DNA from: a bacterium
GTDB taxonomy: Bacteria; UBP6; JAFGXH01
Direction of reading: 5' to 3'
Length of the DNA stretch: 64,000 bases
Assembly: GCA_027064085.1 (NCBI GenBank)
Contig: JAMOQH010000141.1
Span: forward strand, 1 to 64,000
A program made the position numbers and the translations under genes. Of the stretch, positions 1 to 64,000 are shown in pieces (position 1 is the first letter of the stretch; each line of letters starts with the position of its first letter). The notes under the pieces were generated by a model. That model did no database searches and had not been told where the DNA came from. It worked only from the letters and a program-made list of their open reading frames with translations.

Positions 1-30
1 ATAACAATAATAACAATAACAATAACAATA
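1..30. repeat. AATAAC-type microsatellite
   Basis: The first 30 bases consist only of AAT and AAC triplets. Read in the frame of the downstream coding region they give an unbroken run of Asn codons, so the tract is potentially translated. It directly abuts the first palindromic repeat. Its left end is outside the window. Confidence 0.8.
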
Positions 31-896
31 GTAGAGACGAGGCAATGCCTCGTCTCTACAGCACAACACTCCATGCAGACGAGGCAATGCCTCGTCTCTA
101 CAAGAACACCATATTTGAATCAGGAACCACCCTTTCATTTAACTACGAAAATACTCCTGATGGATACTTCCTTGACCACAACGGACTCCTTGCAACGGGA
201 TTTCAATCATATATAAGAATTATCCCCGAAAAGAATTTCGCTTTTTGCATACTTGCAAATGATTTATCTGTTGATATTTCATCAATAAGCGATATTTTAA
301 CCCTAGAATATACAAATGGAGAGTATAAACATAAACTTACCCTCCCCCTAAACAATATAATACCTCAATTAATTCTTAAAAATTTTCCAATAGGTTTTTA
401 TAAAGGTTATGAAAGTGGAATAACAGAATTTTTTATAGAAAACAATGAACTTTACCTTAATCTTTTTGAACAAGAATATTTAATTAAATACTATGGTGGT
501 AATAAATTTTATTTTTATGAAGAAGGTTTTTTAATAGAAATAGTTGTTGATTTTGAAAAAAATAAAATATATCTTAATAGCGAAGCATTGATAAAAATAA
601 AAAAGCCTAAATTTATCAATAAAAGTAAAATAGCAAGAAAACTAGACGGAATTTACTCTCATAAAGAAAAAGTATTACCTAATATAGAAATTTTCAAGGA
701 ATATGACAATGAATTAATTAGAATTTTCTTAGTTGATTCTATGGAAGAATTTGAAATATTTTTACTGGATTCAGAAACAGAAGTCATTTTACCTGATTAT
801 GGCCATTTAATATTAAAATATGATGAAAACGATAAAATAATAGGATTTGAACTTGATGGCTTTGAAGAATACGAGATATTACACAGTAACTTGTAA
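1..896 (+). CDS. Beta-lactamase-like serine hydrolase, 5'-partial, repeat-invaded
   Basis: The frame is open from the left edge of the window (Asn run, then Ser-Arg-Asp-Glu-Ala) through two palindromic repeats to the stop at 894-896; the first ATG is at 45, inside a palindrome. The stretch DHNGLLATGFQSYIRIIPEK followed by NFAFCILAN resembles the His-Gly...Gly-Phe-x-Ser...Ile-Pro-Glu-Lys...Leu-Asn region near the end of class C beta-lactamase/serine hydrolase domains. The catalytic Ser-x-x-Lys and Tyr motifs would lie further upstream and are not seen. The remaining ~190 residues are a beta-rich C-terminal extension of unrecognised type. Either the gene starts outside the window, or an older gene was cut down by repeat insertion and now starts in the palindrome. 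No good Shine-Dalgarno precedes the ATG at 45. The family assignment is moderate. Confidence 0.5.
   Translation, partial: NNNNNNNNNSRDEAMPRLYSTTLHADEAMPRLYKNTIFESGTTLSFNYENTPDGYFLDHNGLLATGFQSYIRIIPEKNFAFCILANDLSVDISSISDILTLEYTNGEYKHKLTLPLNNIIPQLILKNFPIGFYKGYESGITEFFIENNELYLNLFEQEYLIKYYGGNKFYFYEEGFLIEIVVDFEKNKIYLNSEALIKIKKPKFINKSKIARKLDGIYSHKEKVLPNIEIFKEYDNELIRIFLVDSMEEFEIFLLDSETEVILPDYGHLILKYDENDKIIGFELDGFEEYEILHSNL
31..59. repeat. Palindromic repeat, copy 1
   Basis: A perfect inverted repeat with 14-base arms (GTAGAGACGAGGCA and its reverse complement) around one central base. A second, left-truncated copy lies 17 bases further on. Similar GTAGAGACG...CGTCTCTAC palindromes are known as dispersed intergenic repeats in several phyla. 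Here the centre supplies an ATG and the right arm encodes Met-Pro-Arg-Leu-Tyr in the frame of the hydrolase-like gene. Confidence 0.85.
77..101. repeat. Palindromic repeat, copy 2 (left arm degraded)
   Basis: The core AGACGAGGCA-A-TGCCTCGTCT is an exact match to the centre of copy 1, and the right arm is complete (ending CTCTAC). The outer left arm has diverged. It encodes the same Met-Pro-Arg-Leu-Tyr in the same frame as copy 1, with about 9 codons between the two. Confidence 0.8.
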
Positions 897-951
897 ATAT
901 ATACAAAAAATGATAAAAATAGGCATATGAATATGTTTTATAAGGAATATA

Positions 952-2877
952 ATGCAATACAAAGAATTTACACTAGACAAATTTCAAGAAGATGCAGTAA
1001 TTGCTATTGAAAATAAAAAATCAGTAGTTGTTTCTGCTGCCACAGGAACAGGCAAAACTTTAATCGCTGATTACGCAATTAATTTATACTTTAATATGGG
1101 GCAAAAAATTGTTTACACTTCTCCTATTAAATCACTTTCTAATCAAAAATACAGACAATTTAAAAAAGAATTTGGCGAAGATAAAGTTGGACTTATTACT
1201 GGTGATGTTGTAATTAATCCAAGAGCAGATTTATTAATTATGACAGTAGAAATATACAGAAATATGTTATTAATTTCGGACCCAATGATAGATGAAATAG
1301 CATGTGTTATTTTTGATGAGGTTCATTTTATAAATGATAGAGACAGGGGCATTATTTGGGAAGAATCTATTATTTTTAGCCCAGAAAGAATAAGAATTAT
1401 AGCTCTCTCTGCAACAATTCCGAATTACTATGAATTTGCAGGTTGGATACAAAGTATAAAAAAACACGATGTTGCAATAGTTAATTATGAAAAAAGGGTT
1501 ATTCCATTAAACTATTCTTATTTTGATGTACATTACGGATTACTTGATTATAATAAATATACCAAAAAGCTAAAGGAAGTAAAACATATTTTGTATAAAG
1601 AACATAAAAATCTAAACACATACTTTAAAAGCATGAAAAGATATAGTTTTATCGATTTAGTTAAAATACTAAAAAAAGAAAAAAAAGTTCCAGCATTATT
1701 TTTTGTTTTCTCCCGTAAAAAAGCAGAAGCATTAGCTAAAGATTTAATGGAAGAGGTAAATTTTAATATCAAAAAACAAGACATCATAGACTATATCAAT
1801 TCAGAAATAGAGTTGGATTCAGACATTTATGATTTAAATACTACAAAACTATTAATTAAAAGCCTGAAAAAAGGTATAGGCTTTCATCATGCAGGTTTAT
1901 TGCCTAAATTAAAATTAATTGTTGAAAACTTATTTGCTAAAGGATTAATCAAAATATTATTTACAACCGAAACTTTTGCTGTAGGAATAAATATGCCTGC
2001 TAAAACGGTTGTATTTGAAGCATTGAAAAAATATGATGGAGTTAGCTTTAGGTATCTCAAATCAAAAGAATTTTTTCAGATGGCGGGAAGAGCAGGAAGA
2101 CGAGGGCTTGACAAAGAAGGTTTTGTTATTCCTATGATTAATTTTGAGATATTAAAATTTGGATATATTGACAAACTAAAACAAGGAGATATAGAACCTA
2201 TTAATTCAATGTTCAAATTATCTTACAATACTGTAATTAATTTAATTAGACAACATAATAAAAAAGAATCTATTAATATTCTTAAAGATAGTTTTTTTCA
2301 ATTTCAAAATAAATTTAAAAAATCTAAAATACCTAATTTATTTGAAAGGCGTTTAAGTGTTCTTAAAAAGAATGGATATGTAGATAAAACTAATAATTTA
2401 ACAGAAAAAGGAAATTTTTTAGCAAAAGTTTATACTGAATCTTTAATTGTTTCTGAAATTTTTACCGCTGAAAATATTCTTGACTACACTGCATTAGAAT
2501 TATTTTTTATTTTAACATCTATAATATACGAGCCAAGCAAAAACAATAATTTTAGGTTTAAGAAAAAAGACTTACAAGAAGGATGGAAAGTTTTAGATGG
2601 ATTTGATAATAATGGATTTATTTTTAATTATTTTGAAAATAAAAAAGCAATTTCTTTATATCCATTTATAAAATTATGGTTTAAAGCAGATGTTAGTTTT
2701 GTTGAATTGATGACTTATACTAATCTCCAAGAAGGAAATATCATTAGGTTATTCAGAATGACTATTGATTTAATATTTCAAATTATAAATGCAAGTAATA
2801 ACGAAGAACTAATAGAAAGACTTAAATATATTGTATATTCAATAGAAAGAGAATACATTAAATATGAAGGGTTTTAG
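952..2877 (+). CDS. Ski2/Mtr4-like DExH-box RNA helicase
   Basis: Superfamily 2 helicase of the Ski2-like group, expected to unwind RNA (or DNA) using ATP in the cytoplasm. Visible motifs in order: Walker A ATGTGKT (residues 30-36), TSPIKSLSNQKY (motif Ia), DEVH Walker B (122-125) followed by FINDRDRG, LSATIPN (motif III), and QMAGRAGRRG (motif VI, 376-385). DEVH with the following phrase and the form of motif Ia are typical of Ski2/Mtr4 rather than of DEAD-box proteins. At 641 residues it lacks the long arch insertion of eukaryotic Mtr4; the C-terminal ~250 residues are helical and unassigned. The start is supported by AAGGA about 6 bases before the ATG. It stands alone on its strand, 68 bp before hprK. 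The exact substrate cannot be told from sequence. Confidence 0.85.
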   Translation: MQYKEFTLDKFQEDAVIAIENKKSVVVSAATGTGKTLIADYAINLYFNMGQKIVYTSPIKSLSNQKYRQFKKEFGEDKVGLITGDVVINPRADLLIMTVEIYRNMLLISDPMIDEIACVIFDEVHFINDRDRGIIWEESIIFSPERIRIIALSATIPNYYEFAGWIQSIKKHDVAIVNYEKRVIPLNYSYFDVHYGLLDYNKYTKKLKEVKHILYKEHKNLNTYFKSMKRYSFIDLVKILKKEKKVPALFFVFSRKKAEALAKDLMEEVNFNIKKQDIIDYINSEIELDSDIYDLNTTKLLIKSLKKGIGFHHAGLLPKLKLIVENLFAKGLIKILFTTETFAVGINMPAKTVVFEALKKYDGVSFRYLKSKEFFQMAGRAGRRGLDKEGFVIPMINFEILKFGYIDKLKQGDIEPINSMFKLSYNTVINLIRQHNKKESINILKDSFFQFQNKFKKSKIPNLFERRLSVLKKNGYVDKTNNLTEKGNFLAKVYTESLIVSEIFTAENILDYTALELFFILTSIIYEPSKNNNFRFKKKDLQEGWKVLDGFDNNGFIFNYFENKKAISLYPFIKLWFKADVSFVELMTYTNLQEGNIIRLFRMTIDLIFQIINASNNEELIERLKYIVYSIEREYIKYEGF

Positions 2878-2944
2878 AAAATAAAGAAAATTATTTACAA
2901 AGAGTAAAAAATATAATAAAATGTAGTGTTTTAGGATCTTTATT

Positions 2945-3898
2945 ATGATTACAATTAATGATTTTTTAAAAAAATATAAAGAAGATTTATCAATTACTTC
3001 AGTATTTGAGAATAATGCTTTAGAAAATCAAATAAAAACTTATAATATTCAAAAAACTGCATTAGCCTTAACAAAAGGAATGGCTAATTCGGTGTATAAT
3101 CACAGAATTCAAATTTTTGGAAGAATGGAATTTTCTTATTTAATAAAAAATATTGATACTATTGAAAAAAATATTAAAGAAATTTTTGAAACTAGAATTA
3201 TTCCTGTAATTATACTAACTAACTCTTTAGAATTTCCTGATGTTGTAAAAAAGCTGGCTCTTGAATATAATGTTGTTTTAATAGTAACAGATTTGGAAAC
3301 TGAGAGATTTATTGACATCATTACACATATACTCAGAGATATTTTTGCTAAAGAATTAACCCTACACGGCTCTCTTATCGATGTTCATGGGGTGGGATTA
3401 TTATTATTAGGTAAATCAGGAATTGGAAAATCTGAAACAGCTCTTGAACTTGTTGAAAGAGGGCACAGATTTGTTGCAGATGATGTAATTAAAGTGAAAT
3501 ATTCAGGTGGTGATTTTGTTTATGGTTATGCTCCTGAAATTTTAAAACATCATCTTGAAATTCGTGGAGTTGGTTTAATAAATATAAGAGCATTATTTGG
3601 AATTGTATCTGTAAGGGATAGAAAAAAAATAGAAATGGTAATTGAATTAGTAGACTGGGATAAAACAGAAAATTATGATAGAATAGGAATAAGAAAACAC
3701 TATTACACATTATTGCATGCAAAATTACCATACTTAAAACTTCCTCTTAGGCAAGGAAGAGATATTGCAACAATAATTGAAATTGCAGTTAGAAACCAAT
3801 TAGCAAAATTACAAGGATTTGATGCTGCACAAGAATTTAATGATAAATTATTAGCCCAAATTTCAAAAAATAAAAATGCTTTGGAGGTAAGAGAGTGA
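2945..3898 (+). CDS. hprK: HPr kinase/phosphorylase
   Basis: Bifunctional enzyme that phosphorylates and dephosphorylates the regulatory serine of HPr. The length (317 aa) is normal for the family. The P-loop GKSGIGKS is at residues 156-163, followed by ETALELVERGHRFVADD, the DD being the conserved catalytic/Mg-binding pair. The family signature EIRGVGLINIRALFG and the LVDWDK segment follow. It opens an operon hprK-rapZ-ptsH-ptsI in which consecutive genes overlap by 1-4 bp. An AGGA sits 8 bases before the start. HprK with HPr but without EII genes is the arrangement of regulatory PTS systems in many non-enteric Gram-negatives. Confidence 0.95.
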   Translation: MITINDFLKKYKEDLSITSVFENNALENQIKTYNIQKTALALTKGMANSVYNHRIQIFGRMEFSYLIKNIDTIEKNIKEIFETRIIPVIILTNSLEFPDVVKKLALEYNVVLIVTDLETERFIDIITHILRDIFAKELTLHGSLIDVHGVGLLLLGKSGIGKSETALELVERGHRFVADDVIKVKYSGGDFVYGYAPEILKHHLEIRGVGLINIRALFGIVSVRDRKKIEMVIELVDWDKTENYDRIGIRKHYYTLLHAKLPYLKLPLRQGRDIATIIEIAVRNQLAKLQGFDAAQEFNDKLLAQISKNKNALEVRE

Positions 3899-4737
3899 AC
3901 ATTGTTATAGTGACAGGTCTTTCTGGCTCGGGTAAATCTAGTGTATTAAACTATTTAGAAGATAAAAATTTTTATTGTGTTGATAACCTACCATTAGTTT
4001 TAATTGATAAATTCTTAGAAATACTTGAAAAAACCAATTATGAAAATATAGCTATTGGTATAGATATTAGAGAATACTTAATTTCTGAAGATTTTGAAAA
4101 ATTTGAAAACATTAAAAATAGAATAGAAAATGTTTTTATTCTATTTTTAGACACAATAACAAAAGAATTATATAAAAGATACAACGAATCAAGAAGAAAA
4201 CATCCACTAAATGAAACAAATTTAGAGAAAGCTATTGAAAAGGAAAAATATATACTAGAACCTATAAAAAAAGATAGTGATTTCGTTTTGGATACTACAA
4301 ATTTACCTTTAAAATCATTATATAAAGAATTAGATAATATTTTTAGATTAAAAAAAGATGAATCAAATTTTTTTATTAATATTAGTTCATTTGGATTTAA
4401 ATATAGTAATTTTAAAAATTCTCATCTAATGTTTGATGTTAGATTTTTACCAAACCCATTTTTTATTAAAGAATTAAAGCATAAAACTGGTTTAGATGAT
4501 GATGTTTATAACTATGTCTTAAACCACAATGAAACAAAAGAATTCTTAAAGAGGTTAGATTACATTATAAATTACTTATTACCTCTGTATGAAAAAGAAG
4601 GTAGACATTATTTAAATATTGCAATTGGCTGTACAGGAGGAAAACATCGTTCAGTATCAATTGCAAGATACCTACATAAAAAACTATTAAAAAATTACAA
4701 TGTAACAATTACGCACAGGGAAATTAAGGGGGATTAA
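3895..4737 (+). CDS. rapZ: RapZ/YvcJ-family nucleotide-binding protein
   Basis: P-loop protein of the RapZ (YvcJ) family. The Walker A motif GLSGSGKS lies at residues 8-15, and the C-terminal family hallmark GCTGGKHRSVSIARYL is present. In E. coli RapZ delivers the small RNA GlmZ to RNase E and so controls glmS; in Gram-positives YvcJ has other roles, so the role here is not fixed by homology. The start is GTG at 3895, overlapping the hprK stop (GTGA), with a strong GGAGG at 3883-3887; translational coupling is likely. At 280 aa it is family-typical. glmS lies only about 5 kb away on the opposite strand, which makes a functional link worth considering. Confidence 0.93.
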   Translation: MNIVIVTGLSGSGKSSVLNYLEDKNFYCVDNLPLVLIDKFLEILEKTNYENIAIGIDIREYLISEDFEKFENIKNRIENVFILFLDTITKELYKRYNESRRKHPLNETNLEKAIEKEKYILEPIKKDSDFVLDTTNLPLKSLYKELDNIFRLKKDESNFFINISSFGFKYSNFKNSHLMFDVRFLPNPFFIKELKHKTGLDDDVYNYVLNHNETKEFLKRLDYIINYLLPLYEKEGRHYLNIAIGCTGGKHRSVSIARYLHKKLLKNYNVTITHREIKGD

Positions 4738-5003
4738 TGATTTCTGAAAGAAATGCAATTTTAAAAAACTCAAGAGGATTACATGCTAGGCCAGCAGCAA
4801 TGCTTGTTAGTGCAGCAAAAGAATTCAAATCAGATATTACATTTTCAAAAGATAACGATACCGTTAACGCTAAAAGTATAATGGGGGTATTAATGCTTGC
4901 CGCACCAAGTGGTACATCTATTCATATTAGAGCAAATGGAGATGATGCTGAACAAGCGGTAAATGAGCTTTACGAACTTATTGAAAACGAGATGGAATAT
5001 TGA
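4737..5003 (+). CDS. ptsH: Phosphocarrier protein HPr
   Basis: Small PTS phosphocarrier, 88 aa. The EI-phosphorylated histidine is His16 in NSRGLHARPAAML. The HprK-phosphorylated serine is Ser47 in AKSIMGVLMLAAPSG. Both sites are intact, so it can receive phosphate from EI (PEP) and from HprK (ATP). The ATG overlaps the last base of the rapZ stop, and AAGGGGG lies just upstream. It is expected to be cytoplasmic and to work in regulation, because no sugar EIIB/EIIC genes are in the window. Confidence 0.96.
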   Translation: MISERNAILKNSRGLHARPAAMLVSAAKEFKSDITFSKDNDTVNAKSIMGVLMLAAPSGTSIHIRANGDDAEQAVNELYELIENEMEY

Positions 5004-6733
5004 AAGATAAACCTAAGCCTCATAACTTTAAAGGAAATAAAAATTATAAATCTATTATTATTGGATTTATCAGGATTTTAAAAAAAGATAATGTTATTGT
5101 TCCTAAATATAAAATAGAAAATACTGAATTAGAAGTTAAAAATCTTTTAAATGCAATAAATGAAGTAAAAAAAGAAGTGAAATTATTACAAAAAAAAATA
5201 AACCCCAATAAAGAAAAGGATATTTATGCCATTTTTGATTTTTATAAAATGTATCTAGAAGATGATTATTATATAAATGATGCAATTGAAGAAATAAGAG
5301 AAAAAAAATTAAATGCAGCATATATAATAGAAGAAAGACACAAAAAAACAATTTCATTTTTTAATACTCTAGAAGATCCTAAAATGAGAGAAAGAAAAGA
5401 TGATATTGATTTTCTAACTCAAAAAGTACTAAATTATTTACTTAAAAATAAAGGAAATAGTAGTAACATTTTATCAAATCAAGTTATATTTGCTAAAAAA
5501 ATATCTCCATTGGATTTAATACTATATCATGCACAAGGCGTTAAAGCTATCGTGACAGAAGAAGGAACATTCACCTCACATACATCAATAATTGCAAATA
5601 CTCTTGATATTTCCTATATTATGGGAATTGAGAATTGTTTAAATGCTGTAAATAATAATGATATTGCCATTATTAATGGATTTACCGGGGAGATAATTAT
5701 AAATCCTGAACAAAGTAGTATTACAAAATATAAAATAAAAAAAGAAGAACAAGAAAACCTTTTGCTAGAACTAGAAAAGGAAGCTCTTTATAAAAGTTAT
5801 ACTACAGACAATAAATATATAAAGATAATGTCTAATATTGATGTTATTGATGCTCCAGAAAAAATAAATAAATATAATTTTGAGGGAATTGGTCTTGCTC
5901 GCTCTGAATTTATGTTTCACGACAAAGAAACGATTCCATCTTATGAAGAACAGCTAATAATTTATAAAGAGCTATTAATAAAAAATAAAAATATTGAAGT
6001 TACAATAAGAACTTTTGATTTTAGTGAAGATAAAACACCAAATACGCTAAAAGTTTTTCATCAACATAATCCATCAATGGGACTTAGAGGAATTAGATTC
6101 TCATTTTATCAAAAAATATTTAAAACACAATTGAAGGCTTTAATTGAGGCTTCTAAATTTGGTAATTTAAAGATTTTATTTCCAATGATTAGCTCATATC
6201 AAGAATTTATAGATATAAAAAAAATAGAAGCTGAAATTTTAAAGGAATTAAATATTAAAAAAAATTATAAACTTGGAATAATGATTGAAACTATTTCTTC
6301 CGTTTATATTTTACAAGATATTTATAAAGATATAGATTTTATTTCACTAGGTACAAATGATTTAATGCAGTATTTTTTTGCTGTTGATAGAAGTAACAGT
6401 ATAGTTAAATATTTATCATCTCCATTTGCTCCATCATTCATTAGATTTTTAAATGAAATAACCTCTCTAATAAAAAAATATAATATTGAATTATCTATTT
6501 GTGGCAAAATTGCTTCCATGCCAAATATAATTCCAATTTTAATAGGTCTTAATTTAGATATTTTATCAGTTTCTCCATTATCTATACCGATAATAAAAAG
6601 AGTAATTAAAAAAATATCATATTCAGAATCAGTAAAACTAGTTAATAAATTAATTAAAAATAAAACTTATAAAGAGAATGAAAATTTAGTTGCAAATTTT
6701 TTAAAAGACAATAAAGTTAATTTAGAATTTTAA
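5000..6733 (+). CDS. ptsI: PTS enzyme I (PEP-protein phosphotransferase)
   Basis: Transfers phosphate from PEP to HPr. The active-site histidine is His194 in GTFTSHTSIIAN. Downstream are GLARSEFMF, MGLRGIRFS and FISLGTNDLMQYFFAVDR of the PEP-binding TIM barrel, and a C-terminal Cys-Gly (SICGKIA) matching the catalytic Cys region. At 577 aa it is full length. The start is TTG at 5000, overlapping the ptsH stop as TTGA; no in-frame ATG sits nearby upstream. The sequence is more divergent than usual (His followed by Thr, not Ala), as seen in EI enzymes of regulatory PTS. The gene ends 4 bp into the convergent porin-like gene. Confidence 0.93.
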   Translation: MKDKPKPHNFKGNKNYKSIIIGFIRILKKDNVIVPKYKIENTELEVKNLLNAINEVKKEVKLLQKKINPNKEKDIYAIFDFYKMYLEDDYYINDAIEEIREKKLNAAYIIEERHKKTISFFNTLEDPKMRERKDDIDFLTQKVLNYLLKNKGNSSNILSNQVIFAKKISPLDLILYHAQGVKAIVTEEGTFTSHTSIIANTLDISYIMGIENCLNAVNNNDIAIINGFTGEIIINPEQSSITKYKIKKEEQENLLLELEKEALYKSYTTDNKYIKIMSNIDVIDAPEKINKYNFEGIGLARSEFMFHDKETIPSYEEQLIIYKELLIKNKNIEVTIRTFDFSEDKTPNTLKVFHQHNPSMGLRGIRFSFYQKIFKTQLKALIEASKFGNLKILFPMISSYQEFIDIKKIEAEILKELNIKKNYKLGIMIETISSVYILQDIYKDIDFISLGTNDLMQYFFAVDRSNSIVKYLSSPFAPSFIRFLNEITSLIKKYNIELSICGKIASMPNIIPILIGLNLDILSVSPLSIPIIKRVIKKISYSESVKLVNKLIKNKTYKENENLVANFLKDNKVNLEF

Positions 6734-8124
6734 AAGTTGATATTATAAACAGCTCTTGTAATATAATTTAAATCTGAATCTGAATTAATAATTGATTTAC
6801 CTGCAGAAAATTCAATTCCTGAACTCATTGCTTCATCGTATTTATACATAAACTTGAAACTTCCCCCCATTACATCATTTGTAAACCACTCTTCTTGTAG
6901 TGATAGTGGAGAAATTACTGAATTTTGTTGTTTATATAGAATAGTTAATTTAGATAACAATGTTTTAGTTTCATGTTTAATACTAAATGAACCTCCCAAA
7001 TTATCTTTATCTTTAGAAAAGTTGAAAGAACCACCTAATTGAAATGTTAATTTATTGTTTTCATTTAAATTTAATGCATAAGATAAAAATCCTGCTAAAT
7101 AATGATTTTGAGTTGAATAGGTTTCTCCATTTGATAAACCATTAAATAATGTGTCTAAAGTCTTTCCATATAACCATGTATAATATAATGAAACATTTAA
7201 ATTATCATTTTTAAAACCCAAATTAACAGTTGATAAGCTAGCAATATCTATATCATCTGTAAAAACATTTTCATTTTGAAGAGCTGATAATAACAATTTA
7301 TAGTAAAGTCCTGATTTAGTTGAACCATAAATATTAACCCCATCAAAACTTAAAGATTTGCTAAAAAAGTAATCATCTTCCATAGGGGAGAAAAATCTAC
7401 CCATTCTTGTATTTAATAAACCGGTGATATCTTTTCTTGTATAAAATGCTTCCTTTAAACCAATTGGCAATTTATTTCCTTGGATTGTTGAAATTGTTAC
7501 CCAGTCATTATTTATTTTTTCTGAAAGCGTTCCAAGTGTAATTCTAAAATCAGAGCTTGTAAAGTCCTTTGAAAATGATAGATTGAATTCATTTTGTAAT
7601 TCAAAAAATGTATTACCTGTATTATTGTCATCATCTCTAACATTTACTCTTACTCCAACATTTCCACTAATATCAACAATATCTAAATATTTTTTAGTAT
7701 TAATATTTTGAACTAATTTTTTATCATTAAACGGATTTTCTGTAGAATTTGGATTTATAACTTTTCCGTTATTCTCTTTTAGGTCTTTATTGTTTTTATC
7801 CTTTTCTTTTTTATCCCCAAGCCCTATCATAAATTTTTGGGGATCAATTTCGTCACTATTTATATTTTGAGTTTTAATTTTATTATCTTTTACATCTTTT
7901 AAATTATGAGGATCAATGATTTTACTACCATCCTTTTCACCTGCTCCTTTTTTCACAGATTTTTTAATATCCTTCTCATCTTTAAGCTCTTTATCGAGTT
8001 TCTCTACAATAATAGGATTAATAACTTTAATATTTTTTTCCTTAGGCAAATTTTCCTTGTTCTCTTTACTATCAGTAGCAAGAATAACAAATGGTATTAA
8101 TAATGATAATATTAAATATTTCAT
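6730..8124 (-). CDS. Outer-membrane beta-barrel (porin-like) protein with charged linker
   Basis: It begins with a signal peptide (MKYLILSLLIPFVILATDS). Residues ~20-140 are very rich in Lys, Glu, Asp and Asn, with repeated Val/Ile-Ile-(Asn/Asp)-Pro phrases, and look like a periplasmic disordered linker. The rest (about 150-464) shows alternating hydrophobic strands (for example NVGVRVNVRDD, FRITLGTLSEK, NLNVSLYYTWLYG) and ends in Phe after AVYNINF, the usual C-terminal barrel signature. The family is not recognised with certainty; the barrel is reminiscent of carbohydrate- or phosphate-selective porins. AAGGAGATT precedes the ATG. It lies between glmS and the PTS operon and faces ptsI. The substrate is unknown. 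Confidence 0.7.
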   Translation of the reverse strand: MKYLILSLLIPFVILATDSKENKENLPKEKNIKVINPIIVEKLDKELKDEKDIKKSVKKGAGEKDGSKIIDPHNLKDVKDNKIKTQNINSDEIDPQKFMIGLGDKKEKDKNNKDLKENNGKVINPNSTENPFNDKKLVQNINTKKYLDIVDISGNVGVRVNVRDDDNNTGNTFFELQNEFNLSFSKDFTSSDFRITLGTLSEKINNDWVTISTIQGNKLPIGLKEAFYTRKDITGLLNTRMGRFFSPMEDDYFFSKSLSFDGVNIYGSTKSGLYYKLLLSALQNENVFTDDIDIASLSTVNLGFKNDNLNVSLYYTWLYGKTLDTLFNGLSNGETYSTQNHYLAGFLSYALNLNENNKLTFQLGGSFNFSKDKDNLGGSFSIKHETKTLLSKLTILYKQQNSVISPLSLQEEWFTNDVMGGSFKFMYKYDEAMSSGIEFSAGKSIINSDSDLNYITRAVYNINF

Positions 8125-8170
8125 GGAATCTCCTTAAAAGTACTTATATTAGACTGTAGTAAACATCTTT

Positions 8171-9991
8171 TTATTCAACAGTAACTGATTTTGCTAAATT
8201 TCTTGGTTGATCAACATCAGTTCCTTTAATATCTGCAACAAAATATGAAAATAATTGCATAGGTATAACATTTAAAAAAGGCTCTAAAAGATTAAGTGTT
8301 TTAGGAACAAATATAACATCATCACAAAAATCTTTAATCTCTTTATTTCCCTCCGTTGCAATCGCAATAACTTTACCTTTTCTAGCTTTTATTTCTTGTA
8401 GGTTACTTAATACTTTATCATAGTTATTTCCATCTGTTACAATAATAAAAGTAGGCATATTCTCATCAATTAATGCAATTGGACCATGTTTCATTTCTCC
8501 TGCTGGATATGCTTCTGCATGAATATATGAAATTTCCTTTAACTTTAAAGCACCTTCTAATGCTATGGGAAAATTTAATCCTCTTCCTAAATATAAAAAA
8601 TCAGAATATAGATGATATTTTTGTGACAATGTAAAAATATATTCAGAAGTCTTCAATATTTTATTTATATTTTCAGGTAATAACAATGCACCCTCAAGTA
8701 TTTTTTTATCTAAAACACTAGTTTTTACTTTTTTAAAATATAAAGCTAACAATAAAATCACTGACATCTGTGTTGTAAATGCTTTTGTTGATGCAACACC
8801 TATTTCAGGTCCAGCATAAGTATACAGAACAGCATCAGATTCTCTAGGAATAGAAGAGTTAAATACATTGCAAATAGATAATATTTTACTGTCTTCTTTT
8901 TTAGCCATTTTTACAGCAGCTAAGGTATCAGCCGTCTCTCCTGATTGAGAAATTGGAATTACTAAAGTATTTTTGTCTAAAATAGGATTTCTATATCTAT
9001 ATTCAGAGGCATAATCAACTTCTACAGGAATTCGGGCAATTGATTCAATTAAATACTTCCCGATTAATCCAGAATGCCATGATGTTCCACAAGCAGTTAT
9101 AACTATTTTCTGTAAATCATTTTTAATAAAACTATCAAGATTAGAAATATCTAAATCTAACTCATCTCCACCTTTTAAAATTCTCCCCCTAAAAGTATCC
9201 GCAACTGAACGGGATTGTTCATTTATTTCTTTGAGCATAAAATGCTTATATTCCCCTTTTTCTGCCATTAGAGGGGATATGTTTAATGTTTTAATATTGT
9301 ATTCTTTAGGAGATAATTCAAAATCTGTTATTTTCATATCAGACTTGGTTATTATAACCAAGTCCCCATCATTTAAATAAATAAATTTATTTGTATAAGA
9401 TAAAATTGCAGGCACATCACTTGCAACATAAGTACCCTCATCTGATAAACCTATAATCATTGGGCTATCTTTTTTAAACGCAATTAACTTTTCTTCTAGT
9501 TTACTTATAACAAGTACCGCATAAGCTCCTTCAAGTTTTTTGATTGTTTTAATTACAGCATTTTCAAAATTTAAGTTTTTTTTATAATAATACTCTATTA
9601 AATGAACTATCATTTCACTGTCTGTATCACTAGATATTTTTGTTCCATTTTCTATCATAAATGATTTTAGTTCTCTGTAATTTTCAATTATACCATTGTG
9701 AACGATTACAAAATTTTCTGAATTATGAGGATGTGCATTTTTTTCAGAAGGAATACCATGAGTTGCCCAACGAGTATGTGCAATACCAATACTACCCTCT
9801 ACATTCTTTACTGAATAAATTACTTTTTTTAAATTTCTTAATTTACCATTTGCTCTATATCTTGTAATAATACCTTTGTTTAATAAAGCTATTCCGGCAC
9901 TATCATAACCCCTATATTCTAATTTTGTTAAACCATCTAAAAGTATATCACTACAATCATTATTCCCAATATAACCAACTATTCCACACAT
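8171..9991 (-). CDS. glmS: Glutamine-fructose-6-phosphate aminotransferase (isomerizing)
   Basis: Makes glucosamine-6-phosphate from fructose-6-phosphate and glutamine, the first step to UDP-GlcNAc for peptidoglycan and LPS. N-terminal glutaminase domain with the catalytic Cys2 (MCGIVGYIG), THTRWATHG-type motif (HTRWATHGIPS) and GIIENY. Two SIS domains follow (CGTSWHSG, SQSGETADTL, GVASTKAFTTQ). The C-terminus DQPRNLAKSVTVE is canonical. 606 aa is the normal length. The promoter at 10021-10050 leaves a leader of only about 20 bases, so there is no room for a glmS ribozyme. Its neighbour rapZ is a known glmS regulator in enterics. Confidence 0.97.
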   Translation of the reverse strand: MCGIVGYIGNNDCSDILLDGLTKLEYRGYDSAGIALLNKGIITRYRANGKLRNLKKVIYSVKNVEGSIGIAHTRWATHGIPSEKNAHPHNSENFVIVHNGIIENYRELKSFMIENGTKISSDTDSEMIVHLIEYYYKKNLNFENAVIKTIKKLEGAYAVLVISKLEEKLIAFKKDSPMIIGLSDEGTYVASDVPAILSYTNKFIYLNDGDLVIITKSDMKITDFELSPKEYNIKTLNISPLMAEKGEYKHFMLKEINEQSRSVADTFRGRILKGGDELDLDISNLDSFIKNDLQKIVITACGTSWHSGLIGKYLIESIARIPVEVDYASEYRYRNPILDKNTLVIPISQSGETADTLAAVKMAKKEDSKILSICNVFNSSIPRESDAVLYTYAGPEIGVASTKAFTTQMSVILLLALYFKKVKTSVLDKKILEGALLLPENINKILKTSEYIFTLSQKYHLYSDFLYLGRGLNFPIALEGALKLKEISYIHAEAYPAGEMKHGPIALIDENMPTFIIVTDGNNYDKVLSNLQEIKARKGKVIAIATEGNKEIKDFCDDVIFVPKTLNLLEPFLNVIPMQLFSYFVADIKGTDVDQPRNLAKSVTVE

Positions 9992-10020
9992 TTTAATCCC
10001 ATAAAAATCAATAAAAAGAT

Positions 10021-10050
10021 ATTATAATGTTGATTGTTATTAAATGTCAA
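10021..10050 (-). promoter_or_regulatory. Sigma-70-type promoter of glmS
   Basis: On the minus strand TTGACA (10050-10045) is followed after 18 bases by TATAAT (10026-10021). Both hexamers match consensus exactly. The predicted start of transcription is about 20 bases before the glmS ATG. Confidence 0.75.
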
Positions 10051-10060
10051 GAAAGGCTTT

Positions 10061-11815
10061 CTATTTTGCGTCATCAATCCATTTTCTTACTTTTGATGCT
10101 CTTCCATACTTAGGATCGAGCCTTAAAAACTTTTTAAAATATTTAACAGCAGATTTAGGTTTTCCTAATTGATTTTTATATATCATACCTGTAGTTAAAT
10201 ACGGAGGTGCATATAAAGGATCTGCTTTCATTGCTGCTTTTAATTTCTTTAATGCAGTTGATGGTTTAGTTGTGGCTAAATTTCGTCCTTCACTAAAAAG
10301 AGCTTTTGCAAGACCGGTATTCCTTTTACTTATAGCTCTTTTCTTTTTAATTACTCTTTTTGTATTTTTTTTATTTCTTGTGTTTTTGTCAATAAAATTT
10401 AAGCGTTTTATTACAAGTTCACTGTTTTCATTAATTTCATTCGCAGCAGTCAAATACTGTCTTGCCAAAGCATAATTCTTTTCAGCTATTTTTTTATCCG
10501 TTAATTTAATAATCTTTTCAAAATAATTAGTTTTTTTCTTTTCATATTTTTTACTATATGTTGTATGTTTAGGTATTGTTTTAAACTTTTCTATAGATTT
10601 AAGATATTTCTTATTATTAAATAATTTTGTCGCATCTATGTAAAGCTTCTTGTTTTTTAATTCTTTTTGAATTAATTTCATATCTGCTTTCGCACTTTTA
10701 TTATTTGGACTTTTTTTGAGAATTTGCTTATAAATCCCGTTTGCCTTTTCCCAATTTTCATCTTTTATCAACTGTTTTCCATTTGAAAGCAAGCCCATTA
10801 GCTCTGGTGAGATATCATTGCTGTCATTGCTGTCATTTTCTATTTTTTTATTTTTTGGTAATTTTTTATTTTCAGCAGTATCATTTTTTAATTTTTTATT
10901 GCTATTATCAGTAGTAATATTTTCTTTATTCGTATTATTATCTTCATCTGTTTTATTAGATGGATTAAAAACAAAAAATAATATAATTGCTAATAACAAT
11001 ACTCCTCCAATAATTGCAAATAGCTTATTGTTATTTTCTGCTCCTGACTTTGATTTATAAATATACTTAGAATTTTTATCACAATATCTAAAATTAATTG
11101 AAGACATTGAAATAATATCTGATTCTCTTAATTCTAAAATAGTATAAGGATCTCCATTTATTTTTAATCTACTTTTATTAGCTATATCTTTAATTTTAAC
11201 ACTGTTTTCATTGCATATTATTTTAGCTTCAATATCAGCAAGAGATTTATTTGTAACAACGATATCAGCTTCGGGACTTTTACCTATAGTCATAACAGAT
11301 TTTAAGATGTCAAATGATGTTCCAGCTAAATTAGAATCAAGAAAAACTATTTTATTGTATGGTGGTTTTAATGGATAAGAAACATCAAGCCCCTTTTCTA
11401 TGGAATCACCATCTTCCGTTTTATTACCGGTTATTTCACTTACAGGAACAGGTTTTATTTTTTTATCATTTCTAGCTTTATCTGAATTGTCGTCTTTTAT
11501 TAAAACAGTTTCATCATTATCTTCATTTTCATTAATTATAGTAATCAGATAATCACCTATTTTTATTTCATCACCATTGTTTAATTGAACTTGTCCTTCT
11601 ATTTTTTCTTCGTTTAAAAATGTTCCTACATAGGATTTTGTATCTTCTAGAAAAATAAGATTATTAGATTTTGTTAGTCTAGCATGCTTTCTTGATACAT
11701 TTTGCTCTGTTAATCTAATTGTATTTCCTTCTTCTCTACCAATCGTTATTTCTTGCCTATAAAAAGCAATCACAGTTTTATTAGACTCATCATCTTTAAT
11801 AACAAGCTTATACAT
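10061..11815 (-). CDS. Double FHA-domain, TPR membrane protein
   Basis: The N-terminal FHA domain (residues ~20-90) has the full motif set: TIGREEGNTIRL, SRKHARL, and GTFLN before an IKIGD turn, as in phosphothreonine-binding FHA domains. A second, degenerate FHA-like domain spans about 155-240 (MTIGKSPEADIVV) but lacks the Ser-x-x-His, so it probably does not bind phosphothreonine. A single membrane segment lies near 262-283, followed by a Lys/Asn-rich linker and TPR-like helices to the C-terminus (KANGIYKQILKKSPNNKSAK, PLYAPPYLTTGMIYKNQLGK). FHA domains should face the cytoplasm and the TPRs the periplasm. A Ser/Thr kinase at 50842 could supply phosphorylated partners; this is inference. 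It is divergent from the flgL remnant to its right. Confidence 0.8.
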   Translation of the reverse strand: MYKLVIKDDESNKTVIAFYRQEITIGREEGNTIRLTEQNVSRKHARLTKSNNLIFLEDTKSYVGTFLNEEKIEGQVQLNNGDEIKIGDYLITIINENEDNDETVLIKDDNSDKARNDKKIKPVPVSEITGNKTEDGDSIEKGLDVSYPLKPPYNKIVFLDSNLAGTSFDILKSVMTIGKSPEADIVVTNKSLADIEAKIICNENSVKIKDIANKSRLKINGDPYTILELRESDIISMSSINFRYCDKNSKYIYKSKSGAENNNKLFAIIGGVLLLAIILFFVFNPSNKTDEDNNTNKENITTDNSNKKLKNDTAENKKLPKNKKIENDSNDSNDISPELMGLLSNGKQLIKDENWEKANGIYKQILKKSPNNKSAKADMKLIQKELKNKKLYIDATKLFNNKKYLKSIEKFKTIPKHTTYSKKYEKKKTNYFEKIIKLTDKKIAEKNYALARQYLTAANEINENSELVIKRLNFIDKNTRNKKNTKRVIKKKRAISKRNTGLAKALFSEGRNLATTKPSTALKKLKAAMKADPLYAPPYLTTGMIYKNQLGKPKSAVKYFKKFLRLDPKYGRASKVRKWIDDAK

Positions 11816-11885
11816 TCGCTACCCCAATAATCTTCAATTTGTATTCTATCATAATTTATTTTACTTAATCAAGAATTAAAAAAAT

Positions 11886-12068
11886 AATTGCTATAAAATC
11901 ACATTATTTAAGTGATTTACATTATAGACGATTAAATTATTACTAGTGAGAGGTAATTATAAGAATATCACAGCAAATGTTAATAGGAAATTTAACTAAC
12001 AGGATTCACAACAACCAAGATAGCTATTTATCTTCGCAAGAGAAGCTTTCTATAGGAAAAAAAGTTAA
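11886..12068 (+). pseudogene. Dead duplicate of the flgL promoter and 5' end
   Basis: This stretch matches 16255-16437 almost base for base: upstream region, sigma-28-like promoter, GAGG ribosome site and the first ~36 codons of flgL. The start ATG is changed to ATA at 11959-11961. The frame stays open (SQQMLIGNLTNR, then DSYLSSQEKLS) and runs past the homology to a TAA near 12115, overlapping the convergent lipoprotein gene. It is therefore a truncated copy, not a functional hook-associated protein. Confidence 0.85.
11908..11934 (+). promoter_or_regulatory. Duplicated sigma-28-like promoter (remnant)
   Basis: TTAAGTGA, 11 bases, GACGATTA: the same layout as the promoter of the intact flgL, with one change in the -35 box. 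It may still be active and would then transcribe across the convergent 107-aa lipoprotein gene. Confidence 0.45.
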
Positions 12069-12086
12069 GAAAAAACTAGTGAAAAG

Positions 12087-12410
12087 TTACAATACAGTTA
12101 CTTTTCCAACATTATAATCACTAATTAAATCATCAAAAATAGACTCCTTATAGCTATTTGCAATATTCAACAAATCCTTTACTGAATTATCATCTAGTTT
12201 AGCTTCTAATCTCATTGTATTAGAAGTATTTTCCACTCTTATAAAATTATCACCATATTCAACACTATATTCTATAAAATTATTATCAATAAAAGAATTA
12301 TCTTTATAGTCTCTGTTGTCTTTACAAGCTTGCTCTTCAACTTTTTCGTGAGTACTAGAACAACTAATAAAAATTGTAAAAATAAAAATTGATAAAATTA
12401 AAAGTTTCAT
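12087..12410 (-). CDS. Short lipoprotein sharing its head with the neighbouring 401-aa lipoprotein
   Basis: A 107-aa protein with a lipoprotein signal (MKLLILSIFIFTIFISCSS, lipidated Cys at 17). The first 34 residues are the same as in the 401-aa lipoprotein encoded at 12569-13774, including ACKDNRD; after that the sequence is unrelated (YKDNSFIDNNFIEYSVEYG). The DNA identity covers 150 bases including the ribosome-binding site and flanking DNA. The body has beta-strand-like segments but no recognised domain. The junction falls inside a C-x(4)-D-C motif, so the tail was probably joined to the head by recombination. It could be a functional small lipoprotein or the truncated remains of one. 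Confidence 0.6.
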   Translation of the reverse strand: MKLLILSIFIFTIFISCSSTHEKVEEQACKDNRDYKDNSFIDNNFIEYSVEYGDNFIRVENTSNTMRLEAKLDDNSVKDLLNIANSYKESIFDDLISDYNVGKVTVL

Positions 12411-12459
12411 TATTTCTCCTAACTAATAATTAATAAATTCAGGATATGATTCAAGAATT
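12310..12459. repeat. 150-bp block duplicated at 13674-13823
   Basis: It contains the head of the lipoprotein gene, its AGGAGA ribosome site and the last ~10 codons of the 690-aa gene that normally lies upstream. Only one base difference is visible near the right end (ATATG versus ACATG). The copy at 13674-13823 is in its full genomic context, so 12310-12459 is the derived or decayed copy. Confidence 0.85.
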
Positions 12460-12464
12460 ATTCC

Positions 12465-12492
12465 TATCAGAATTTAAGATTTTAGTCAAGAA
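12465..12492. repeat. 28-bp block duplicated at 16098-16125
   Basis: TATCAGAATTT-AGATTTTAGTC and flanks match the spacer upstream of the intact flgL, with one mismatch. Together with the preceding 150-bp block and the flgL fragment it shows that a whole unit (lipoprotein, 690-aa gene, spacer, flgL start) was once duplicated here and then mostly deleted. Confidence 0.65.
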
Positions 12493-12568
12493 ATTAAATA
12501 AAGAAAGTGTATTTTTTGTAAAAAACATTCAGTTAAATTATTGAGATTTGATTAAATTGTTTTACTAG

Positions 12569-13774
12569 TTAAAACTTTTTAACTGGCTCTTTAACTTTAT
12601 AGCTTTCACCTCTAAATTGCTCAATACTATAATCATCTAAAAAGAATATTAACCCTGGAATAATTTCAATACTATTACTGTCTTTATTATAAAATGATTT
12701 GAAAATATATGGCATATCTGAATATAGCCATTGAACTTCTTCTGTTTTTTTATCATAACGAACAAGATGAACCTCATCTAATGTATAATTGTACATAAAC
12801 ATGAATAAGTTATCCTTATTATCAGAAAAACCTCCATAAACTGCTTTATAGTTTACTGATGGATTAATTGCTTTATAAGCTTTTATTGAAACTTCTTTAG
12901 TAAGCAATGTTTTTAAATCTATCTCAAGTACATTATCACTATCAACTTGAGATTCAGGAATTCTAGCATATAATAAATCAGTATCCATAAATGATATAGG
13001 TGACCAGCCACCATGAGCACTCATTCCAGAAAGGATCTCCTTTATACTGTCATCATTGGGATTAATTTCAAAAATATAAACATCTTCATCATCACCTTCG
13101 GTATAAATTTTACCATTTAAATTATAATGTAAGTAAGAAATAATAGAAGGAATACAAATCAAACTTTCTTTATTATCTTTAGGATTATACACAGATACTT
13201 TAGTTCCTAAAACTTTAGGATAATCTTTATGAGTACAAGCTTTATTAGTAACAGAATAAACTTTTCCATTGTCAGCAATTGCCCCTATTTTAGCATTAGC
13301 GTAAGTTGCTGTAACTTGTTTTATCATACCAGTTTTAGGGTCTATCTCCATTAAACCATATTTTTCATCATTATTGTAATCATCTAATTTATTATAGAAA
13401 TAAAATTTCTTATTATAGCTATTTTTTAAAATAGGAGAATTAGGAGTAAATGGAAAGGATATAGGCTTTATGTAGTGCTTATTCTTAAGCCCTACTACTC
13501 TTATTTCTCTGCCTTCATGGTTGTCATTATTATCATAATCTATATATTTATTAACAAAGAGATATGGTAATTGTATGTCATCAAATTTTTCTGATTGATA
13601 AGACCAATTAGGAGTAACAATAACTGTTTCGCACTTTTTAGTCTCCAGATTACATATTTCATCTATTTTACAATCTCTGTTGTCTTTACAAGCTTGCTCT
13701 TCAACTTTTTCGTGAGTACTAGAACAACTAATAAAAATTGTAAAAATAAAAATTGATAAAATTAAAAGTTTCAT
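12569..13774 (-). CDS. Cys-motif lipoprotein with propeller-like body
   Basis: Lipoprotein signal with FISCSS lipobox, then a Cys-rich stretch CKDNRDCKIDEICNLETKKC of the same style as the big 815-aa lipoprotein in this window. The remaining ~350 residues contain repeating beta-strand segments with phrases such as YGLMEIDPKTGMIKQVT, VSVYNPKDNKESLICI and VHLVRYDKKTEEVQWLY, which suggest a beta-propeller; no named family is recognised. It starts 12 bp after the stop of the 690-aa gene and is preceded by AGGAGA, so the two form an operon. It is probably anchored in the outer membrane and exposed to the periplasm or surface. The first 34 residues are duplicated in the 107-aa gene downstream. Confidence 0.6.
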   Translation of the reverse strand: MKLLILSIFIFTIFISCSSTHEKVEEQACKDNRDCKIDEICNLETKKCETVIVTPNWSYQSEKFDDIQLPYLFVNKYIDYDNNDNHEGREIRVVGLKNKHYIKPISFPFTPNSPILKNSYNKKFYFYNKLDDYNNDEKYGLMEIDPKTGMIKQVTATYANAKIGAIADNGKVYSVTNKACTHKDYPKVLGTKVSVYNPKDNKESLICIPSIISYLHYNLNGKIYTEGDDEDVYIFEINPNDDSIKEILSGMSAHGGWSPISFMDTDLLYARIPESQVDSDNVLEIDLKTLLTKEVSIKAYKAINPSVNYKAVYGGFSDNKDNLFMFMYNYTLDEVHLVRYDKKTEEVQWLYSDMPYIFKSFYNKDSNSIEIIPGLIFFLDDYSIEQFRGESYKVKEPVKKF

Positions 13775-13786
13775 TATTTCTCCTAA

Positions 13787-15859
13787 CTAATAATTAATAA
13801 ATTCAGGACATGATTCAAGAATTTTCTTACCTAAGCGATAGCATCTTTTACACTCATCAGGCTCATAATTATTAAAGTCAGATGAATACCACATTAAATT
13901 ATCTATCTTGACTTGATATGTAAAAGAATCATTTGTAAAATCCATATTTAAAATAGAAGTATTAATAGGCGCTGCTATTCTGTATTTACAAATATCTTCA
14001 CTATCAAAATCAGTAACACATTCATTATGAAATTTTTTTGAAATATCTTTATATCCGACATTGTCTTCTGTATAATAACAAGTTAAATCTTTTTGAAGTA
14101 ACCATGGATTTAAATTTTCATTTAAAATTATGAATGCAATCACAGCTAAACACTTTTCAGTATATTGATTTGAATACTCAATATTCTTGCATTTAAGTAA
14201 ATCAGGTATTGCAATTTCTCTCTCGTCAATAAGCTTATCTACATTTATCCAAGCTTCTTCATTATTATAAACATCTCTTGCAACATCTTTTACTGTTTCT
14301 CTAAAAACACCACATTGATAATAAGATCTATCATCAACATGCCTAATTATTTCTCTGGCTATATAATATTCTGTATCTAAGTCTAAAGAAATTCCAGCAT
14401 ATTTACATTTTCCAAGAAGCGAATTCTTTTCTTCTCTATAATCCCAATAATCTAATTCTATAGTCTTAGATGATTCTATAATATTATCAGGAGTAACAAA
14501 GCTTACTCCTGATAAATAAGAATCTAAATCAATTCCTGCTACAATTTTATATGCTTCCCAAGTAACTCTTGAACAATATGTATGCCCTGGAAGAAACATC
14601 CCATAGGGCATACCTTCCGTACTTTCTGCAAATGATACTACTGCTCTAATTTCATCATCAGAAAGATATTGATACTCTGTTCCATCTAAAATATCTAAAA
14701 TTCCAGCAGGTTCAACAACCCTACTTCTCACCATATCCCAAGGTTCTGGCTCATTAAAAAGTTTATATTCATCACTTCCAGGAACTTCATGCTTAATATA
14801 TGTATATTGATATTTTGAGCGTTGTTCATATCCTGCACCTACAGGCTTTTTTCTGTCAGCAGAAAAAAATACTTGTTCTGTAGGGTCAATCTTATATCCT
14901 TCTTCTAAATTAACATAAGGATCTTTAACTGTTAATGTTGTATGATTATAATATCCTCTAAGCCACTCATCTAAATCTTTATACCATATTCCATCGTGGT
15001 CTAATTCTATACTTAATATATCACCTTTTTTAAAATGATTAAAAAAGTTTTGATTAGTAGTATAGCTTAATTCTTTTAAAGCTCTTTCGGGAAGTAAAAA
15101 AGAGCCTAGTTCTTGTTCTGTTCCAAATGAAGAAGCATAATTAATTAATATCTCATGTTCAAGTTCATATTCAGAAGAGCTTGAAATAATATTTTTTTCC
15201 ATAAGTTCTAAATCTAAGTTTAGAACCCCCATATATTCTTCATATTTTATTAAATCTTTTTCTTTAAAATCTCTTTCCCATCTATTTTTAATAACAGAAA
15301 TTGCTTTATTTTGAACATAAAGAAGCAAATCTTCATAAGTTTTAAAACCATAATCCCCAATATTAGTAAAAAAGCTATCCTTAACTTCTTTAAAATATTC
15401 TTTATAATCATTTATTGTATCTTTAGATTCAAAAATTATTTCTTGTAATTTACCTTTTTCAAGATTATTAAAGGTAATAATTTCATCTTGAGTTTTAATC
15501 ACTTTAGATATAACAAACATTATACTTCTAAACTTATTAGACATTTTTTGTTTGAATACTAATAATTTAATTGCTTTTAAATCATAAGCATATAATTCTT
15601 CAGAAGTATCAAAAATCAAATAATTATATGATAGATACTCAATATAATTATCCAAGTCATTTATATTCATACCAACTTTGTTTAATAATTTAGTAAATTC
15701 AATAGTATTATCTTCTGAGATTTTATAGTAATCACTAAATTTTTCAACCGTTTTAAGGGGTGAGGCAATTTTAAAATTTAACTCATCAAACTGTTCTTTA
15801 GTCATTCCCCAAATAGGTATTGCCATAAATAATACCACTAAAATTAAAATATTCTTCAT
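13787..15859 (-). CDS. Secreted protein with permuted papain-like (YiiX/NlpC-P60-like) domain
   Basis: 690 aa with a Sec signal peptide (MKNILILVVLFMAIPIWG). The first ~260 residues are helical and unassigned. A domain from about 270 to 460 has the order expected for permuted NlpC/P60 (YiiX-type) cysteine hydrolases: KKGDILSIEL, then YYNHTTLTV with His306 (like the family's S/N-H-[VT] motif), and later HTYCSRVTWEAY with Cys429 (like F/Y-C-S-E-L-V). These enzymes act on amide or lipid-acyl bonds, often at the cell wall. The C-terminal ~200 residues are rich in Cys and unassigned. AGGA precedes the ATG. It is transcribed away from flgL, and a heptamer repeat array sits 115 bp upstream. The fold assignment is by motif only. 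Confidence 0.6.
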   Translation of the reverse strand: MKNILILVVLFMAIPIWGMTKEQFDELNFKIASPLKTVEKFSDYYKISEDNTIEFTKLLNKVGMNINDLDNYIEYLSYNYLIFDTSEELYAYDLKAIKLLVFKQKMSNKFRSIMFVISKVIKTQDEIITFNNLEKGKLQEIIFESKDTINDYKEYFKEVKDSFFTNIGDYGFKTYEDLLLYVQNKAISVIKNRWERDFKEKDLIKYEEYMGVLNLDLELMEKNIISSSSEYELEHEILINYASSFGTEQELGSFLLPERALKELSYTTNQNFFNHFKKGDILSIELDHDGIWYKDLDEWLRGYYNHTTLTVKDPYVNLEEGYKIDPTEQVFFSADRKKPVGAGYEQRSKYQYTYIKHEVPGSDEYKLFNEPEPWDMVRSRVVEPAGILDILDGTEYQYLSDDEIRAVVSFAESTEGMPYGMFLPGHTYCSRVTWEAYKIVAGIDLDSYLSGVSFVTPDNIIESSKTIELDYWDYREEKNSLLGKCKYAGISLDLDTEYYIAREIIRHVDDRSYYQCGVFRETVKDVARDVYNNEEAWINVDKLIDEREIAIPDLLKCKNIEYSNQYTEKCLAVIAFIILNENLNPWLLQKDLTCYYTEDNVGYKDISKKFHNECVTDFDSEDICKYRIAAPINTSILNMDFTNDSFTYQVKIDNLMWYSSDFNNYEPDECKRCYRLGKKILESCPEFINY

Positions 15860-15973
15860 TTTTTCCTTTTTTATAAATAATAATTAAAAATTTAAATCTT
15901 TCTATCGTTTTTAAAATATTATTCATAATCAGGAGACCTCTTCCTTAAAGAAATAAAAACAAGCTTTTTACGC

Positions 15974-16067
15974 CTTGTTTCTTGTTTCTTGTTTCTTGTT
16001 TCTTGTTTCTTGTTTCTTGTTTCTTGTTTCTTGTTTCTTGTTTCTTGTTTCTTGTTTCTTGTTTCTT
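15974..16067. repeat. Heptamer array (CTTGTTT), about 13 copies
   Basis: Ninety-four bases of unbroken CTTGTTT repeats with no visible mismatch. Just to the left AAACAAG at about 15958 is the reverse complement of the unit and can pair with the first copy. The array lies between divergent genes: about 115 bp upstream of the 690-aa gene and about 200 bp upstream of the flgL promoter. Arrays of this kind change copy number by slippage and can alter promoter activity. Confidence 0.95.
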
Positions 16068-16275
16068 CAAAATATTCTCTCTACTAATAAAAAACTTTAT
16101 CAGAATTTCAGATTTTAGTCAAGAAGTTTTACAAAAATATTTTTATCAATAAAATCAATACATTACAGTAAATTAGCCCTAGTGAAACTATAGAGTTTTA
16201 ACAGACTGATTTTACATTATATTATGATATGAAACCATATAAATCCCCATAATAATTACCATAAAATCACATTAT

Positions 16276-16302
16276 TTAAGTAATTTACATTATAGACGAT
16301 TA
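16276..16302 (+). promoter_or_regulatory. Sigma-28 (FliA)-like promoter of flgL
   Basis: TTAAGTAA, 11 bases, GACGATTA. Compared with the FliA consensus TAAAGTTT-N11-GCCGATAA this matches 5 of 8 and 6 of 8 positions with the exact spacer. Late flagellar genes such as flgL are usual FliA targets. The element is conserved in the dead copy at 11908-11934. Confidence 0.6.
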
Positions 16303-16326
16303 AATTATTACTGATGAGAGGTAATT

Positions 16327-17214
16327 ATGAGAATATCACAGCAAATGTTAATTGGAAATTTAACTAACAGGATCTACAACACCCAAGATAGCTATTTATC
16401 TTCACAAGAGAAGCTCTCTACAGGGAAAAAGGTAAATAGAGCATCTGATGCTCCTATTTCTGCTGAAAAAATTATGGAAATAACAACAAAAGATTCTGAT
16501 TATGAACAACTTAACGAAAACATAAGATACACCAAGGATTTACTTGACTCAAGTGAAGCTCAAGTTTCAAGGGGTATTACTGTATTACAATCTATGAGAG
16601 AGCTTGCAACAAGAATGGCAAATGATACAGTTAGTGAACAAGATAGAACAGATGCAATTAGTGCAGTTAATCAAGCATTAGAAGAAATGCTTAGTATTGC
16701 AAATTCTAAACATAATGGAAGATATCTATTTTCAGGAACTACAGATAACATAGAACCTTTTGACCCAACTAATTATCAATATAATGGAAATAATGATATT
16801 AGAGAAGTAGACATTTATGATAATTTGCGAATAGACCAAAATATGCCAGGAAGTGATATTTTTACTAATACCAATAATGGAACGGTAAATATTTTTAAAT
16901 CTTTAACTGATTTTAGAACAGCATTACAAAATAATGATGGTGATAATATACAACATGCTTTAACCACTCTTGAAGATTCAAGAGAACAACTATCAAAAGC
17001 AAGAACAATAATAGGCCACAGTAATAATAAATTAGAAGTAACTATAGAAGTATTGGCTGTAAATCAATCAATTAATTCAACAGCAAGAGCAGATTTAGAA
17101 GATGTGGATATCGCAAAAGAAACAACTAACTTATCTAAATATCAACAAATACTAGAAGCTAACTATGCTCTAGTTAGTAAAACACAAGGGCTAAGTTTAT
17201 TAAAATATTTATAA
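16327..17214 (+). CDS. flgL: Flagellar hook-associated protein 3 (hook-filament junction)
   Basis: FlgL forms the junction between hook and flagellin filament outside the cell. The N-terminus (MRISQQMLIGNLTNRIYNTQ, then SSQEKLSTGKKVNRASDAP) and the C-terminus (ADLEDVDIAKETTNLSKYQQ and LSLLKYL) are the paired alpha-helical flagellin-family ends. The middle GRYLFSGT is typical of FlgL. At 295 aa it is of normal length. The promoter at 16276-16302 and a GAGG site precede it. The neighbours are not flagellar, and its usual partner flgK is absent. A decayed copy of its 5' end is found 4.4 kb to the left. Confidence 0.93.
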   Translation: MRISQQMLIGNLTNRIYNTQDSYLSSQEKLSTGKKVNRASDAPISAEKIMEITTKDSDYEQLNENIRYTKDLLDSSEAQVSRGITVLQSMRELATRMANDTVSEQDRTDAISAVNQALEEMLSIANSKHNGRYLFSGTTDNIEPFDPTNYQYNGNNDIREVDIYDNLRIDQNMPGSDIFTNTNNGTVNIFKSLTDFRTALQNNDGDNIQHALTTLEDSREQLSKARTIIGHSNNKLEVTIEVLAVNQSINSTARADLEDVDIAKETTNLSKYQQILEANYALVSKTQGLSLLKYL

Positions 17215-17442
17215 CTAATCCCCAATTCCATCACTTTCTTCAAAACCTTCAACAATCATTTCATCATGTGTCCATGCTCTTTCTAGACAATGTAAGCAAT
17301 AAAAAACGCCCTCATTATGATCATCTTCAACTAAGTCCTTTTCTGCACCACAAGTTACACAATATAACTCACCATCATCATTATTAACAACTTTAGCTCT
17401 AAAATATGCCATTTTTTTCTTTAAATATTCTAATTCACTCAT
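17215..17442 (-). CDS. Small zinc-ribbon protein
   Basis: 75 aa with two paired-cysteine knuckles, CVTC and CLHC, 22 residues apart, which should bind one zinc. The sequence around them (GAEKDLVEDDHNEGVFY) is acidic. No named family is recognised. It begins 9 bp after the hslU stop with AGGGA in front, so it is the last gene of the hslV-hslU operon; its stop meets the convergent flgL stop. A regulatory or adaptor role is possible but not shown. Confidence 0.7.
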   Translation of the reverse strand: MSELEYLKKKMAYFRAKVVNNDDGELYCVTCGAEKDLVEDDHNEGVFYCLHCLERAWTHDEMIVEGFEESDGIGD

Positions 17443-17451
17443 TTTATATCC

Positions 17452-18822
17452 CTATAGCACATATTTAGATAAATCTTGGTCTTCTACTATATCATTTAAA
17501 TATTTTTTAACATATTTTGCATCAATAACCACCTCATCATCTTTTAACTCTGGTGCATTAAACGATAAATCCTCAAGAAGTTTTTCTAAAATTGTATGTA
17601 ATCTTCTTGCTCCAATATTTTCCATTTTAGTGTTTACCTTAAAGGCAATACTACTAACTTCTTTTATTGCTCCATCAGTAAATCTTAAATTAATATTTTC
17701 TGTTTTTAACATAGCTGTATATTGTTTAATTAATGAATTTTTAGGCTCTTTAAGTATTTTTACAAAATCTTCACTATTTAAACTATTTAATTCAACTCTA
17801 ATAGGAAACCTACCTTGTAATTCAGGTATTAAATCAGATGGTTTTGACATGTGAAATGCTCCTGCTGCAATAAATAGGATATGGTCTGTTTTAACCATTC
17901 CGTATTTAGTGTTAACGGTTGAGCCTTCTACTATAGGTAAAATATCCCTTTGAACACCATCCCTTGAAACATTAGGTCCATGGCCACCTCCCGCTGATGC
18001 GATTTTGTCTATTTCATCAAGAAAGATGATACCATTGTTTTCAACTCTGTATCTAGCTTCCTTTTTTACAGACTCCATATCAACCATTTTATTTGACTCT
18101 TCTTTTGTTAAAACATTGAGTGCATCTTTAACTTTCATTGTTTTATTTTTTTTATTTTTAGGGAGCATATTTCCTATCATTTCACCAATATTTAATCCCA
18201 TTTCATCCATCATATTATCAGCACCTTGTGGCCCCATAATATTCATCATTGGCATAGCTTGAATTTCTATAGTAATGGTAACATCTTTATCATCATGTTT
18301 ACCATCTAATATCTCATCAACCAACTTCTTTCTAGTTTTTCTTGGTTTATCTTCAGGTACAACATAAAAACTATCTGATGGAGGAGTGTCATCATCATTA
18401 TTTTCTTTTCTTAGCAAATTTGCAACCTTTGCAGCAGCAGCTCTTTTTGCTTGTTCTTGAATTTCTTCCTGTTTTTCTTTTTTTACCATGGTAACAGCAA
18501 TTTCCATTAAATCCCTAATCATGCTTTCAACATCTCTACCAACATACCCAACTTCAGTAAATTTTGATGCTTCTACTTTAAAAAAGGGTGCATTTGCAAG
18601 TTTAGCTAATCTTCTTGCTATTTCAGTTTTACCAACTCCTGTTGGCCCCATCATAATAATATTTTTAGGAATAATATCTTCTTGTAGTTCTAAAGATAAT
18701 TGTAATCTTCTCCAACGGTTTCTTAATGCAACAGCAACTGCTTTTTTAGCTTCAACTTGTCCGACTATATATTTATTTAATACTTCAACTATTTCTTTTG
18801 GTGTTTGTGATTTTGTAGTCAT
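17452..18822 (-). CDS. hslU: ATP-dependent protease ATPase subunit HslU
   Basis: AAA+ unfoldase that feeds substrates to HslV. The N-terminus TPKEIVEVLNKYIVGQVEAK is canonical, Walker A is MGPTGVGKTEIARRL, and the HslU I-domain follows (NLLRKENNDDD... to ...KKNKKN). Walker B GIIFLDEIDKIA and the sensor/arginine segments (QGRFPIRVEL, IGARRLHTILEKLLEDLSF) are present. The C-terminal DLSKYVL fits the conserved tail that inserts into HslV. 456 aa is typical. It directly follows hslV, 3 bp apart. Confidence 0.97.
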   Translation of the reverse strand: MTTKSQTPKEIVEVLNKYIVGQVEAKKAVAVALRNRWRRLQLSLELQEDIIPKNIIMMGPTGVGKTEIARRLAKLANAPFFKVEASKFTEVGYVGRDVESMIRDLMEIAVTMVKKEKQEEIQEQAKRAAAAKVANLLRKENNDDDTPPSDSFYVVPEDKPRKTRKKLVDEILDGKHDDKDVTITIEIQAMPMMNIMGPQGADNMMDEMGLNIGEMIGNMLPKNKKNKTMKVKDALNVLTKEESNKMVDMESVKKEARYRVENNGIIFLDEIDKIASAGGGHGPNVSRDGVQRDILPIVEGSTVNTKYGMVKTDHILFIAAGAFHMSKPSDLIPELQGRFPIRVELNSLNSEDFVKILKEPKNSLIKQYTAMLKTENINLRFTDGAIKEVSSIAFKVNTKMENIGARRLHTILEKLLEDLSFNAPELKDDEVVIDAKYVKKYLNDIVEDQDLSKYVL

Positions 18823-18825
18823 AAT

Positions 18826-19362
18826 TTACTCTCCTAATTCTTGAAAAATGAAATTACTATTTGTGTAAATGCAGATTTCAGATGCTATTTCCAGCGATTT
18901 TTTTGCAATTTCTTTTGCTGTTAAATTTTTAGCATTTTCAGATAATGCTCTTGCTGCACTATAAGCATACATTCCACCACTACCTATTGCTATTACATCA
19001 TAATCGGGTTTTACAACATCTCCTGTTCCTGATAACAAGTAAATATCCTTTTCATCGGCAACTATTAACATTGCTTCTAATTTTCTTAAATACTTATCTG
19101 TTCGCCATGCTTTTGCTAGTTCAACTGCAGACCTTAATAATTGACCATCAAATTTATTTAACTGATCTTCTAGCCTTTCAAAAAGAGTAAATGCATCTGC
19201 TGTACTTCCTGCGAATCCAACTATTATTTTATCATGATACATAGTTTTTACTTTATTAGCATGAGCTTTCATCACTGTATGGCCAAATGTTACCTGTCCA
19301 TCTCCTCCGATAACAACTTTGTTATCTTTCTTTACTGCTATAATTGTAGTTCCTTTGAACAT
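18826..19362 (-). CDS. hslV: ATP-dependent protease peptidase subunit HslV
   Basis: Proteasome-like threonine peptidase. The start [10 protein letters not shown] shows the usual short propeptide before the catalytic Thr-Thr pair (mature N-terminus at Thr5). [20 protein letters not shown] is a family hallmark, and the C-terminus [15 protein letters not shown] is canonical. 178 aa is typical. It forms a cytoplasmic dodecamer with HslU. It leads the operon hslV-hslU-zinc ribbon. Confidence 0.97.
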
Positions 19363-19390
19363 ATTTTACCTCTCAATCCTAAACAAGTCT

Positions 19391-19418
19391 AAGATAATAA
19401 CTTTTTTTAAATTGTCAA
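19391..19418 (-). promoter_or_regulatory. Sigma-70-like promoter of hslV
   Basis: On the minus strand TTGACA (19418-19413) and TATCTT (19396-19391) are separated by 16 bases, about 30 bases before the hslV ATG. No CIRCE inverted repeat or sigma-32-like boxes are visible. Confidence 0.5.
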
Positions 19419-19487
19419 ATTTTATATTTAAAAAGAAATGCAATTTATTGCAGTTACTTTTTAGTAATTTAGACAACTCAGGCTAAA

Positions 19488-20252
19488 TTACCCTCTTAAA
19501 TTAATCATAATATCTCTTATATGAGTATCTAAATTTAAAAGCATTATTCTTGCTGTTCCATCTATAATTAAAATAAAAACTATCAAACTTATTAAAATGT
19601 TTACAGAAAAACTTAGTGAGAAAATATTCATCTTAGGAGCAACTTTTGTCATAATCCCCAAAGCAATATAAGTTGCTAAAACGGTAATAATAGAGGGGGC
19701 TGAAATTCTTATTGCAATAGTAAACATAGTAATAAACATCTTTATAAAAAAATCAAAACTACTTAAAACACCTATAGGCATATTAACAGGAATAACATAA
19801 TAACTATCCAATAAAACCTGCAAAACTATTAAGTGACCACCTATAGAAAGAAAAATAAGCATTAGTAGAGTATTCAAAAAATTGGCTATTACATTTGTTT
19901 GACTTTGTGCTAAAGGATTATATAATCTTGCCATAGCAAAGCCACCTTGCTGACCGATTATTTCCCCTGCTCCACTAAGCATAATAAAAATTAATTTAAT
20001 CCCCCAGCCTAAAAAAAGTCCAAAAATAAATTCTTTTATTGCAATAAACAATACAGATAATTCACCTGTAAATTGAATAGGTGGAATATAAAATATTACT
20101 ATAAATGATATAGCAAGAGTTAGAAGTATTTTTATTTGATTAGGAATATTCATTAATGAAAAATATGGAGCAGTAAGAAAAAAACCTCCTATTCTAAATA
20201 GAATAACTAAAAATAGAAACAAATAATCATCAACAAGAAAATATGTATTCAT
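19488..20252 (-). CDS. fliR: Flagellar export gate protein FliR
   Basis: Inner-membrane component of the flagellar type III export gate (FliPQR). 254 aa with six or so hydrophobic helices. LFRIGGFFLTAPYFS near the N-terminus and AIKEFIFGLFLGWGIKLIF match the family. AGEIIGQQGGFAMARLYNP is the conserved FliR motif. Its start overlaps the fliQ stop, so the two are cotranscribed. Confidence 0.95.
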   Translation of the reverse strand: MNTYFLVDDYLFLFLVILFRIGGFFLTAPYFSLMNIPNQIKILLTLAISFIVIFYIPPIQFTGELSVLFIAIKEFIFGLFLGWGIKLIFIMLSGAGEIIGQQGGFAMARLYNPLAQSQTNVIANFLNTLLMLIFLSIGGHLIVLQVLLDSYYVIPVNMPIGVLSSFDFFIKMFITMFTIAIRISAPSIITVLATYIALGIMTKVAPKMNIFSLSFSVNILISLIVFILIIDGTARIMLLNLDTHIRDIMINLRG

Positions 20253-20536
20253 TATTTAACTAATAATAATTCTGTAAAAACATGATTTGCAAAATGCATT
20301 AATTTATCAAGCATCCAAGGCCCAAGTAAATATAAAACTGCAGCAGCAGAAACAATTTTGGGAACAAAAGTAAGAGTCATTTCTTGTATTTGTGTAATCG
20401 CTTGAAATATAGAAATCATAACACCAACTACAAGAGCCGTTAGTAAAATAGGAAGCCCAATAAAAGCTGCCAATCTAATTGCTTCATTCATTAAGTTTAT
20501 TACAAAATCACTGTTCATAACTTCTCCAAAGTTCAA
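20252..20536 (-). CDS. fliQ: Flagellar export gate protein FliQ
   Basis: 94-aa protein with two membrane helices (LPILLTALVVGVMISIFQAI and the C-terminal one near VLYLLGPWMLDKL). The motif QAITQIQEMTLTFVPKI is diagnostic of FliQ/SctS. It partners FliP and FliR in the export gate; fliP is not in the window. A GAAG-type ribosome site is the only one visible. Confidence 0.95.
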   Translation of the reverse strand: MNFGEVMNSDFVINLMNEAIRLAAFIGLPILLTALVVGVMISIFQAITQIQEMTLTFVPKIVSAAAVLYLLGPWMLDKLMHFANHVFTELLLVK

Positions 20537-20709
20537 TGTAATAATCTAAAGCAATAAAAATTCCTTATTTTTAGTTTTCTCCATTGGCATGTTTAGGAAT
20601 ATTTATAGAGTTTATGTATTTAACATTAACCATGTAATTATAAATTTTAAACTATAGGTTAAAATTTCCATGTAAGAACAGCTTGTAGCTGGTATGAAAT
20701 GGTCAAAAA

Positions 20710-23157
20710 TTAATAATCAATTTCGTATGTTTTGATATCTAAATTATAATCATAAGATGTGTTATTATCAATTGTTATCTCACCTTTAAATACTTTTAGC
20801 ATTACATTAATAGACCTTGCATTAGGATCATTATTTGTATAAGTTAAAACTTCATGCCCATCAGAACTTGTTCTAGATGTTGCAACAGCATCGAATTGCC
20901 CCCTTAAATATAATTCTGTTTTAAATGTCAAATCAGTTTGAACTCTTAACTGTGTATATGTATTTAGTTGCATCGTAAACCAATCTGTATCAGAATCACA
21001 TAAAGTTAAGTCGTAATTCGCACCATTATTTCCTAATTGTAAATTAGTTGCATTTCTTCTTGTATTATTGTCTTCAAATTGGTCTGGTATGCAAGTATTA
21101 GTATTAATACTTGTTGAAAGACTATAGGTTTGACACTCATGATATGGCTCATTTGGATTTTGAATCAAGGCAACATTAACTAATACTTCACCTTCACGAA
21201 AATTCATAGGGTCAATAATTAATGACTCACTATCAGTATAACCTTCTGAAGATGTTATTAGGCTACCATTTTGAAATGCATAAACATCTATATCTCCATC
21301 AGAATTTATAAAACTAAACTTAATTTCAAGAGTTGTTTGTCCATCATATCTAAAAGAATACCAATCTTCATCTTCATAAGTAATAGTTAAATTATCATAA
21401 TTACCATTTTGAAGTATTGCAGGATGCGCTATATCATCATTTTCTTCAAATTGGTCAGTTGGACAATTAGGGGTTACAGTTTGACATACATTTTGTACAC
21501 ATGCTTGACCAGCAGGGCAATCATCATCATTTAGACAATATAACGGTTGGCAATCTTCCGGACAAGTATATTCTTCACCTTCTTGACAAATTCCATCTCC
21601 ACAACTAGGTGTATCTCCTTCGCACTGACCATTAATTGGATTACATTGCATTCCTTGTGGACATCTCGTAGCCATATTGACACAAATTCCATTATCACAA
21701 GCATCATGAGTACATAAGTTTCCATCATTACAATCAGCATCACTCCTACAATTTACTTGTTGACAATCTTCTGGGCAAGTATATAATTCACCTTCTTGAC
21801 AAATTCCATCTCCACAACTAGGCCCTTCTGAACAATCAGCAGGACAACTCTGAGTAGTTTCTCCTAATTCTGCACTACATTCACCATCTCCACATCTTTC
21901 AAAATCACATTGTTCAACACAAGTATTATTTTCACATGACCAATGTCCTACACACCTTACATTCCATTGATGATCTGCACAATCAATAGCTTTTGTACAT
22001 TCAGGCACTATTGCTTTACATACACCCTCTTCAGTACAAATAAAGCCTTCTCCACAATCATGATTTGTTCTGCATGTTTCAGGCATAGGCTTACATGTAT
22101 TTGGATTTACACAAGCATAACAATTATTACGATAAGCTAATATTTGACCTTCACTACAATTAGGAGGCATCATATCACACATAGGTTCTGTTCCGTCATC
22201 ACAATGGTCATCCCTACAATCAGCAGGACAGTTGTTGTAGTTTTCACCAAGTTCAATATCACAAGTTCCGTTTCCACATTTTTCACCACCACATTCTGCT
22301 ACACAGGCATTATCTTTGCAAATCCAATGAGCATCTATGCAATTAATATTAGGAGTACCGGGGCAATCTTCTGCTGTTTCACATGTTGTAGCCCCACATT
22401 TTTGTTCACAGGTATTTTCTATGCATTCCCAATGAGCACCAGCACATTTTATAGTTAAAGAACCATCACAATCATCAACTGTATTACAAGTATCATTTCC
22501 TATCAGTTGACACTTATTATCCTTACACTCATAACCATTAAAACAATCCGAAGTTTCATTACACTCATATTCTTTGGTTTTACACTCTTGGTTTTCACAA
22601 TAAAAACCTTCTTTACAATCACTATCTTTTTCACAAACTGTTTTTTGACATTCTTTTGTTTCTGAATTACACTCATAGCCATCTTCACAGGAATCGGCAG
22701 TACAGTTTGCCGTACAGGTTCCGTTACTACTACAATGTTGGCCATTTAAACACTCTGCATCACTACTGCAGGTTTTAGGGTCGTTTTTAGGAGTACATTT
22801 GTAATTATCACAAATTTCACTTTCCTTACAATCAGAATCTTGTTCACATAAATGAGTGTTAGGGTCTTTTTCACATTTTTTAGATTCTGAATTACAAATA
22901 AATCCAACACCACAGTCATCATTGGATTCACAATAACTTTCACATAATTTATCATCATTACAAAATTGACCATTTAAACAAGATGCATCATTTTTACATG
23001 TATTACTTTCAGTACAGTTACCTGCAATACATTTTTGCCCATCTTCACAATTTTTATCTGTAATACAGCCTTCCCATTTAGGTTTAACAGTATTGTTTGA
23101 ACCACATGATATTGCAAAAAATAAAATTGCAATAAAAAACAATGAAATATATCTCAT
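20710..23157 (-). CDS. Giant Cys-rich lipoprotein with two PPC-like domains
   Basis: 815 aa. Lipobox FFAISCGSN puts Cys18 at the mature N-terminus. Residues ~30-570 are dense in cysteine, with many units of the form C-x-x-(D/N)-x-D-C-x-x-G-x-x-C and repeated CGDGICQEGE-x(4)-CPEDC phrases, as in Dickkopf/EGF-like or myxococcal Cys-rich repeats. Two C-terminal domains begin DQFEENDDIAHPAIL and DQFEDNNTRRNATNL and run through D-x-D-W-(Y/F); these look like bacterial pre-peptidase C-terminal (PPC) domains. The protein should be anchored at the cell surface and disulfide-stabilised. It lies between the two flagellar export gene pairs, 173 bp upstream of fliQ on the same strand. No enzymatic domain is seen; binding or adhesion is inference. 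Confidence 0.75.
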   Translation of the reverse strand: MRYISLFFIAILFFAISCGSNNTVKPKWEGCITDKNCEDGQKCIAGNCTESNTCKNDASCLNGQFCNDDKLCESYCESNDDCGVGFICNSESKKCEKDPNTHLCEQDSDCKESEICDNYKCTPKNDPKTCSSDAECLNGQHCSSNGTCTANCTADSCEDGYECNSETKECQKTVCEKDSDCKEGFYCENQECKTKEYECNETSDCFNGYECKDNKCQLIGNDTCNTVDDCDGSLTIKCAGAHWECIENTCEQKCGATTCETAEDCPGTPNINCIDAHWICKDNACVAECGGEKCGNGTCDIELGENYNNCPADCRDDHCDDGTEPMCDMMPPNCSEGQILAYRNNCYACVNPNTCKPMPETCRTNHDCGEGFICTEEGVCKAIVPECTKAIDCADHQWNVRCVGHWSCENNTCVEQCDFERCGDGECSAELGETTQSCPADCSEGPSCGDGICQEGELYTCPEDCQQVNCRSDADCNDGNLCTHDACDNGICVNMATRCPQGMQCNPINGQCEGDTPSCGDGICQEGEEYTCPEDCQPLYCLNDDDCPAGQACVQNVCQTVTPNCPTDQFEENDDIAHPAILQNGNYDNLTITYEDEDWYSFRYDGQTTLEIKFSFINSDGDIDVYAFQNGSLITSSEGYTDSESLIIDPMNFREGEVLVNVALIQNPNEPYHECQTYSLSTSINTNTCIPDQFEDNNTRRNATNLQLGNNGANYDLTLCDSDTDWFTMQLNTYTQLRVQTDLTFKTELYLRGQFDAVATSRTSSDGHEVLTYTNNDPNARSINVMLKVFKGEITIDNNTSYDYNLDIKTYEIDY

Positions 23158-23306
23158 ATATCCCCCAAAAAAAAATAATATAGTATTTTATATATCTAAA
23201 ATAAAAAAATGTCAAATTTAAGTCAGGATTTTTTTTATTACTTAACTTAAGGCAAATAGGAATAAATTTTGCTAATAAATAATTTAGTTAATATTGAGAG
23301 GATGCT

Positions 23307-24365
23307 TTGGCAGACCAAGAAAAAACCCAACAAGCAACGGAACATCAGAGACGAGAATTTAGAAAACGAGGAGAAATTGCAAAATCTTCAGAACTTGTAT
23401 CTGTATCAGTATTGTTTGGAGGAATTTTAATATTAACAATCATTTCAACCTACCTAATTGAAAATTATCAACATCTACAATTTTACTTTTTTAACCATAT
23501 TGCATTTGATTTAAATCCTAGTAATAAAGGTGTCATGGCCTCTGTTATATTTACAACATTAATAAAAACTTTATTACCAATCTTTTTAACTTTAATGATA
23601 ATAGCAGTAATAGCAAATGTTGCCCAAACAGGAATAATATTATCTACAGAAAGTCTAAAATTTGATTGGGGGAAAATAAATCCACTAAAAAAAATCAAGC
23701 AACTATTCTTTTCAAAAGATACTTTCTTTGAATTATTTAAATCAATTATAAAATTATTTGCTATAGGTTTTATAACTTTTGTCACTGCAAAAAGTTTTGT
23801 AGGCCTAATTATTAGCTCTCAAGAGCGTCAAATTGATGACATTTTACATATTACGGGCTTAGTTTTATTTAGAATTTTATTAAATGTTTTAATGTTACTG
23901 CTTGTTTTAGGTTTTGTTGACTTTATATATCAAAAATTTAAAATGGAAGAAAAAATGAAAATGACTCATCAAGAAATTAAAGATGAGTATAAGCAACTTG
24001 AAGGTGATCCTCATGTAAAGGGTAAAAGAAAGCAAAAGCAAAGGGAAATGTCCATGAACAGAATGATGCAAGCAGTTCCAAGTTCAGATGTTATTGTTGC
24101 AAACCCAACTCACTTTGCCGTTGCGTTAAAATATGATAAAGAAAATGATTACGCCCCACAAGTAGTAGCTAAAGGAGCTGACCTTATTGCTCAAAAAATT
24201 AAAGAAATTGGGCGAAAAAACGGTGTCCCTATAGTTGAAAACAGGCCACTAGCAAGAAATTTATTTTGGAATTTAGAAATAGGTGATTTTATTCCTGCAA
24301 ACCTATTTAAGGTTGTTGCTGAATTATTCGCCTATGTATATAAATTAGATAAGAAAGGAAGGTAG
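23307..24365 (+). CDS. flhB: Flagellar export switch protein FlhB
   Basis: Controls substrate switching of the flagellar export machine. Four N-terminal membrane helices and a cytoplasmic domain with the autocleavage site NPTH (residues 266-269) in VIVANPTHFAVALKYD. 352 aa. The start is TTG at 23307, placed by GAGAGGA just upstream and by the conserved ADQEKTQQATEHQRREFRKR beginning; an ATG five bases earlier is out of frame. One base separates it from flhA. It diverges from the Cys-rich lipoprotein gene. Confidence 0.95.
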   Translation: MADQEKTQQATEHQRREFRKRGEIAKSSELVSVSVLFGGILILTIISTYLIENYQHLQFYFFNHIAFDLNPSNKGVMASVIFTTLIKTLLPIFLTLMIIAVIANVAQTGIILSTESLKFDWGKINPLKKIKQLFFSKDTFFELFKSIIKLFAIGFITFVTAKSFVGLIISSQERQIDDILHITGLVLFRILLNVLMLLLVLGFVDFIYQKFKMEEKMKMTHQEIKDEYKQLEGDPHVKGKRKQKQREMSMNRMMQAVPSSDVIVANPTHFAVALKYDKENDYAPQVVAKGADLIAQKIKEIGRKNGVPIVENRPLARNLFWNLEIGDFIPANLFKVVAELFAYVYKLDKKGR

Positions 24366-24366
24366 T

Positions 24367-26481
24367 ATGAGTGAATTAGTTATAAGAAGAAAAATGCCTT
24401 TAACATCATTTATAAAAAATAACTCTAATGCAATATTTGCAACTTTGATAATATTTGTATTACTATTAATGATAGTGCCAATTCCTACATTTCTATTGGA
24501 TTTCTTTTTTGTACTTAATTTATCTACAGCTTTAACTATTTTAGTTGTTTCAGTATATGTTCAAAAACCTCTAGAATTTTCAACTTTTCCATCAGTATTA
24601 CTTGTGATTACTTTATTTAGATTATCTTTAAACATTGCTTCAACAAGATTGATACTATTACATGGTTCAGAAGGACCTAGTGCTGCAGGAGCAATAATTA
24701 AAACATTTGGTGCATTTGTTGTTGGGGGTAATTATGTAGTTGGTATTATTATATTTTTAATACTAGTTTTAATAAATTTTATAGTAATTACTAAAGGTAG
24801 TGGAAGAATTGCAGAAGTTACAGCAAGATTTACCCTTGATGCCATGCCCGGTAAACAGATGGCTATTGATGCAGATTTATCAGCAGGATTAATTGATGAA
24901 GATACTGCAAAAGCAAGAAGAAGAGAAGTTACCGATGAATCAGATTTTTATGGAGCTATGGATGGTGCATCTAAATTTGTAAAAGGAGATGCAATTGTTG
25001 GTATTATTGTTACTTTTATTAATATTATTGCAGGATTAATTATAGGGGTTTTTCAACAAGGAATGGATTTTGGTTCAGCAGCAAAGGCATATACAATTTT
25101 AACTGTTGGTGATGGTTTAGTTTCCCAAATTCCATCTTTGGTAATATCAACGGCTGCAGGTATTATTGTTTCAAGGATTGCTTCGGAAGAAAAATTTGGT
25201 ACTAATATTGGGCAACAATTTACTGGGCATAAAACAGCTTTATTTGTTGTTTCGGGTATATTATTGGTTTTTATGGCAATTCCAGGTATGCCTAAATTGT
25301 TATTCTTATTTATGTCAGCAGTTATATCATTATATGCATATTTTCAATCAGGAATTGAGAAATCTAATAATAATGATGATCCTAAATCTCCAAATTCAAC
25401 TCAAGAACAAAGTTCTCCTGAGGATATTAAACAAAACGAAGAAGAACAAATTGAAAACTTATTATCTGTTGATGTAGCTGAATTAGAAGTAGGTTATGGA
25501 TTAATAGCTTTAGTTGATAAATCAAAAGACGGAAGATTAATAGATAGAATAAAAGGATTAAGAAGACAGTTCGCTTCTTCACATGGAGTTATTATTCCAT
25601 CTATACACATAAGGGATAATTTAAAATTGCAACCAGAAGAATATTTGTTTTCAATAAAAGGTAGTGAAATAGGCAGATATACAATTCATACAGATAAGTT
25701 GCTCGCAATGGCTCCTGAAGGAATAGATATAAATATTATGAAAGGTATAAAAACCAAAGAGCCTGCTTTTAATCTTGATGCTTTGTGGATAAATCCAAAA
25801 GATAAAAATAGAGCAGAAGCATTAGGTTTTACTATTGTTGATACTGCAACAGTAATTTCAACACATTTAACAGAATTAATCAGAAAAAATGCTCATAAAT
25901 TGATAGGTCGTCAAGAAATTACAAAATTATTAGATGTTTTTAGTAAAAATAATGCTAAATTAGTAGAAGAGGTTGTTCCAAACTTAATTTCATTAGGAGA
26001 ATTAGTTACTGTAATGAAAAATTTATTGTATGAGCAAGTTCCAGTTAAAGATTTACAATCAATTTTGGAAACTTTGGCTGATAATATTCATAAAACTAAA
26101 AATATTGATATTTTAACAGAATTTGTTAGACAAAGCTTATCTGGTTATATTACTAATCAGTTTTCTGTAGATAAAGTACTTTATACTTTACTTTTAGACC
26201 CAAAACTTGAGGAATTAATTAAAAAATCAATGCAAAGCAATAAAAATGGTGATTTAACATTAAATCTTCCTGCTCAAAAAACAGAATCGATGATAAAGGA
26301 TTTAACCGATGCAATGGCATATTTTGAAAATTTTAATTCCTCTCCAATTTTATTGGTAACACCAGAAATAAGAAAAGCATTAAAAAATTATCTTGATAGA
26401 TTTATTCAAGGATATACTGTTTTATCTTATGCCGAAATCAGTAATTCTGTAGAAATTAAACCTATTGCAACTTTAGATTAA
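24367..26481 (+). CDS. flhA: Flagellar export protein FlhA
   Basis: Largest inner-membrane part of the flagellar export gate, 704 aa. About eight N-terminal helices, with the FHIPEP-family signature region (RFTLDAMPGKQMAIDADLSA, then DFYGAMDGASKFVKGDA), followed by the long cytoplasmic domain from residue ~330 (VELEVGYG-type LEVGYGLIALVD, GVIIPSIHIRDNL). An acidic Ser/Asn/Glu-rich linker joins the two. The flhB stop and flhA start are 1 bp apart. No flhF or fliA follows, unlike many flagellar clusters. Confidence 0.96.
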   Translation: MSELVIRRKMPLTSFIKNNSNAIFATLIIFVLLLMIVPIPTFLLDFFFVLNLSTALTILVVSVYVQKPLEFSTFPSVLLVITLFRLSLNIASTRLILLHGSEGPSAAGAIIKTFGAFVVGGNYVVGIIIFLILVLINFIVITKGSGRIAEVTARFTLDAMPGKQMAIDADLSAGLIDEDTAKARRREVTDESDFYGAMDGASKFVKGDAIVGIIVTFINIIAGLIIGVFQQGMDFGSAAKAYTILTVGDGLVSQIPSLVISTAAGIIVSRIASEEKFGTNIGQQFTGHKTALFVVSGILLVFMAIPGMPKLLFLFMSAVISLYAYFQSGIEKSNNNDDPKSPNSTQEQSSPEDIKQNEEEQIENLLSVDVAELEVGYGLIALVDKSKDGRLIDRIKGLRRQFASSHGVIIPSIHIRDNLKLQPEEYLFSIKGSEIGRYTIHTDKLLAMAPEGIDINIMKGIKTKEPAFNLDALWINPKDKNRAEALGFTIVDTATVISTHLTELIRKNAHKLIGRQEITKLLDVFSKNNAKLVEEVVPNLISLGELVTVMKNLLYEQVPVKDLQSILETLADNIHKTKNIDILTEFVRQSLSGYITNQFSVDKVLYTLLLDPKLEELIKKSMQSNKNGDLTLNLPAQKTESMIKDLTDAMAYFENFNSSPILLVTPEIRKALKNYLDRFIQGYTVLSYAEISNSVEIKPIATLD

Positions 26482-26527
26482 TTCCATTGATAAATTTACT
26501 GATTTATACTTAATTTAAATATAATGA

Positions 26528-26547
26528 GCAAAGATATTTAGCTTTGC
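26528..26547. terminator. Small hairpin between convergent flhA and CYTH genes
   Basis: GCAAAG and CTTTGC form a 6-bp stem around an 8-base loop in the 117-bp gap between convergent genes. There is no clear T-run, so a terminator role is only suggested by position. A second small hairpin (CTGC-CTTA-GCAG) follows at about 26561. Confidence 0.3.
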
Positions 26548-26598
26548 GAACAGTGTAAAACTGCCTTAGCAGGTTGAAACTGCAAAAGAATTATCTTT

Positions 26599-27072
26599 TT
26601 ACTTCCAGTTTTTATATGGATTTTTCAATAACATAGAATTGTAATATTTTACATCACCAGTAACTTCTTTACCTAGCCATTCCGGTTTTTCAAATGCTTC
26701 ATTTTCATCACCAAGTTCAACTTCAGCAACAATTAACCCTTCATTTTCTAATAAAAATTTATCTACTTCAAAAATATGATTTCCAACTTTAACATTAGTT
26801 CTAGTTTTACTTAAAATAGGCTTTTCACAAAGCTCTAAAAGTTCTTTAGCTTCTTCTATTGTAATTTCTTTTTCAAATTCGTATCGGCTTGCACCACTTG
26901 CATTACCAATTCCTTTAATTGTTAAAAAACCTTTATCTCCTTTAATTCTTATTCTAACTGTTCTTTCTTTAACTGAAGACAAATAACCTTGAGTAATTTC
27001 AACAGCATTACCAAGTTTATCTATATTAGTACCCTCTTTTACTAAAAATTTTTTTTCTATTTCCTGTGCCAT
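26599..27072 (-). CDS. CYTH-domain protein
   Basis: CYTH (triphosphate tunnel) family, which includes class IV adenylate cyclases and inorganic triphosphatases. The family signature E-x-E-x-K is EIEKK at residues 4-8. Further basic and acidic tunnel residues appear in VRIRIKGDKGFLTIKG and YEFEKEI. I take the start at 27072 (MAQEIEKKFLV), with AGGAG 6 bases upstream; a longer frame begins 6 codons earlier and overlaps the preceding gene by 10 bp. About 157 aa, normal for single-domain CYTH proteins. Substrate (tripolyphosphate, ThTP or ATP) cannot be told. It is cotranscribed with a second CYTH-like gene. Confidence 0.85.
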   Translation of the reverse strand: MAQEIEKKFLVKEGTNIDKLGNAVEITQGYLSSVKERTVRIRIKGDKGFLTIKGIGNASGASRYEFEKEITIEEAKELLELCEKPILSKTRTNVKVGNHIFEVDKFLLENEGLIVAEVELGDENEAFEKPEWLGKEVTGDVKYYNSMLLKNPYKNWK

Positions 27073-27080
27073 AACCACTC

Positions 27081-27656
27081 CTATTTCCAAACAGTATTTT
27101 TCATTGCTTTAATATAATTTATATTTTCAAACTTATCTAGTTTTAAATTTTTAACAGTATCTGCAACTAATTTAGGGTCAGTATGCTCAACCGCAATTGT
27201 TTTATATGCGTAATCATTAAACTTACCTTCTGCAATTTCAACAATAGCTTCACCAACCATGTATCCAAATCTATGCTTATAAACATCAACCATAGTTAAT
27301 TCTTTAGTATCATTAATTAGTTGAATATATTCTTCATAACTAAGTTCATCTTTCTCTAAAAAAGGAAGTTCTACACCAAAAGCTTTAAAAACTAATGCAA
27401 GAGCATTAATATGAATAGGAAAAGAAGCCTTTGTAAGTACTGTCCATTGCTCCAAACCATCTTTCATACGAATTGGAGTTTTAATATCCATTAATTCTTC
27501 TCTAATTTTAGTATTATCATTGCTATTTGTTGATAATATATAAATTTCTGAGCTTTCTCTTTCTATTTTAAGACCTGTTTCTTTAATTAAAGCTTCACTT
27601 TCTGATAAATCTTCTGAAAATGTTCTCCATTCCCAACGAGGTATTATTTTTTCCAT
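27081..27656 (-). CDS. Divergent CYTH-like protein
   Basis: 191 aa, no signal peptide. The N-terminus PRWEWRTF and the phrases TKIREELMDIKTPIRM, EQWTVLTKASFPI and KHRFGYMVGEAIVEIAEG follow the strand pattern of CYTH proteins (K-x-R, D-x-K, E-x-W), but the E-x-E-x-K motif is replaced by E-W-R. It may be a non-standard phosphatase or a regulatory paralogue of the gene that follows. GAGAGA-type ribosome site; the gene sits between the SLC13 transporter gene and the clear CYTH gene. Confidence 0.5.
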   Translation of the reverse strand: MEKIIPRWEWRTFSEDLSESEALIKETGLKIERESSEIYILSTNSNDNTKIREELMDIKTPIRMKDGLEQWTVLTKASFPIHINALALVFKAFGVELPFLEKDELSYEEYIQLINDTKELTMVDVYKHRFGYMVGEAIVEIAEGKFNDYAYKTIAVEHTDPKLVADTVKNLKLDKFENINYIKAMKNTVWK

Positions 27657-27676
27657 TTTTCTCTCCTAAGTAATTC

Positions 27677-29260
27677 CTAAGTAATTCCTAATAATTTAAA
27701 ATATGTCATTCCCATAATAATAGAAACAACCCATGCTATAACTTGCATCGTAACACCAAACTTAAAGGTATCCGACCAACTATATTGATTTGTAGTATAT
27801 GACAATAAAGCAGGTTTACTGTTAAATGGTAAAACATAAACATGTTCTATTAACATAGCTAATGGAAATGCTAAACTCATAACAGTAAAACCAAATCTAC
27901 TTGCAATTCCAATTGCAATTGGAATAAAAATCATAGTTCTCATTGTTTTTGATTGAAAAATTAAGGCTGAAAATACCATTCCAGCAGTTAAAATCACATA
28001 TAAAGTCATATATGATGTTTCTTTACCTATACCAATACTATCAAAAAATGAATTAACTGCAATTCCCGATAAATCGGTAACTTTTAATCCTGCTCCAAGT
28101 GTATAAGCTCCAGCTGAAAACATAAGTAAATGCCAAGGAATATCAATATCATTCCATTCAACAACACCAACTTTAGGCATTAATGCAATGATTGCACCTA
28201 AAAAAGCAACTGCTGTTGGACTAATTCCATGATATTTATCTGTTACCCATAACCCAAGTATAGCTGAAAATATGATAATAGATTTGATTTCATCAAAACC
28301 AATCTTTCCCATTTTAGCAAGCTCTTCCTTTAGTTTTTCCATTCCTCCAGGGATGACAGGAGTTCTTTCTTCTTTAGATATAGGAAAAAAGATTTTTGTT
28401 CCAACAAAGTAAGCAATAACCATTAATAACATAGCAACAGGAAGCGATGCCGTCATCCAATCAGAGAAGAAAATATCTTTACCAATTGCTCCTGCAATTA
28501 ATGATGCAGCCAAAAGATTAGCTCCAGAGCCTGTCAAAAAAGAAGATGCACCCATATTATTTTGAAATAAATTTTGTAAAACGATATTTCTACCAAAATT
28601 ATTTCTACTTCCATTAGATGCACCATATACTGCAGCCACAACCATAAAAATTGGAAGTAATATAGCCGCCTTAGCTGTTGTAGCAGATATAAAAAGAGAT
28701 AAGACTAGATTTATAAGCATAAATGAAAATATCATACTCGTTGAATTCTTACCAAACTTTATTATAAACCATAAGGCAAACCTTTTTGCTACCCCTGTTG
28801 CAACAAGCATACTTGCTAAAATAAAAGACAATATATTCAACCACATAACTTTATGCCCTAACTGAGCATAGGCTTCTTTTTCAGGAAGAACATGAGTTAG
28901 GACAAGCGTTATTATTAATATCAAAGATGTTAAATAATTAGGTATTGGCTCTGTTACCCATAAAATCAATGATGCTACAAATATTGCTAACATTGCTTTA
29001 TTAGAAAATACAAAGTTATCCATTCCTACTTTATCTAAGTTTGCTTTTGCTTTTGTACTTAAAGTTGCTATATCAAAGTTTTTTAAAAAATCTAAATCTA
29101 ATACAAATAATATCAATATGAAAGACAGTAACGCTAATGGAACTCCAATTTTCATCAAAAAAAGCTCAATACTACTTTTTTCTCTTTTTGGAAGCTTTTC
29201 CATTTTATAATTATTCATATCCAGAATGTCAAATTCCTTTTTTATTTCTTCTGTGCTCAA
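27677..29260 (-). CDS. SLC13/DASS-family anion (dicarboxylate) transporter
   Basis: 527 aa, with a ~30-residue cytoplasmic N-terminus and about 11-12 hydrophobic helices. Family features: LWVTEPIPNYLTSLILI, the SATTAKAAILLPI Ser-x-T-type motif in the first half, and IPWHLLMFSAGAYTLGAGLK with the second hairpin. Sodium-coupled uptake of di- or tricarboxylates is the usual activity. The substrate is not resolvable. The last codons and stop region carry an 11-12 bp tandem duplication (GGAATTACTTA twice) that also provides the AGGAG for the following CYTH-like gene. It starts about 10 bp after the lamin-tail lipoprotein gene. Confidence 0.88.
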   Translation of the reverse strand: MSTEEIKKEFDILDMNNYKMEKLPKREKSSIELFLMKIGVPLALLSFILILFVLDLDFLKNFDIATLSTKAKANLDKVGMDNFVFSNKAMLAIFVASLILWVTEPIPNYLTSLILIITLVLTHVLPEKEAYAQLGHKVMWLNILSFILASMLVATGVAKRFALWFIIKFGKNSTSMIFSFMLINLVLSLFISATTAKAAILLPIFMVVAAVYGASNGSRNNFGRNIVLQNLFQNNMGASSFLTGSGANLLAASLIAGAIGKDIFFSDWMTASLPVAMLLMVIAYFVGTKIFFPISKEERTPVIPGGMEKLKEELAKMGKIGFDEIKSIIIFSAILGLWVTDKYHGISPTAVAFLGAIIALMPKVGVVEWNDIDIPWHLLMFSAGAYTLGAGLKVTDLSGIAVNSFFDSIGIGKETSYMTLYVILTAGMVFSALIFQSKTMRTMIFIPIAIGIASRFGFTVMSLAFPLAMLIEHVYVLPFNSKPALLSYTTNQYSWSDTFKFGVTMQVIAWVVSIIMGMTYFKLLGIT

Positions 29261-29269
29261 TTTTTCTCC

Positions 29270-30694
29270 TTATTGAACATTTGTTGCCCCTGGTGTTGGC
29301 TCTTTTGCTCCATCTTTTGTAAATAATTCCCAAACATCCCCACCATCAACAGAGCGACCCAAAGAGATATTTTCACCTAAAGCATCCGTATCCAAATATT
29401 CTTTAGAGTCTACAACAGTTTCATCAGGAGCAATTAAAGTTACAGTATCTCCATTTGTTCCTAATTTTTGAGCAACATTTAAAACGCCACCAATATCATC
29501 CTTGTTAAAAAAGAAAACAATAAAACTTTTTGATGCAACTGTTGTTTTTACTGCATCTGTATCAGGAACTTGAGTACATTCAGTTATGCCATCATTAGCA
29601 TAATTATCATCACATAAATAATATCCTGCTAAATCAATATCAGTATCACTATTATTATATATTTCAACCCAATCACTATCTGTAAATTCAGTATAAAATG
29701 AATTTTTTGCCATAATTTCATTAATAAAAAGAGCTTGAGGAACAGTTGGTTCACAAGTATTATCTATATTACAAGTACCGCTTTCACAATCAGTTCCTAA
29801 AAGACATTCTACACATTTATTATTTAACTCATTAGTATTATCTACTAAACATAATGGTGTTGCAGCATCACATTCTGATACATCATCAGCTTTACATTCA
29901 GCTACTGCAACAGCTTCACAAACATTTTCATCATTACAAATCATGTCAATACAATCAGTATCTGCTAAGCATGCTACACATTTATTATTTAACTCATTAG
30001 TATCATCTACTAAACATAAAGTTGTTTCACCAGTACAAGCAGTTGTATCTGTTGCAGTACAGACAGCAGAAGAGAGAATACTACCATTTGCTGCATTTGG
30101 TGTTGGAGCTTTTTCTAGTGAAGTAGAAAATAATTCCCATGTATCTCCACCATCAGTAGAGCGTCCAATAGAAATATCTGTATCTAAACCACTTGTATCA
30201 TCATATACATAAGAATCAACAACATCTTCACTTGCAGAAATCAAGTAAACACTATCACCACTACTTCCAAGATTTTGAGTAATATTTAAAATACCAGTTA
30301 AGTCTTTATTAAATGTAAACACCAAAAATCCTTTAGCTTTTACTGTAGTTTTTACTGCATCAGTATCAGGAATTTTCGTACAAGAATCAATTCCATCATC
30401 AGAATAATGATTATCACATAAATAAAAACCTGCTAAATCAATATCTGTATCATTTGGATTATAAATTTCGACCCAATCACTACCATCTAAGTAGGAGTCA
30501 TTAGATGCCATTATTTCGTTTATAAAAAGGTTTGTTCCTGCTTCTACACATTTACCATCTGTATTACAAACTGGTCTTGCTGAATCTGTACAGTCAGTAT
30601 CTGAAGTACATTTTGTTTCGTTACTACTTGGGTCACTTGAATCACAAGCAAATACAAATAGCATTGCAAGTAAAATTGTTAAGTAAATCTTCAT
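29270..30694 (-). CDS. Lipoprotein with two lamin-tail domains
   Basis: 474 aa. Lipobox LLAMLFVFACDSS. Two copies of a lamin-tail-like (LTD) domain, at about residues 50-195 and 325-470. Each begins LFINEIMA and contains DWVEIYN-x-(N/S)-DTDIDLAG(F/Y)YLCD, and ends with a W-E-L-F segment. Between them are two Cys-rich units (C-x(4)-C..., LCLVDDTNELNNKCVACLAD and its near repeat), suggesting internal duplication. Bacterial lamin-tail domains usually occur in surface or secreted proteins, often with nucleases. It is the second gene after the OprP-like porin on the same strand, 15 bp apart. Confidence 0.85.
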   Translation of the reverse strand: MKIYLTILLAMLFVFACDSSDPSSNETKCTSDTDCTDSARPVCNTDGKCVEAGTNLFINEIMASNDSYLDGSDWVEIYNPNDTDIDLAGFYLCDNHYSDDGIDSCTKIPDTDAVKTTVKAKGFLVFTFNKDLTGILNITQNLGSSGDSVYLISASEDVVDSYVYDDTSGLDTDISIGRSTDGGDTWELFSTSLEKAPTPNAANGSILSSAVCTATDTTACTGETTLCLVDDTNELNNKCVACLADTDCIDMICNDENVCEAVAVAECKADDVSECDAATPLCLVDNTNELNNKCVECLLGTDCESGTCNIDNTCEPTVPQALFINEIMAKNSFYTEFTDSDWVEIYNNSDTDIDLAGYYLCDDNYANDGITECTQVPDTDAVKTTVASKSFIVFFFNKDDIGGVLNVAQKLGTNGDTVTLIAPDETVVDSKEYLDTDALGENISLGRSVDGGDVWELFTKDGAKEPTPGATNVQ

Positions 30695-30709
30695 TTTTCT
30701 CCTTTTTAG

Positions 30710-31939
30710 TTAAAAATTAGCAATAAATCTTGATTGAAAAATATGTAAATCAATTCCTTCTTCCGGTATATTTTTTTTGTAATCACCATCTCCATCTGAC
30801 CATTTTGAATTATCAGCATAAGAATAATTAAACATTATTCTAAAGTTTGTATTAAAAAACCATGTTAGACCAACTGTATATTGAGTTGCTAATCCACCTT
30901 CTATTTTTTCTTGATCAGGGTCACCACCAACATCATTTAAGTTTAGTCTACTTATTCTTAATGCAAGCTCTATAGCACCAAAATCTCTTTTAGGAATTAC
31001 AGGTAAAAATTCTCCTGCCATTACGGAGTAAGGCTTTATTTCTCCTGTTAAAAAAACTCCAAGATGAGCATAAAATCCACTAAAAGATAAATCTCTCTTA
31101 TCATTTTCTCTAAAAGCCTTATTTATCATATACTCTGCTTGCAATCTAATAAATTTGTATGATAAAGCAAATTCTATATTCCCAACACTATTATACTCAA
31201 CATCACTTATATCACCTGTATCTAAATATTTTACTTTAGATACTTTTGTTTCAGGTCTAGAACTGACTTTTATTACTCCTGTATCATCTTCAGTAGTTTC
31301 CATAAAGGCCCCCACACCTAAATGAATAATAATATCACTAATTGAGTAGGCTAAAGAACCTCTCAATGCGAATCCCAAAGCTTCATCTCCAGACTTACCT
31401 TTTGAATCACCAATTTCCTGTCCAAATACAGATGTTGAAATTTGACCATAGTTACCCCAATAGTTATATCCTATAGACATTCTTCTACCGGGTGTAAAAG
31501 AATTTGCTAATGAACGCTCCATAAAGGTAATAATTAATGAAGAGGTTAATTCTTCCATACTAAATGGAACCTTATAATATCCAATTTTAAGCATAGAATT
31601 ACTTCCTATCAATCTTGCTGCCCACATGTCTTTTGCTTCAACCTGATTATCTGCAATATCCATATCAAATTCAGCAAGCCAATATTTATGCAGTTTTGTC
31701 TTTAATGCTAAACGACCTCTTCTTAAATCACTACCATTATAAGCATAATCAGATCCACTATATCTAGCAAAATCTAAAAAGATTCTAGCATCAAATCTTA
31801 AAGAAAAATCATCTCCAGAACGAAAATATAAAACCCCATTTTCCCATGCCCCATCAGCTTTATTATTTTTTTTATCTCCATCAGCAAACACTGAAAATGA
31901 CATAAAAACAGTTAGCACTATAACCCAAAATTTATTCAT
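30710..31939 (-). CDS. OprP/OprO-type outer-membrane porin
   Basis: 409 aa with a signal peptide (MNKFWVIVLTVFMSFSVFADG) and a 16-strand porin-like body ending in Phe (FQSRFIANF). The segments FDARIFLDFARY, RRGRLALKTKLHKYWLAEFD, LKIGYYKVPFSMEELTSS and FMERSLANSFTPGRRMSIGY match the phosphate-selective porin O/P family. It should admit anions across the outer membrane. AGGGAGG lies before the ATG. As the first gene of the porin/lamin-tail/SLC13/CYTH run it may share a transcript with the anion transporter, hinting at anion uptake across both membranes. Confidence 0.88.
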   Translation of the reverse strand: MNKFWVIVLTVFMSFSVFADGDKKNNKADGAWENGVLYFRSGDDFSLRFDARIFLDFARYSGSDYAYNGSDLRRGRLALKTKLHKYWLAEFDMDIADNQVEAKDMWAARLIGSNSMLKIGYYKVPFSMEELTSSLIITFMERSLANSFTPGRRMSIGYNYWGNYGQISTSVFGQEIGDSKGKSGDEALGFALRGSLAYSISDIIIHLGVGAFMETTEDDTGVIKVSSRPETKVSKVKYLDTGDISDVEYNSVGNIEFALSYKFIRLQAEYMINKAFRENDKRDLSFSGFYAHLGVFLTGEIKPYSVMAGEFLPVIPKRDFGAIELALRISRLNLNDVGGDPDQEKIEGGLATQYTVGLTWFFNTNFRIMFNYSYADNSKWSDGDGDYKKNIPEEGIDLHIFQSRFIANF

Positions 31940-32233
31940 ATAACCTCCCTAATGGTACTATACTCAATCACTGTTCATTATAGGGATTTTTCGTTTGAAA
32001 GTAAAGAATATTATTTACTTATAATAAATAAAAAACATTGAATAAAAGGCAAGTACAAAAGAATTTCATAGAGATTGTTAAAACGAGCTGAAGTCAAGTC
32101 TCAACAATTATACGAAAACAAATAAAAGATGTTATTTCAATATATTACATTAATAATTTAACAACTTGCATTATATTATCTTTCTAACTGTTTATTTAAA
32201 ATCTCTAAAACCCTTAAAAAACCTTATTTTTTT
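31940..32233. other. Spacer between OprP-like gene and nrdJ regulatory region
   Basis: About 290 bases between divergent genes. No coding remnant, RNA gene or strong hairpin is visible. The left end must hold the porin promoter, which I could not place. Confidence 0.5.
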
Positions 32234-32277
32234 ACATATATGTAACAGTAAAATATAAAAGTGGTACATATATGTAT
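32234..32277 (+). promoter_or_regulatory. Two NrdR-like boxes upstream of nrdJ
   Basis: Two identical 12-bp palindromes TACATATATGTA at 32234-32245 and 32266-32277, 32 bp centre to centre (three helical turns). NrdR binds pairs of AC-A-x-ATAT-x-TGT-type palindromes spaced about 31-32 bp upstream of ribonucleotide reductase operons. The gene downstream is a ribonucleotide reductase, which makes this reading strong. The nrdR gene itself is not in the window. Confidence 0.75.
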
Positions 32278-32284
32278 TTTTATA

Positions 32285-32312
32285 TTGACAAAACAACTTA
32301 AAATATTATATC
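32285..32312 (+). promoter_or_regulatory. Sigma-70-like promoter of nrdJ
   Basis: TTGACA (32285-32290) and TATATC (32307-32312) with 16 bases between. It begins 8 bases after the second NrdR-like box, so NrdR bound there would lie next to the polymerase. The start codon is at 32336, giving a leader of about 15-20 bases with GGAGGA. Confidence 0.55.
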
Positions 32313-32335
32313 TTTAGCTTGAATTTGGAGGAAAA

Positions 32336-35300
32336 ATGACAGAAGAAAAAGAGTTTTTTAAACAGCCCATTTCAAAAGAAATTTGGGCTTCAAAATATCA
32401 ATTAAAAGACAAAGATGGTGAGCCTGTTGAAAATGATATTATGGATACATTTAATAGAGTTGCAAATAAATTATCGGAAAATGAAAGCAATAAAGAATAT
32501 TGGAAAAATGAATTTTTAAATTTAATGATTAATGGTAAATTTATCGCTGCAGGTAGAATTATTTCAAATGCAGGAGCTGAAAAATATAAAAACAATACAT
32601 CACTTATAAACTGTACAGTGATGAATCAAATTCCCGACTCTATGGAAGGAATAATGCAAGTTGTAAAAGAAAGTGCAAGAACCCTACAAAGAGGAAGTGG
32701 GGTTGGTTACGATTTTTCTACAATTAGACCTAAAGGTGCATTGGTAAGAGGTGTGGGAAGTGGTACAAGTGGTCCTTTATCATTTATGGAAATTTATGAT
32801 AAAATGTGCTTTACAATTCAATCAGCTGGAGGTCGAAGAGGGGCTCAAATGGGATTAATGGATTGTCAACACCCTGATATTATGGATTATATTAAAGCCA
32901 AACGAGAAGATGGTAAACTTAGACAATTTAATTTATCTGTATTAATTACTAAAAAATTTATGGATGCTGTAATTAACAATGAATTGTGGGAATTATGGTT
33001 TTGGGAAAGAAAATCAAGTTTAAACACAGAAACAATTGAAAAAAACTTAATTAAAGTTATAAAAAAAGGCGATATTCCATATAATCATCCAGAATATCAT
33101 TATTTTCAATACGAGAAAGAACATATTGAAGTTGAATATGATAACATTGACCCTAGTGAAATTTTTGTAAAAAAAGTTTATGAAAGAATTCCAGCACAGA
33201 AAATTTGGAATTTAATAATGAAATCAACTTATGATTATGCAGAACCTGGCTTTATTTTAATAGATGAAGTAAACCATAAAAATAACCTTTGGTGGTTAGA
33301 AACAATTAGAGCAACAAATCCATGTGTTACATCGGATACTTGGGTTCAAACAAATAATGGTCCATTACAGGTTAATGATTTAATAAATAAGCAATTTACA
33401 GCTAGAATAAATGGAGCAGAATATCTTAGTGCAAAAGAAGGTTTTTTCAAAACAGCAACTAAAAAAATTATTGAATTAGAGACATCAGATGGATATAAAA
33501 TAAAGCTAACTGATGACCATAAAATAAAGAAAGTAACTAAATTTACAAGAAATACTATTGAATCAGAATGGTGTGAAGCTGGAAAAATAAAAGAAAATGA
33601 ATATATCTTATTAAATAATCACAATAACAATATTTCATGGAAGGGAATAAATGATTATGAAGAAAATGAAGGATATTTAATAGGATTACTTATTGGTGAT
33701 GGTAGTTTTAGTGAAAACAATGCTATTCTATCTGTTTGGAAAGATAAAAATATTGTAAATGGAGAAAACTTCACTCTTTCTGGTGCTTATTCAATGATGG
33801 AATATGTTGAAAAAGCAGTACTTCCTTTAAAGAAAAGAATTGATTTCACTGGGTGGCATGAAATAAGTGGAAGAAGCGAATTTCGTTTATCATTATCATC
33901 AATAACTAAGATTGCAAAAAACCTTGATGTTTATCAGGGTAATAAAGTTATAACAGATAAAATAGAAAAATCATCTAGTAACTTCTATATAGGATTTATA
34001 AAAGGACTATTTGATGCAGATGCTTCTGTTCAAGGAACTCAAGAAAAAGGAGTTTCAATAAGACTTGCACAATCAAATATAAATACTTTAGAGTCAACTC
34101 AAAGAATGCTACTTAGACTTGGTATAAATTCTAAAATATATAAAGAAAGAAGAAAAGAAGGTAAAACACTACTTCCAGATGGTAAAGGTGAAAGTAAGTT
34201 TTATCATACTAAAGCTCAACATGAATTAATAATAAGTAATGAAAACATTATAAAATATCAAAAGACTATTGGCTTTAATAATATTGAAAAACAAAATAAA
34301 TTAACATCTTTAATAGGTAACTTTAAAAGAAAGCCAAATAGAGAAAGATTTATAACAAAATTAAAATCAATTAAATATCTTGGCTTTGAAGATGTTTATG
34401 ATGTACAAGTTCCTGGAATCAATGCTTTTGATGGAAATGGTTTTGTGTGTCACAACTGCGGCGAGCAGCCATTGCCTCCTAATGGGGCTTGTTTATTAGG
34501 CTCTATGATACTGCCAACTTATGTAAAAGAGCCTTTTACAGAAAATGCAAACTTTGATTTTGACAGCTTTAAAAAAGATATAAAAATTGCGGCAAGATTA
34601 CTTGATAATGTTGTTGAATATAATGGTCTTCCATTAGAGAATCAAGTTAAGGAAATTCTAGAAAAGAGAAGACATGGAATGGGATTTACAGGCCTAGGAA
34701 ATACATTTGCTATGCTTAAAATTGCCTATGGAAGTGAAAAATCTATAGAAATTACAGCTAAAATCAGTAAAATGCTTGCAGAAGAAAATTATATCGCAGG
34801 AATTCAACTAGGAGAAGAAAAAGGGATAGCAAAAGTTTTAGACTCTTTTTATACTCTTAAAGAGAGTTATTTAAATAGAATAGAGAAAAAATTTAATAAA
34901 AAAGACATTTCTTTGCTAAAAAAAGAAGGGCTTTTAACTAAAAAAGAGGTAAAAGGAACAGTTCTACATGCCGCTTCCAATTATTTTGATGCTTTAGATT
35001 ATGATTTAAGGCTAGAATTAGCCTTAAAAGGGTCAAGATTTACCCATGCCACAACAATAGCTCCAAATGGAACAGTATCTTTAGTTAGCAATAATGTTTC
35101 AAATGGAATAGAGCCACCTTTTATGTTTTCTTATTTTAGAAATGTAATAATAGAAGGAAATAATACAAAACAACAACAAGAAGTTATGGACTTTTCATAT
35201 TTAAAGTACAAAACAGAAATAGATAATACTGTAACACCAGATAAATTACCTAATTATTTTGTTTCAACAGAAACATTAACTGCTAAGGAACATATTGCTG

Positions 35301-35632
35301 TTCAAGCAGCTGCACAAAAATATATTGATACTAGTATATCAAAAACAATTAATGTAAAAACCGATTACCCTTTTGAAGATTTTAAAAATATTTACATTAA
35401 TGCTTATAAATCTGGCTTAAAAGGTGTAACAACTTTTCGATTTAACCCTAATTTTACAACAGGAGTACTTGTGAGTGAGAAAAACTTAAAGAAAACAACT
35501 TATGAATTTACCTTAGATGATGGTAGTAAAGTTAAATTAAAAGGAAATGAAAAGGTTGTATATGAAGGCCAAGAACATGTAGTTTCTAACCTTTATGATG
35601 CCCTAAAAGAAGGCTATTATGGTAAATTTTAA
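32336..35632 (+). CDS. nrdJ: Class II (cobalamin-dependent) ribonucleotide reductase, large part, with intein
   Basis: Reduces ribonucleotides to deoxyribonucleotides using adenosylcobalamin. The precursor has 1098 residues, of which 330-707 are an intein, leaving a 720-aa enzyme. Extein motifs: AAGRIISNAGAEKYKNNTSL, NCTVMNQIPDSMEGI, GSGVGYDFSTIRPKGA, AGGRRGAQMG, then ATNP joined after splicing to CGEQPLPPNGACLLGS (the thiyl-radical Cys region), and later FTHATTIAPNGTVSLVS. GGAGGA precedes the ATG. The C-terminus of the usual one-piece NrdJ (zinc/TSCPD module and terminal CxxC) is missing; it is encoded by the next gene, as in split NrdJa/NrdJb enzymes. Confidence 0.93.
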   Translation: MTEEKEFFKQPISKEIWASKYQLKDKDGEPVENDIMDTFNRVANKLSENESNKEYWKNEFLNLMINGKFIAAGRIISNAGAEKYKNNTSLINCTVMNQIPDSMEGIMQVVKESARTLQRGSGVGYDFSTIRPKGALVRGVGSGTSGPLSFMEIYDKMCFTIQSAGGRRGAQMGLMDCQHPDIMDYIKAKREDGKLRQFNLSVLITKKFMDAVINNELWELWFWERKSSLNTETIEKNLIKVIKKGDIPYNHPEYHYFQYEKEHIEVEYDNIDPSEIFVKKVYERIPAQKIWNLIMKSTYDYAEPGFILIDEVNHKNNLWWLETIRATNPCVTSDTWVQTNNGPLQVNDLINKQFTARINGAEYLSAKEGFFKTATKKIIELETSDGYKIKLTDDHKIKKVTKFTRNTIESEWCEAGKIKENEYILLNNHNNNISWKGINDYEENEGYLIGLLIGDGSFSENNAILSVWKDKNIVNGENFTLSGAYSMMEYVEKAVLPLKKRIDFTGWHEISGRSEFRLSLSSITKIAKNLDVYQGNKVITDKIEKSSSNFYIGFIKGLFDADASVQGTQEKGVSIRLAQSNINTLESTQRMLLRLGINSKIYKERRKEGKTLLPDGKGESKFYHTKAQHELIISNENIIKYQKTIGFNNIEKQNKLTSLIGNFKRKPNRERFITKLKSIKYLGFEDVYDVQVPGINAFDGNGFVCHNCGEQPLPPNGACLLGSMILPTYVKEPFTENANFDFDSFKKDIKIAARLLDNVVEYNGLPLENQVKEILEKRRHGMGFTGLGNTFAMLKIAYGSEKSIEITAKISKMLAEENYIAGIQLGEEKGIAKVLDSFYTLKESYLNRIEKKFNKKDISLLKKEGLLTKKEVKGTVLHAASNYFDALDYDLRLELALKGSRFTHATTIAPNGTVSLVSNNVSNGIEPPFMFSYFRNVIIEGNNTKQQQEVMDFSYLKYKTEIDNTVTPDKLPNYFVSTETLTAKEHIAVQAAAQKYIDTSISKTINVKTDYPFEDFKNIYINAYKSGLKGVTTFRFNPNFTTGVLVSEKNLKKTTYEFTLDDGSKVKLKGNEKVVYEGQEHVVSNLYDALKEGYYGKF
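33323..34456 (+). mobile_element. LAGLIDADG intein in NrdJ
   Basis: Intein of 378 residues beginning with Cys (CVTSDTWVQTNNGPLQVNDL, block A), with block B TSDGYKIKLTDDHKI, two LAGLIDADG motifs (GLLIGDG at precursor 450-456 and GLFDADA at 557-563) and ending FVCHN before Cys+1. All residues for splicing (Cys1, block B His, penultimate His, terminal Asn, Cys+1) are present. The insertion point is exactly between ATNP and CGEQ, so Cys+1 is the predicted thiyl-radical cysteine. The homing endonuclease motifs keep both acidic residues, so activity is possible. Confidence 0.95.
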
Positions 35633-35703
35633 TAAGTTAAATAAATAAAAATATTTTATCCAAATTATATACAAAATGGAGATATAAATAATAGGAGAAA
35701 AGC

Positions 35704-36411
35704 TTGAGTGGAATTAAAGAAATATCTGGAAAGATTGTAGATTGGAAAATTATAGATGAAAAAAATGGAAAACTTAGTACAGTAAAAAGAGCAAGACCAG
35801 CGGAGTTATCTGGTAGTACTTATGCTCTAAAATCTAATTTATTAAAAAGTACTTTGTATATCACCATTAACAATATAAAAATGGAAAATGGAAAAGATAG
35901 GCCTTTTGAAATATTCTTTAATACAAGAGATACAGGCAAATTTATAGAACTTCAAATTATTACGAGATTAATTTCGGCTATTTTTAGAAGAACAGAAAAT
36001 GCAGTATTTGTAATTGATGAATTAAAAGCTGTTGCTAATCCGGAAAACACAGGATACTTTAGAGGTCCAAGAGAAGAAAAAGGAGAGACAAAAGGAAAGT
36101 ATATTCCATCTATTTTTTATGAAATTGGTGAAATAATAGAAGAGCATTTTATTATTTTAGGATTTAATGACCCAAGACTTAAAAAAAAAATTATCTCAAA
36201 TAATTCGGCACCTCAAATAAAAGGGAAAATTGAATCTTGGGAAATCTATGAATTTGAAGAAGATGAATCAGATAGCGAAATCGTTTTAAACCAAGAAATT
36301 CCAGATGAAATGATTACCGGTATAGAATGCCCTCAATGTCATGAAAAAACTTTAACAAAACAAGGTGGCTGTGATGTATGTCCATTATGTAGTTATAGTA
36401 AATGTGGATAA
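35704..36411 (+). CDS. nrdJb: Class II ribonucleotide reductase C-terminal subunit (NrdJb-like)
   Basis: 235 aa. The body (RARPAELSGSTYALKS, LYITINNIKMENGKDRPFEI, LITRLISAIFRR, YIPSIFYEIGEIIEEH) matches the TSCPD module found at the C-terminus of one-piece NrdJ proteins. The end, CPQCHEKTLTKQGGCDVCPL followed by CSYSKCG, is the zinc ribbon plus the cysteine-rich swinging tail that re-reduces the active site. The start is TTG at 35704, with AGGAGA 5 bases upstream; no ATG gives a better beginning. It follows nrdJ by 71 bp on the same strand. NrdJa/NrdJb splits are known, for example in Pseudomonas. Confidence 0.88.
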   Translation: MSGIKEISGKIVDWKIIDEKNGKLSTVKRARPAELSGSTYALKSNLLKSTLYITINNIKMENGKDRPFEIFFNTRDTGKFIELQIITRLISAIFRRTENAVFVIDELKAVANPENTGYFRGPREEKGETKGKYIPSIFYEIGEIIEEHFIILGFNDPRLKKKIISNNSAPQIKGKIESWEIYEFEEDESDSEIVLNQEIPDEMITGIECPQCHEKTLTKQGGCDVCPLCSYSKCG

Positions 36412-36455
36412 ATAATTAATATAAATTATCTATCTAGAATTAAAAAAACTTCAAC

Positions 36456-36474
36456 CAAAATAAAATTTTGTTTT
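36456..36474. terminator. Weak hairpin with T-run after nrdJb
   Basis: CAAAAT and ATTTTG pair around AAA, followed by TTTT. The stem has only 6 weak pairs. The position, 45 bases after the nrdJb stop and before an unrelated gene, supports a terminator but does not prove it. Confidence 0.35.
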
Positions 36475-36568
36475 CCGTTTAAAAAAGTAACTAAATTATA
36501 AATTTATTTCTTTTTAATTGAATAATATAAATAATGAGTTATAATAAACTAACTTATGAGGTTTAAAG

Positions 36569-38119
36569 ATGAAAAAATTACCCGTTGGAATATATACATT
36601 AAAAAAAATAGTAAAAGGAAACTACCTTTATATTGATAAAACAGATATCGCTCTTGATATTATTGAAAATAATGAATATGTTTTTTTATCCAGACCACGC
36701 CGATTTGGTAAATCTTTATTTCTAGATACTTTAAAAAATATTTTTGAAGCCAATAAAGAGTTATTTAAAGGACTTTATATTTATGATAAATATGATTGGA
36801 CTAAAAAATATCCAGTTATAAAAATTAGCTTTAGTGGTAATATTTACAGTAAAGAAGATTTAAACAGAAACCTACTTCATATTATGGAAAATATCCAGAA
36901 AGACTTGAAAATCACATGTAAAAACCAAACAGATGCCAATATTTGTTTTTCTGAATTAATTAGAGAAACAAGTGAAAAATATAAAAGCCAAGTAGTTGTT
37001 TTAATTGACGAATATGATAAACCGATTTTAGACAATATTACAAAACCAGAAAATGCTCAGGAAATAAGGGAAGGCTTAAGAGATTTTTATACCAGAATAA
37101 AAGATAATGACCAATATTTAAAATTTGCATTTTTAACAGGAGTAAGTAAATTTAGTAAAACTAGTATATTTTCTGGATTAAATAATATTACAGATATAAC
37201 ATTAAATCCTAAATATGGTAATGTTTGTGGTTATACTCAAAATGATATAGAGAGTTCATTCTTACCATACTTAGAAGGGGTTGATTTAGAAAAGTTAAAA
37301 ACATGGTATAATGGATACAACTTTTTAAAAGATAAAGTCTATAATCCTTATAATATATTACTTTTTATACAAAATGGTAAATTATATAAAAACTACTGGT
37401 TTGAAACCGGGACTCCAACATTTTTAATTAAACTTATTAAAGAAAATAATTATTTTTTACCTAAACTATCCGATATAAGTGTAGGCGATGAGTTATTAAA
37501 CTCTTTTGATGTTAACAATATAAAAGTTGAAACACTTTTTTTTCAAACAGGTTACTTAACAATAGATGAAGTTAGCACAACTATTTTTGAAACACTTGAG
37601 TACAAACTCAAAATACCAAATAAAGAAGTACAGATTTCTTTAAATAATAAATTTATAGATTATTTAACAAGAGATAATAGCTTAAATACTACGAAAACCA
37701 ATATTTATCAATCACTACTGGATGCAAACTTAAAAGAGTTCAAAAAAGTTCTTATCGCCCTTTTTGCTTCAATTCCCTATAATAATTATGTAAATAACAA
37801 TATTTTATCTTATGAGGGGTATTATGCCTCTGTAATTTATGCTTGTTTATCATCATTAGGATTAAATATTATAGCAGAAGATGTTACAAATAAAGGCAGA
37901 ATAGACTTAACAGTAATTTTAAATAAAAAAGTTTATATATTAGAGTTTAAAGTATTAAATTCCACTCCTAAAACCAATACTGCATTAAATCAAATTATAA
38001 AAAACAACTATCATGAAAAATATATGGATAAATATAAGGAAATTTATCAAATTGGTATTATTTTTAATGAAAAAAAGAGAAATATCGTTAAATTTAATCA
38101 TAAAAAAGTGAAAGTATAG
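36569..38119 (+). CDS. AAA-ATPase-like / PD-(D/E)XK nuclease-family protein
   Basis: 516 aa. The N-terminal motif set LPVGIYTLKKIVKGNYLYID, then the P-loop-like FLSRPRRFGKSLFLDTL and VVLIDEYDKPILDN (Walker B), is the hallmark of the AAA-ATPase_like family. The C-terminus (YYASVIYACLSSLGLNIIAE, then GRIDLTVIL and YILEFKV) holds the D-x(n)-E-x-K core of the attached PD-(D/E)XK domain. Such genes are very common and multi-copy in anaerobes; their role is not established (nuclease, mobile or defence-related are all proposed). It is monocistronic in an AT-rich setting and looks like a recent arrival by its neighbours, but codon use is not obviously different. Confidence 0.88.
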   Translation: MKKLPVGIYTLKKIVKGNYLYIDKTDIALDIIENNEYVFLSRPRRFGKSLFLDTLKNIFEANKELFKGLYIYDKYDWTKKYPVIKISFSGNIYSKEDLNRNLLHIMENIQKDLKITCKNQTDANICFSELIRETSEKYKSQVVVLIDEYDKPILDNITKPENAQEIREGLRDFYTRIKDNDQYLKFAFLTGVSKFSKTSIFSGLNNITDITLNPKYGNVCGYTQNDIESSFLPYLEGVDLEKLKTWYNGYNFLKDKVYNPYNILLFIQNGKLYKNYWFETGTPTFLIKLIKENNYFLPKLSDISVGDELLNSFDVNNIKVETLFFQTGYLTIDEVSTTIFETLEYKLKIPNKEVQISLNNKFIDYLTRDNSLNTTKTNIYQSLLDANLKEFKKVLIALFASIPYNNYVNNNILSYEGYYASVIYACLSSLGLNIIAEDVTNKGRIDLTVILNKKVYILEFKVLNSTPKTNTALNQIIKNNYHEKYMDKYKEIYQIGIIFNEKKRNIVKFNHKKVKV

Positions 38120-38343
38120 AAAAATTACAATAATATTTAAACAATTTATTGGTTAAATATTCCATGGAAAACAAACTTCGTTTGGTTGAAATGGTAAAAC
38201 AAATACACCGTAATTACCCTAAGCCTATAAGAGTAGAATAACTATTTTATAAATAAATTAAATAAGCTTGTAAAATAATAAAATAATCCTTGCATTTAAA
38301 ATGTAAATGTAATATCACTATATCATAATATTTTAGGGGGACT
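38120..38343. other. Intergenic gap before the aminotransferase pair
   Basis: 224 bases. It contains a 25-codon frame at 38164-38241 (MENKLRLVEMVKQIHRNYPK...) without a ribosome site, which I do not annotate as a gene. No RNA gene or strong hairpin is visible. GGGGG at 38336-38340 is the ribosome site of the next gene. Confidence 0.4.
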
Positions 38344-39534
38344 ATGTACAGATCACATCACATTGAAAAGTTAATGCAAACATCCTCATGGATTAGAAAG
38401 ATGTTCGAAGAAGGTATTGAATTAAAAAAACAATACGGAGAAGAAAATGTTTTTGATTTTTCTTTAGGTAATCCAATTACTGAGCCACCACAAGCATTCT
38501 TTGATAAATTAAAAGAAATAGCAGACAATCCTGTTCCTGGTACTCATAGATACATGCCCAATCAAGGTTTATATTCAACAAGGAGTAAAGTTGCTGCATA
38601 TTATTCAAAAGAATTTGACATGAATATTAATGCCGATGATGTAATTATGACTGTAGGTGCAGCAGGTGCAATTAATGTAATTTTAAAAACATTTATAGAC
38701 CCTGCAAATGAAATCATTACTTTTGCTCCTTATTTTGCAGAATATAAATTTTATGCAGATAATCATCAAGCAAGATTAATTGTTCTTGGTAGTGATGATG
38801 AATTTAATCCAGATTTAGAAAGATTAAGGGATATGATTAATCCAGAAACTGCAGCAATAATATTGAATTCGCCTCATAATCCAACAGGCAAAATTTATAG
38901 TGAAGATTTTATAAAAGAGCTTGTTGAAGTTCTTGAAGAAGGAACAGCTAGAATTGGAAGGCCAATTTATATAATTACAGACGAACCATATAGAAAAATT
39001 GTTTATGATGGATACCAAAATCCTGTAATTTTTAAACATTATAAATATACAATTTTTGTAACATCTCACTCTAAAGACTTATCTCTTGCAGGTGAAAGAA
39101 TTGGTTATGCAATTGTTCACCCTAATATGCCATTCAAAGAAAAATTAATGACATCAATGGCATTTTCAAACAGAATTTTAGGATTTGTAAATGCCCCTGC
39201 AATTATGCAACTTCTTGTAGAAGATATTGTTTCAGAGTCTGTTAATATAGAGGAATACAAAGAAAAAAGAGATTTATTATACAATGGTTTACTTGATGCA
39301 GGCTTTACTGCTTATAAACCGCAAGGTGCTTTTTATATTTTTGTAAAAAGTCCTATAAAAAATGAAATTAAAATGATAGAGCATTTAAAAAAATATAATA
39401 TATTAGCTGTTCCTGGTGTTGGTTTTGGAAAACGAGGATACTTTAGACTTTCCTATGCTGTTAAAAAAGATGTTGTAGTAAAAAGCCTTCCTTTATTCAA
39501 AAAAGCAATGGAAGAACTACACTTTATAAAATAA
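38344..39534 (+). CDS. Class I/II PLP-dependent aminotransferase
   Basis: 396 aa, fold type I. Motifs: FDFSLGNPITEPP near the N-terminus, TVGAAGAINVILK, NSPHNPTGKIYSEDF, DEPYRKIVYDG, and the PLP Lys244 in SHSKDLSLAGERIGY; the arginine that binds the substrate carboxylate lies in FRLSY. It belongs with aspartate-type or broad-specificity aminotransferases found in clostridia and fusobacteria. A GGGGG precedes the ATG. It is followed 45 bp later by ilvE on the same strand, so both may act in amino-acid interconversion. Confidence 0.9.
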   Translation: MYRSHHIEKLMQTSSWIRKMFEEGIELKKQYGEENVFDFSLGNPITEPPQAFFDKLKEIADNPVPGTHRYMPNQGLYSTRSKVAAYYSKEFDMNINADDVIMTVGAAGAINVILKTFIDPANEIITFAPYFAEYKFYADNHQARLIVLGSDDEFNPDLERLRDMINPETAAIILNSPHNPTGKIYSEDFIKELVEVLEEGTARIGRPIYIITDEPYRKIVYDGYQNPVIFKHYKYTIFVTSHSKDLSLAGERIGYAIVHPNMPFKEKLMTSMAFSNRILGFVNAPAIMQLLVEDIVSESVNIEEYKEKRDLLYNGLLDAGFTAYKPQGAFYIFVKSPIKNEIKMIEHLKKYNILAVPGVGFGKRGYFRLSYAVKKDVVVKSLPLFKKAMEELHFIK

Positions 39535-39579
39535 TTTATTAATTACTAAATATGTTAGATTTATCTAATAGGAGGATAT

Positions 39580-40599
39580 ATGACTGTTAATATTGATTGG
39601 GATAATTTAAGTTTTAGTCTTACTCCAACTGCCTATATGTATGTTGAAAATACTTATGAAGGCTGTTGGGTTAATGAAGGAGCCTTTAGACCATTTGGAG
39701 AAATTGCAATATCACCTGCCGCAGCTGTACTAAACTATGGTCAAGGCTTATTTGAAGGCTTAAAAGCATATAAAAACCACGATGGTAAAGTTGCTTTATT
39801 TAGACATAGAGAAAATATTAAAAGAATGAATGAAGGTGCTATGAGATTATCTATGCCCACTTATGACGAAGATAAATTTATGGAAGTAATAGAAGAGCTA
39901 GTAAGAAAAAACCATGAGTATATCCCGCCTTTTGGAAAAGGAGAGCTTTATATTAGACCAACTTTATGGGGAACTACTCCATTATTAGGGGTTGCTCCTG
40001 CTAAAGATTATGGTTTTATGGTTTTTGCTTCTCCAGTAGGACCTTATTTCAAAACAGGATTTAAACCAATTAAACTTAGAATTACTAAATCTTACCATAG
40101 AGCAGCCCCTAAGGGGACAGGTAACATTAAATATATTGGTAATTACGCTAGTGGAATGCTTCCTGCTAAAAAAGCAAAAGCTGAAGGTTTAAATGAAGTT
40201 ATTTATTTAGATGCAGTTCATGATAAATATATAGAAGAAGTTGGGGCAGCTAACTTTTTTATGGTTAAAGGCAACACTCTATATACTCCAGAAAGAGGAA
40301 GTATATTAAAAGGAATAACTAGAGATTCAGTAATGACTATAGCAAAAGATATTCTAAAAATGGAAGTTATTGAGAAAAAAGTTTCTTATGAAGAAGTTTT
40401 AGATGCAGATGAATGTTTTGCATCAGGAACAGCAGCGGTTATTGCATCTATTGGTCATATTCAATATGGAGATAGAGTTAAAATATATAATAACATGAAT
40501 GTTGGACCAGTAGCACAAAAACTTTATACTATATTAAGAGAATTTCAACACATGCAAAGAGAAGATATATATGGTTGGAGTAAAGAAATCATTATTTAA
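39580..40599 (+). CDS. ilvE: Branched-chain-amino-acid aminotransferase
   Basis: 339 aa, class IV (fold IV) transaminase. ALNYGQGLFEGLKAYK matches the N-terminal part (ALHYGQ-type in the family), RPTLWGTTPLLGV is the substrate region, and PLP Lys184 lies in GNIKYIGNYASGM. EVGAANFFMV and FASGTAAVIASIG bind the cofactor phosphate. The length and YVENTYEGCWVNEG beginning fit the BCAT type II (eukaryote-like) subgroup. It makes or breaks down Leu, Ile and Val. AGGAGG lies before the start. The gene ends 8 bp inside the convergent lipoprotein gene. Confidence 0.92.
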   Translation: MTVNIDWDNLSFSLTPTAYMYVENTYEGCWVNEGAFRPFGEIAISPAAAVLNYGQGLFEGLKAYKNHDGKVALFRHRENIKRMNEGAMRLSMPTYDEDKFMEVIEELVRKNHEYIPPFGKGELYIRPTLWGTTPLLGVAPAKDYGFMVFASPVGPYFKTGFKPIKLRITKSYHRAAPKGTGNIKYIGNYASGMLPAKKAKAEGLNEVIYLDAVHDKYIEEVGAANFFMVKGNTLYTPERGSILKGITRDSVMTIAKDILKMEVIEKKVSYEEVLDADECFASGTAAVIASIGHIQYGDRVKIYNNMNVGPVAQKLYTILREFQHMQREDIYGWSKEIII

Positions 40600-41704
40600 C
40601 TTTTGAAAGTCCATCTAAATCCATAGCAAATGCTATTTCTAATAGTTTTGACGAATCTTTAAATTCATTTTTAAAATATGTAGCAACTTTAACAGCTAAA
40701 TAAGGAAGTCTAACAATCGCAATATTATCCTTTAATACTGTTATAGAAAATTTTCCTATTTTATCATGTACTAAATTTTTATTATTAAAATAACTTAATA
40801 AACCTAAAGCATCTGCTTTTCCAATATGAATTGATAATAATAATTTTTTATTTTTCTTAACAGAAATAGAAAAAGTGTTGTTTATAAAATAAATTCTGCT
40901 TAAATCCAATCCATTTAAAACTCCTTTATCGTTTATAATAAAAGGCTTAATTGTAGAAATAGCTTCAACTTCCTTTTCTTTAAATTTTTTACTAATTCTC
41001 ATAATTTTAGAGTTAAGCTCTTTAATTTTTAAAAAATATTCTTTTAACTCAGGATATTTAGTATTTTCATCAAAAATAGATTCAATCGCCTTAATATCAA
41101 ATTCTTTTAATACTTCTTCTATCATTTTATCATTTTGAACTGATTTTTTATTTGCAGTAATTTTAATCTCAATATTATTTTTCAATATAACCCAAACCCA
41201 TTTATTTTTTAAATGCTTTACAGGATAACCGCCAAATCTTTTATTATAAGCTTTTTTACCTAGCTCATTTAAGTGATCTTTATAGCTAACAATAATCCAA
41301 AACAGTTTGTGCCTTTCAATCATCTTTTTTGTTGGATAAATTGCTGTCCAAACAGAATTTGAAAAGTAAGTTACTTTTGTATATTTATATTTTCCCTCTT
41401 TTTTTATGGTTAAAGGATTTTTGATATTCTTGAAATTTTTTGAAAATTCATATATTTTTTTTTGATATTCTTTTTTTTCTTGCAGTAACTTATCTCCATA
41501 TTTAAAAATATCTGATAATTTTTCAACTTGTTTTTGACTTACTACCGATTTTTTTATTTTTAAAGAATTAAGCATTTTTTTATCTATTCTTTTTTGAATT
41601 TTTGTAGTTTGAGACTTTATACTTTCTTTATCTCTTTTTTTATTACAAGCACTAAAAACAATAATAATGATAACAAAAAGAGTCAATATTTTTTTTATTT
41701 TCAT
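40592..41704 (-). CDS. Lipoprotein of unknown function
   Basis: About 370 aa. I take the start at 41704 (MKIKKILTLFVIIIIVFSACNKKRD), because GGAG lies 7 bases upstream and the signal peptide begins there; a longer frame would add 14 residues before the signal. Cys20 is the predicted lipidation site. The mature protein is very Lys-rich with coiled or helical segments (KLSDIFKYGDKLLQEKKEYQ) and some strand pairs. No domain is recognised. It is divergent from the CpoB-like gene and convergent with ilvE. Confidence 0.65.
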   Translation of the reverse strand: MKIKKILTLFVIIIIVFSACNKKRDKESIKSQTTKIQKRIDKKMLNSLKIKKSVVSQKQVEKLSDIFKYGDKLLQEKKEYQKKIYEFSKNFKNIKNPLTIKKEGKYKYTKVTYFSNSVWTAIYPTKKMIERHKLFWIIVSYKDHLNELGKKAYNKRFGGYPVKHLKNKWVWVILKNNIEIKITANKKSVQNDKMIEEVLKEFDIKAIESIFDENTKYPELKEYFLKIKELNSKIMRISKKFKEKEVEAISTIKPFIINDKGVLNGLDLSRIYFINNTFSISVKKNKKLLLSIHIGKADALGLLSYFNNKNLVHDKIGKFSITVLKDNIAIVRLPYLAVKVATYFKNEFKDSSKLLEIAFAMDLDGLSKVK

Positions 41705-41819
41705 AAAATCTCCAACTAAAGAACAAATAATAAATCTTTCTAGCATAAAAAAAATAAATTTACAATATTTAGTTTTTTAAAAGAATATCAACAAAATAAA
41801 AATATTTAAAAACAGTAAC

Positions 41820-41849
41820 TTGACATTTTTGAATAAAATAATCTATACT
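41820..41849 (+). promoter_or_regulatory. Sigma-70-type promoter of the CpoB-like/LysM operon
   Basis: TTGACA at 41820-41825 and TATACT at 41844-41849 with 18 bases between. Transcription would start near 41856, after the ATG at 41854, which rules that codon out and favours the ATG at 41875. Confidence 0.7.
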
Positions 41850-41874
41850 TTCGATGTGTATATTTAGGGTTTCA

Positions 41875-42729
41875 ATGAAAATATATTTATTATTAATGAT
41901 TTTATTTTTTACTTATTCTTGCAGTAGCTATATTAAAGTTGAAAAACACAATAAAGATATTAATAGTTTGCAAGAAGAAATTTCTACTTTAAAAAAGAAA
42001 GAATATAAAATGAAATTAAAAATTGATTCAATAAATAATCAATTAATTATCTTAGAAAATCAATTAATAAAGGTAAAAAAGAAACTTATTACGGCTAGTT
42101 ATAATAATAAATCTAATGATAACAATATAACTAAAAATAAAATAATAAAAAAGAAGTTAACACAAGATGAAATTCTTAAAATCACCGAACTGAGTAAAAA
42201 AGAGGATGAAGATGAAGAACCAATTGTTTTAACTAATTCAATGCTTGGTTCAACATATAAAAAAAGAAATCATAAAATAGCAAAAACAAAAATAAAGTAC
42301 AACAAAAAAAATAAAAATCATTTTCTAAAAACAATGAAAAAAGAATATGCAGATGCATTATTATTACACAGAAACAATAAATTTGATGAAAGCATAAGCT
42401 CATTTAACAAGTTAATTAAAAAATATTCTAGTATAAAGAGTTCCCTAACTGATAATTTTTACTATTGGCTAGGAGAAAACTATTTAAGTTTAAAAGATGT
42501 TCCCCTTGCAAGGAAAAATTTTGAAATAGTAATAAATAAATACTCTAAAGCAAATAAAGTTCCTGATTCTATGTTTAAATTAGGTTTTATTTTAGAACAA
42601 GAAGATCGTCAAGATATGGCAATAAAAAATTATTATAATATTTTAATAAAGAAATATCCAAATACTGAAGCAGGTAAATTAGCTAAAAAAAGACTTTTAC
42701 AGCTAAAACCACAAGGAGGAAATAAATGA
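41875..42729 (+). CDS. CpoB/YbgF-like coiled-coil TPR lipoprotein
   Basis: 284 aa from the ATG at 41875 (MKIYLLLMILFFTYSCSS); the promoter at 41820-41849 rules out the ATG 21 bases earlier. Lipobox with Cys16, then a coiled coil (LQEEISTLKKKEYKMKLK..., about residues 30-75), a charged linker, and from about residue 155 three tetratricopeptide units (YADALLLHRNNKFDESISSF, DNFYYWLGENYLSLKDVPLA, PDSMFKLGFILEQEDRQDMA). The combination is that of CpoB/YbgF, which coordinates outer-membrane constriction with Tol-Pal; tol genes are not adjacent. It overlaps the LysM gene by ATGA. Confidence 0.75.
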   Translation: MKIYLLLMILFFTYSCSSYIKVEKHNKDINSLQEEISTLKKKEYKMKLKIDSINNQLIILENQLIKVKKKLITASYNNKSNDNNITKNKIIKKKLTQDEILKITELSKKEDEDEEPIVLTNSMLGSTYKKRNHKIAKTKIKYNKKNKNHFLKTMKKEYADALLLHRNNKFDESISSFNKLIKKYSSIKSSLTDNFYYWLGENYLSLKDVPLARKNFEIVINKYSKANKVPDSMFKLGFILEQEDRQDMAIKNYYNILIKKYPNTEAGKLAKKRLLQLKPQGGNK

Positions 42730-43823
42730 AAAAATCTTTAATTCTGTTAATATCTTTTCTAGCAGTGTTTTCACTACATGCTCAATATGGAGTTGAATCT
42801 AAGAGTTTAGATGTTGATGAAAGTAAAATAGTTATAGTTAAAGAGGGCGATACCCTTTGGGATTTATGTGAACAATACTTAGGAGATCCTTTTTTATGGC
42901 CTAAAATATGGGCATTAAATCCACAAATTGAGAATCCACATTTAATAGAACCTGGAGATAAGGTAAAGTTTAATTTAAAAACAGGTGAAATGAAGATTAT
43001 CCCTAAAAATAAAATTAATACTACAAACATAAACAATGATTTTGATAATAGTGATTTTAGTACTAATAACTCATCTTCTATTACTATAGCTCAAAAGAAA
43101 AATTTTATGTTTAGCAATAGAAAAACCAATACTGAAGTAACCCATATTACAGTAAGAAACGAAGCTCTTTTATCTGATAAAAAACTTAAAAGTTCAGGTA
43201 AAATATCTTCATCCAAAGAAGAAAAGGTTTTATTAAGTAAAAATGATGAAGTCTACCTTAGATTTAAAAATTTAGATAAAATTAAAATTGGAGATAAATA
43301 CAATATATATAAAATAAGGAAAAGACTAAAGCACCCCCTTAGGGATAAGGAATATGGCTATTTAATTGATATTTTGGGAGAAGTAACCATTAGTGGAAAA
43401 ACTACATCTAAAGCAATAGCTATAATTACAAATGCTTACCAAGAAATACAAAGGGGTAATCATGTTGTTCCAAAAATTGATTTAGCTCTTAGCGTTGATA
43501 AAACTCCTACTCCAAGAAGAATAGATGGTCATATAATAGACTTTGTTAAAAATGCTGAGAATATTGCTAATAAAGAATTAGCTTTTATAGATAAAGGAGC
43601 TAATGATGGAGTAAAAAAAGGAATGATTTTTAGAGTTATTAGAGACAAAGACCCTATAACAAATGAGTATATTCCAACTTTTCAAATAGGTAAATTAATA
43701 ATAATGTCAACAAATAAAAATACATCTACTGCTTTTATTATGATCGCAACTCAAAACATTAAAAAAGGTGATAGAATTACAACTCAAAAACCAAGAAAAA
43801 ACAAAAAATTTAAGTTGCAATAG
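42726..43823 (+). CDS. LysM-domain periplasmic protein
   Basis: 365 aa with a signal peptide (MKKSLILLISFLAVFSLHAQ). A LysM domain at about residues 36-88: VKEGDTLWDLCEQYLGDPFL, WPKIWALNPQIENPHLIEPG. LysM binds peptidoglycan. The remaining 270 residues contain two beta-rich segments with YLIDILGEVTI and FRVIRDKDPITNEYIPTFQI, phrases seen in similar LysM proteins of delta-proteobacteria. It is translationally coupled (ATGA) to the CpoB-like gene, which supports a shared envelope role. Confidence 0.85.
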   Translation: MKKSLILLISFLAVFSLHAQYGVESKSLDVDESKIVIVKEGDTLWDLCEQYLGDPFLWPKIWALNPQIENPHLIEPGDKVKFNLKTGEMKIIPKNKINTTNINNDFDNSDFSTNNSSSITIAQKKNFMFSNRKTNTEVTHITVRNEALLSDKKLKSSGKISSSKEEKVLLSKNDEVYLRFKNLDKIKIGDKYNIYKIRKRLKHPLRDKEYGYLIDILGEVTISGKTTSKAIAIITNAYQEIQRGNHVVPKIDLALSVDKTPTPRRIDGHIIDFVKNAENIANKELAFIDKGANDGVKKGMIFRVIRDKDPITNEYIPTFQIGKLIIMSTNKNTSTAFIMIATQNIKKGDRITTQKPRKNKKFKLQ

Positions 43824-43920
43824 ATAAAACATCGAAATTAAAACTAAATCTTGAAAAAAAAACAAGTCTTTGGTATTATAGCATTGTTGTTTGTTATTAC
43901 TATATATTTAAGGAGATTAA

Positions 43921-44484
43921 ATGATTTCAACAAGTGAATTCAAAAAAGGTGTAAAAATGGAATTATCTACAACACCCTTTGTTATAATTGATTTTCAACA
44001 TGTAAAACCAGGTAAAGGCCCTGCATTTGTTAGAACAAAGTTAAAAAACTTAATAACAGGAAAAGTTATTGATAGAACTTTTCGTTCAGGTGAAAAAGTA
44101 CAGGAAGCTGATGTTGAACAAAGATCTATGCAGTATTTATATAAAGATGGAAGTGATTTTATTTTAATGGATAATGAAACTTTTGATCAAATTGCAATAC
44201 CTGAAGAAACAGTAGGAGATGATGCTAAGTGGATGTTAGAGGAAGCAATTATTGATGTATTGATTTACAAGGGTAATCCAGTAACAATAGAACTTCCTGC
44301 ATTTTTAGAGTTAGTAATAACAGAAACAGATCCCGGTGTAAAAGGTGATACGGCCCAAGGGGGTAGTAAACCAGCAACATTAGAAACAGGAGCTGTTGTA
44401 AATGTTCCTCTTTTTGTTGGAGAGGGAGAAACTATCAGAGTTGATACCAGAACTGGTGACTATATGGAAAGAGTAAAAAAATAA
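43921..44484 (+). CDS. efp: Elongation factor P
   Basis: Helps the ribosome through polyproline stretches. 187 aa, three beta-barrel domains. The modifiable lysine is Lys32 in PGKGPAFVRTKLKN. DRTFRSGEKVQEADVEQRSM and the C-terminal VNVPLFVGEGETIRVDTRTG followed by DYMERV are family-typical. The Lys in PGKGPA suggests lysylation or a related modification, although no epmA/epmB is in the window. AAGGAGA precedes the ATG. Confidence 0.97.
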   Translation: MISTSEFKKGVKMELSTTPFVIIDFQHVKPGKGPAFVRTKLKNLITGKVIDRTFRSGEKVQEADVEQRSMQYLYKDGSDFILMDNETFDQIAIPEETVGDDAKWMLEEAIIDVLIYKGNPVTIELPAFLELVITETDPGVKGDTAQGGSKPATLETGAVVNVPLFVGEGETIRVDTRTGDYMERVKK

Positions 44485-44497
44485 ATAAGGAGTTATT

Positions 44498-44689
44498 ATG
44501 GGCGGACGAGTTGCTAAAACAAAATCAACTGCAACTAAAAAAGGAGCATTTGCTCTTGTTGCAGGAATAGGAACAGGTATACTTTATTGGAAAACAGGTT
44601 GGCCTCTTGGAGTAGTAGGAACAGTTGGCACACTGTATCTAACTGCCCAATGGTTTATATTTAGAGCCAAAAATGGCATGAGGTTTTAG
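44498..44689 (+). CDS. Small two-helix membrane protein
   Basis: 63 aa: basic N-terminus (GGRVAKTKSTATKKG), then two hydrophobic segments (AFALVAGIGTGILY and PLGVVGTVGTLYLTAQWFIF) separated by KTGW, and a basic tail. No family is recognised. A good AAGGAG lies before the ATG. It sits between efp and a barrel gene, whose GTG start overlaps its stop by one base, so all three are likely cotranscribed. Confidence 0.6.
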   Translation: MGGRVAKTKSTATKKGAFALVAGIGTGILYWKTGWPLGVVGTVGTLYLTAQWFIFRAKNGMRF

Positions 44690-45591
44690 TGAAATATTTA
44701 TTATTATTATTATTATTATTATTACCAATATATGTGTATTCCATAGATTCATCAGACTTGGATTTATGGAAAAATAAAAGGCAATTTACTCCCACTAAAT
44801 CATTAGCAATGGCTGGTGCTCAAAATATTGGAGCAAATAAAACAGATGCAGCATATTTAAACCCTGCAACCTTAATAACAAAAGATAAAAAATACATGAT
44901 GTCTCTTGATACTCAATATTCTAATTCGGAAATTCCTACACAATTTATGATTTCTGCTGTTGATAGTAGAACATCGGTAGTTGCTGGAGGAGCTTATGTT
45001 AGTTACTACGACTACAATAAAAAAGAAAACTCCAAAACAGTAAATTATAATGCCTTACAAGTTGGATTATCATATGCTTATCCGATAGCCGGGGGACTTG
45101 TTTTAGGTATTGCCGGTAGATATTACAAATATAAGAAAGATGATAAGAATTATATTCATACAGCCACATTTGATCTTGGAATGACATATAGATTTTCTCC
45201 TTATGTAAAAATAGGTGTTGTTGGCTATAATTTAACAAATTTGGATTATATTGAAACACCAATGTCTGTTGTTAGTGGATTTTCCATTGGTGATGATGAT
45301 ATATTTTTGTTGAATTTTGATTTTGTTGCTAATTTTTCAGCACCTGATATTTATGATAAATCGGGGAGTGCTGCTTATGAGTATCATACAGGAATACAAG
45401 TTACTCCTGTTGAAGGCTTTTCTGTTCTAGCTGGATATGAGGTAAATAAAGTTCTTGATGAAAACTTCTGGTCTTTGGGAACAGAGATTTTTATTCCTGA
45501 AAGCAGAGTTGAGTTAACGGGAGCATATTTACAATCCACATCTAAAAAATCAAATAAATACTTTAGTTTTTCATTAAGGTTGTATTTTTAA
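44689..45591 (+). CDS. Outer-membrane barrel protein (PorV/FadL-like)
   Basis: 300 aa. The start is GTG at 44689, sharing one base with the previous stop. The signal peptide core is nine TTA codons in a row (44698-44724). The mature N-terminus, TPTKSLAMAGAQNIGANKTD, AAYLNPATL, is the motif of PorV/PorQ and related FadL-superfamily barrels (S-x-A-M-G-G-A...NPA). Strands alternate to the C-terminus, which ends in Phe (FSFSLRLYF). It is probably an outer-membrane barrel; the ligand is unknown. Confidence 0.75.
   Translation: MKYLLLLLLLLLPIYVYSIDSSDLDLWKNKRQFTPTKSLAMAGAQNIGANKTDAAYLNPATLITKDKKYMMSLDTQYSNSEIPTQFMISAVDSRTSVVAGGAYVSYYDYNKKENSKTVNYNALQVGLSYAYPIAGGLVLGIAGRYYKYKKDDKNYIHTATFDLGMTYRFSPYVKIGVVGYNLTNLDYIETPMSVVSGFSIGDDDIFLLNFDFVANFSAPDIYDKSGSAAYEYHTGIQVTPVEGFSVLAGYEVNKVLDENFWSLGTEIFIPESRVELTGAYLQSTSKKSNKYFSFSLRLYF
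44698..44724 (+). repeat. (TTA)9 microsatellite in a signal peptide
   Basis: Nine TTA codons (Leu) form the hydrophobic core of the signal peptide of the barrel protein. Slippage would change signal length by whole codons and leave the frame intact. Confidence 0.85.
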
Positions 45592-45650
45592 ATTTAATAA
45601 GAATAAAAATTGTTATTAATTGTTATTAGTTAGAGTTTATTGGTGTACTT

Positions 45651-46541
45651 ATGAATAATAGCTATAGCTTAATTTTTTATATAATTTTAACATTCTATTC
45701 AATTAATATTTTTTCTGAAGAAAGAATATTTTTTAATAGAAATAATTTTAAAAATTTATGTGAAAGATTAAATGAATTTAAAAACCAAAAAAAGAATCTA
45801 GATAACTTAAATGCCTATGATAGAGCAGAAGAGAGAATAAAAATAAATAAAGAAAAAAGTAAATTTATGGACAGTTATTTTATAATACATTTAAAATCTG
45901 ATGAATTTAAATTAAGTGATTATGATTTTACAGCTTTTCATTTTAAAATAGAAAATATAAAATTAAAATCAGGCTTGGAAATAATACCGAATAAGGATAT
46001 TTTATTAAATATAGAAAAAGAAAATGCTAAAATGATAGCTGCTAAAAAAAAGCTAGGAATACTTGACTTATATTTAAAAATCAAATTAGAAAACACAGCA
46101 ACTTTATACAATGATTATTGCAATATAAAAAACAAGAAAATAATTAAGCTTAAACCTAAAATATATGAATATTTTTTTATGTGTGCTCAATCTAATGATA
46201 TAATAGATTATGAATTATTATACAAAAAAAAGGATAAATTCATTTCATCTCTTTTTATTGATTTAAGAGATAAAGAAAAAATAAAAAAAATAAAAAACAA
46301 TTTATCTTTAGTAGAAAAAAGAATCTATTATTGTAAAAATAAGTTTAAAGGTTATGGAACTAAAATATACCAAATTAAAGTTGATTTAGATGGAGATAAA
46401 ATTTTAGTAAATAAAGGCTCTACTTTTGCCAATAAAGACTTAGAATACTGTATTGATAGAGAAATATTAAGAGAAAAATTTCCTGAAATAAGTAAAGAAT
46501 ATTCTATTTATTTTTCAATAGTTATATCAAATATTAAATAG
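45651..46541 (+). CDS. Secreted protein with possible TonB-like (AgmX/PglI) C-terminus
   Basis: 296 aa with an N-terminal signal (SLIFYIILTFYSINIFS). Residues 30-210 are Lys/Glu-rich and helical and carry no recognised domain. The C-terminal ~65 residues (YQIKVDLDGDKILVNKGSTF, ANKDLEYCIDREILREKFPE) follow the pattern of the AgmX/PglI and TonB C-terminal fold: a strand with V-x-x-D-G, then N-x-x-(L)-x-x-C-(I), ending with F-P. In myxobacteria AgmX/PglI proteins belong to gliding machinery; here only the fold likeness is claimed. It overlaps the convergent glycosyltransferase-like gene by 8 bp. Confidence 0.45.
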   Translation: MNNSYSLIFYIILTFYSINIFSEERIFFNRNNFKNLCERLNEFKNQKKNLDNLNAYDRAEERIKINKEKSKFMDSYFIIHLKSDEFKLSDYDFTAFHFKIENIKLKSGLEIIPNKDILLNIEKENAKMIAAKKKLGILDLYLKIKLENTATLYNDYCNIKNKKIIKLKPKIYEYFFMCAQSNDIIDYELLYKKKDKFISSLFIDLRDKEKIKKIKNNLSLVEKRIYYCKNKFKGYGTKIYQIKVDLDGDKILVNKGSTFANKDLEYCIDREILREKFPEISKEYSIYFSIVISNIK

Positions 46542-47367
46542 AAAATATTCCTTTTTTTAAGCATAAATATTTTTTATTTTTATCTTTTAATGGGCAATAT
46601 ACAGAATCAACATTACAAGGAGAACAAGTATATTTTATAGGATTAATTTTTGTATTCCTAGAATATATATGTTCTTGATAGTTTATTGAAGAAAACACTA
46701 TTTCAGTATTCCCTTTTCTCATAAAAGAAATAAAATGATCAAATGATGAATTTAAAACTATAACTCTTTCGTAATTATGTATTATTACCGTTAGTAATTC
46801 CTCTAATGTAAAATCATTGCTATAAATTAATTTATAATTTCTTTTACTTATTTTATGGCTTAATAAGCTCGTAATTTCTTTATTATATGGTGATATAAAT
46901 ACTGTTTCTTTTCTTTTTATATAAGGCTTTAACTCCAATTGATTAAACCAAATATTAGCAGAGAAATCTAAATTTAATATTTTACTAAAATCCTCAATAA
47001 TTAGCTTAGGATTATCCTCATTATTTAACATAATATCAAATATTTTATTAGCTAATGGCATAAATAACCCAAATCTTACTCTAGCCTTTAACACTCTATA
47101 TTTCCAAACAATTTTATAGTCTTTTTGTAAAGAAATATAGAAATCATAATAAATACTAGAGTCTAATTTTCCTATCTTAAAAGGAACTAGTTTCCTTAAA
47201 AATCTATATTTTTTTTCTAAAATAAAGTCAATTTTAAGATTTTTATGTTTATTCTTAAGAATAAAAGCTAAAATAATTGCATAAAATACAGACCTATCAT
47301 TATTTTCAGGATGAATTATTATTCTATCAGGCTTAAATTTTCTGAGTAGTTGTTTATTCATAATCAA
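46534..47367 (-). CDS. Glycosyltransferase-9-like protein (divergent)
   Basis: 277 aa, no signal peptide. The order of features resembles GT-B enzymes of the heptosyltransferase family: ETVFISPYNKE in the middle, VIVLNSSFDHFISFM (similar to the D/N-[ST]-x-x-x-H nucleotide-binding part) and a C-terminal Cys cluster YTCSPCNVDSVYCPL...YLCLKKG as in heptosyltransferase-like proteins. Key residues are weakly conserved and the N-terminal part is short. It starts inside the stop region of the endonuclease lipoprotein gene, 4 bp overlap. It may instead be an unrelated LPS-linked protein. Confidence 0.35.
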   Translation of the reverse strand: MIMNKQLLRKFKPDRIIIHPENNDRSVFYAIILAFILKNKHKNLKIDFILEKKYRFLRKLVPFKIGKLDSSIYYDFYISLQKDYKIVWKYRVLKARVRFGLFMPLANKIFDIMLNNEDNPKLIIEDFSKILNLDFSANIWFNQLELKPYIKRKETVFISPYNKEITSLLSHKISKRNYKLIYSNDFTLEELLTVIIHNYERVIVLNSSFDHFISFMRKGNTEIVFSSINYQEHIYSRNTKINPIKYTCSPCNVDSVYCPLKDKNKKYLCLKKGIFSI

Positions 47368-48614
47368 AAATCTGAAATTCTATCAACTAAATCGGGCCTA
47401 TCTATAAAAGGATTTCTATTATGTTGATAATCATTAAAAATCTTATTATTTCTGTTTATTTCAGCTTGACTAACAGGGTCTTCTCTATGCCATCTTCTTA
47501 ATACAATTTCTTCATAAGGAGGAATATGATTATATGGAGCAGGACCAGTCATATAAGCTTGAGATTGATTAATATCTCCATTTTCTTTATAATATCTAAC
47601 TGCAAAATAAAATAATGATCTCGCTATATCCCCTTTAAAGCTGTCTATAGGTTCGAATACTGAATGTGCGTTGCAATTAGTTGAAGGTTTACCTTTTTTG
47701 GCTTCAGTTTGTATACCATCATTATGAAGATAACCATCCCAATCACAAAAATAGCAACAATTATTGATTTCTGCACAATTATTATCATAATTACAAGTAT
47801 CATAACAAGTAGGGTTACAATCAGTTTTAACAACATCACCAAAATGAACATTTCCTCTTTTTGAGTTAACGGTTGAAGATACCAGCCTTAAATGATGTAA
47901 ATCACTAACCATAGGACTAGAACCTCCAAAATATGATTGAGGCCAGATATGCTCTACATTCAAACTTAAGTTTGATAAACCACTATATGAACATTTACCA
48001 CCATCAAGTGTATGTAACTTCGACTCTACTCTTCCATAACTAATAACGGTATGTCCTTTTATTTTTTGATATAAGGCATCAATTAATTCATCATTTTTTA
48101 AATCATCAGTAATAGTATCATAGTAATTACCGTAAGATGCAGTTACACAGTTTCCTGCTGAATCAGTAGTATAACCTTTATCACAGTAACAAATATAGTT
48201 TTCATTAGTTATTCTTCCACATATTGTTTTGTGAGCTTCATTACATGGGTTATTGTTACATGGATTTGTTCCGACGCATTTACCATTTTCTAAAGAATAA
48301 CCATCTTTACATACGCATAAAGCATCACCATTGTATTCTTTACATTTAAAATTTTCTTCAGGACAAGAATCAACTTTACAAACTCCATTTGGGTCATCTT
48401 CATCTTTTATACAAGTTTTATTCGTATCCTCTTTATAACCTGGCTCACATATACAAGTATAGTCATTTCCTAAATCCTTACAAATAGTTTTATGCCTAAC
48501 TGCAGAATTTGCACATGGATTATTTTTACAATAGTCTATGTCAGATTTAGTACCTTCTGAACTACAAGAAGTGATAATAAGGGAGAATAACAACAAAAAA
48601 TATAAATATTTCAT
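47364..48614 (-). CDS. Lipoprotein with EGF-like repeats and endonuclease I domain
   Basis: 416 aa. Lipobox IITSCSSEG. Three EGF-like units follow (NPCANSA...CICEPGYKEDTNKTC, ...ALCVCKDGYSLENGKC, NPCNEAHKTIC...CYCDKGYTTDSAGNC). From about residue 170 the endonuclease I domain: NVEHIWPQSYFG (the family H-x-W-P-Q-S motif), VSDLHHLRLVSSTVNSKRGN, and later DGIQTEAKKGKPSTNC and IPPYEEIVLRRWHREDPVSQ. This family (E. coli EndA) cuts DNA non-specifically in the periplasm or outside the cell. Anchoring a nuclease behind EGF-like modules at the surface fits nutrient scavenging or predation. It is followed by the glycosyltransferase-like gene. Confidence 0.9.
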   Translation of the reverse strand: MKYLYFLLLFSLIITSCSSEGTKSDIDYCKNNPCANSAVRHKTICKDLGNDYTCICEPGYKEDTNKTCIKDEDDPNGVCKVDSCPEENFKCKEYNGDALCVCKDGYSLENGKCVGTNPCNNNPCNEAHKTICGRITNENYICYCDKGYTTDSAGNCVTASYGNYYDTITDDLKNDELIDALYQKIKGHTVISYGRVESKLHTLDGGKCSYSGLSNLSLNVEHIWPQSYFGGSSPMVSDLHHLRLVSSTVNSKRGNVHFGDVVKTDCNPTCYDTCNYDNNCAEINNCCYFCDWDGYLHNDGIQTEAKKGKPSTNCNAHSVFEPIDSFKGDIARSLFYFAVRYYKENGDINQSQAYMTGPAPYNHIPPYEEIVLRRWHREDPVSQAEINRNNKIFNDYQHNRNPFIDRPDLVDRISDF

Positions 48615-48670
48615 AATAAATACCTCAAAACGACTACATCATTCTACCCAAATAATAAATTAAGTCAAGC

Positions 48671-48718
48671 AACGATATCTAGTCAACCACTAAACACAGT
48701 TTTATAACGATATTTAGT
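48671..48718. promoter_or_regulatory. Direct repeat AACGATAT(C/T)TAGT upstream of superoxide reductase
   Basis: Two 13-base copies, at 48671-48683 and 48706-48718, differ by one base and start 35 bp apart. They lie 120-170 bases before the superoxide reductase start, in the gap to the divergent lipoprotein gene. A regulator binding site is possible; no match to a known PerR or Fur box is seen. Confidence 0.35.
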
Positions 48719-48839
48719 TGCAAAAACACACACTAGCAAAAAACAGCCTTATTTTACTTAAAAAAATAAAAAATAAAAAATGGAAATAAAAATGCTGTTA
48801 TTTTGTTTAGTTACTGATTGATTATTTTGAGGAGAAATT

Positions 48840-49226
48840 ATGTTAAATGTAAACAAATATGTAGATATCAATACATTGGATAAAGAAGCAAAAAAAGATT
48901 ACATTGATAGGCACTCTGCTTTTATTGAAGTAGAAAAAGAAGTTGCAAAAGGTGAAATGTTAACTGTTACAGTAAGAGTTGGAGATGAATACCCTCACCC
49001 TGATGATTTTGACCATTATATTTCATATGTTCAGCTTTACAATGGTCAGACTTTACTTGCACAGGCAAATTTTGAGCCAGGAGCTGTATTTGGAAACGGT
49101 GGCAAGGGTAATTTAAGAGTTACTTTTAATATTATGGCTAATAAAAACCTAAACTTAACAGCAATGGCTTATTGTACCAAACATGGTCTTTGGGAAAGTG
49201 ATACTGTTAAAGTTGTTGTTAAATAA
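48840..49226 (+). CDS. Superoxide reductase (neelaredoxin type)
   Basis: Reduces superoxide to hydrogen peroxide without making oxygen. 128 aa, one iron centre. The five Fe ligands are present: His25, His53 and His59 (EYPHPDDFDHYI), Cys112 and His115 (YCTKHGLW). The desulforedoxin N-terminal domain is absent. The residues before His25 are Asp-Arg; in the family this position is usually Glu-Lys, where Lys assists the reaction. AGGAG precedes the ATG. The gene stands alone and ends in a clear terminator. Its presence points to an anaerobic or microaerophilic life. Confidence 0.93.
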   Translation: MLNVNKYVDINTLDKEAKKDYIDRHSAFIEVEKEVAKGEMLTVTVRVGDEYPHPDDFDHYISYVQLYNGQTLLAQANFEPGAVFGNGGKGNLRVTFNIMANKNLNLTAMAYCTKHGLWESDTVKVVVK

Positions 49227-49275
49227 AAAAATATTAATATTATTTTTCGTTAATCCGAGAAGTAAACATTCCCCC

Positions 49276-49306
49276 GAGGGAGCCATTGGTTCCCTCCTCC
49301 TTTTTT
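49276..49306 (+). terminator. Rho-independent terminator after superoxide reductase
   Basis: GAGGGAGCC and GGTTCCCTC form a 9-bp stem with one G-T pair and an ATT loop (49276-49296), followed by CTCC and six T (49301-49306). It also lies at the 3' end of the convergent metallophosphoesterase gene. Confidence 0.85.
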
Positions 49307-50699
49307 ACTGATTATTTTTGACATTTCTTTCAGTTTCTGAAAGAAATGATTTTAACTTAAAAACATCTTTATTCACATCAATATATATGTAGTTCCTTAA
49401 TCCTTCTTTTAAGATATATGGTGTTTTAATACTAAAAACAGGAGCCCAAGTACCACTATCAATAAAAATAGTATCCTTGTCTATGGGGAATGACCTAGGT
49501 TGATGGGAATGACCAAAAATAACAGCTTTAGTATCTATTATTCTAGCTATTTTTTTAGCATAATTAGGTATTTTTTCCTCTATTGTAAAAATAGTTTCTC
49601 CTTTGGTAATCATTTCATAGATAAAAAATAGTAAAGGAAATGCAGAAAGAGGCACCATTAACTTTATCCACAAAGGAATAGGAACCAAAGCCAATGCAAT
49701 AGTACCTCCTGTGAGTAAAAAAAATAGAAATACTCTGTCAAGCCATAATTCTTTTATCATTCTAAATGTTCTATATGTAATAGGTAATTGTCTTAAATCA
49801 CTAAGACTATCTATTTCTTTCATTGTTAGATCTAATCTTTTAGCTTCCTGTTTTAATAAATTATCATATCCATCAGGAGCTTTGTTTTGTTTTTTCTTAA
49901 TGGAAAATATTTTAAACATCACTAAAATACTTCCCCAAATCCAATTAAACATTAAAGATCTTTTTGTAAAAGCATATTTAGTAAGCCAATGTTTAAAATA
50001 TGCAAAACCACTTAGTATATAATCTGAAGCATGAGGATTAAAATACCCCATCGATGTCATTAAGTACCTGTTTGATAAATTTCCCATAGGTAAAGCAATT
50101 TCTTCAACTCCTTTATTTATTATGGTTGGTTTAAGAGGATATTTAAAAGAGGTATAATAATCATATTGGTTTCCATGTTCTATATAAATTTCTCCTTTCT
50201 TATAATAAAACCATGTATAAAAGTTAATTTGTTCTTTTGATATATTAAAACCATTTTTTTTAGCTAATTCTGTTAAATACTCTATAAAAAATACCTGTAA
50301 TTTATTAAAGTATAATTCTCTATCATGATTTCCTATAACATATACAAGCTTATTACCTTTTGCAATAAATTCAGCAACTAATTTAAAAAAATCTTCTTGG
50401 TCATATAAGATTTTTTTTAATTTCCATAAACTTTTTTCTTCATTTGGATATAAACCTCGTTTTTTTTCATTATTAGAAATTTTAAAATCAGGAATTTTAG
50501 GATAGGCAACAACTAAATCAAAATCAATAATATCTCCATTAAAAACTAGTGTTAAATTTTCTTGATTATTATTTTCTAATAGTTTTTTAAAGGATTTAGA
50601 AATAGAATATAATTCATTTTTATATAGTTTCCAACCATCTGAATTATTTTCTATATCAGTTAAATGTAAGTCTGATACAATTAAATATTTACCATTCAT
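49305..50699 (-). CDS. Membrane-inserted calcineurin-like metallophosphoesterase
   Basis: 464 aa from the ATG at 50699; GGAG lies 4-8 bases upstream, whereas a start 4 codons earlier has no site. Metal-binding motifs in order: LIVSDLHLTD, FNGDIIDFD, VIGNHDRELY, YIEHGNQYDYY and VIFGHSHQPRSF, as in UDP-2,3-diacylglucosamine hydrolase-like and other calcineurin-like phosphoesterases. Between the last two motifs are two membrane helices (VFLFFLLTGGTIALALVPI and LMVPLSAFPLLFFIYEM). The membrane insertion is unusual for LpxH-type enzymes, so the substrate is unknown; a lipid or cell-wall precursor is possible. Confidence 0.85.
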   Translation of the reverse strand: MNGKYLIVSDLHLTDIENNSDGWKLYKNELYSISKSFKKLLENNNQENLTLVFNGDIIDFDLVVAYPKIPDFKISNNEKKRGLYPNEEKSLWKLKKILYDQEDFFKLVAEFIAKGNKLVYVIGNHDRELYFNKLQVFFIEYLTELAKKNGFNISKEQINFYTWFYYKKGEIYIEHGNQYDYYTSFKYPLKPTIINKGVEEIALPMGNLSNRYLMTSMGYFNPHASDYILSGFAYFKHWLTKYAFTKRSLMFNWIWGSILVMFKIFSIKKKQNKAPDGYDNLLKQEAKRLDLTMKEIDSLSDLRQLPITYRTFRMIKELWLDRVFLFFLLTGGTIALALVPIPLWIKLMVPLSAFPLLFFIYEMITKGETIFTIEEKIPNYAKKIARIIDTKAVIFGHSHQPRSFPIDKDTIFIDSGTWAPVFSIKTPYILKEGLRNYIYIDVNKDVFKLKSFLSETERNVKNNQ

Positions 50700-50841
50700 A
50701 TATCTCCTCATAATGAAAAGCCTAGAATAGAAATTTATTTATTTATATTTTTTTGTCAAGTTTTATTTTTTTACTTAACTAAAATTTATACTAGACTAAA
50801 TTTACAATAGGATATATAATGCATAGTTGTTTTAAGGAGTT

Positions 50842-52830
50842 ATGGAAAATAAAAAGGTATTAATTAATAAATATGAAATTATTAAAGAACTTGGTCGTGG
50901 TGGAATGGCAATTGTTTATTTAGCCGTAGATAAACAATTAAAAAGAGAAGTTGCTGTAAAAATGTTGCATCCACACATGAATGAAAGTGAACACATTATC
51001 AGGTTTGAAAGAGAAGCTGTTGTGCTTGCTACTTTATCCCATACAAATATTGTTAATATCTATGAATTTTTTGAATTTGAGGGAAACTATTATATTATTT
51101 ATGAATATGTAAATGGAGAAACTCTAGGAAACTTTCTCGAATATCACAGAATAAGATATCCTATTATTTCTCTAATGATAGCATATGAAATAATTGAAGC
51201 TATTGAATATATACATAAAAACGGAGTTATTCATAGGGATATAAAACCTGATAATATAATGATTTCCAGAAATGGTACTGTTAAGGTAATGGATTTTGGT
51301 ATAGCAAAAGTTTTATCAAATACAACCGTTACAGATGCTGGTTCTCTACTTGGATCTCCAGCATATATGTCACCAGAACAAGTTATGGGAGAAGAAATTA
51401 CATTTAAATCTGATATATTTTCTATTGGTGTATTAATTTATAAATTAATAACGAATGTATCTCCATTTGCATCTTCTTCAACTGCATCAACATTAAAAAA
51501 TGTTTTAAATTCCAGCTATCCAAGAATTTCCCATCCTTTGGTTGATAAGGGAATGGAAAGGATTATTGAGTTTTGCCTAAATAAGGACCCCAAAAAGAGA
51601 ATTAATGATTTAACTGCTTTAAAACTAATTATAAAAGAAAAAATTGCTAACGAAGGAAAAGAACCTCCCTTCAAGGAAGAACTATCAGTTTTTTTTAAAA
51701 ATCCCGATGTTTATCAAATAAACTTAAAACAAAATTTACTTGAACATTATAAAAAATATTCATATCAGCTATATAAACAAAAAAATATATTAAAATCTCT
51801 TAATTACTGTGGTAAAGCTCTTGAACTAGCTCCCAAAGATCCACAGTTAAGAGTTTTAAGTAATAAATTAAAGATTTTTAATAATGGAAAACGATTAAGA
51901 ATAATTATTTCATTTTTTATAATACTGACACTAATGTTAATACTATTTTTTAATATTATATTTATTAAACAAAGTAAAATTTCCTACCAATATAAATTAA
52001 ATACATTTGACTATACCTATTTATCATTAATTTCTAAAAATAAATTTCTAAATAAATTTTTAGATTATGATAATTCATATTTACAACAAATAATAAATAA
52101 CCCAAAAAACATAATAGAAATAAATACTAAGTTTAATGATAAAAAGATTAAAGTAAATACCAAAGATAAATTAATAAATTATTCTTCTATAAACAAGAAT
52201 AAAAATAAAAGGGTAAACCCTATTTCTATAAATAACACTAAAAATAAAATGCTAACATCTACGGCGATAAACAAAAATAAGAATAAATCATTAATAATAA
52301 AGAAAGTTGCAATTACTCCTAAGAAAATAAAATATGGGGAATTACAATATTGCTTTAGACCTTATGCCAAAGTTATCATTGACGATAAGATATACTCTAA
52401 TAGTTGTATTACAAACAAAATTAAAATTCCTTATGGAAAACATAAAATTATTGCAAAATACCCCTACTCAAATGATTACAAAGGAATTATTACTATAGAT
52501 GATAAACATAAAAATACAAAAATAAGATATAATTTTAATCATAATAGTAAAATTTATTTAAATTTAAAATCAGTTGCCTCAATTATAGTTTCATTAAAAA
52601 ATGAATATGGTAAATATATAAACATAAATACATTAAATGGTAAAAGAGTCTTGTTTAAAAATAGGAAACTAAGAGAAGTTAAATATTTTTTTGTTAAACC
52701 AGGAAGATATTATATGGATATAACAAATGGAGACTTATACTATAATAATTTATTGTTAGATATTACTCAAAAAAGGAATTATATAATAAATATGGATTTA
52801 GAAAATGATAAAAATATTAAAATACAGTAG
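50842..52830 (+). CDS. Membrane Ser/Thr protein kinase
   Basis: 662 aa. The N-terminal Hanks-type kinase domain (about residues 9-275): GRGGMAIVYLA glycine loop, VAVKML lysine, HRDIKPDN (His131) and DFG (Asp151), GSPAYMSPEQ. A TPR-like helical stretch follows (SYQLYKQKNILKSLNYCGKA), then one membrane helix at about 353-374. The ~290-residue outer part has an Asn/Lys-rich stretch with repeated INKNKNK phrases and a PEGA-like end. It is the first gene of an overlapping set: the next gene starts 26 bp before its stop. The FHA protein at 10061 is a possible reader of its phosphorylation. Confidence 0.92.
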   Translation: MENKKVLINKYEIIKELGRGGMAIVYLAVDKQLKREVAVKMLHPHMNESEHIIRFEREAVVLATLSHTNIVNIYEFFEFEGNYYIIYEYVNGETLGNFLEYHRIRYPIISLMIAYEIIEAIEYIHKNGVIHRDIKPDNIMISRNGTVKVMDFGIAKVLSNTTVTDAGSLLGSPAYMSPEQVMGEEITFKSDIFSIGVLIYKLITNVSPFASSSTASTLKNVLNSSYPRISHPLVDKGMERIIEFCLNKDPKKRINDLTALKLIIKEKIANEGKEPPFKEELSVFFKNPDVYQINLKQNLLEHYKKYSYQLYKQKNILKSLNYCGKALELAPKDPQLRVLSNKLKIFNNGKRLRIIISFFIILTLMLILFFNIIFIKQSKISYQYKLNTFDYTYLSLISKNKFLNKFLDYDNSYLQQIINNPKNIIEINTKFNDKKIKVNTKDKLINYSSINKNKNKRVNPISINNTKNKMLTSTAINKNKNKSLIIKKVAITPKKIKYGELQYCFRPYAKVIIDDKIYSNSCITNKIKIPYGKHKIIAKYPYSNDYKGIITIDDKHKNTKIRYNFNHNSKIYLNLKSVASIIVSLKNEYGKYININTLNGKRVLFKNRKLREVKYFFVKPGRYYMDITNGDLYYNNLLLDITQKRNYIINMDLENDKNIKIQ

Positions 52831-53764
52831 TTTATTAATCGTATTCTTTTTTACAGGCTGTTTATTCACAGAACCTATAAATGAGAAAGTAAATTCTAAT
52901 TTTAGTTATTCTGGAGATTTTTTAGTGAATACCCCGGTATCTTTACAATATAAAGATATAGATGAAAAAACTTCTGACATGGTTTTAACATGGCAAATTG
53001 AAGAAGTTCCTCCTTATTCTGTTATGGAAGAAAATTCTTTTTTACCAAGTAATGATATAAATAGAAGAGTTTTTATACCTGATATACCTGGTATCTACAC
53101 TGTTTCCTTAAGTGTAGAGGATAAATATCATGCTAAAAGTATAACTAGAAAAACAATACAAATAAAAAATAATTTACCTATTGCGGTAATAAAATCATTA
53201 AATAATAATAATTTTATTACTGATAAAGAAATATTTTTTGATGCTTCAGATTCTTATGATATAGATTATAATAAAATCACTTCTTTTAGTTGGAGTATTA
53301 TATCAGCACCTAAAGGTAGTAATGTATTATATGAAACATCTAATGATGAAGATTTTAGTATAAAACCTGATATATATGGCGATTATACTATCAAGCTAGT
53401 AATTAAAGATATAAATGAAGATGAAAACTATACAACATATTCATTTCATGTTTACAAGGCTACAAATCCTAAGATATTAAAAACCTCTCCTGATAGTAGC
53501 ATTGCTTTAATTCCAATAAAAGAAACTTTATCACAAGAAATATATGCTATAGTAACTGATGACATAACAGCTAGTTCAAAATTAAATTATTTTTGGAGCA
53601 TATCAATAAATAATGAGGATTTTTTTAATATATCAAATACTAATAGGCTAGTTTTAAATGGAAATCTTTATGGAATAGGAGATTTAATTTTAATAAAGCT
53701 TAGAGTGGTAAATTCAGCTAATAATTATGCAGAAGTGTTATGGAGGTTTGTAATAATAGAATGA
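52805..53764 (+). CDS. PKD-like domain lipoprotein
   Basis: 319 aa. Signal with lipobox IVFFFTGCLF (Cys19). Three Ig/PKD-like modules: one ending with IPGIYTVSLSVEDKYHAKS, one starting IFFDASDSYDIDYNKITSFS and containing GDYTIKLVIKDINEDEN, and a shorter third (LNYFWSISINNEDFF). Such domains mediate protein or surface contacts. The start lies 26 bp inside the kinase gene, so the pair is tightly coupled; the lipoprotein may be a partner of the kinase's outer domain (inference). Confidence 0.75.
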   Translation: MIKILKYSSLLIVFFFTGCLFTEPINEKVNSNFSYSGDFLVNTPVSLQYKDIDEKTSDMVLTWQIEEVPPYSVMEENSFLPSNDINRRVFIPDIPGIYTVSLSVEDKYHAKSITRKTIQIKNNLPIAVIKSLNNNNFITDKEIFFDASDSYDIDYNKITSFSWSIISAPKGSNVLYETSNDEDFSIKPDIYGDYTIKLVIKDINEDENYTTYSFHVYKATNPKILKTSPDSSIALIPIKETLSQEIYAIVTDDITASSKLNYFWSISINNEDFFNISNTNRLVLNGNLYGIGDLILIKLRVVNSANNYAEVLWRFVIIE

Positions 53765-55209
53765 AAATTATTTTAGGCTTATTGATACTATTAATGTCAG
53801 TAAATATAAGTAGTAATAACTTTATAAAGCTAAATGAAGCTGTTGATATTAATGTTTGTAAAAATTATCCAACAAATAAATTATATAAATGGAAATTTAC
53901 TGAAAAACCTATAAGCTCTACTTTAAAAGATAATGATATAAACAGAAATAATTGCTTTATATTTTTTACACCTGATAAAAAGGGACACTATCAAATCAAA
54001 TTAGAAGTAGATAAATTTAATGAATTATTTAATTTTGAAGTACTTGAATCATTAGAAAAAACAACAATTGATATTTCTTATTATACTAAGAATAATTATT
54101 ATTATAATTCATTAGAATACTATAAGTATTATGATAACAATGATATTACTTTTGAAATTAATAAAAAAATAGAAAAATTTAATTTTAATATTAAAGGAAT
54201 TGCATTAATTAAAGATTTAGGAACTAATAAAACTTTTATAATAAATACCAATAAAAGTAATTATTTAAAATTTGGTCAATTATATAAAATAACCTTTTTC
54301 CCCGATAATTATCAAAAAAAAGAAATAATAATTAACACTAAAGATTTTGATAATAATATTGATTTAATCCCTTTAACAACAAAACTAAATTTAGAAATAA
54401 TAAATTCTGAAAATAAAAAGATTATAGGAACAACATCAATCTACTACAACGAAGTAACTGTTAGTAAATTTTTATCTTATAATATATTTATAAATGATCC
54501 AAATCAGATATTATTTTCACCAATAAAAACAATAAATAACTATCCATCCATTATCTATAACTATAATAGCAATATTCATAATTTAAAATATGATAATATA
54601 GAGTTTCATAAACTTAAAATACATTTAGAAAATATACAAGAACCTGAATTTATAACAATAAAAATTAAATCCTTGTTATTGGATAAATGTTTAATAAATA
54701 ATTTAAATGCTCAATGTATATATCAGAGAGCATTTATTTTAAATAAAAACAAAGAAATTCTATTACCATCGGGAAAGTATGAAATAACTGTTTACAAAAA
54801 AGGCTTTAAGAATATAGTTAAAACAATTGATTTTAATAATGATTCTGACTTTACAATAAATAATTTTTTGGAAAATAATATGGTAAAAGTTAGCTTCCCA
54901 GAAAATGTAATATCCATATCCCTTAGCGATAAAGAAAATAATAATTACCATTTTAAAATTGATGACACTATAAAAGAATTATATATCCCAATTGGGATAT
55001 ATAATGTTTCATTATTTACTTATAATGGAATATTTAATATTAAATTACTAGAAATTAATGATGACACTAAAATAGAATATAATTGGAGAAAAATAAATAT
55101 AAATATAAAAGAAAATAGTAAAATAATATATGGAGGGATTATTCTTATTGAAAATAAAAACTATATCTTCAATAACGGAAATTTGCATGAATTTTATATT
55201 AACAAATAA
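53761..55209 (+). CDS. Secreted protein of unknown function, coupled to the PKD lipoprotein
   Basis: 482 aa from the ATG at 53761 (MKIILGLLILLMSVNISS), which overlaps the previous stop as ATGA and begins with the signal peptide; a start 7 codons earlier would put a non-signal stretch in front. The body is Asn/Lys/Ile-rich with beta-strand repeats; the first part (YKWKFTEKPISSTLKDND) resembles the first module of the upstream PKD-like lipoprotein. Later repeats such as LLPSGKYEITVYKKGFKNIV and YIPIGIYNVSLFTYNG look like PEGA-type modules. No catalytic motif is seen. Confidence 0.55.
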   Translation: MKIILGLLILLMSVNISSNNFIKLNEAVDINVCKNYPTNKLYKWKFTEKPISSTLKDNDINRNNCFIFFTPDKKGHYQIKLEVDKFNELFNFEVLESLEKTTIDISYYTKNNYYYNSLEYYKYYDNNDITFEINKKIEKFNFNIKGIALIKDLGTNKTFIINTNKSNYLKFGQLYKITFFPDNYQKKEIIINTKDFDNNIDLIPLTTKLNLEIINSENKKIIGTTSIYYNEVTVSKFLSYNIFINDPNQILFSPIKTINNYPSIIYNYNSNIHNLKYDNIEFHKLKIHLENIQEPEFITIKIKSLLLDKCLINNLNAQCIYQRAFILNKNKEILLPSGKYEITVYKKGFKNIVKTIDFNNDSDFTINNFLENNMVKVSFPENVISISLSDKENNNYHFKIDDTIKELYIPIGIYNVSLFTYNGIFNIKLLEINDDTKIEYNWRKININIKENSKIIYGGIILIENKNYIFNNGNLHEFYINK

Positions 55210-55230
55210 AAATAACTTAATGGAGAAAAT

Positions 55231-55974
55231 ATGACAGCTAAAGAAATATTTGATATTTTATCTAAAGAAGTTGGTATCATACCCGAAAAAGAAGAAGATG
55301 CACAAGAATGGTTTAAAAATGCTTACAAACAAGGAAATGAAACCGTTCAAAAAGCTCTTCTTGAATTATTAACTTACGATGTTATTAGGCCAATAAATGA
55401 CGATGAAAAGATTATGTGGCTTTTTAGAACTGTTTTTCATGGAAAGCAAGAAAGCAAGAAAGAACTAAGAAGAATGTATTACGAAGGACACGGAGAAGAG
55501 ACAACTAAAAAAGAAATAGTAGATTTTCTTAATAAAGAAGCCACAAATAATGACTTAGAATCAATAATATTTATGGGACATATTCATCATGGTGGTTTTG
55601 GTGTTGAAAAAAATATAGATATTGCTCATCACTGGTATCATAAAGCTGCAAAAAAAGGAGATGCCGGAGCCCAAATAGCTGTTGCAGATTATCATTTTAA
55701 CAAAAAAGAATACAATGATGCCTATAATTGGTATCATAAAGCCGCAGAGCAAAATAAAAGAACTGCATACATAAGACTTAGCATGATGTATAAACTAGGG
55801 CTTGGAACAGAAGTAAATCATGAAAAATCATATTTTTACAGAAATAAAATAAAAGAAGAACTAAACCTAAAAAGAAAGCAAGAAGCTAAAAGGAAACCTA
55901 TAGCTTATCCTAGTACAAAAAGTAAAATAAGAACTTATAAACCAAAATCTAAGAAAAAACATGAAAAAAGGTAA
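55231..55974 (+). CDS. Sel1-like repeat protein
   Basis: 247 aa, no signal peptide. Sel1-type repeats: GFGVEKNIDIAHHWYHKAAK, KKGDAGAQIAVADYHFNKKE, YNDAYNWYHKAAEQNKRTAY, GLGTEVNHEKSYFYRNK. The tail is very basic (KRKQEAKRKP, KPKSKKKHEKR). Sel1 repeats are scaffolds for protein contacts. It overlaps the histidine kinase gene by 14 bp and follows the PKD cluster, so it probably belongs to the same signalling unit. Confidence 0.8.
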   Translation: MTAKEIFDILSKEVGIIPEKEEDAQEWFKNAYKQGNETVQKALLELLTYDVIRPINDDEKIMWLFRTVFHGKQESKKELRRMYYEGHGEETTKKEIVDFLNKEATNNDLESIIFMGHIHHGGFGVEKNIDIAHHWYHKAAKKGDAGAQIAVADYHFNKKEYNDAYNWYHKAAEQNKRTAYIRLSMMYKLGLGTEVNHEKSYFYRNKIKEELNLKRKQEAKRKPIAYPSTKSKIRTYKPKSKKKHEKR

Positions 55975-57517
55975 TATCTTCTTAAAAGTAATAATTGGAT
56001 TTTCAATTATCATTATTATATTTATTTTTTCAACTCTTTATATAAATATTGAATTAAAATATGTAAATAAAAAACTTACTCTTTTAAATAAAGGTTATGT
56101 TTTATTTATAAGAAATTTATCTAAAATTCAAATCACTTTAAATAATGATAAAAAAATACTAGAAAAAATTATGAAAGATGAAAAAATAAAAAAGAATTTT
56201 AAATTATTTATTCTAAATAGATATAAAAACCACCCTATTGATAAAATTTTTACAAAATCATTATTTGAAATTAATAGCTTATTGAAAAATAATTCATTCT
56301 ATGATGGTAAAAAATTTTATAATTTTGCTAAAATAGAGTTAAATATCTTAAAAGGATATTATTCTGAAAATGTTAGTGCTTGTAGCAAGTATATTAATAA
56401 CAAGGCAGATAAAAAGGATTGTCAAAATTCAATAAATAGGCTTATTGTTCGTATCAGATATTTAAATACGGTTACAGATAAAAAATTATCAGAACTATCT
56501 TTAAATATAGAAGATATTTTAGAAAAAATAACTATTTATAACTTTATATTTATTGGACTTTCTGCAATTATCATTATTATTATTTTAATTTTTTTAATTA
56601 TGCTGATTGCTCCAATTAAAAATCTCATAAATGCCATTTCATTTATAAAAAAAGGAGATTACTCACATAGAGTAGAAATGAAAAGTAGTGGAGAAATTGG
56701 TGTTTTAGTTGATTCATTTAATGATATGATTTCAACTTTACAACAAAGAGACGAGCAAATTAAAGCCCAACAAAAATCACTTGAAGAGCATCATAAAAAT
56801 GAAATAAAAATTAAAAATAAACTCCTTGAAGTAGAAAGATTGGCAGCAATTGGAAAAATATCTGCACAAATTGCTCATGAAATAAGAAATCCGTTAAATT
56901 CAATAAATTTAAATACAGATATAATTGGAGATGAAATATTTGACGAAAACTTTAATCCTGATGAAATAAAACCATTATTTGACCATATTAAAATAGAAAT
57001 AGAAAGATTAAATAATATAACTGAAAAGTATTTAAGATTAGCAAAAGAGCCTGATTTAAACCTAGAGGCAAATGATATAGTAAAGCTTTTAAATGATGTA
57101 ATTGAATTAATGGAAATTGAATTTACAAATAAAGAAGTTTTAATAATTAAAGACTTTAAAGTTGGATCATATATTTTAAATTTTGATAAGAATATAGTAA
57201 AATCAGTATTTATTAATATACTAAAAAATGCACTTGAAGCAAGCTCTAAAAATGGAAAAGTAACTGTTTTTATCGATAAAACAAATAAAAATGGTGTTGA
57301 ATATATAAAAATTTCAATTAAAGATACAGGAATAGGTATTTCTGACAAAGATAAGGAAAATATTTTTAATCCATTTTTTACAACAAAGAAATATGGGACA
57401 GGTATAGGCTTGTTTACTGTAAAAGAAGGTGTTTTAAGTCATAACGGAGAAATCAAATTTAATTCTAAATTTAGTAAAGGTACAGAATTTGTAATTTATT
57501 TACCTTTTACATCATGA
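55961..57517 (+). CDS. Sensor histidine kinase (NtrB-like), orphan
   Basis: 518 aa. Membrane helix near 9-28, a ~165-residue extracytoplasmic sensor, a second helix near 195-220, HAMP (VEMKSSGEIGVLVDSFNDMI), coiled coil, then the phospho-acceptor His306 in AQIAHEIRNPLNSINLN and an ATPase domain with NILKNALEAS, DTGIGIS and TKKYGTGIGLF. No response regulator gene lies next to it. The 3' end is duplicated 94 bp further on (57614-57635). It is the last gene of the signalling operon. Confidence 0.92.
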   Translation: MKKGNIFLKVIIGFSIIIIIFIFSTLYINIELKYVNKKLTLLNKGYVLFIRNLSKIQITLNNDKKILEKIMKDEKIKKNFKLFILNRYKNHPIDKIFTKSLFEINSLLKNNSFYDGKKFYNFAKIELNILKGYYSENVSACSKYINNKADKKDCQNSINRLIVRIRYLNTVTDKKLSELSLNIEDILEKITIYNFIFIGLSAIIIIIILIFLIMLIAPIKNLINAISFIKKGDYSHRVEMKSSGEIGVLVDSFNDMISTLQQRDEQIKAQQKSLEEHHKNEIKIKNKLLEVERLAAIGKISAQIAHEIRNPLNSINLNTDIIGDEIFDENFNPDEIKPLFDHIKIEIERLNNITEKYLRLAKEPDLNLEANDIVKLLNDVIELMEIEFTNKEVLIIKDFKVGSYILNFDKNIVKSVFINILKNALEASSKNGKVTVFIDKTNKNGVEYIKISIKDTGIGISDKDKENIFNPFFTTKKYGTGIGLFTVKEGVLSHNGEIKFNSKFSKGTEFVIYLPFTS

Positions 57518-57635
57518 TACCCACCCCATGAAGCTAAGCAACTAGCTTCTAACCCCCCCCCAAGAGGGGAATTTATTTACTTTTATCATTTGAGATTTTA
57601 TCATTTATTTTCCATTTACCTTTTACATCATGATA
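57498..57635. repeat. 94-bp palindrome-bearing insert between 22-bp direct repeats
   Basis: The 22 bases at 57498-57519 (the last codons of the histidine kinase gene plus its stop) recur exactly at 57614-57635. Between them lie 94 bases with a 7-bp hairpin (GAAGCTA/TAGCTTC, 57530-57549), a run of nine C (57553-57561) that can pair with GGGG at 57566-57569, and two TTTTATCATTT copies. The layout suggests insertion of a short mobile or MITE-like element, or a slippage duplication. The C-run is exceptional in this AT-rich window. Confidence 0.7.
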
Positions 57636-57676
57636 AAAATATGTTATAAAAAAATGTTCTTTTTTTAGGAGTTCTT

Positions 57677-59200
57677 ATGGTCGTTTTAAGTAGTAAAAAT
57701 ATGACATTTAATGAATTTATTAATGTAGCTATTAATAAAGAAAAGCTTAGTTTATCTCAAGAATTAAAGGAGAAAATTAAAAAAGCAAGAGATTTAGTTG
57801 AAGAATTAGATAAGGGAGATACTCCTATTTATGGAATAAATACTGGTTTTGGATTTTTGGCTGGAAAAAAGATAGATAAATCGCAAATAGAACAGTTACA
57901 ATTTAATTTAATTCGTTCTCATTGCACTGCAGTTGGAGAACCTTATAGTGAAGAAGTCACCCGTGGAATAATGCTTCTTAGGGCAAGAGTCATGAGTCAA
58001 GGATATTCGGGTATAAGAGCAGAAGTAATAGAATTTCTAATCGATTTATTAAATAAAAATATTCTTCCTGTTATACCCTCTCAAGGTAGTGTTGGAGCAA
58101 GTGGAGATTTAGCTCCATTAGCACACTTAGCTATTACTTTGTTGGGAGAAGGAGAAGTTTTTTATAATGGTAAAATTGAAAAAACTAGCAATGTTTTTAA
58201 AAAGGAAAATCTTACTCCTATTAAGTTGCATTCAAAAGAAGGGCTTGTTTTAATAAATGGAACTCAGGCAATGACAGCAAATGGCCTTATTCAGTTATAC
58301 AGGGCAAAAAATATTTTAAAATCCTCAGATATCATTGTTTCTATTAGTTTAGATGCCTTAAAAGGTACAGTAAAAGCATTTGACGAAAAGATTTCTCTTA
58401 TTAGGCCACATAAAGGGCAAATAGATACTGCAAAAAATGTTAGAAATATGCTTAAAGGAAGCGAGATATTAGTTTCACACGATGGCTGCGGAAAAGTTCA
58501 AGATGCATATTCTTTAAGATGTGTTCCACAAGTGCACGGCTCTATCAAAGATGTAATTAATTATGTTGAAAAAACTCTATTTACAGAAATGAATTCTGTT
58601 ACAGATAATCCTCTTGTTTTTCCAAATGAAAAAGAAATTATATCAGGGGGTAATTTTCATGGAGAACCTATAGCATTTGCTATGGATTTTTTAGGTATTG
58701 CAATTAGTGAAATTGCATCTATTTCAGAAAGAAGAATTGAACAAATGGTTAATCCAAATTCTAATGATCATTTACCAGCATTTTTAATAAAAGATGAGGG
58801 ACTTAACTCAGGTTTTATGATTGCTCATGTTACAGCAGCATCGTTAACATCAGAAAACAAAATATATGCCCATCCAAGCTCTGTTGATTCTATACCAACT
58901 TCAGCAAATAAGGAAGACCATGTTTCTATGGGAACTATAGGCTCAAATAAAGCTGCAAAAATAATAGATAATGTAGAAAAAGTTATTGCGATTGAATATA
59001 TGGTTGCATCTCAAGCTTTAGACTTTAGAAAGCCTTTAAAATCTAGTATTGCAGTAGAAAAGGCTGTTTCTATTTTAAGAGAAAATGTTCCATTTTTAAC
59101 AAAAGATGAGTACTTAAAACCATATATAGAAACTGCTATTGATATAGTTAGTAGTGGTAAATTAGTAAAAGAAATTAGTAAAATTATAGATTTAAGCTAG
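57677..59200 (+). CDS. hutH: Histidine ammonia-lyase
   Basis: Converts histidine to urocanate. 507 aa. The MIO-forming triad Ala141-Ser142-Gly143 is in GSVGASGDLAPLAHL. Other conserved parts: YGINTGFGFLAG, QFNLIRSHCTAVGEP, NGTQAMTANG, DNPLVF, SISERRIEQMVNP and EDHVSMGTIGSNKA. AGGAG lies before the ATG; the frame begins MVVLSSKN. Other hut genes are not seen; the gene is alone between the signalling operon and the AAA/Hsp70 cluster. Confidence 0.97.
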   Translation: MVVLSSKNMTFNEFINVAINKEKLSLSQELKEKIKKARDLVEELDKGDTPIYGINTGFGFLAGKKIDKSQIEQLQFNLIRSHCTAVGEPYSEEVTRGIMLLRARVMSQGYSGIRAEVIEFLIDLLNKNILPVIPSQGSVGASGDLAPLAHLAITLLGEGEVFYNGKIEKTSNVFKKENLTPIKLHSKEGLVLINGTQAMTANGLIQLYRAKNILKSSDIIVSISLDALKGTVKAFDEKISLIRPHKGQIDTAKNVRNMLKGSEILVSHDGCGKVQDAYSLRCVPQVHGSIKDVINYVEKTLFTEMNSVTDNPLVFPNEKEIISGGNFHGEPIAFAMDFLGIAISEIASISERRIEQMVNPNSNDHLPAFLIKDEGLNSGFMIAHVTAASLTSENKIYAHPSSVDSIPTSANKEDHVSMGTIGSNKAAKIIDNVEKVIAIEYMVASQALDFRKPLKSSIAVEKAVSILRENVPFLTKDEYLKPYIETAIDIVSSGKLVKEISKIIDLS

Positions 59201-59334
59201 TTTACTCCATTTGATTCTATATTGTATTTATCATAATATTTATTTATTTATTTTAGAAAGTCTCCATAAAGTGCAGTTTCAATTTCAAAATCCCTAAGAT
59301 TTCCCACATACTCTTTCTCGTAATGCCTCTTACA

Positions 59335-60219
59335 TTAAATATTATTTTTCAATAAAACATCATACTCTTTTAACTTCTTATTTAGCTTCTTTATATCATA
59401 AATAACATCATCTGCCAAATTTAATAAATTCCTATCAAGACTCTTGCTTGTGTCCATATTATCAAGAGTTTCATTTAAGGCATTTAAAATATCAGAATTT
59501 GATTTATTATGTATTTTTGAAATCTTTAAAATTTCATTTGCATTTTCTTTTAAATTCACCACCTGCTTTTCAATATTTACAGTTATATTTTTTGAGATGT
59601 TATTTGTTTGTAAAATCAGCTTATTAATATCATTTTCTTTGATATTTTTTTCTATTTTTTTTAATTCTTCTATATTTTTTTTAATTTTTGATAAATTTTC
59701 ATTTTCTTTTTTTAGTCTTTTCTCCACACTGATTAATTCTTCATTTTGCTTTAAAACAGTGTTATACTTTTCAATAACATCATCAATATTTTTTTTCTTT
59801 TCAGAAATCAAAGAAATAAAATTATCATCACTTTTATCTATTTGTGGTAATATTTTTGTAAAAAAATCAGAAATTCTTTTAGCAGAATCATATTCAAGAG
59901 TAATAACTAAGTCTTCAATATCATCAACAGAATCAAAATCAACTTTGCAGGCAAGCTCTTCTATAAAAGTTACAAGTTTAACATAATTTTCAAATTTATC
60001 ATTAGAAGTTTTTGCTTTTTTTAATTTATCCGTTAAATTTTCAATATTTTTTATATCAGTATTTGATAAATTGCCAACAAGTATTTTTTTTTTAACACAA
60101 CTGTTAGTACTTGAAGTATCCTTTCCCCTAACTTTAACATCTTTCACAACTTCTTTACTACAATTAGGACATTTATTTCCCAAATAAACAGGACTATGCC
60201 CACAATTTTTACATTTCAT
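59335..60219 (-). CDS. Zinc-ribbon coiled-coil protein
   Basis: 294 aa, no signal. N-terminal zinc ribbon MKCKNCGHSPVYLGNKCPNC (two C-x-x-C pairs), then a basic linker and a long helical coiled coil from about residue 50 to the end, with heptad-rich Lys/Glu/Leu segments (ENENLSKIKKNIEELKKIEK). No known family. Last gene of the six-gene minus-strand cluster; it follows the second zinc-ribbon gene by 15 bp with AAGGGA in front. The coiled coil suggests an oligomer or filament-type partner. Confidence 0.7.
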   Translation of the reverse strand: MKCKNCGHSPVYLGNKCPNCSKEVVKDVKVRGKDTSSTNSCVKKKILVGNLSNTDIKNIENLTDKLKKAKTSNDKFENYVKLVTFIEELACKVDFDSVDDIEDLVITLEYDSAKRISDFFTKILPQIDKSDDNFISLISEKKKNIDDVIEKYNTVLKQNEELISVEKRLKKENENLSKIKKNIEELKKIEKNIKENDINKLILQTNNISKNITVNIEKQVVNLKENANEILKISKIHNKSNSDILNALNETLDNMDTSKSLDRNLLNLADDVIYDIKKLNKKLKEYDVLLKNNI

Positions 60220-60234
60220 TGTTTTCCCTTATTA

Positions 60235-60735
60235 TTATTTTTTAAACCATGAGTTAGGAAGTCTGACTTTATTTACCTTATCATCATAAAAAGAAAGTCC
60301 TACATAATCCTCCTCACCTCCATAATACCAATAATAATCCGTAATTTGATCAGGTTTACCTAATTCCATTAAAACCGCAGCCTTACCGTAACCTTTAAAA
60401 CTCTTCCAAAATTTCATTTTCTCTATTAAATCTGTTGGCACTTCAACAAGTTTTTTAGAAGAATCAGAAAATTTCTTGGCTTGTTTTGGGTTACTTAATA
60501 TCTCTTCTAAATCATTTACCCTATTTTGTAATTTTTTAATATCCTCATAAATAGGGGACAAATCAACTTTACTTTTTTCTTCATTCCCTTTTGCAAGAGA
60601 TACTGATTTATCATCTATGAGCATATCCTGATTTTTCTCTGGTTTAACAAAGTAAGCCTTAAAACTATTACCACATTCAAAGCAAAAATTAGCCTTATCT
60701 TCACATTTAGTATTACATTTACTACATATTTTCAT
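60235..60735 (-). CDS. Zinc-ribbon protein with BamE/SmpA-like C-terminus
   Basis: 166 aa. The N-terminus MKICSKCNTKCEDKANFCFECG is a zinc ribbon (C-x-x-C ... C-x-x-C). The middle is a helical linker. The last ~60 residues (FKGYGKAAVLMELGKPDQIT, then DYYWYYGGEEDYVGLSFYDD and KVNKV) follow the BamE/SmpA-like motif: helix, V-x-x-x-L-G-x-P-D, Y-W-Y, and a strand with F-x-(D/x)-D-K-V. BamE itself is a lipoprotein; this protein has no signal and so is cytoplasmic. Zinc-ribbon plus BamE-like fusions are unusual. AAGGGGG precedes the ATG. Confidence 0.7.
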   Translation of the reverse strand: MKICSKCNTKCEDKANFCFECGNSFKAYFVKPEKNQDMLIDDKSVSLAKGNEEKSKVDLSPIYEDIKKLQNRVNDLEEILSNPKQAKKFSDSSKKLVEVPTDLIEKMKFWKSFKGYGKAAVLMELGKPDQITDYYWYYGGEEDYVGLSFYDDKVNKVRLPNSWFKK

Positions 60736-60744
60736 ATTTCCCCC

Positions 60745-61269
60745 TTAAAATCCTTTATAGATATCAAATCCAAGCATTATTATCAAAATAATTAATAAAA
60801 AAATCATCATATTGGTTTTTAAAGCCAAATCATCTTTTTTCTGAATTTCATTATCTTCAGTTTCTATTTCAATAATTTCTTTTTTTTCTTTATCTATTAC
60901 CCCACCTTCAATTATTTCTTCTATAACTCTTGCTTCTTTATTATCAACAGGACTAACCCTTTTATCTAATTTATCCTTTAATAAAGCCACCTTATCCTTA
61001 AATTCGTCATCTTCGTCACTAATAGCAGGAAATACAGTTTGATAAAATTTTAACAACTTTAAAGAAGTATTGTTACATTCAACAACAATATCAATAATAT
61101 CATCAAGTTCATCTTCTGTTTCTATATTAGAAATATTCTCTAAATTAATATCATCTATTATAAATTTAGCAAGCTCTGCTGATAATTTATCCTTTTCTAT
61201 AGAATTATCTTTCTCTTCATTCCATATTTTCCACAAACCATTAACTTGATGCTTTAAACTTTCATTCAT
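60745..61269 (-). CDS. C-tail-anchored membrane protein
   Basis: 174 aa from the ATG at 61269 (MNESLKHQVNGLWKIWNEEK), placed by GGAG; a longer frame is created only by a 24-bp direct repeat that includes this start. An acidic helical cytoplasmic domain (DELDDIIDIVVECNNTSLKL) ends in one hydrophobic segment (MMIFLLIILIIMLGFDIYKGF) at the C-terminus, so it is tail-anchored. No family is recognised. It lies between the coiled-coil gene and the BamE-like gene and could tether the complex to the membrane. Confidence 0.65.
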   Translation of the reverse strand: MNESLKHQVNGLWKIWNEEKDNSIEKDKLSAELAKFIIDDINLENISNIETEDELDDIIDIVVECNNTSLKLLKFYQTVFPAISDEDDEFKDKVALLKDKLDKRVSPVDNKEARVIEEIIEGGVIDKEKKEIIEIETEDNEIQKKDDLALKTNMMIFLLIILIIMLGFDIYKGF

Positions 61270-61284
61270 TTTACATGCTCCATT
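61261..61284 (-). repeat. 24-bp direct repeat carrying the start of a gene, copy 1
   Basis: Identical to 61580-61603. Each copy spans the GGAGCATGTAAA ribosome site and the ATG-Asn-Glu beginning of the following gene, and the sequence is the end of the Hsp70-like gene in the right-hand copy. Confidence 0.85.
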
Positions 61285-61285
61285 T

Positions 61286-61588
61286 TCAATATTTATCAAT
61301 TTCATCTTCAAGTATTTTTACCCTTAATAATATTTTAGAAATCTCCTCTCTTAAGTAAAATGTCTCTGATTTTAATTTTGAAACTTCTTCATTTAATTTA
61401 TGATTCGCATAAATACTATTAATTTCAATTGTTTTCTTCTCATTTTCAGATTCAACTAATTTATACTCTAATTGCATTACCTTATACTCTAATTTCATTA
61501 CAGATTTAAAATCATAATCATCAATATTCCTTGAACTTATATACTCATCTTCTGGCTCAACAAAAAATAATTTACTATTTTCATTCAT
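61286..61588 (-). CDS. Small coiled-coil protein
   Basis: 100 aa starting MNENSKLFFVEPEDEYIS. The rest is a predicted coiled coil (VMQLEYKLVESENEKKTIEI, LKSETFYLREEISKILLRVK). No domain is recognised. The start ATG overlaps the Hsp70-like stop as ATGA, so translation is coupled. Its small size and coupling fit an accessory subunit or nucleotide-exchange-type partner of the Hsp70-like protein, but that is inference. Confidence 0.7.
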   Translation of the reverse strand: MNENSKLFFVEPEDEYISSRNIDDYDFKSVMKLEYKVMQLEYKLVESENEKKTIEINSIYANHKLNEEVSKLKSETFYLREEISKILLRVKILEDEIDKY

Positions 61589-61603
61589 TTTACATGCTCC
61601 ATT
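61580..61603 (-). repeat. 24-bp direct repeat carrying the start of a gene, copy 2
   Basis: Second copy of the repeat at 61261-61284. Here it encodes the last residues of the Hsp70-like protein (Met-Glu-His-Val-Lys-stop) and the first codons of the coiled-coil gene. Upstream of the tail-anchored gene the same bases are non-coding, so this copy is probably the original. Confidence 0.8.
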
Positions 61604-63147
61604 AAATCACCTAAATTTATTTTATTTTCTTTTCCTTCATTTTTATCTTTAATGTGAATATAATAACATCTATTTTCATCCATAGAAAATGCTATTTGCC
61701 ATTTATTTCCCCATACAGGATTGGGTAAATACTTACTTAAAGGAGATAATTCAAAAGGAATATGACCATTTTCAGAATCAATAAAAAGCTTCATTGACCT
61801 CTTAAAGGCATCCCTATTAGGCAAACCGATATACTCTTCCTTATAATTTGCAATTTTAGAATCTTTTAAAGAAATACCTTTATTTAAAGAAATAAAATCA
61901 ACTTTATTTTTATTTTCATCATAAGTTGTAATTCCAATACTCAAAGGTACAACAGTATCCAGCGATATTAATCCAGCTGATAAAATAGCAGCCCCTTTCG
62001 CTATTGCAAGGTTTTTATCACTGTCAATAAAAGTAGAATCAAATCTAAAATCAGTTGATGCAACCGATGAAAAGAAATCCATAATAGTTTTTTCTACTAA
62101 ATAGAAATTACAGAATCCACCAACAAGTAAAACCCTAAATTTATCAGGATTATTTACATCAATATTATGACTAGAAAATGTTTTTGAGATTTCATCAAGT
62201 TTTTCTATTATGATATTTTTTATTTTATCATCAAAAACCTTACATAAATTACTAGGTTTACAAGGATTTCCACTTACAGTAAATAATTTTCTATTTCTAG
62301 ATTGCTCTTTTAAATAACGAGGAATATTTTTATCCAAAGTAGTTTTTTGACTAATTTTTTTGTACTCAAAATCTATAATTGCCTCATAATATTCCTCACT
62401 TGAAGAGTGGACATAATTATTTTCTTCAAAAATATTTTGAACAACTGCATCATCATAGGCAACCCCTGCACTCCCTAATGATTCATGAGTTAATTTGCCT
62501 GCACCACTTGATTCAAGTATTTTTACTTCTGCTTTACTTAATTTTGATAAACTAATATCAAGAGTTCCACCTCCAAAATCACAAACAAGTAAATGCCCTG
62601 TAAAATGAGTATTGTAATTTTTATGATATAAATATGAATAATAAGCAGACGCAGCAACAGGCTCACTTACAAGTTTAACATTTTGTCCTATATTTTTCTT
62701 GCATATTTCTAGTAAAGTTTCACGCCCTTTATGATTTCCATCTTTAAGCCATATTTCAGGAACTGTAACAGTAAAACTCTTTATATCACTTTTAGAAAAT
62801 TTTTGTGTTTTGCAATATTCATCAATAAGATATGAAATATATTTTTCAGCTATTTCTACTGGTGTTTCTTTAGAATTTTCAGGCCAGTCAAACTCCTCTA
62901 AAATATCAGAATCAGTTTCCTGTAAAAGCATTTTAAACTTTGAATAAACATCATATTCAGTATTTCCTGTTTTACCTTTTGCATCATCTCCAATTGAGAT
63001 ATCACCATCTTCTTTAGAAACAGCAAAGTAAGAAGGAATATACTTTTCCATTGAGGCTAATTCAAAATTCATTATACTATCGGTATTTTCATCATAATAT
63101 GCAATAATACTATTTGTAGTTCCAAAATCTAATCCTATATTTTTCAT
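61585..63147 (-). CDS. Hsp70/DnaK-like ATPase
   Basis: 520 aa. Actin-fold ATPase motifs: IGLDFGTTNSIIA (phosphate 1, residues 4-16), LVSEPVAASAYYSY (connect-type region), LVCDFGGGTLDISL (phosphate 2), and LLVGGFCNFYLVEK (adenosine). After the ATPase domain come about 110 residues with LSIGITTYDENKNKVDFISL, the usual beginning of the substrate-binding domain, but the helical lid is missing; full DnaK has ~630 residues. The N-terminus lacks the TIKS-type DnaK start. It is the second gene of the AAA/zinc-ribbon cluster, 11 bp after the AAA gene. It is not the housekeeping DnaK (no grpE or dnaJ next to it). Confidence 0.9.
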   Translation of the reverse strand: MKNIGLDFGTTNSIIAYYDENTDSIMNFELASMEKYIPSYFAVSKEDGDISIGDDAKGKTGNTEYDVYSKFKMLLQETDSDILEEFDWPENSKETPVEIAEKYISYLIDEYCKTQKFSKSDIKSFTVTVPEIWLKDGNHKGRETLLEICKKNIGQNVKLVSEPVAASAYYSYLYHKNYNTHFTGHLLVCDFGGGTLDISLSKLSKAEVKILESSGAGKLTHESLGSAGVAYDDAVVQNIFEENNYVHSSSEEYYEAIIDFEYKKISQKTTLDKNIPRYLKEQSRNRKLFTVSGNPCKPSNLCKVFDDKIKNIIIEKLDEISKTFSSHNIDVNNPDKFRVLLVGGFCNFYLVEKTIMDFFSSVASTDFRFDSTFIDSDKNLAIAKGAAILSAGLISLDTVVPLSIGITTYDENKNKVDFISLNKGISLKDSKIANYKEEYIGLPNRDAFKRSMKLFIDSENGHIPFELSPLSKYLPNPVWGNKWQIAFSMDENRCYYIHIKDKNEGKENKINLGDLMEHVK

Positions 63148-63158
63148 TATTCTCCCTT

Positions 63159-64000
63159 TTATAATCTTTCTGGAATATCCTCTGCTAATAATTTTACTAA
63201 ATCATCTTTTGATAAATCCACATTTTCATTTTCTAAAATTCTTTCTCCCAAATTTTCTACCATTAAATTAAAACAATTAATCGCATCACCTGCATTTCCA
63301 AAATTTTCTTTTTTTAATTTCTTTGTTTTTAAAAATAAATCAAGTAAAGCCTGCTTTAATCTTTCATCAAGAATATATTCCTGCTTTTTTGCATAATTTT
63401 TTATAACAGTAAATAATTCATCAGAAGTAAAATCATCAAAGATTATTTTTCTTGAAAATCTTCTGTCTAGCCCCGAATTATTATTTAAGAAATTATTCAT
63501 TTCTTTTGAATAACCTGCACCTATAATTAACAAATTTCCATTATATTTAGTCATTGCAGGCACTAATACATTATTAATAACATCTTTTCCATAGCTTTCT
63601 CCTAAACTTCCCTCTGTTAAGCCATAAATTTCATCAATAAATAATATCCCACCCATAGCATCTTCTATTAATTTCTGGGCTTTAACTTCACTATCTCCAA
63701 CAACATTAGCTATTAAATCTTTTGCACTAACATCAAGTAATTTATCAGATGGTAAAACCCCTAGTCCATTTAGTAGTTTTCCCATTAACCTAGCCACAGT
63801 TGTTTTTCCAGTTCCAGGATTTCCAATAAATAGCATATGCAAATTTTGATTTTTTAAAACTTTAAGTCCTTTCTTTTCACGAATTTTATTTAACTTAACT
63901 CCCTTTATTAATTTATTAATTTGATTTTTAACAGAATTTAACCCTGTCATAGAATTCAACTCTTCTAAAACCTCTTCAAAGGAGCTTTTACTATTTATAG
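63159..64000 (-). CDS. CbxX/SpoVK-type AAA+ ATPase, 5'-partial
   Basis: The frame is open to the right edge of the window (SSFEEVLEELNSMTGLNSVK in the upstream-reading part), so the start is outside; the TTG at 63959 and the ATG at 63950 are internal. LNSMTGLNSVKNQINKLIKG, Walker A FIGNPGTGKTTVARLMG, Walker B GGILFIDEIYGLTEG, and the Arg-finger GLDRRFSRKIIFDDF are typical of CbxX/CfqX (SpoVK) AAA+ proteins, including the EELxxxxGLxxVK start. In Rubisco operons CbbX is a Rubisco activase; no Rubisco is present here, so it must act on another partner, probably in the cluster with the Hsp70-like gene. Confidence 0.9.
   Translation of the reverse strand, partial: INSKSSFEEVLEELNSMTGLNSVKNQINKLIKGVKLNKIREKKGLKVLKNQNLHMLFIGNPGTGKTTVARLMGKLLNGLGVLPSDKLLDVSAKDLIANVVGDSEVKAQKLIEDAMGGILFIDEIYGLTEGSLGESYGKDVINNVLVPAMTKYNGNLLIIGAGYSKEMNNFLNNNSGLDRRFSRKIIFDDFTSDELFTVIKNYAKKQEYILDERLKQALLDLFLKTKKLKKENFGNAGDAINCFNLMVENLGERILENENVDLSKDDLVKLLAEDIPERL

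Follow-up and report, generated by a model that had tools for sequence, protein, structure and literature searches.

The type III-A CoCoNuT systems, the closest described relatives of the locus analyzed here, have CnuH, CnuE, CnuB and CnuCD as their core genes; the functions assigned to them in Bell et al. 2024 (PMC11090510) are predictions. As presented in that paper, type III-A operons can have other ATPase cassettes tightly built into them, in some cases at their 3′ end. For Ter systems in general, the same paper cites Anantharaman et al. 2012.

The window (the whole analyzed stretch of 64,000 nucleotides of contig JAMOQH010000141.1) ends within a group of minus-strand genes, which the original prediction regarded as an unrecognised six-gene unit without a name. 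The genes are real and were placed correctly, at 59335–60219, 60235–60735, 60745–61311, 61286–61588, 61585–63147 and 63159–63998. Their status as a self-contained unit was rejected, since the contig past position 64000 carries the same operon to its end at 87428.

Organization of the operon

Inspection of the contig past the window, where further members had been expected, revealed approximately 23 kb more of the operon, which comprises about 20 genes in total, with the six minus-strand genes at its 3′ end. The region beyond 64000 contains genes for a CARF-HEPN RNase, two vWA proteins, a PP2C and a zinc-ribbon kinase (TerY-P), as well as CnuH, CnuB and the probable CnuE and CnuCD. The CoCoNuT core genes are followed by a radical SAM gene and a coiled-coil gene, with which the cassette starts, and then by the six genes. 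Gaps do not exceed 15 bp throughout, from a TPR gene to the last gene. The start of the radical SAM gene and the stop of CnuCD share 8 bp, which suggests translational coupling, and both GC content and strand skew are even over this junction.

The tight spacing and single ATGA overlap described originally were both confirmed: intergenic distances among the six genes are 15, 9 and 11 bp, and the Hsp70-like and small coiled-coil genes share a 4-bp ATGA overlap. The tail-anchored protein gene gives either a 26-bp overlap (TTG start) or a 16-bp gap (internal ATG). The left border is indeed clean, hutH being convergent to the last gene of the operon at a distance of 134 bp.

Judged by sequence comparison, the upstream genes are those of a type III-A CoCoNuT/TerY-P/CARF system. 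The whole operon is therefore of a named kind; for the cassette, a literature search found no paper naming such a composition (an earlier mention in the supplements of Bell et al. or in Anantharaman et al. 2012 is possible). Compared with three plasmid type III-A systems, amino acid identity was 33–37% for CnuB (over 710–918 columns), 32–36% for CnuH, 30–34% for the kinase, 30–33% for PP2C and 41–45% for vWA. CnuB combines a coiled coil with a McrB-like GTPase domain (Walker A at residue 545, NxD motif MNEDE at residue 677), and CnuH, a UPF1-like SF1 helicase matching Pfam AAA_11/AAA_12, is encoded upstream of CnuE. The probable CnuE protein shows weak homology to the CnuE set and a wHTH-type match (E 6e-4, below the cut-off); it carries two RX4H motifs, at residues 466 and 695, of which the C-terminal one is not shortened. 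Type III-A CnuE is characterized by a wHTH and two HEPN domains, with RxxxxH in one and a shortened RxH in the C-terminal one. The candidate CnuCD has a DUF2357 match (4e-9) and 22% identity to the Photobacterium protein over 916 columns, with S1/Tex-like matches at E 0.1–0.5 only; CnuCD of type III-A systems combines DUF2357 with Hsp70-like, CSD and HEAT domains and lacks PD-(D/E)xK. The TerY-P triad (vWA, PP2C, zinc-ribbon kinase), frequent in type III-A systems but not part of their core, is present according to Pfam and homology to the three plasmid triads; the zinc ribbon of the kinase was assigned from one CxxC detected by motif scan, together with a reading of the sequence. The CARF-HEPN protein matched the PADLOC model CARF1-CARF_HEPN with an E value of 3e-117.

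Proteins of the cassette

The cassette encodes a radical SAM protein, a coiled-coil protein, a triple-AAA protein, an Hsp70-like ATPase, a helical/tail-anchored protein and zinc-ribbon proteins. A CxxxCxxC cluster motif is visible in the alignment of the radical SAM protein. Two identities were rejected for it: NrdG, the anaerobic RNR activase (TIGR02491, 107.6 bits against a cut-off of 126.1), and prokaryotic viperin (NCBIfam viperin model, 23 bits against 180; PADLOC pVip only 8e-6). A motif scan of the operon proteins detected no glycyl-radical motif that might mark a partner of this enzyme. The cassette coiled-coil protein gave no Foldseek match below E 0.001, and the fold matches of its C-terminal domain, KA1-like and others (Z of about 6 to 9), are too weak for naming.

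The AAA+ protein was correctly typed as CbxX/SpoVK-like (Pfam AAA 5e-16 and AAA_lid_6 1e-9 for the in-window part), but its extent was underestimated: the portion at 63159–64000 (minus strand), with the second AAA+ domain and its lid, is the C-terminal third of an 876-aa triple-AAA protein whose gene runs to contig position 65789. The full protein consists of an N-terminal degenerate AAA-like domain and two P-loop domains with intact Walker A and B motifs; a predicted model of the N-terminal domain of a homologue folds like an AAA domain (Z of 12.4 over 204 residues for the best match). The protein shares the AAA_lid_6 subfamily with EccA, SpoVK and CbbX, but scores far under their equivalog cut-offs, is longer, and has a degenerate domain in addition to its two active ones.

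The adjacent gene (61585–63147, minus strand) encodes a 520-aa Hsp70-like ATPase with the motifs GLDFGTTNS, DFGGGT and VGG. As originally proposed, this protein is lidless: its Pfam HSP70 match (1.1e-16) stops at profile position 495 of 599. In a phylogenetic tree it falls into a 15-row clade (support 100/100) with cassette Hsp70s of five phyla, apart from the three cellular Hsp70s of the genome. With this separate clade, the missing lid and low model scores (78 bits for HscA and 65 for DnaK, where the cut-offs are 709 and 823), identity with DnaK or HscA was rejected.

The remaining four genes, all on the minus strand, encode smaller proteins. No homologue of the 100-aa coiled-coil protein (61286–61588) was found in the other cassette loci. 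The 188-aa helical protein (60745–61311; TTG start, with a possible internal ATG at 61269) is the sole strong transmembrane candidate in the operon, and its single hydrophobic stretch near the C-terminus (KD19 2.50 at residue 162) agrees with the tail anchor proposed for it. A leave-one-out profile built from proteins that follow Hsp70 or flank the radical SAM gene elsewhere matched it with E 7e-6; the reversed control gave no match.

Both zinc-ribbon assignments are borne out by two N-terminal CxxC pairs in each protein. In the 166-aa protein (60235–60735) the ribbon (CSKC...CFEC) is followed by a linker/coiled coil and a C-terminal module without assigned fold; the BamE-like label of this module is unsupported by sequence, as neither Pfam nor PDB sequences gave a match at E values up to 10. 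The zinc-ribbon half matches a protein of the Desulforhabdus cassette (E 2.5e-5). The 294-aa product of the last gene (59335–60219) has an N-terminal ribbon (CKNC...CPNC) and, behind it, a helical region that precedes a long coiled coil. A profile built for the helical family linked to Hsp70 matched this protein weakly (E 2.4e-8); the seed of that profile contained coiled coils as well as the tail-anchored protein, and the match was no longer reported once these were removed. PADLOC analysis of the six proteins yielded weak generic matches only and no known defence system.

Distribution of the cassette in other genomes

The cassette is an apparently undescribed gene set that recurs in no fewer than eight bacterial phyla. 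Among 79 genome loci picked by the radical SAM gene alone, this gene is accompanied by the coiled coil in 47, by AAA in 43 and by Hsp70 in 25. The gene order of the window is kept in Desulforhabdus, Brocadia and a Bacillota MAG, where the tail-anchored protein also has a relative, and these three loci rank near the top for every cassette component. Zinc-ribbon ORFs make up 8.4% in core loci lacking TerD genes, compared to 0.3% in loci where the core is missing. The genes for the AAA+ and Hsp70-like proteins, whose shared neighbourhood the original prediction proposed to search for, travel together in other phyla; of their presumed partners, relatives of the tail-anchored and zinc-ribbon proteins recur beside them. 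On these grounds of sequence and gene neighbourhood, a joint function of the cassette genes is likely. The complex, the membrane tether and the read-out through zinc ribbons that the original prediction put forward are hypothetical. When single cassette proteins or alignments of two rows served as queries, searches of the relatives' genomes and IMG/VR gave nothing useful.

Where radical SAM, coiled coil, AAA and Hsp70 are again combined in other phyla, CoCoNuT genes are missing: in phmmer searches over the cassette loci, CnuB, CnuCD and CnuE matched only within the operon of the window, and cassette and CoCoNuT were seen together in this genome only. Relatives of the cassette carry variable effector-type domains, in the form of a WD40-TIR protein or of an AAA protein to which a trypsin-like protease is fused; these modules are absent from the operon described here. 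The Desulforhabdus locus is situated near SspB/SspC defence genes.

One to four TerD-family genes are present in 16 of 57 core loci, mostly of gut Clostridia. These loci often contain a P-type ATPase and, in some cases, a kinase and a vWA gene next to the core of radical SAM, coiled coil and AAA. Hsp70 occurs in none of the 16 (Fisher p 4e-4 for exclusion over the 57 core loci), and a response to metal or chemical stress may thus be the main role of the core. The window-like branch, with Hsp70 and zinc ribbons, has no TerD genes. The TerD-linked loci resemble the cassette in their radical SAM, coiled-coil and AAA genes (three P-loops) and, in some, in the kinase and vWA, but carry TerD and a P-type ATPase in place of Hsp70 and zinc-ribbon proteins.

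Proposed function and comparison with described systems

The six genes make up the distal portion of a conserved cassette, which forms a 3′ extension of the CoCoNuT/TerY-P/CARF-HEPN operon. On balance, we consider it probable that the whole acts as a layered anti-phage or stress system, in which the cassette would be an assembly switch powered by ATP. Its AAA ring, with one degenerate and two active modules, might sit on the coiled-coil scaffold and remodel, hold or release an effector, with Hsp70 as conformational switch; the tail-anchored protein would position the cassette at the membrane, the zinc ribbons would be adaptors and the radical SAM enzyme may put a modification on a partner. The effector slot, possibly occupied in relatives by the protease or WD40-TIR domains, would here be served by the HEPN RNases of CnuE and the CARF protein, a putative link suggested by operon membership only, with RNA cleavage and growth arrest as the predicted end point. 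We regard a wider reading as quite possible, if short of probable: the cassette would represent a class of NTP-driven conflict systems that spans multiple phyla and has gone undescribed. In this class, the radical SAM enzyme would arm a switch of the chaperone type whose effectors can be exchanged, and a CoCoNuT would have captured it here.

It is somewhat doubtful that two independent complete systems, CoCoNuT III-A and radical SAM-AAA-Hsp70, merely share a promoter and no mechanism. Each does occur without the other (CoCoNuT III-A in loci L120–L122, the cassette in the other core loci), but the 8-bp overlap points to coupled translation, and the type III-A operons described in PMC11090510 tightly integrate other ATPase cassettes. 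That the cassette is a Ter-type module for chemical or metal stress, repairing damaged proteins or controlling their quality at the membrane, co-transcribed with CoCoNuT by chance and protecting the cell rather than acting against phages, appears unlikely. Such a role would fit the TerD loci with their P-type ATPases, kinases and vWA genes, and also the tie between vWA/PP2C/kinase triads and tellurite resistance mentioned in PMC11090510; against it stand the separation of Hsp70 from TerD, the TIR or trypsin-like domains in relatives of the window-like branch, and the union with RNase effectors in one operon. With 195 contigs the genome assembly is fragmented, and the operon is cut by a contig end, but a chance or artefactual arrangement is extremely improbable, given the even composition and overlapping genes at the junction and the same cassette order in other phyla.

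Type III-A CoCoNuTs thereby gain a fourth kind of extension, placed 3′ and consisting of a portable cassette of at least eight phyla. It is unusual for a locus of defence type to couple a radical SAM enzyme with AAA+ and Hsp70 proteins, and this raises the testable question of what the substrate of the enzyme is and whether its modification arms the effector.

As in the type III-A CoCoNuTs with ATPase extension described in PMC11090510, the operon shows the order CnuH-CnuE-CnuB-CnuCD (CnuE and CnuCD as probable members), a TerY-P triad, a duplicated vWA gene, a CARF effector and an added AAA+/FtsK-type ATPase cassette. The extension differs in its 3′ placement and in its radical SAM protein, which has no mention in the main text of Bell et al. 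2024, as well as in its coiled coil, its triple AAA protein (two P-loops active), an Hsp70 that is separate and lidless, and tail-anchored and zinc-ribbon proteins. The SpoVK of the CoCoNuTs in that paper lies between vWA genes and is described as having activity in its C-terminal AAA domain only, whereas here the gene is at the 3′ end and both C-terminal P-loop domains are intact; orthology of the two was rejected, the Klebsiella example aligning over 73 residues only. The NTP-dependent conflict systems of Kaur et al. 2020 (PMC7159879) have cores of MoxR AAA+ with vWA, or of DO-GTPases with GAP1, and the portion of that paper compared here showed no SpoVK-type AAA in company with a radical SAM protein and a lidless Hsp70. 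In principle they are nevertheless alike, with an NTPase/chaperone core that stays constant while effectors and signalling domains vary, with vWA partners and, in some, with Hsp70.

An operon extending beyond the six genes

The original prediction described six tightly spaced minus-strand genes at positions 59335-64000 of contig C141 (87428 bases, of which the window covers 1-64000), and analysis of ORFs and gene spacing bore out both coordinates and spacing. Pfam confirmed the AAA+ and Hsp70 identities, while the zinc ribbons drew support from a motif scan and the tail anchor from a hydropathy scan. The BamE-like label found no sequence match in Pfam or PDB, and the six genes are not the whole unit: the DNA beyond position 64000 is a single, larger operon reaching the contig end (genome of 3.65 Mb, 195 contigs).

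Starting from the 5′ end, the minus-strand genes of this operon encode (i) a calcineurin-like metallophosphoesterase (86636-87427, truncated by the contig end; region 86326-87427, or L010:8426-9527), (ii) the product of a small ORF, (iii) a TPR protein (84999-86264), (iv) a CARF-HEPN protein (83537-84988), (v-vi) two vWA proteins (82970-83536 and 82239-82967), (vii) a PP2C (81526-82236), (viii) a kinase with a zinc ribbon (80094-81518), (ix) a UPF1-like helicase, CnuH (76738-80085), (x) a wHTH/HEPN-type protein, probable CnuE (74534-76738), (xi) a coiled-coil McrB-like GTPase, CnuB (71845-74532), (xii) a DUF2357 protein, probable CnuCD (67716-71876), (xiii) a radical SAM protein (67118-67723), (xiv) a coiled-coil protein (65792-67111) and (xv) the AAA+ protein (63159-65789), 3′ of which lie the other five of the six genes. 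From the TPR gene to the 3′ end no gap exceeds 15 bp and several genes overlap; base composition is uniform along the contig stretch L009.

The upstream CoCoNuT module

The upstream system is already known, as a CoCoNuT. Alignment with three plasmid loci matching type III-A subtypes of PMC11090510, from Klebsiella (SpoVK extension), Caballeronia (FtsK/WXG100 extension) and Photobacterium (3′ ATPase), revealed the same gene order. Identity to the plasmid-encoded proteins was 33-37% for CnuB, 32-36% for CnuH, 30-34% for the kinase, 30-33% for PP2C and 41-45% for vWA; CnuCD and CnuE aligned weakly. In CnuB the diagnostic NxD motif is present as MNEDE at residue 677. CnuE contains two RX4H motifs, the second an inexact match to type III-A, since the published motif is shortened (PMC11090510). 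Along its full length the CARF protein matches CARF-HEPN (E 3e-117), and it has an RX6H motif. Cas10-like ORFs scoring under the family cut-off occur in the same genome, including one of 921 aa (contig C136:2881-3930; L131, L132), and might supply the CARF-HEPN protein with a cyclic oligoadenylate signal.

Recurrence and composition of the downstream cassette

An alignment of three radical SAM proteins served to scan a species-level genome collection, from which the best 80 loci were taken, a ranked selection and not a census. Among the 79 that retained the radical SAM gene, ORF clustering detected the coiled coil at 47 loci, the AAA+ protein at 43 and the Hsp70 at 25, nearly always on the strand of that gene. 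Since this gene alone selected the loci, the co-occurrence is independent evidence, and the predicted AAA+/Hsp70 neighbourhood does recur. Core loci (radical SAM, coiled coil, AAA+) among the 80 span at least eight phyla (Bacillota, Cyanobacteriota, Planctomycetota, Thermodesulfobacteriota, Pseudomonadota, Bacteroidota, Chloroflexota and Actinomycetota). The closest of these, from Desulforhabdus (L049), Brocadia (L041) and a Bacillota genome (L050), rank near the top of matches for every component. In all three the radical SAM gene comes first, then coiled coil, AAA, Hsp70 and a helical/coiled-coil protein, with occasional insertions; in L049 and L050 zinc-ribbon proteins follow or lie between these genes. 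L049 also encodes SspB and SspC homologues (phosphorothioate-linked defence; L049:1-1836) about 8 kb upstream of its cassette, and four kinase genes in a row with tetratricopeptide repeats (Pfam on one) directly precede the Brocadia cassette (L041:414-9830).

Relatives of the tail-anchored gene recur: a profile of four helical proteins, with the window's own left out, recovered the window's protein (E 7e-6, 1614 proteins), and the reversed-sequence control gave zero matches. By sequence, the partner is therefore a recurring family, whose relatives follow Hsp70 or flank the radical SAM gene elsewhere; the membrane anchor itself was checked in the window's protein. The 294-aa zinc-ribbon protein shows weaker, seed-dependent similarity to this family. 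Zinc-ribbon genes recur as well: among the best 80 loci, 8.4% of ORFs in core loci lacking TerD have two N-terminal CxxC pairs, against 0.3% where the core is absent and 0% where TerD is present.

The AAA+ protein (876 aa) has intact Walker A and B motifs in two domains. A structure model of the 340-aa N-terminal part of its L041 homologue (mean pLDDT 80) matched AAA modules from the proteins Yta7, Vps4 and p97, at best with a Z of 12.4 over 204 residues and an rmsd of 3.9, which makes a degenerate third AAA-like domain the best prediction for this part. The modelled coiled-coil protein has long helices and a small C-terminal domain with weak KA1-like or other fold matches. In the Hsp70-like protein the phosphate and adenosine motifs are retained. 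It belongs to a 15-member cassette-Hsp70 clade (support 100/100) that excludes the three cellular Hsp70s of this genome, although where exactly it branches is uncertain, given program warnings on long branches and on the atypical composition of the window's sequence. The radical SAM protein is nearest NrdG and pyruvate-formate-lyase activases, scoring under the NrdG cut-off; a motif scan of the operon proteins found no glycyl-radical motif. Assignment as viperin was rejected by score.

Among the best 80 loci, the Hsp70/zinc-ribbon branch, to which the window belongs, contrasts with a TerD branch, mostly from gut Clostridia, often with a P-type ATPase and in some loci a kinase and vWA (TerD and ATPase labels by sequence inspection). 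Hsp70 is present in 20 of 41 non-TerD but 0 of 16 TerD core loci (Fisher p 4e-4, indicative only, as the loci share descent); these 16 also lack zinc ribbons. In TerD loci (L019:7378-20563 and 15 more, e.g. L051, L060, L069, L075, L102, L109), one to four TerD-family genes, often behind the ATPase, precede genes for a radical SAM protein, for coiled coils and for an AAA protein, which when complete has three P-loops. Variable domains of the Hsp70 branch and its neighbours include a trypsin-like protease fused to the AAA protein (L049, L050), WD40-TIR (Brocadia L041) and zinc ribbons with WD40, RCC1 or Lcl_C.

Possible function and relation to known systems

These data establish anatomy, orthology and recurrence. 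As to function, we somewhat favour an AAA/Hsp70 switch with adaptors, membrane placement and radical SAM modification, jointly controlling an effector. The AAA ring would sit on the coiled-coil scaffold, with Hsp70 as the switch, zinc ribbons as adaptors and the tail anchor providing membrane placement, while the radical SAM enzyme would modify a partner; the effector could be a protease or TIR protein in relatives and the HEPN RNases in the window's operon. That cassette and CoCoNuT share an operon and nothing more is a tentative alternative; a cyanobacterial plasmid from Calothrix (L012) encodes relatives of the radical SAM protein (40%), the coiled coil (31%), the AAA+ protein (32%, 890 columns) and the Hsp70 (25%), and its locus lacks CoCoNuT genes. 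A stress module seems unlikely. These readings overlap, in that a stress module might equally work by a mechanism separate from the CoCoNuT, and their likelihoods do not sum to one.

Two other groups of loci also carry radical SAM genes. Plasmids of Moellerella, Polaromonas and Leisingera (L015:4632-14585, L016:2746-12657, L017:2195-12597) carry a UPF1/CnuH-like helicase, a PIN-domain protein, a hypothetical protein, an AAA ATPase and a related radical SAM protein, apparently a further accessory system linked to radical SAM. Cyanobacterial radical SAM loci (L012:103-5773, L014:14948-20663) adjoin small GTPase and partner genes that putatively resemble the DO-GTPase/GAP1 systems described in Kaur et al. 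2020 (PMC7159879).

The original prediction knew of no named system with this composition. The genes upstream, which it had not seen, belong to a known system, whereas for the cassette no description was found in the literature searched (a scope excluding Anantharaman 2012 and the Bell et al. supplements). The cassette could well form a class of its own that has not been described before. Its AAA protein differs from the SpoVK extension of published type III-A (PMC11090510) in position, active-site state and sequence.
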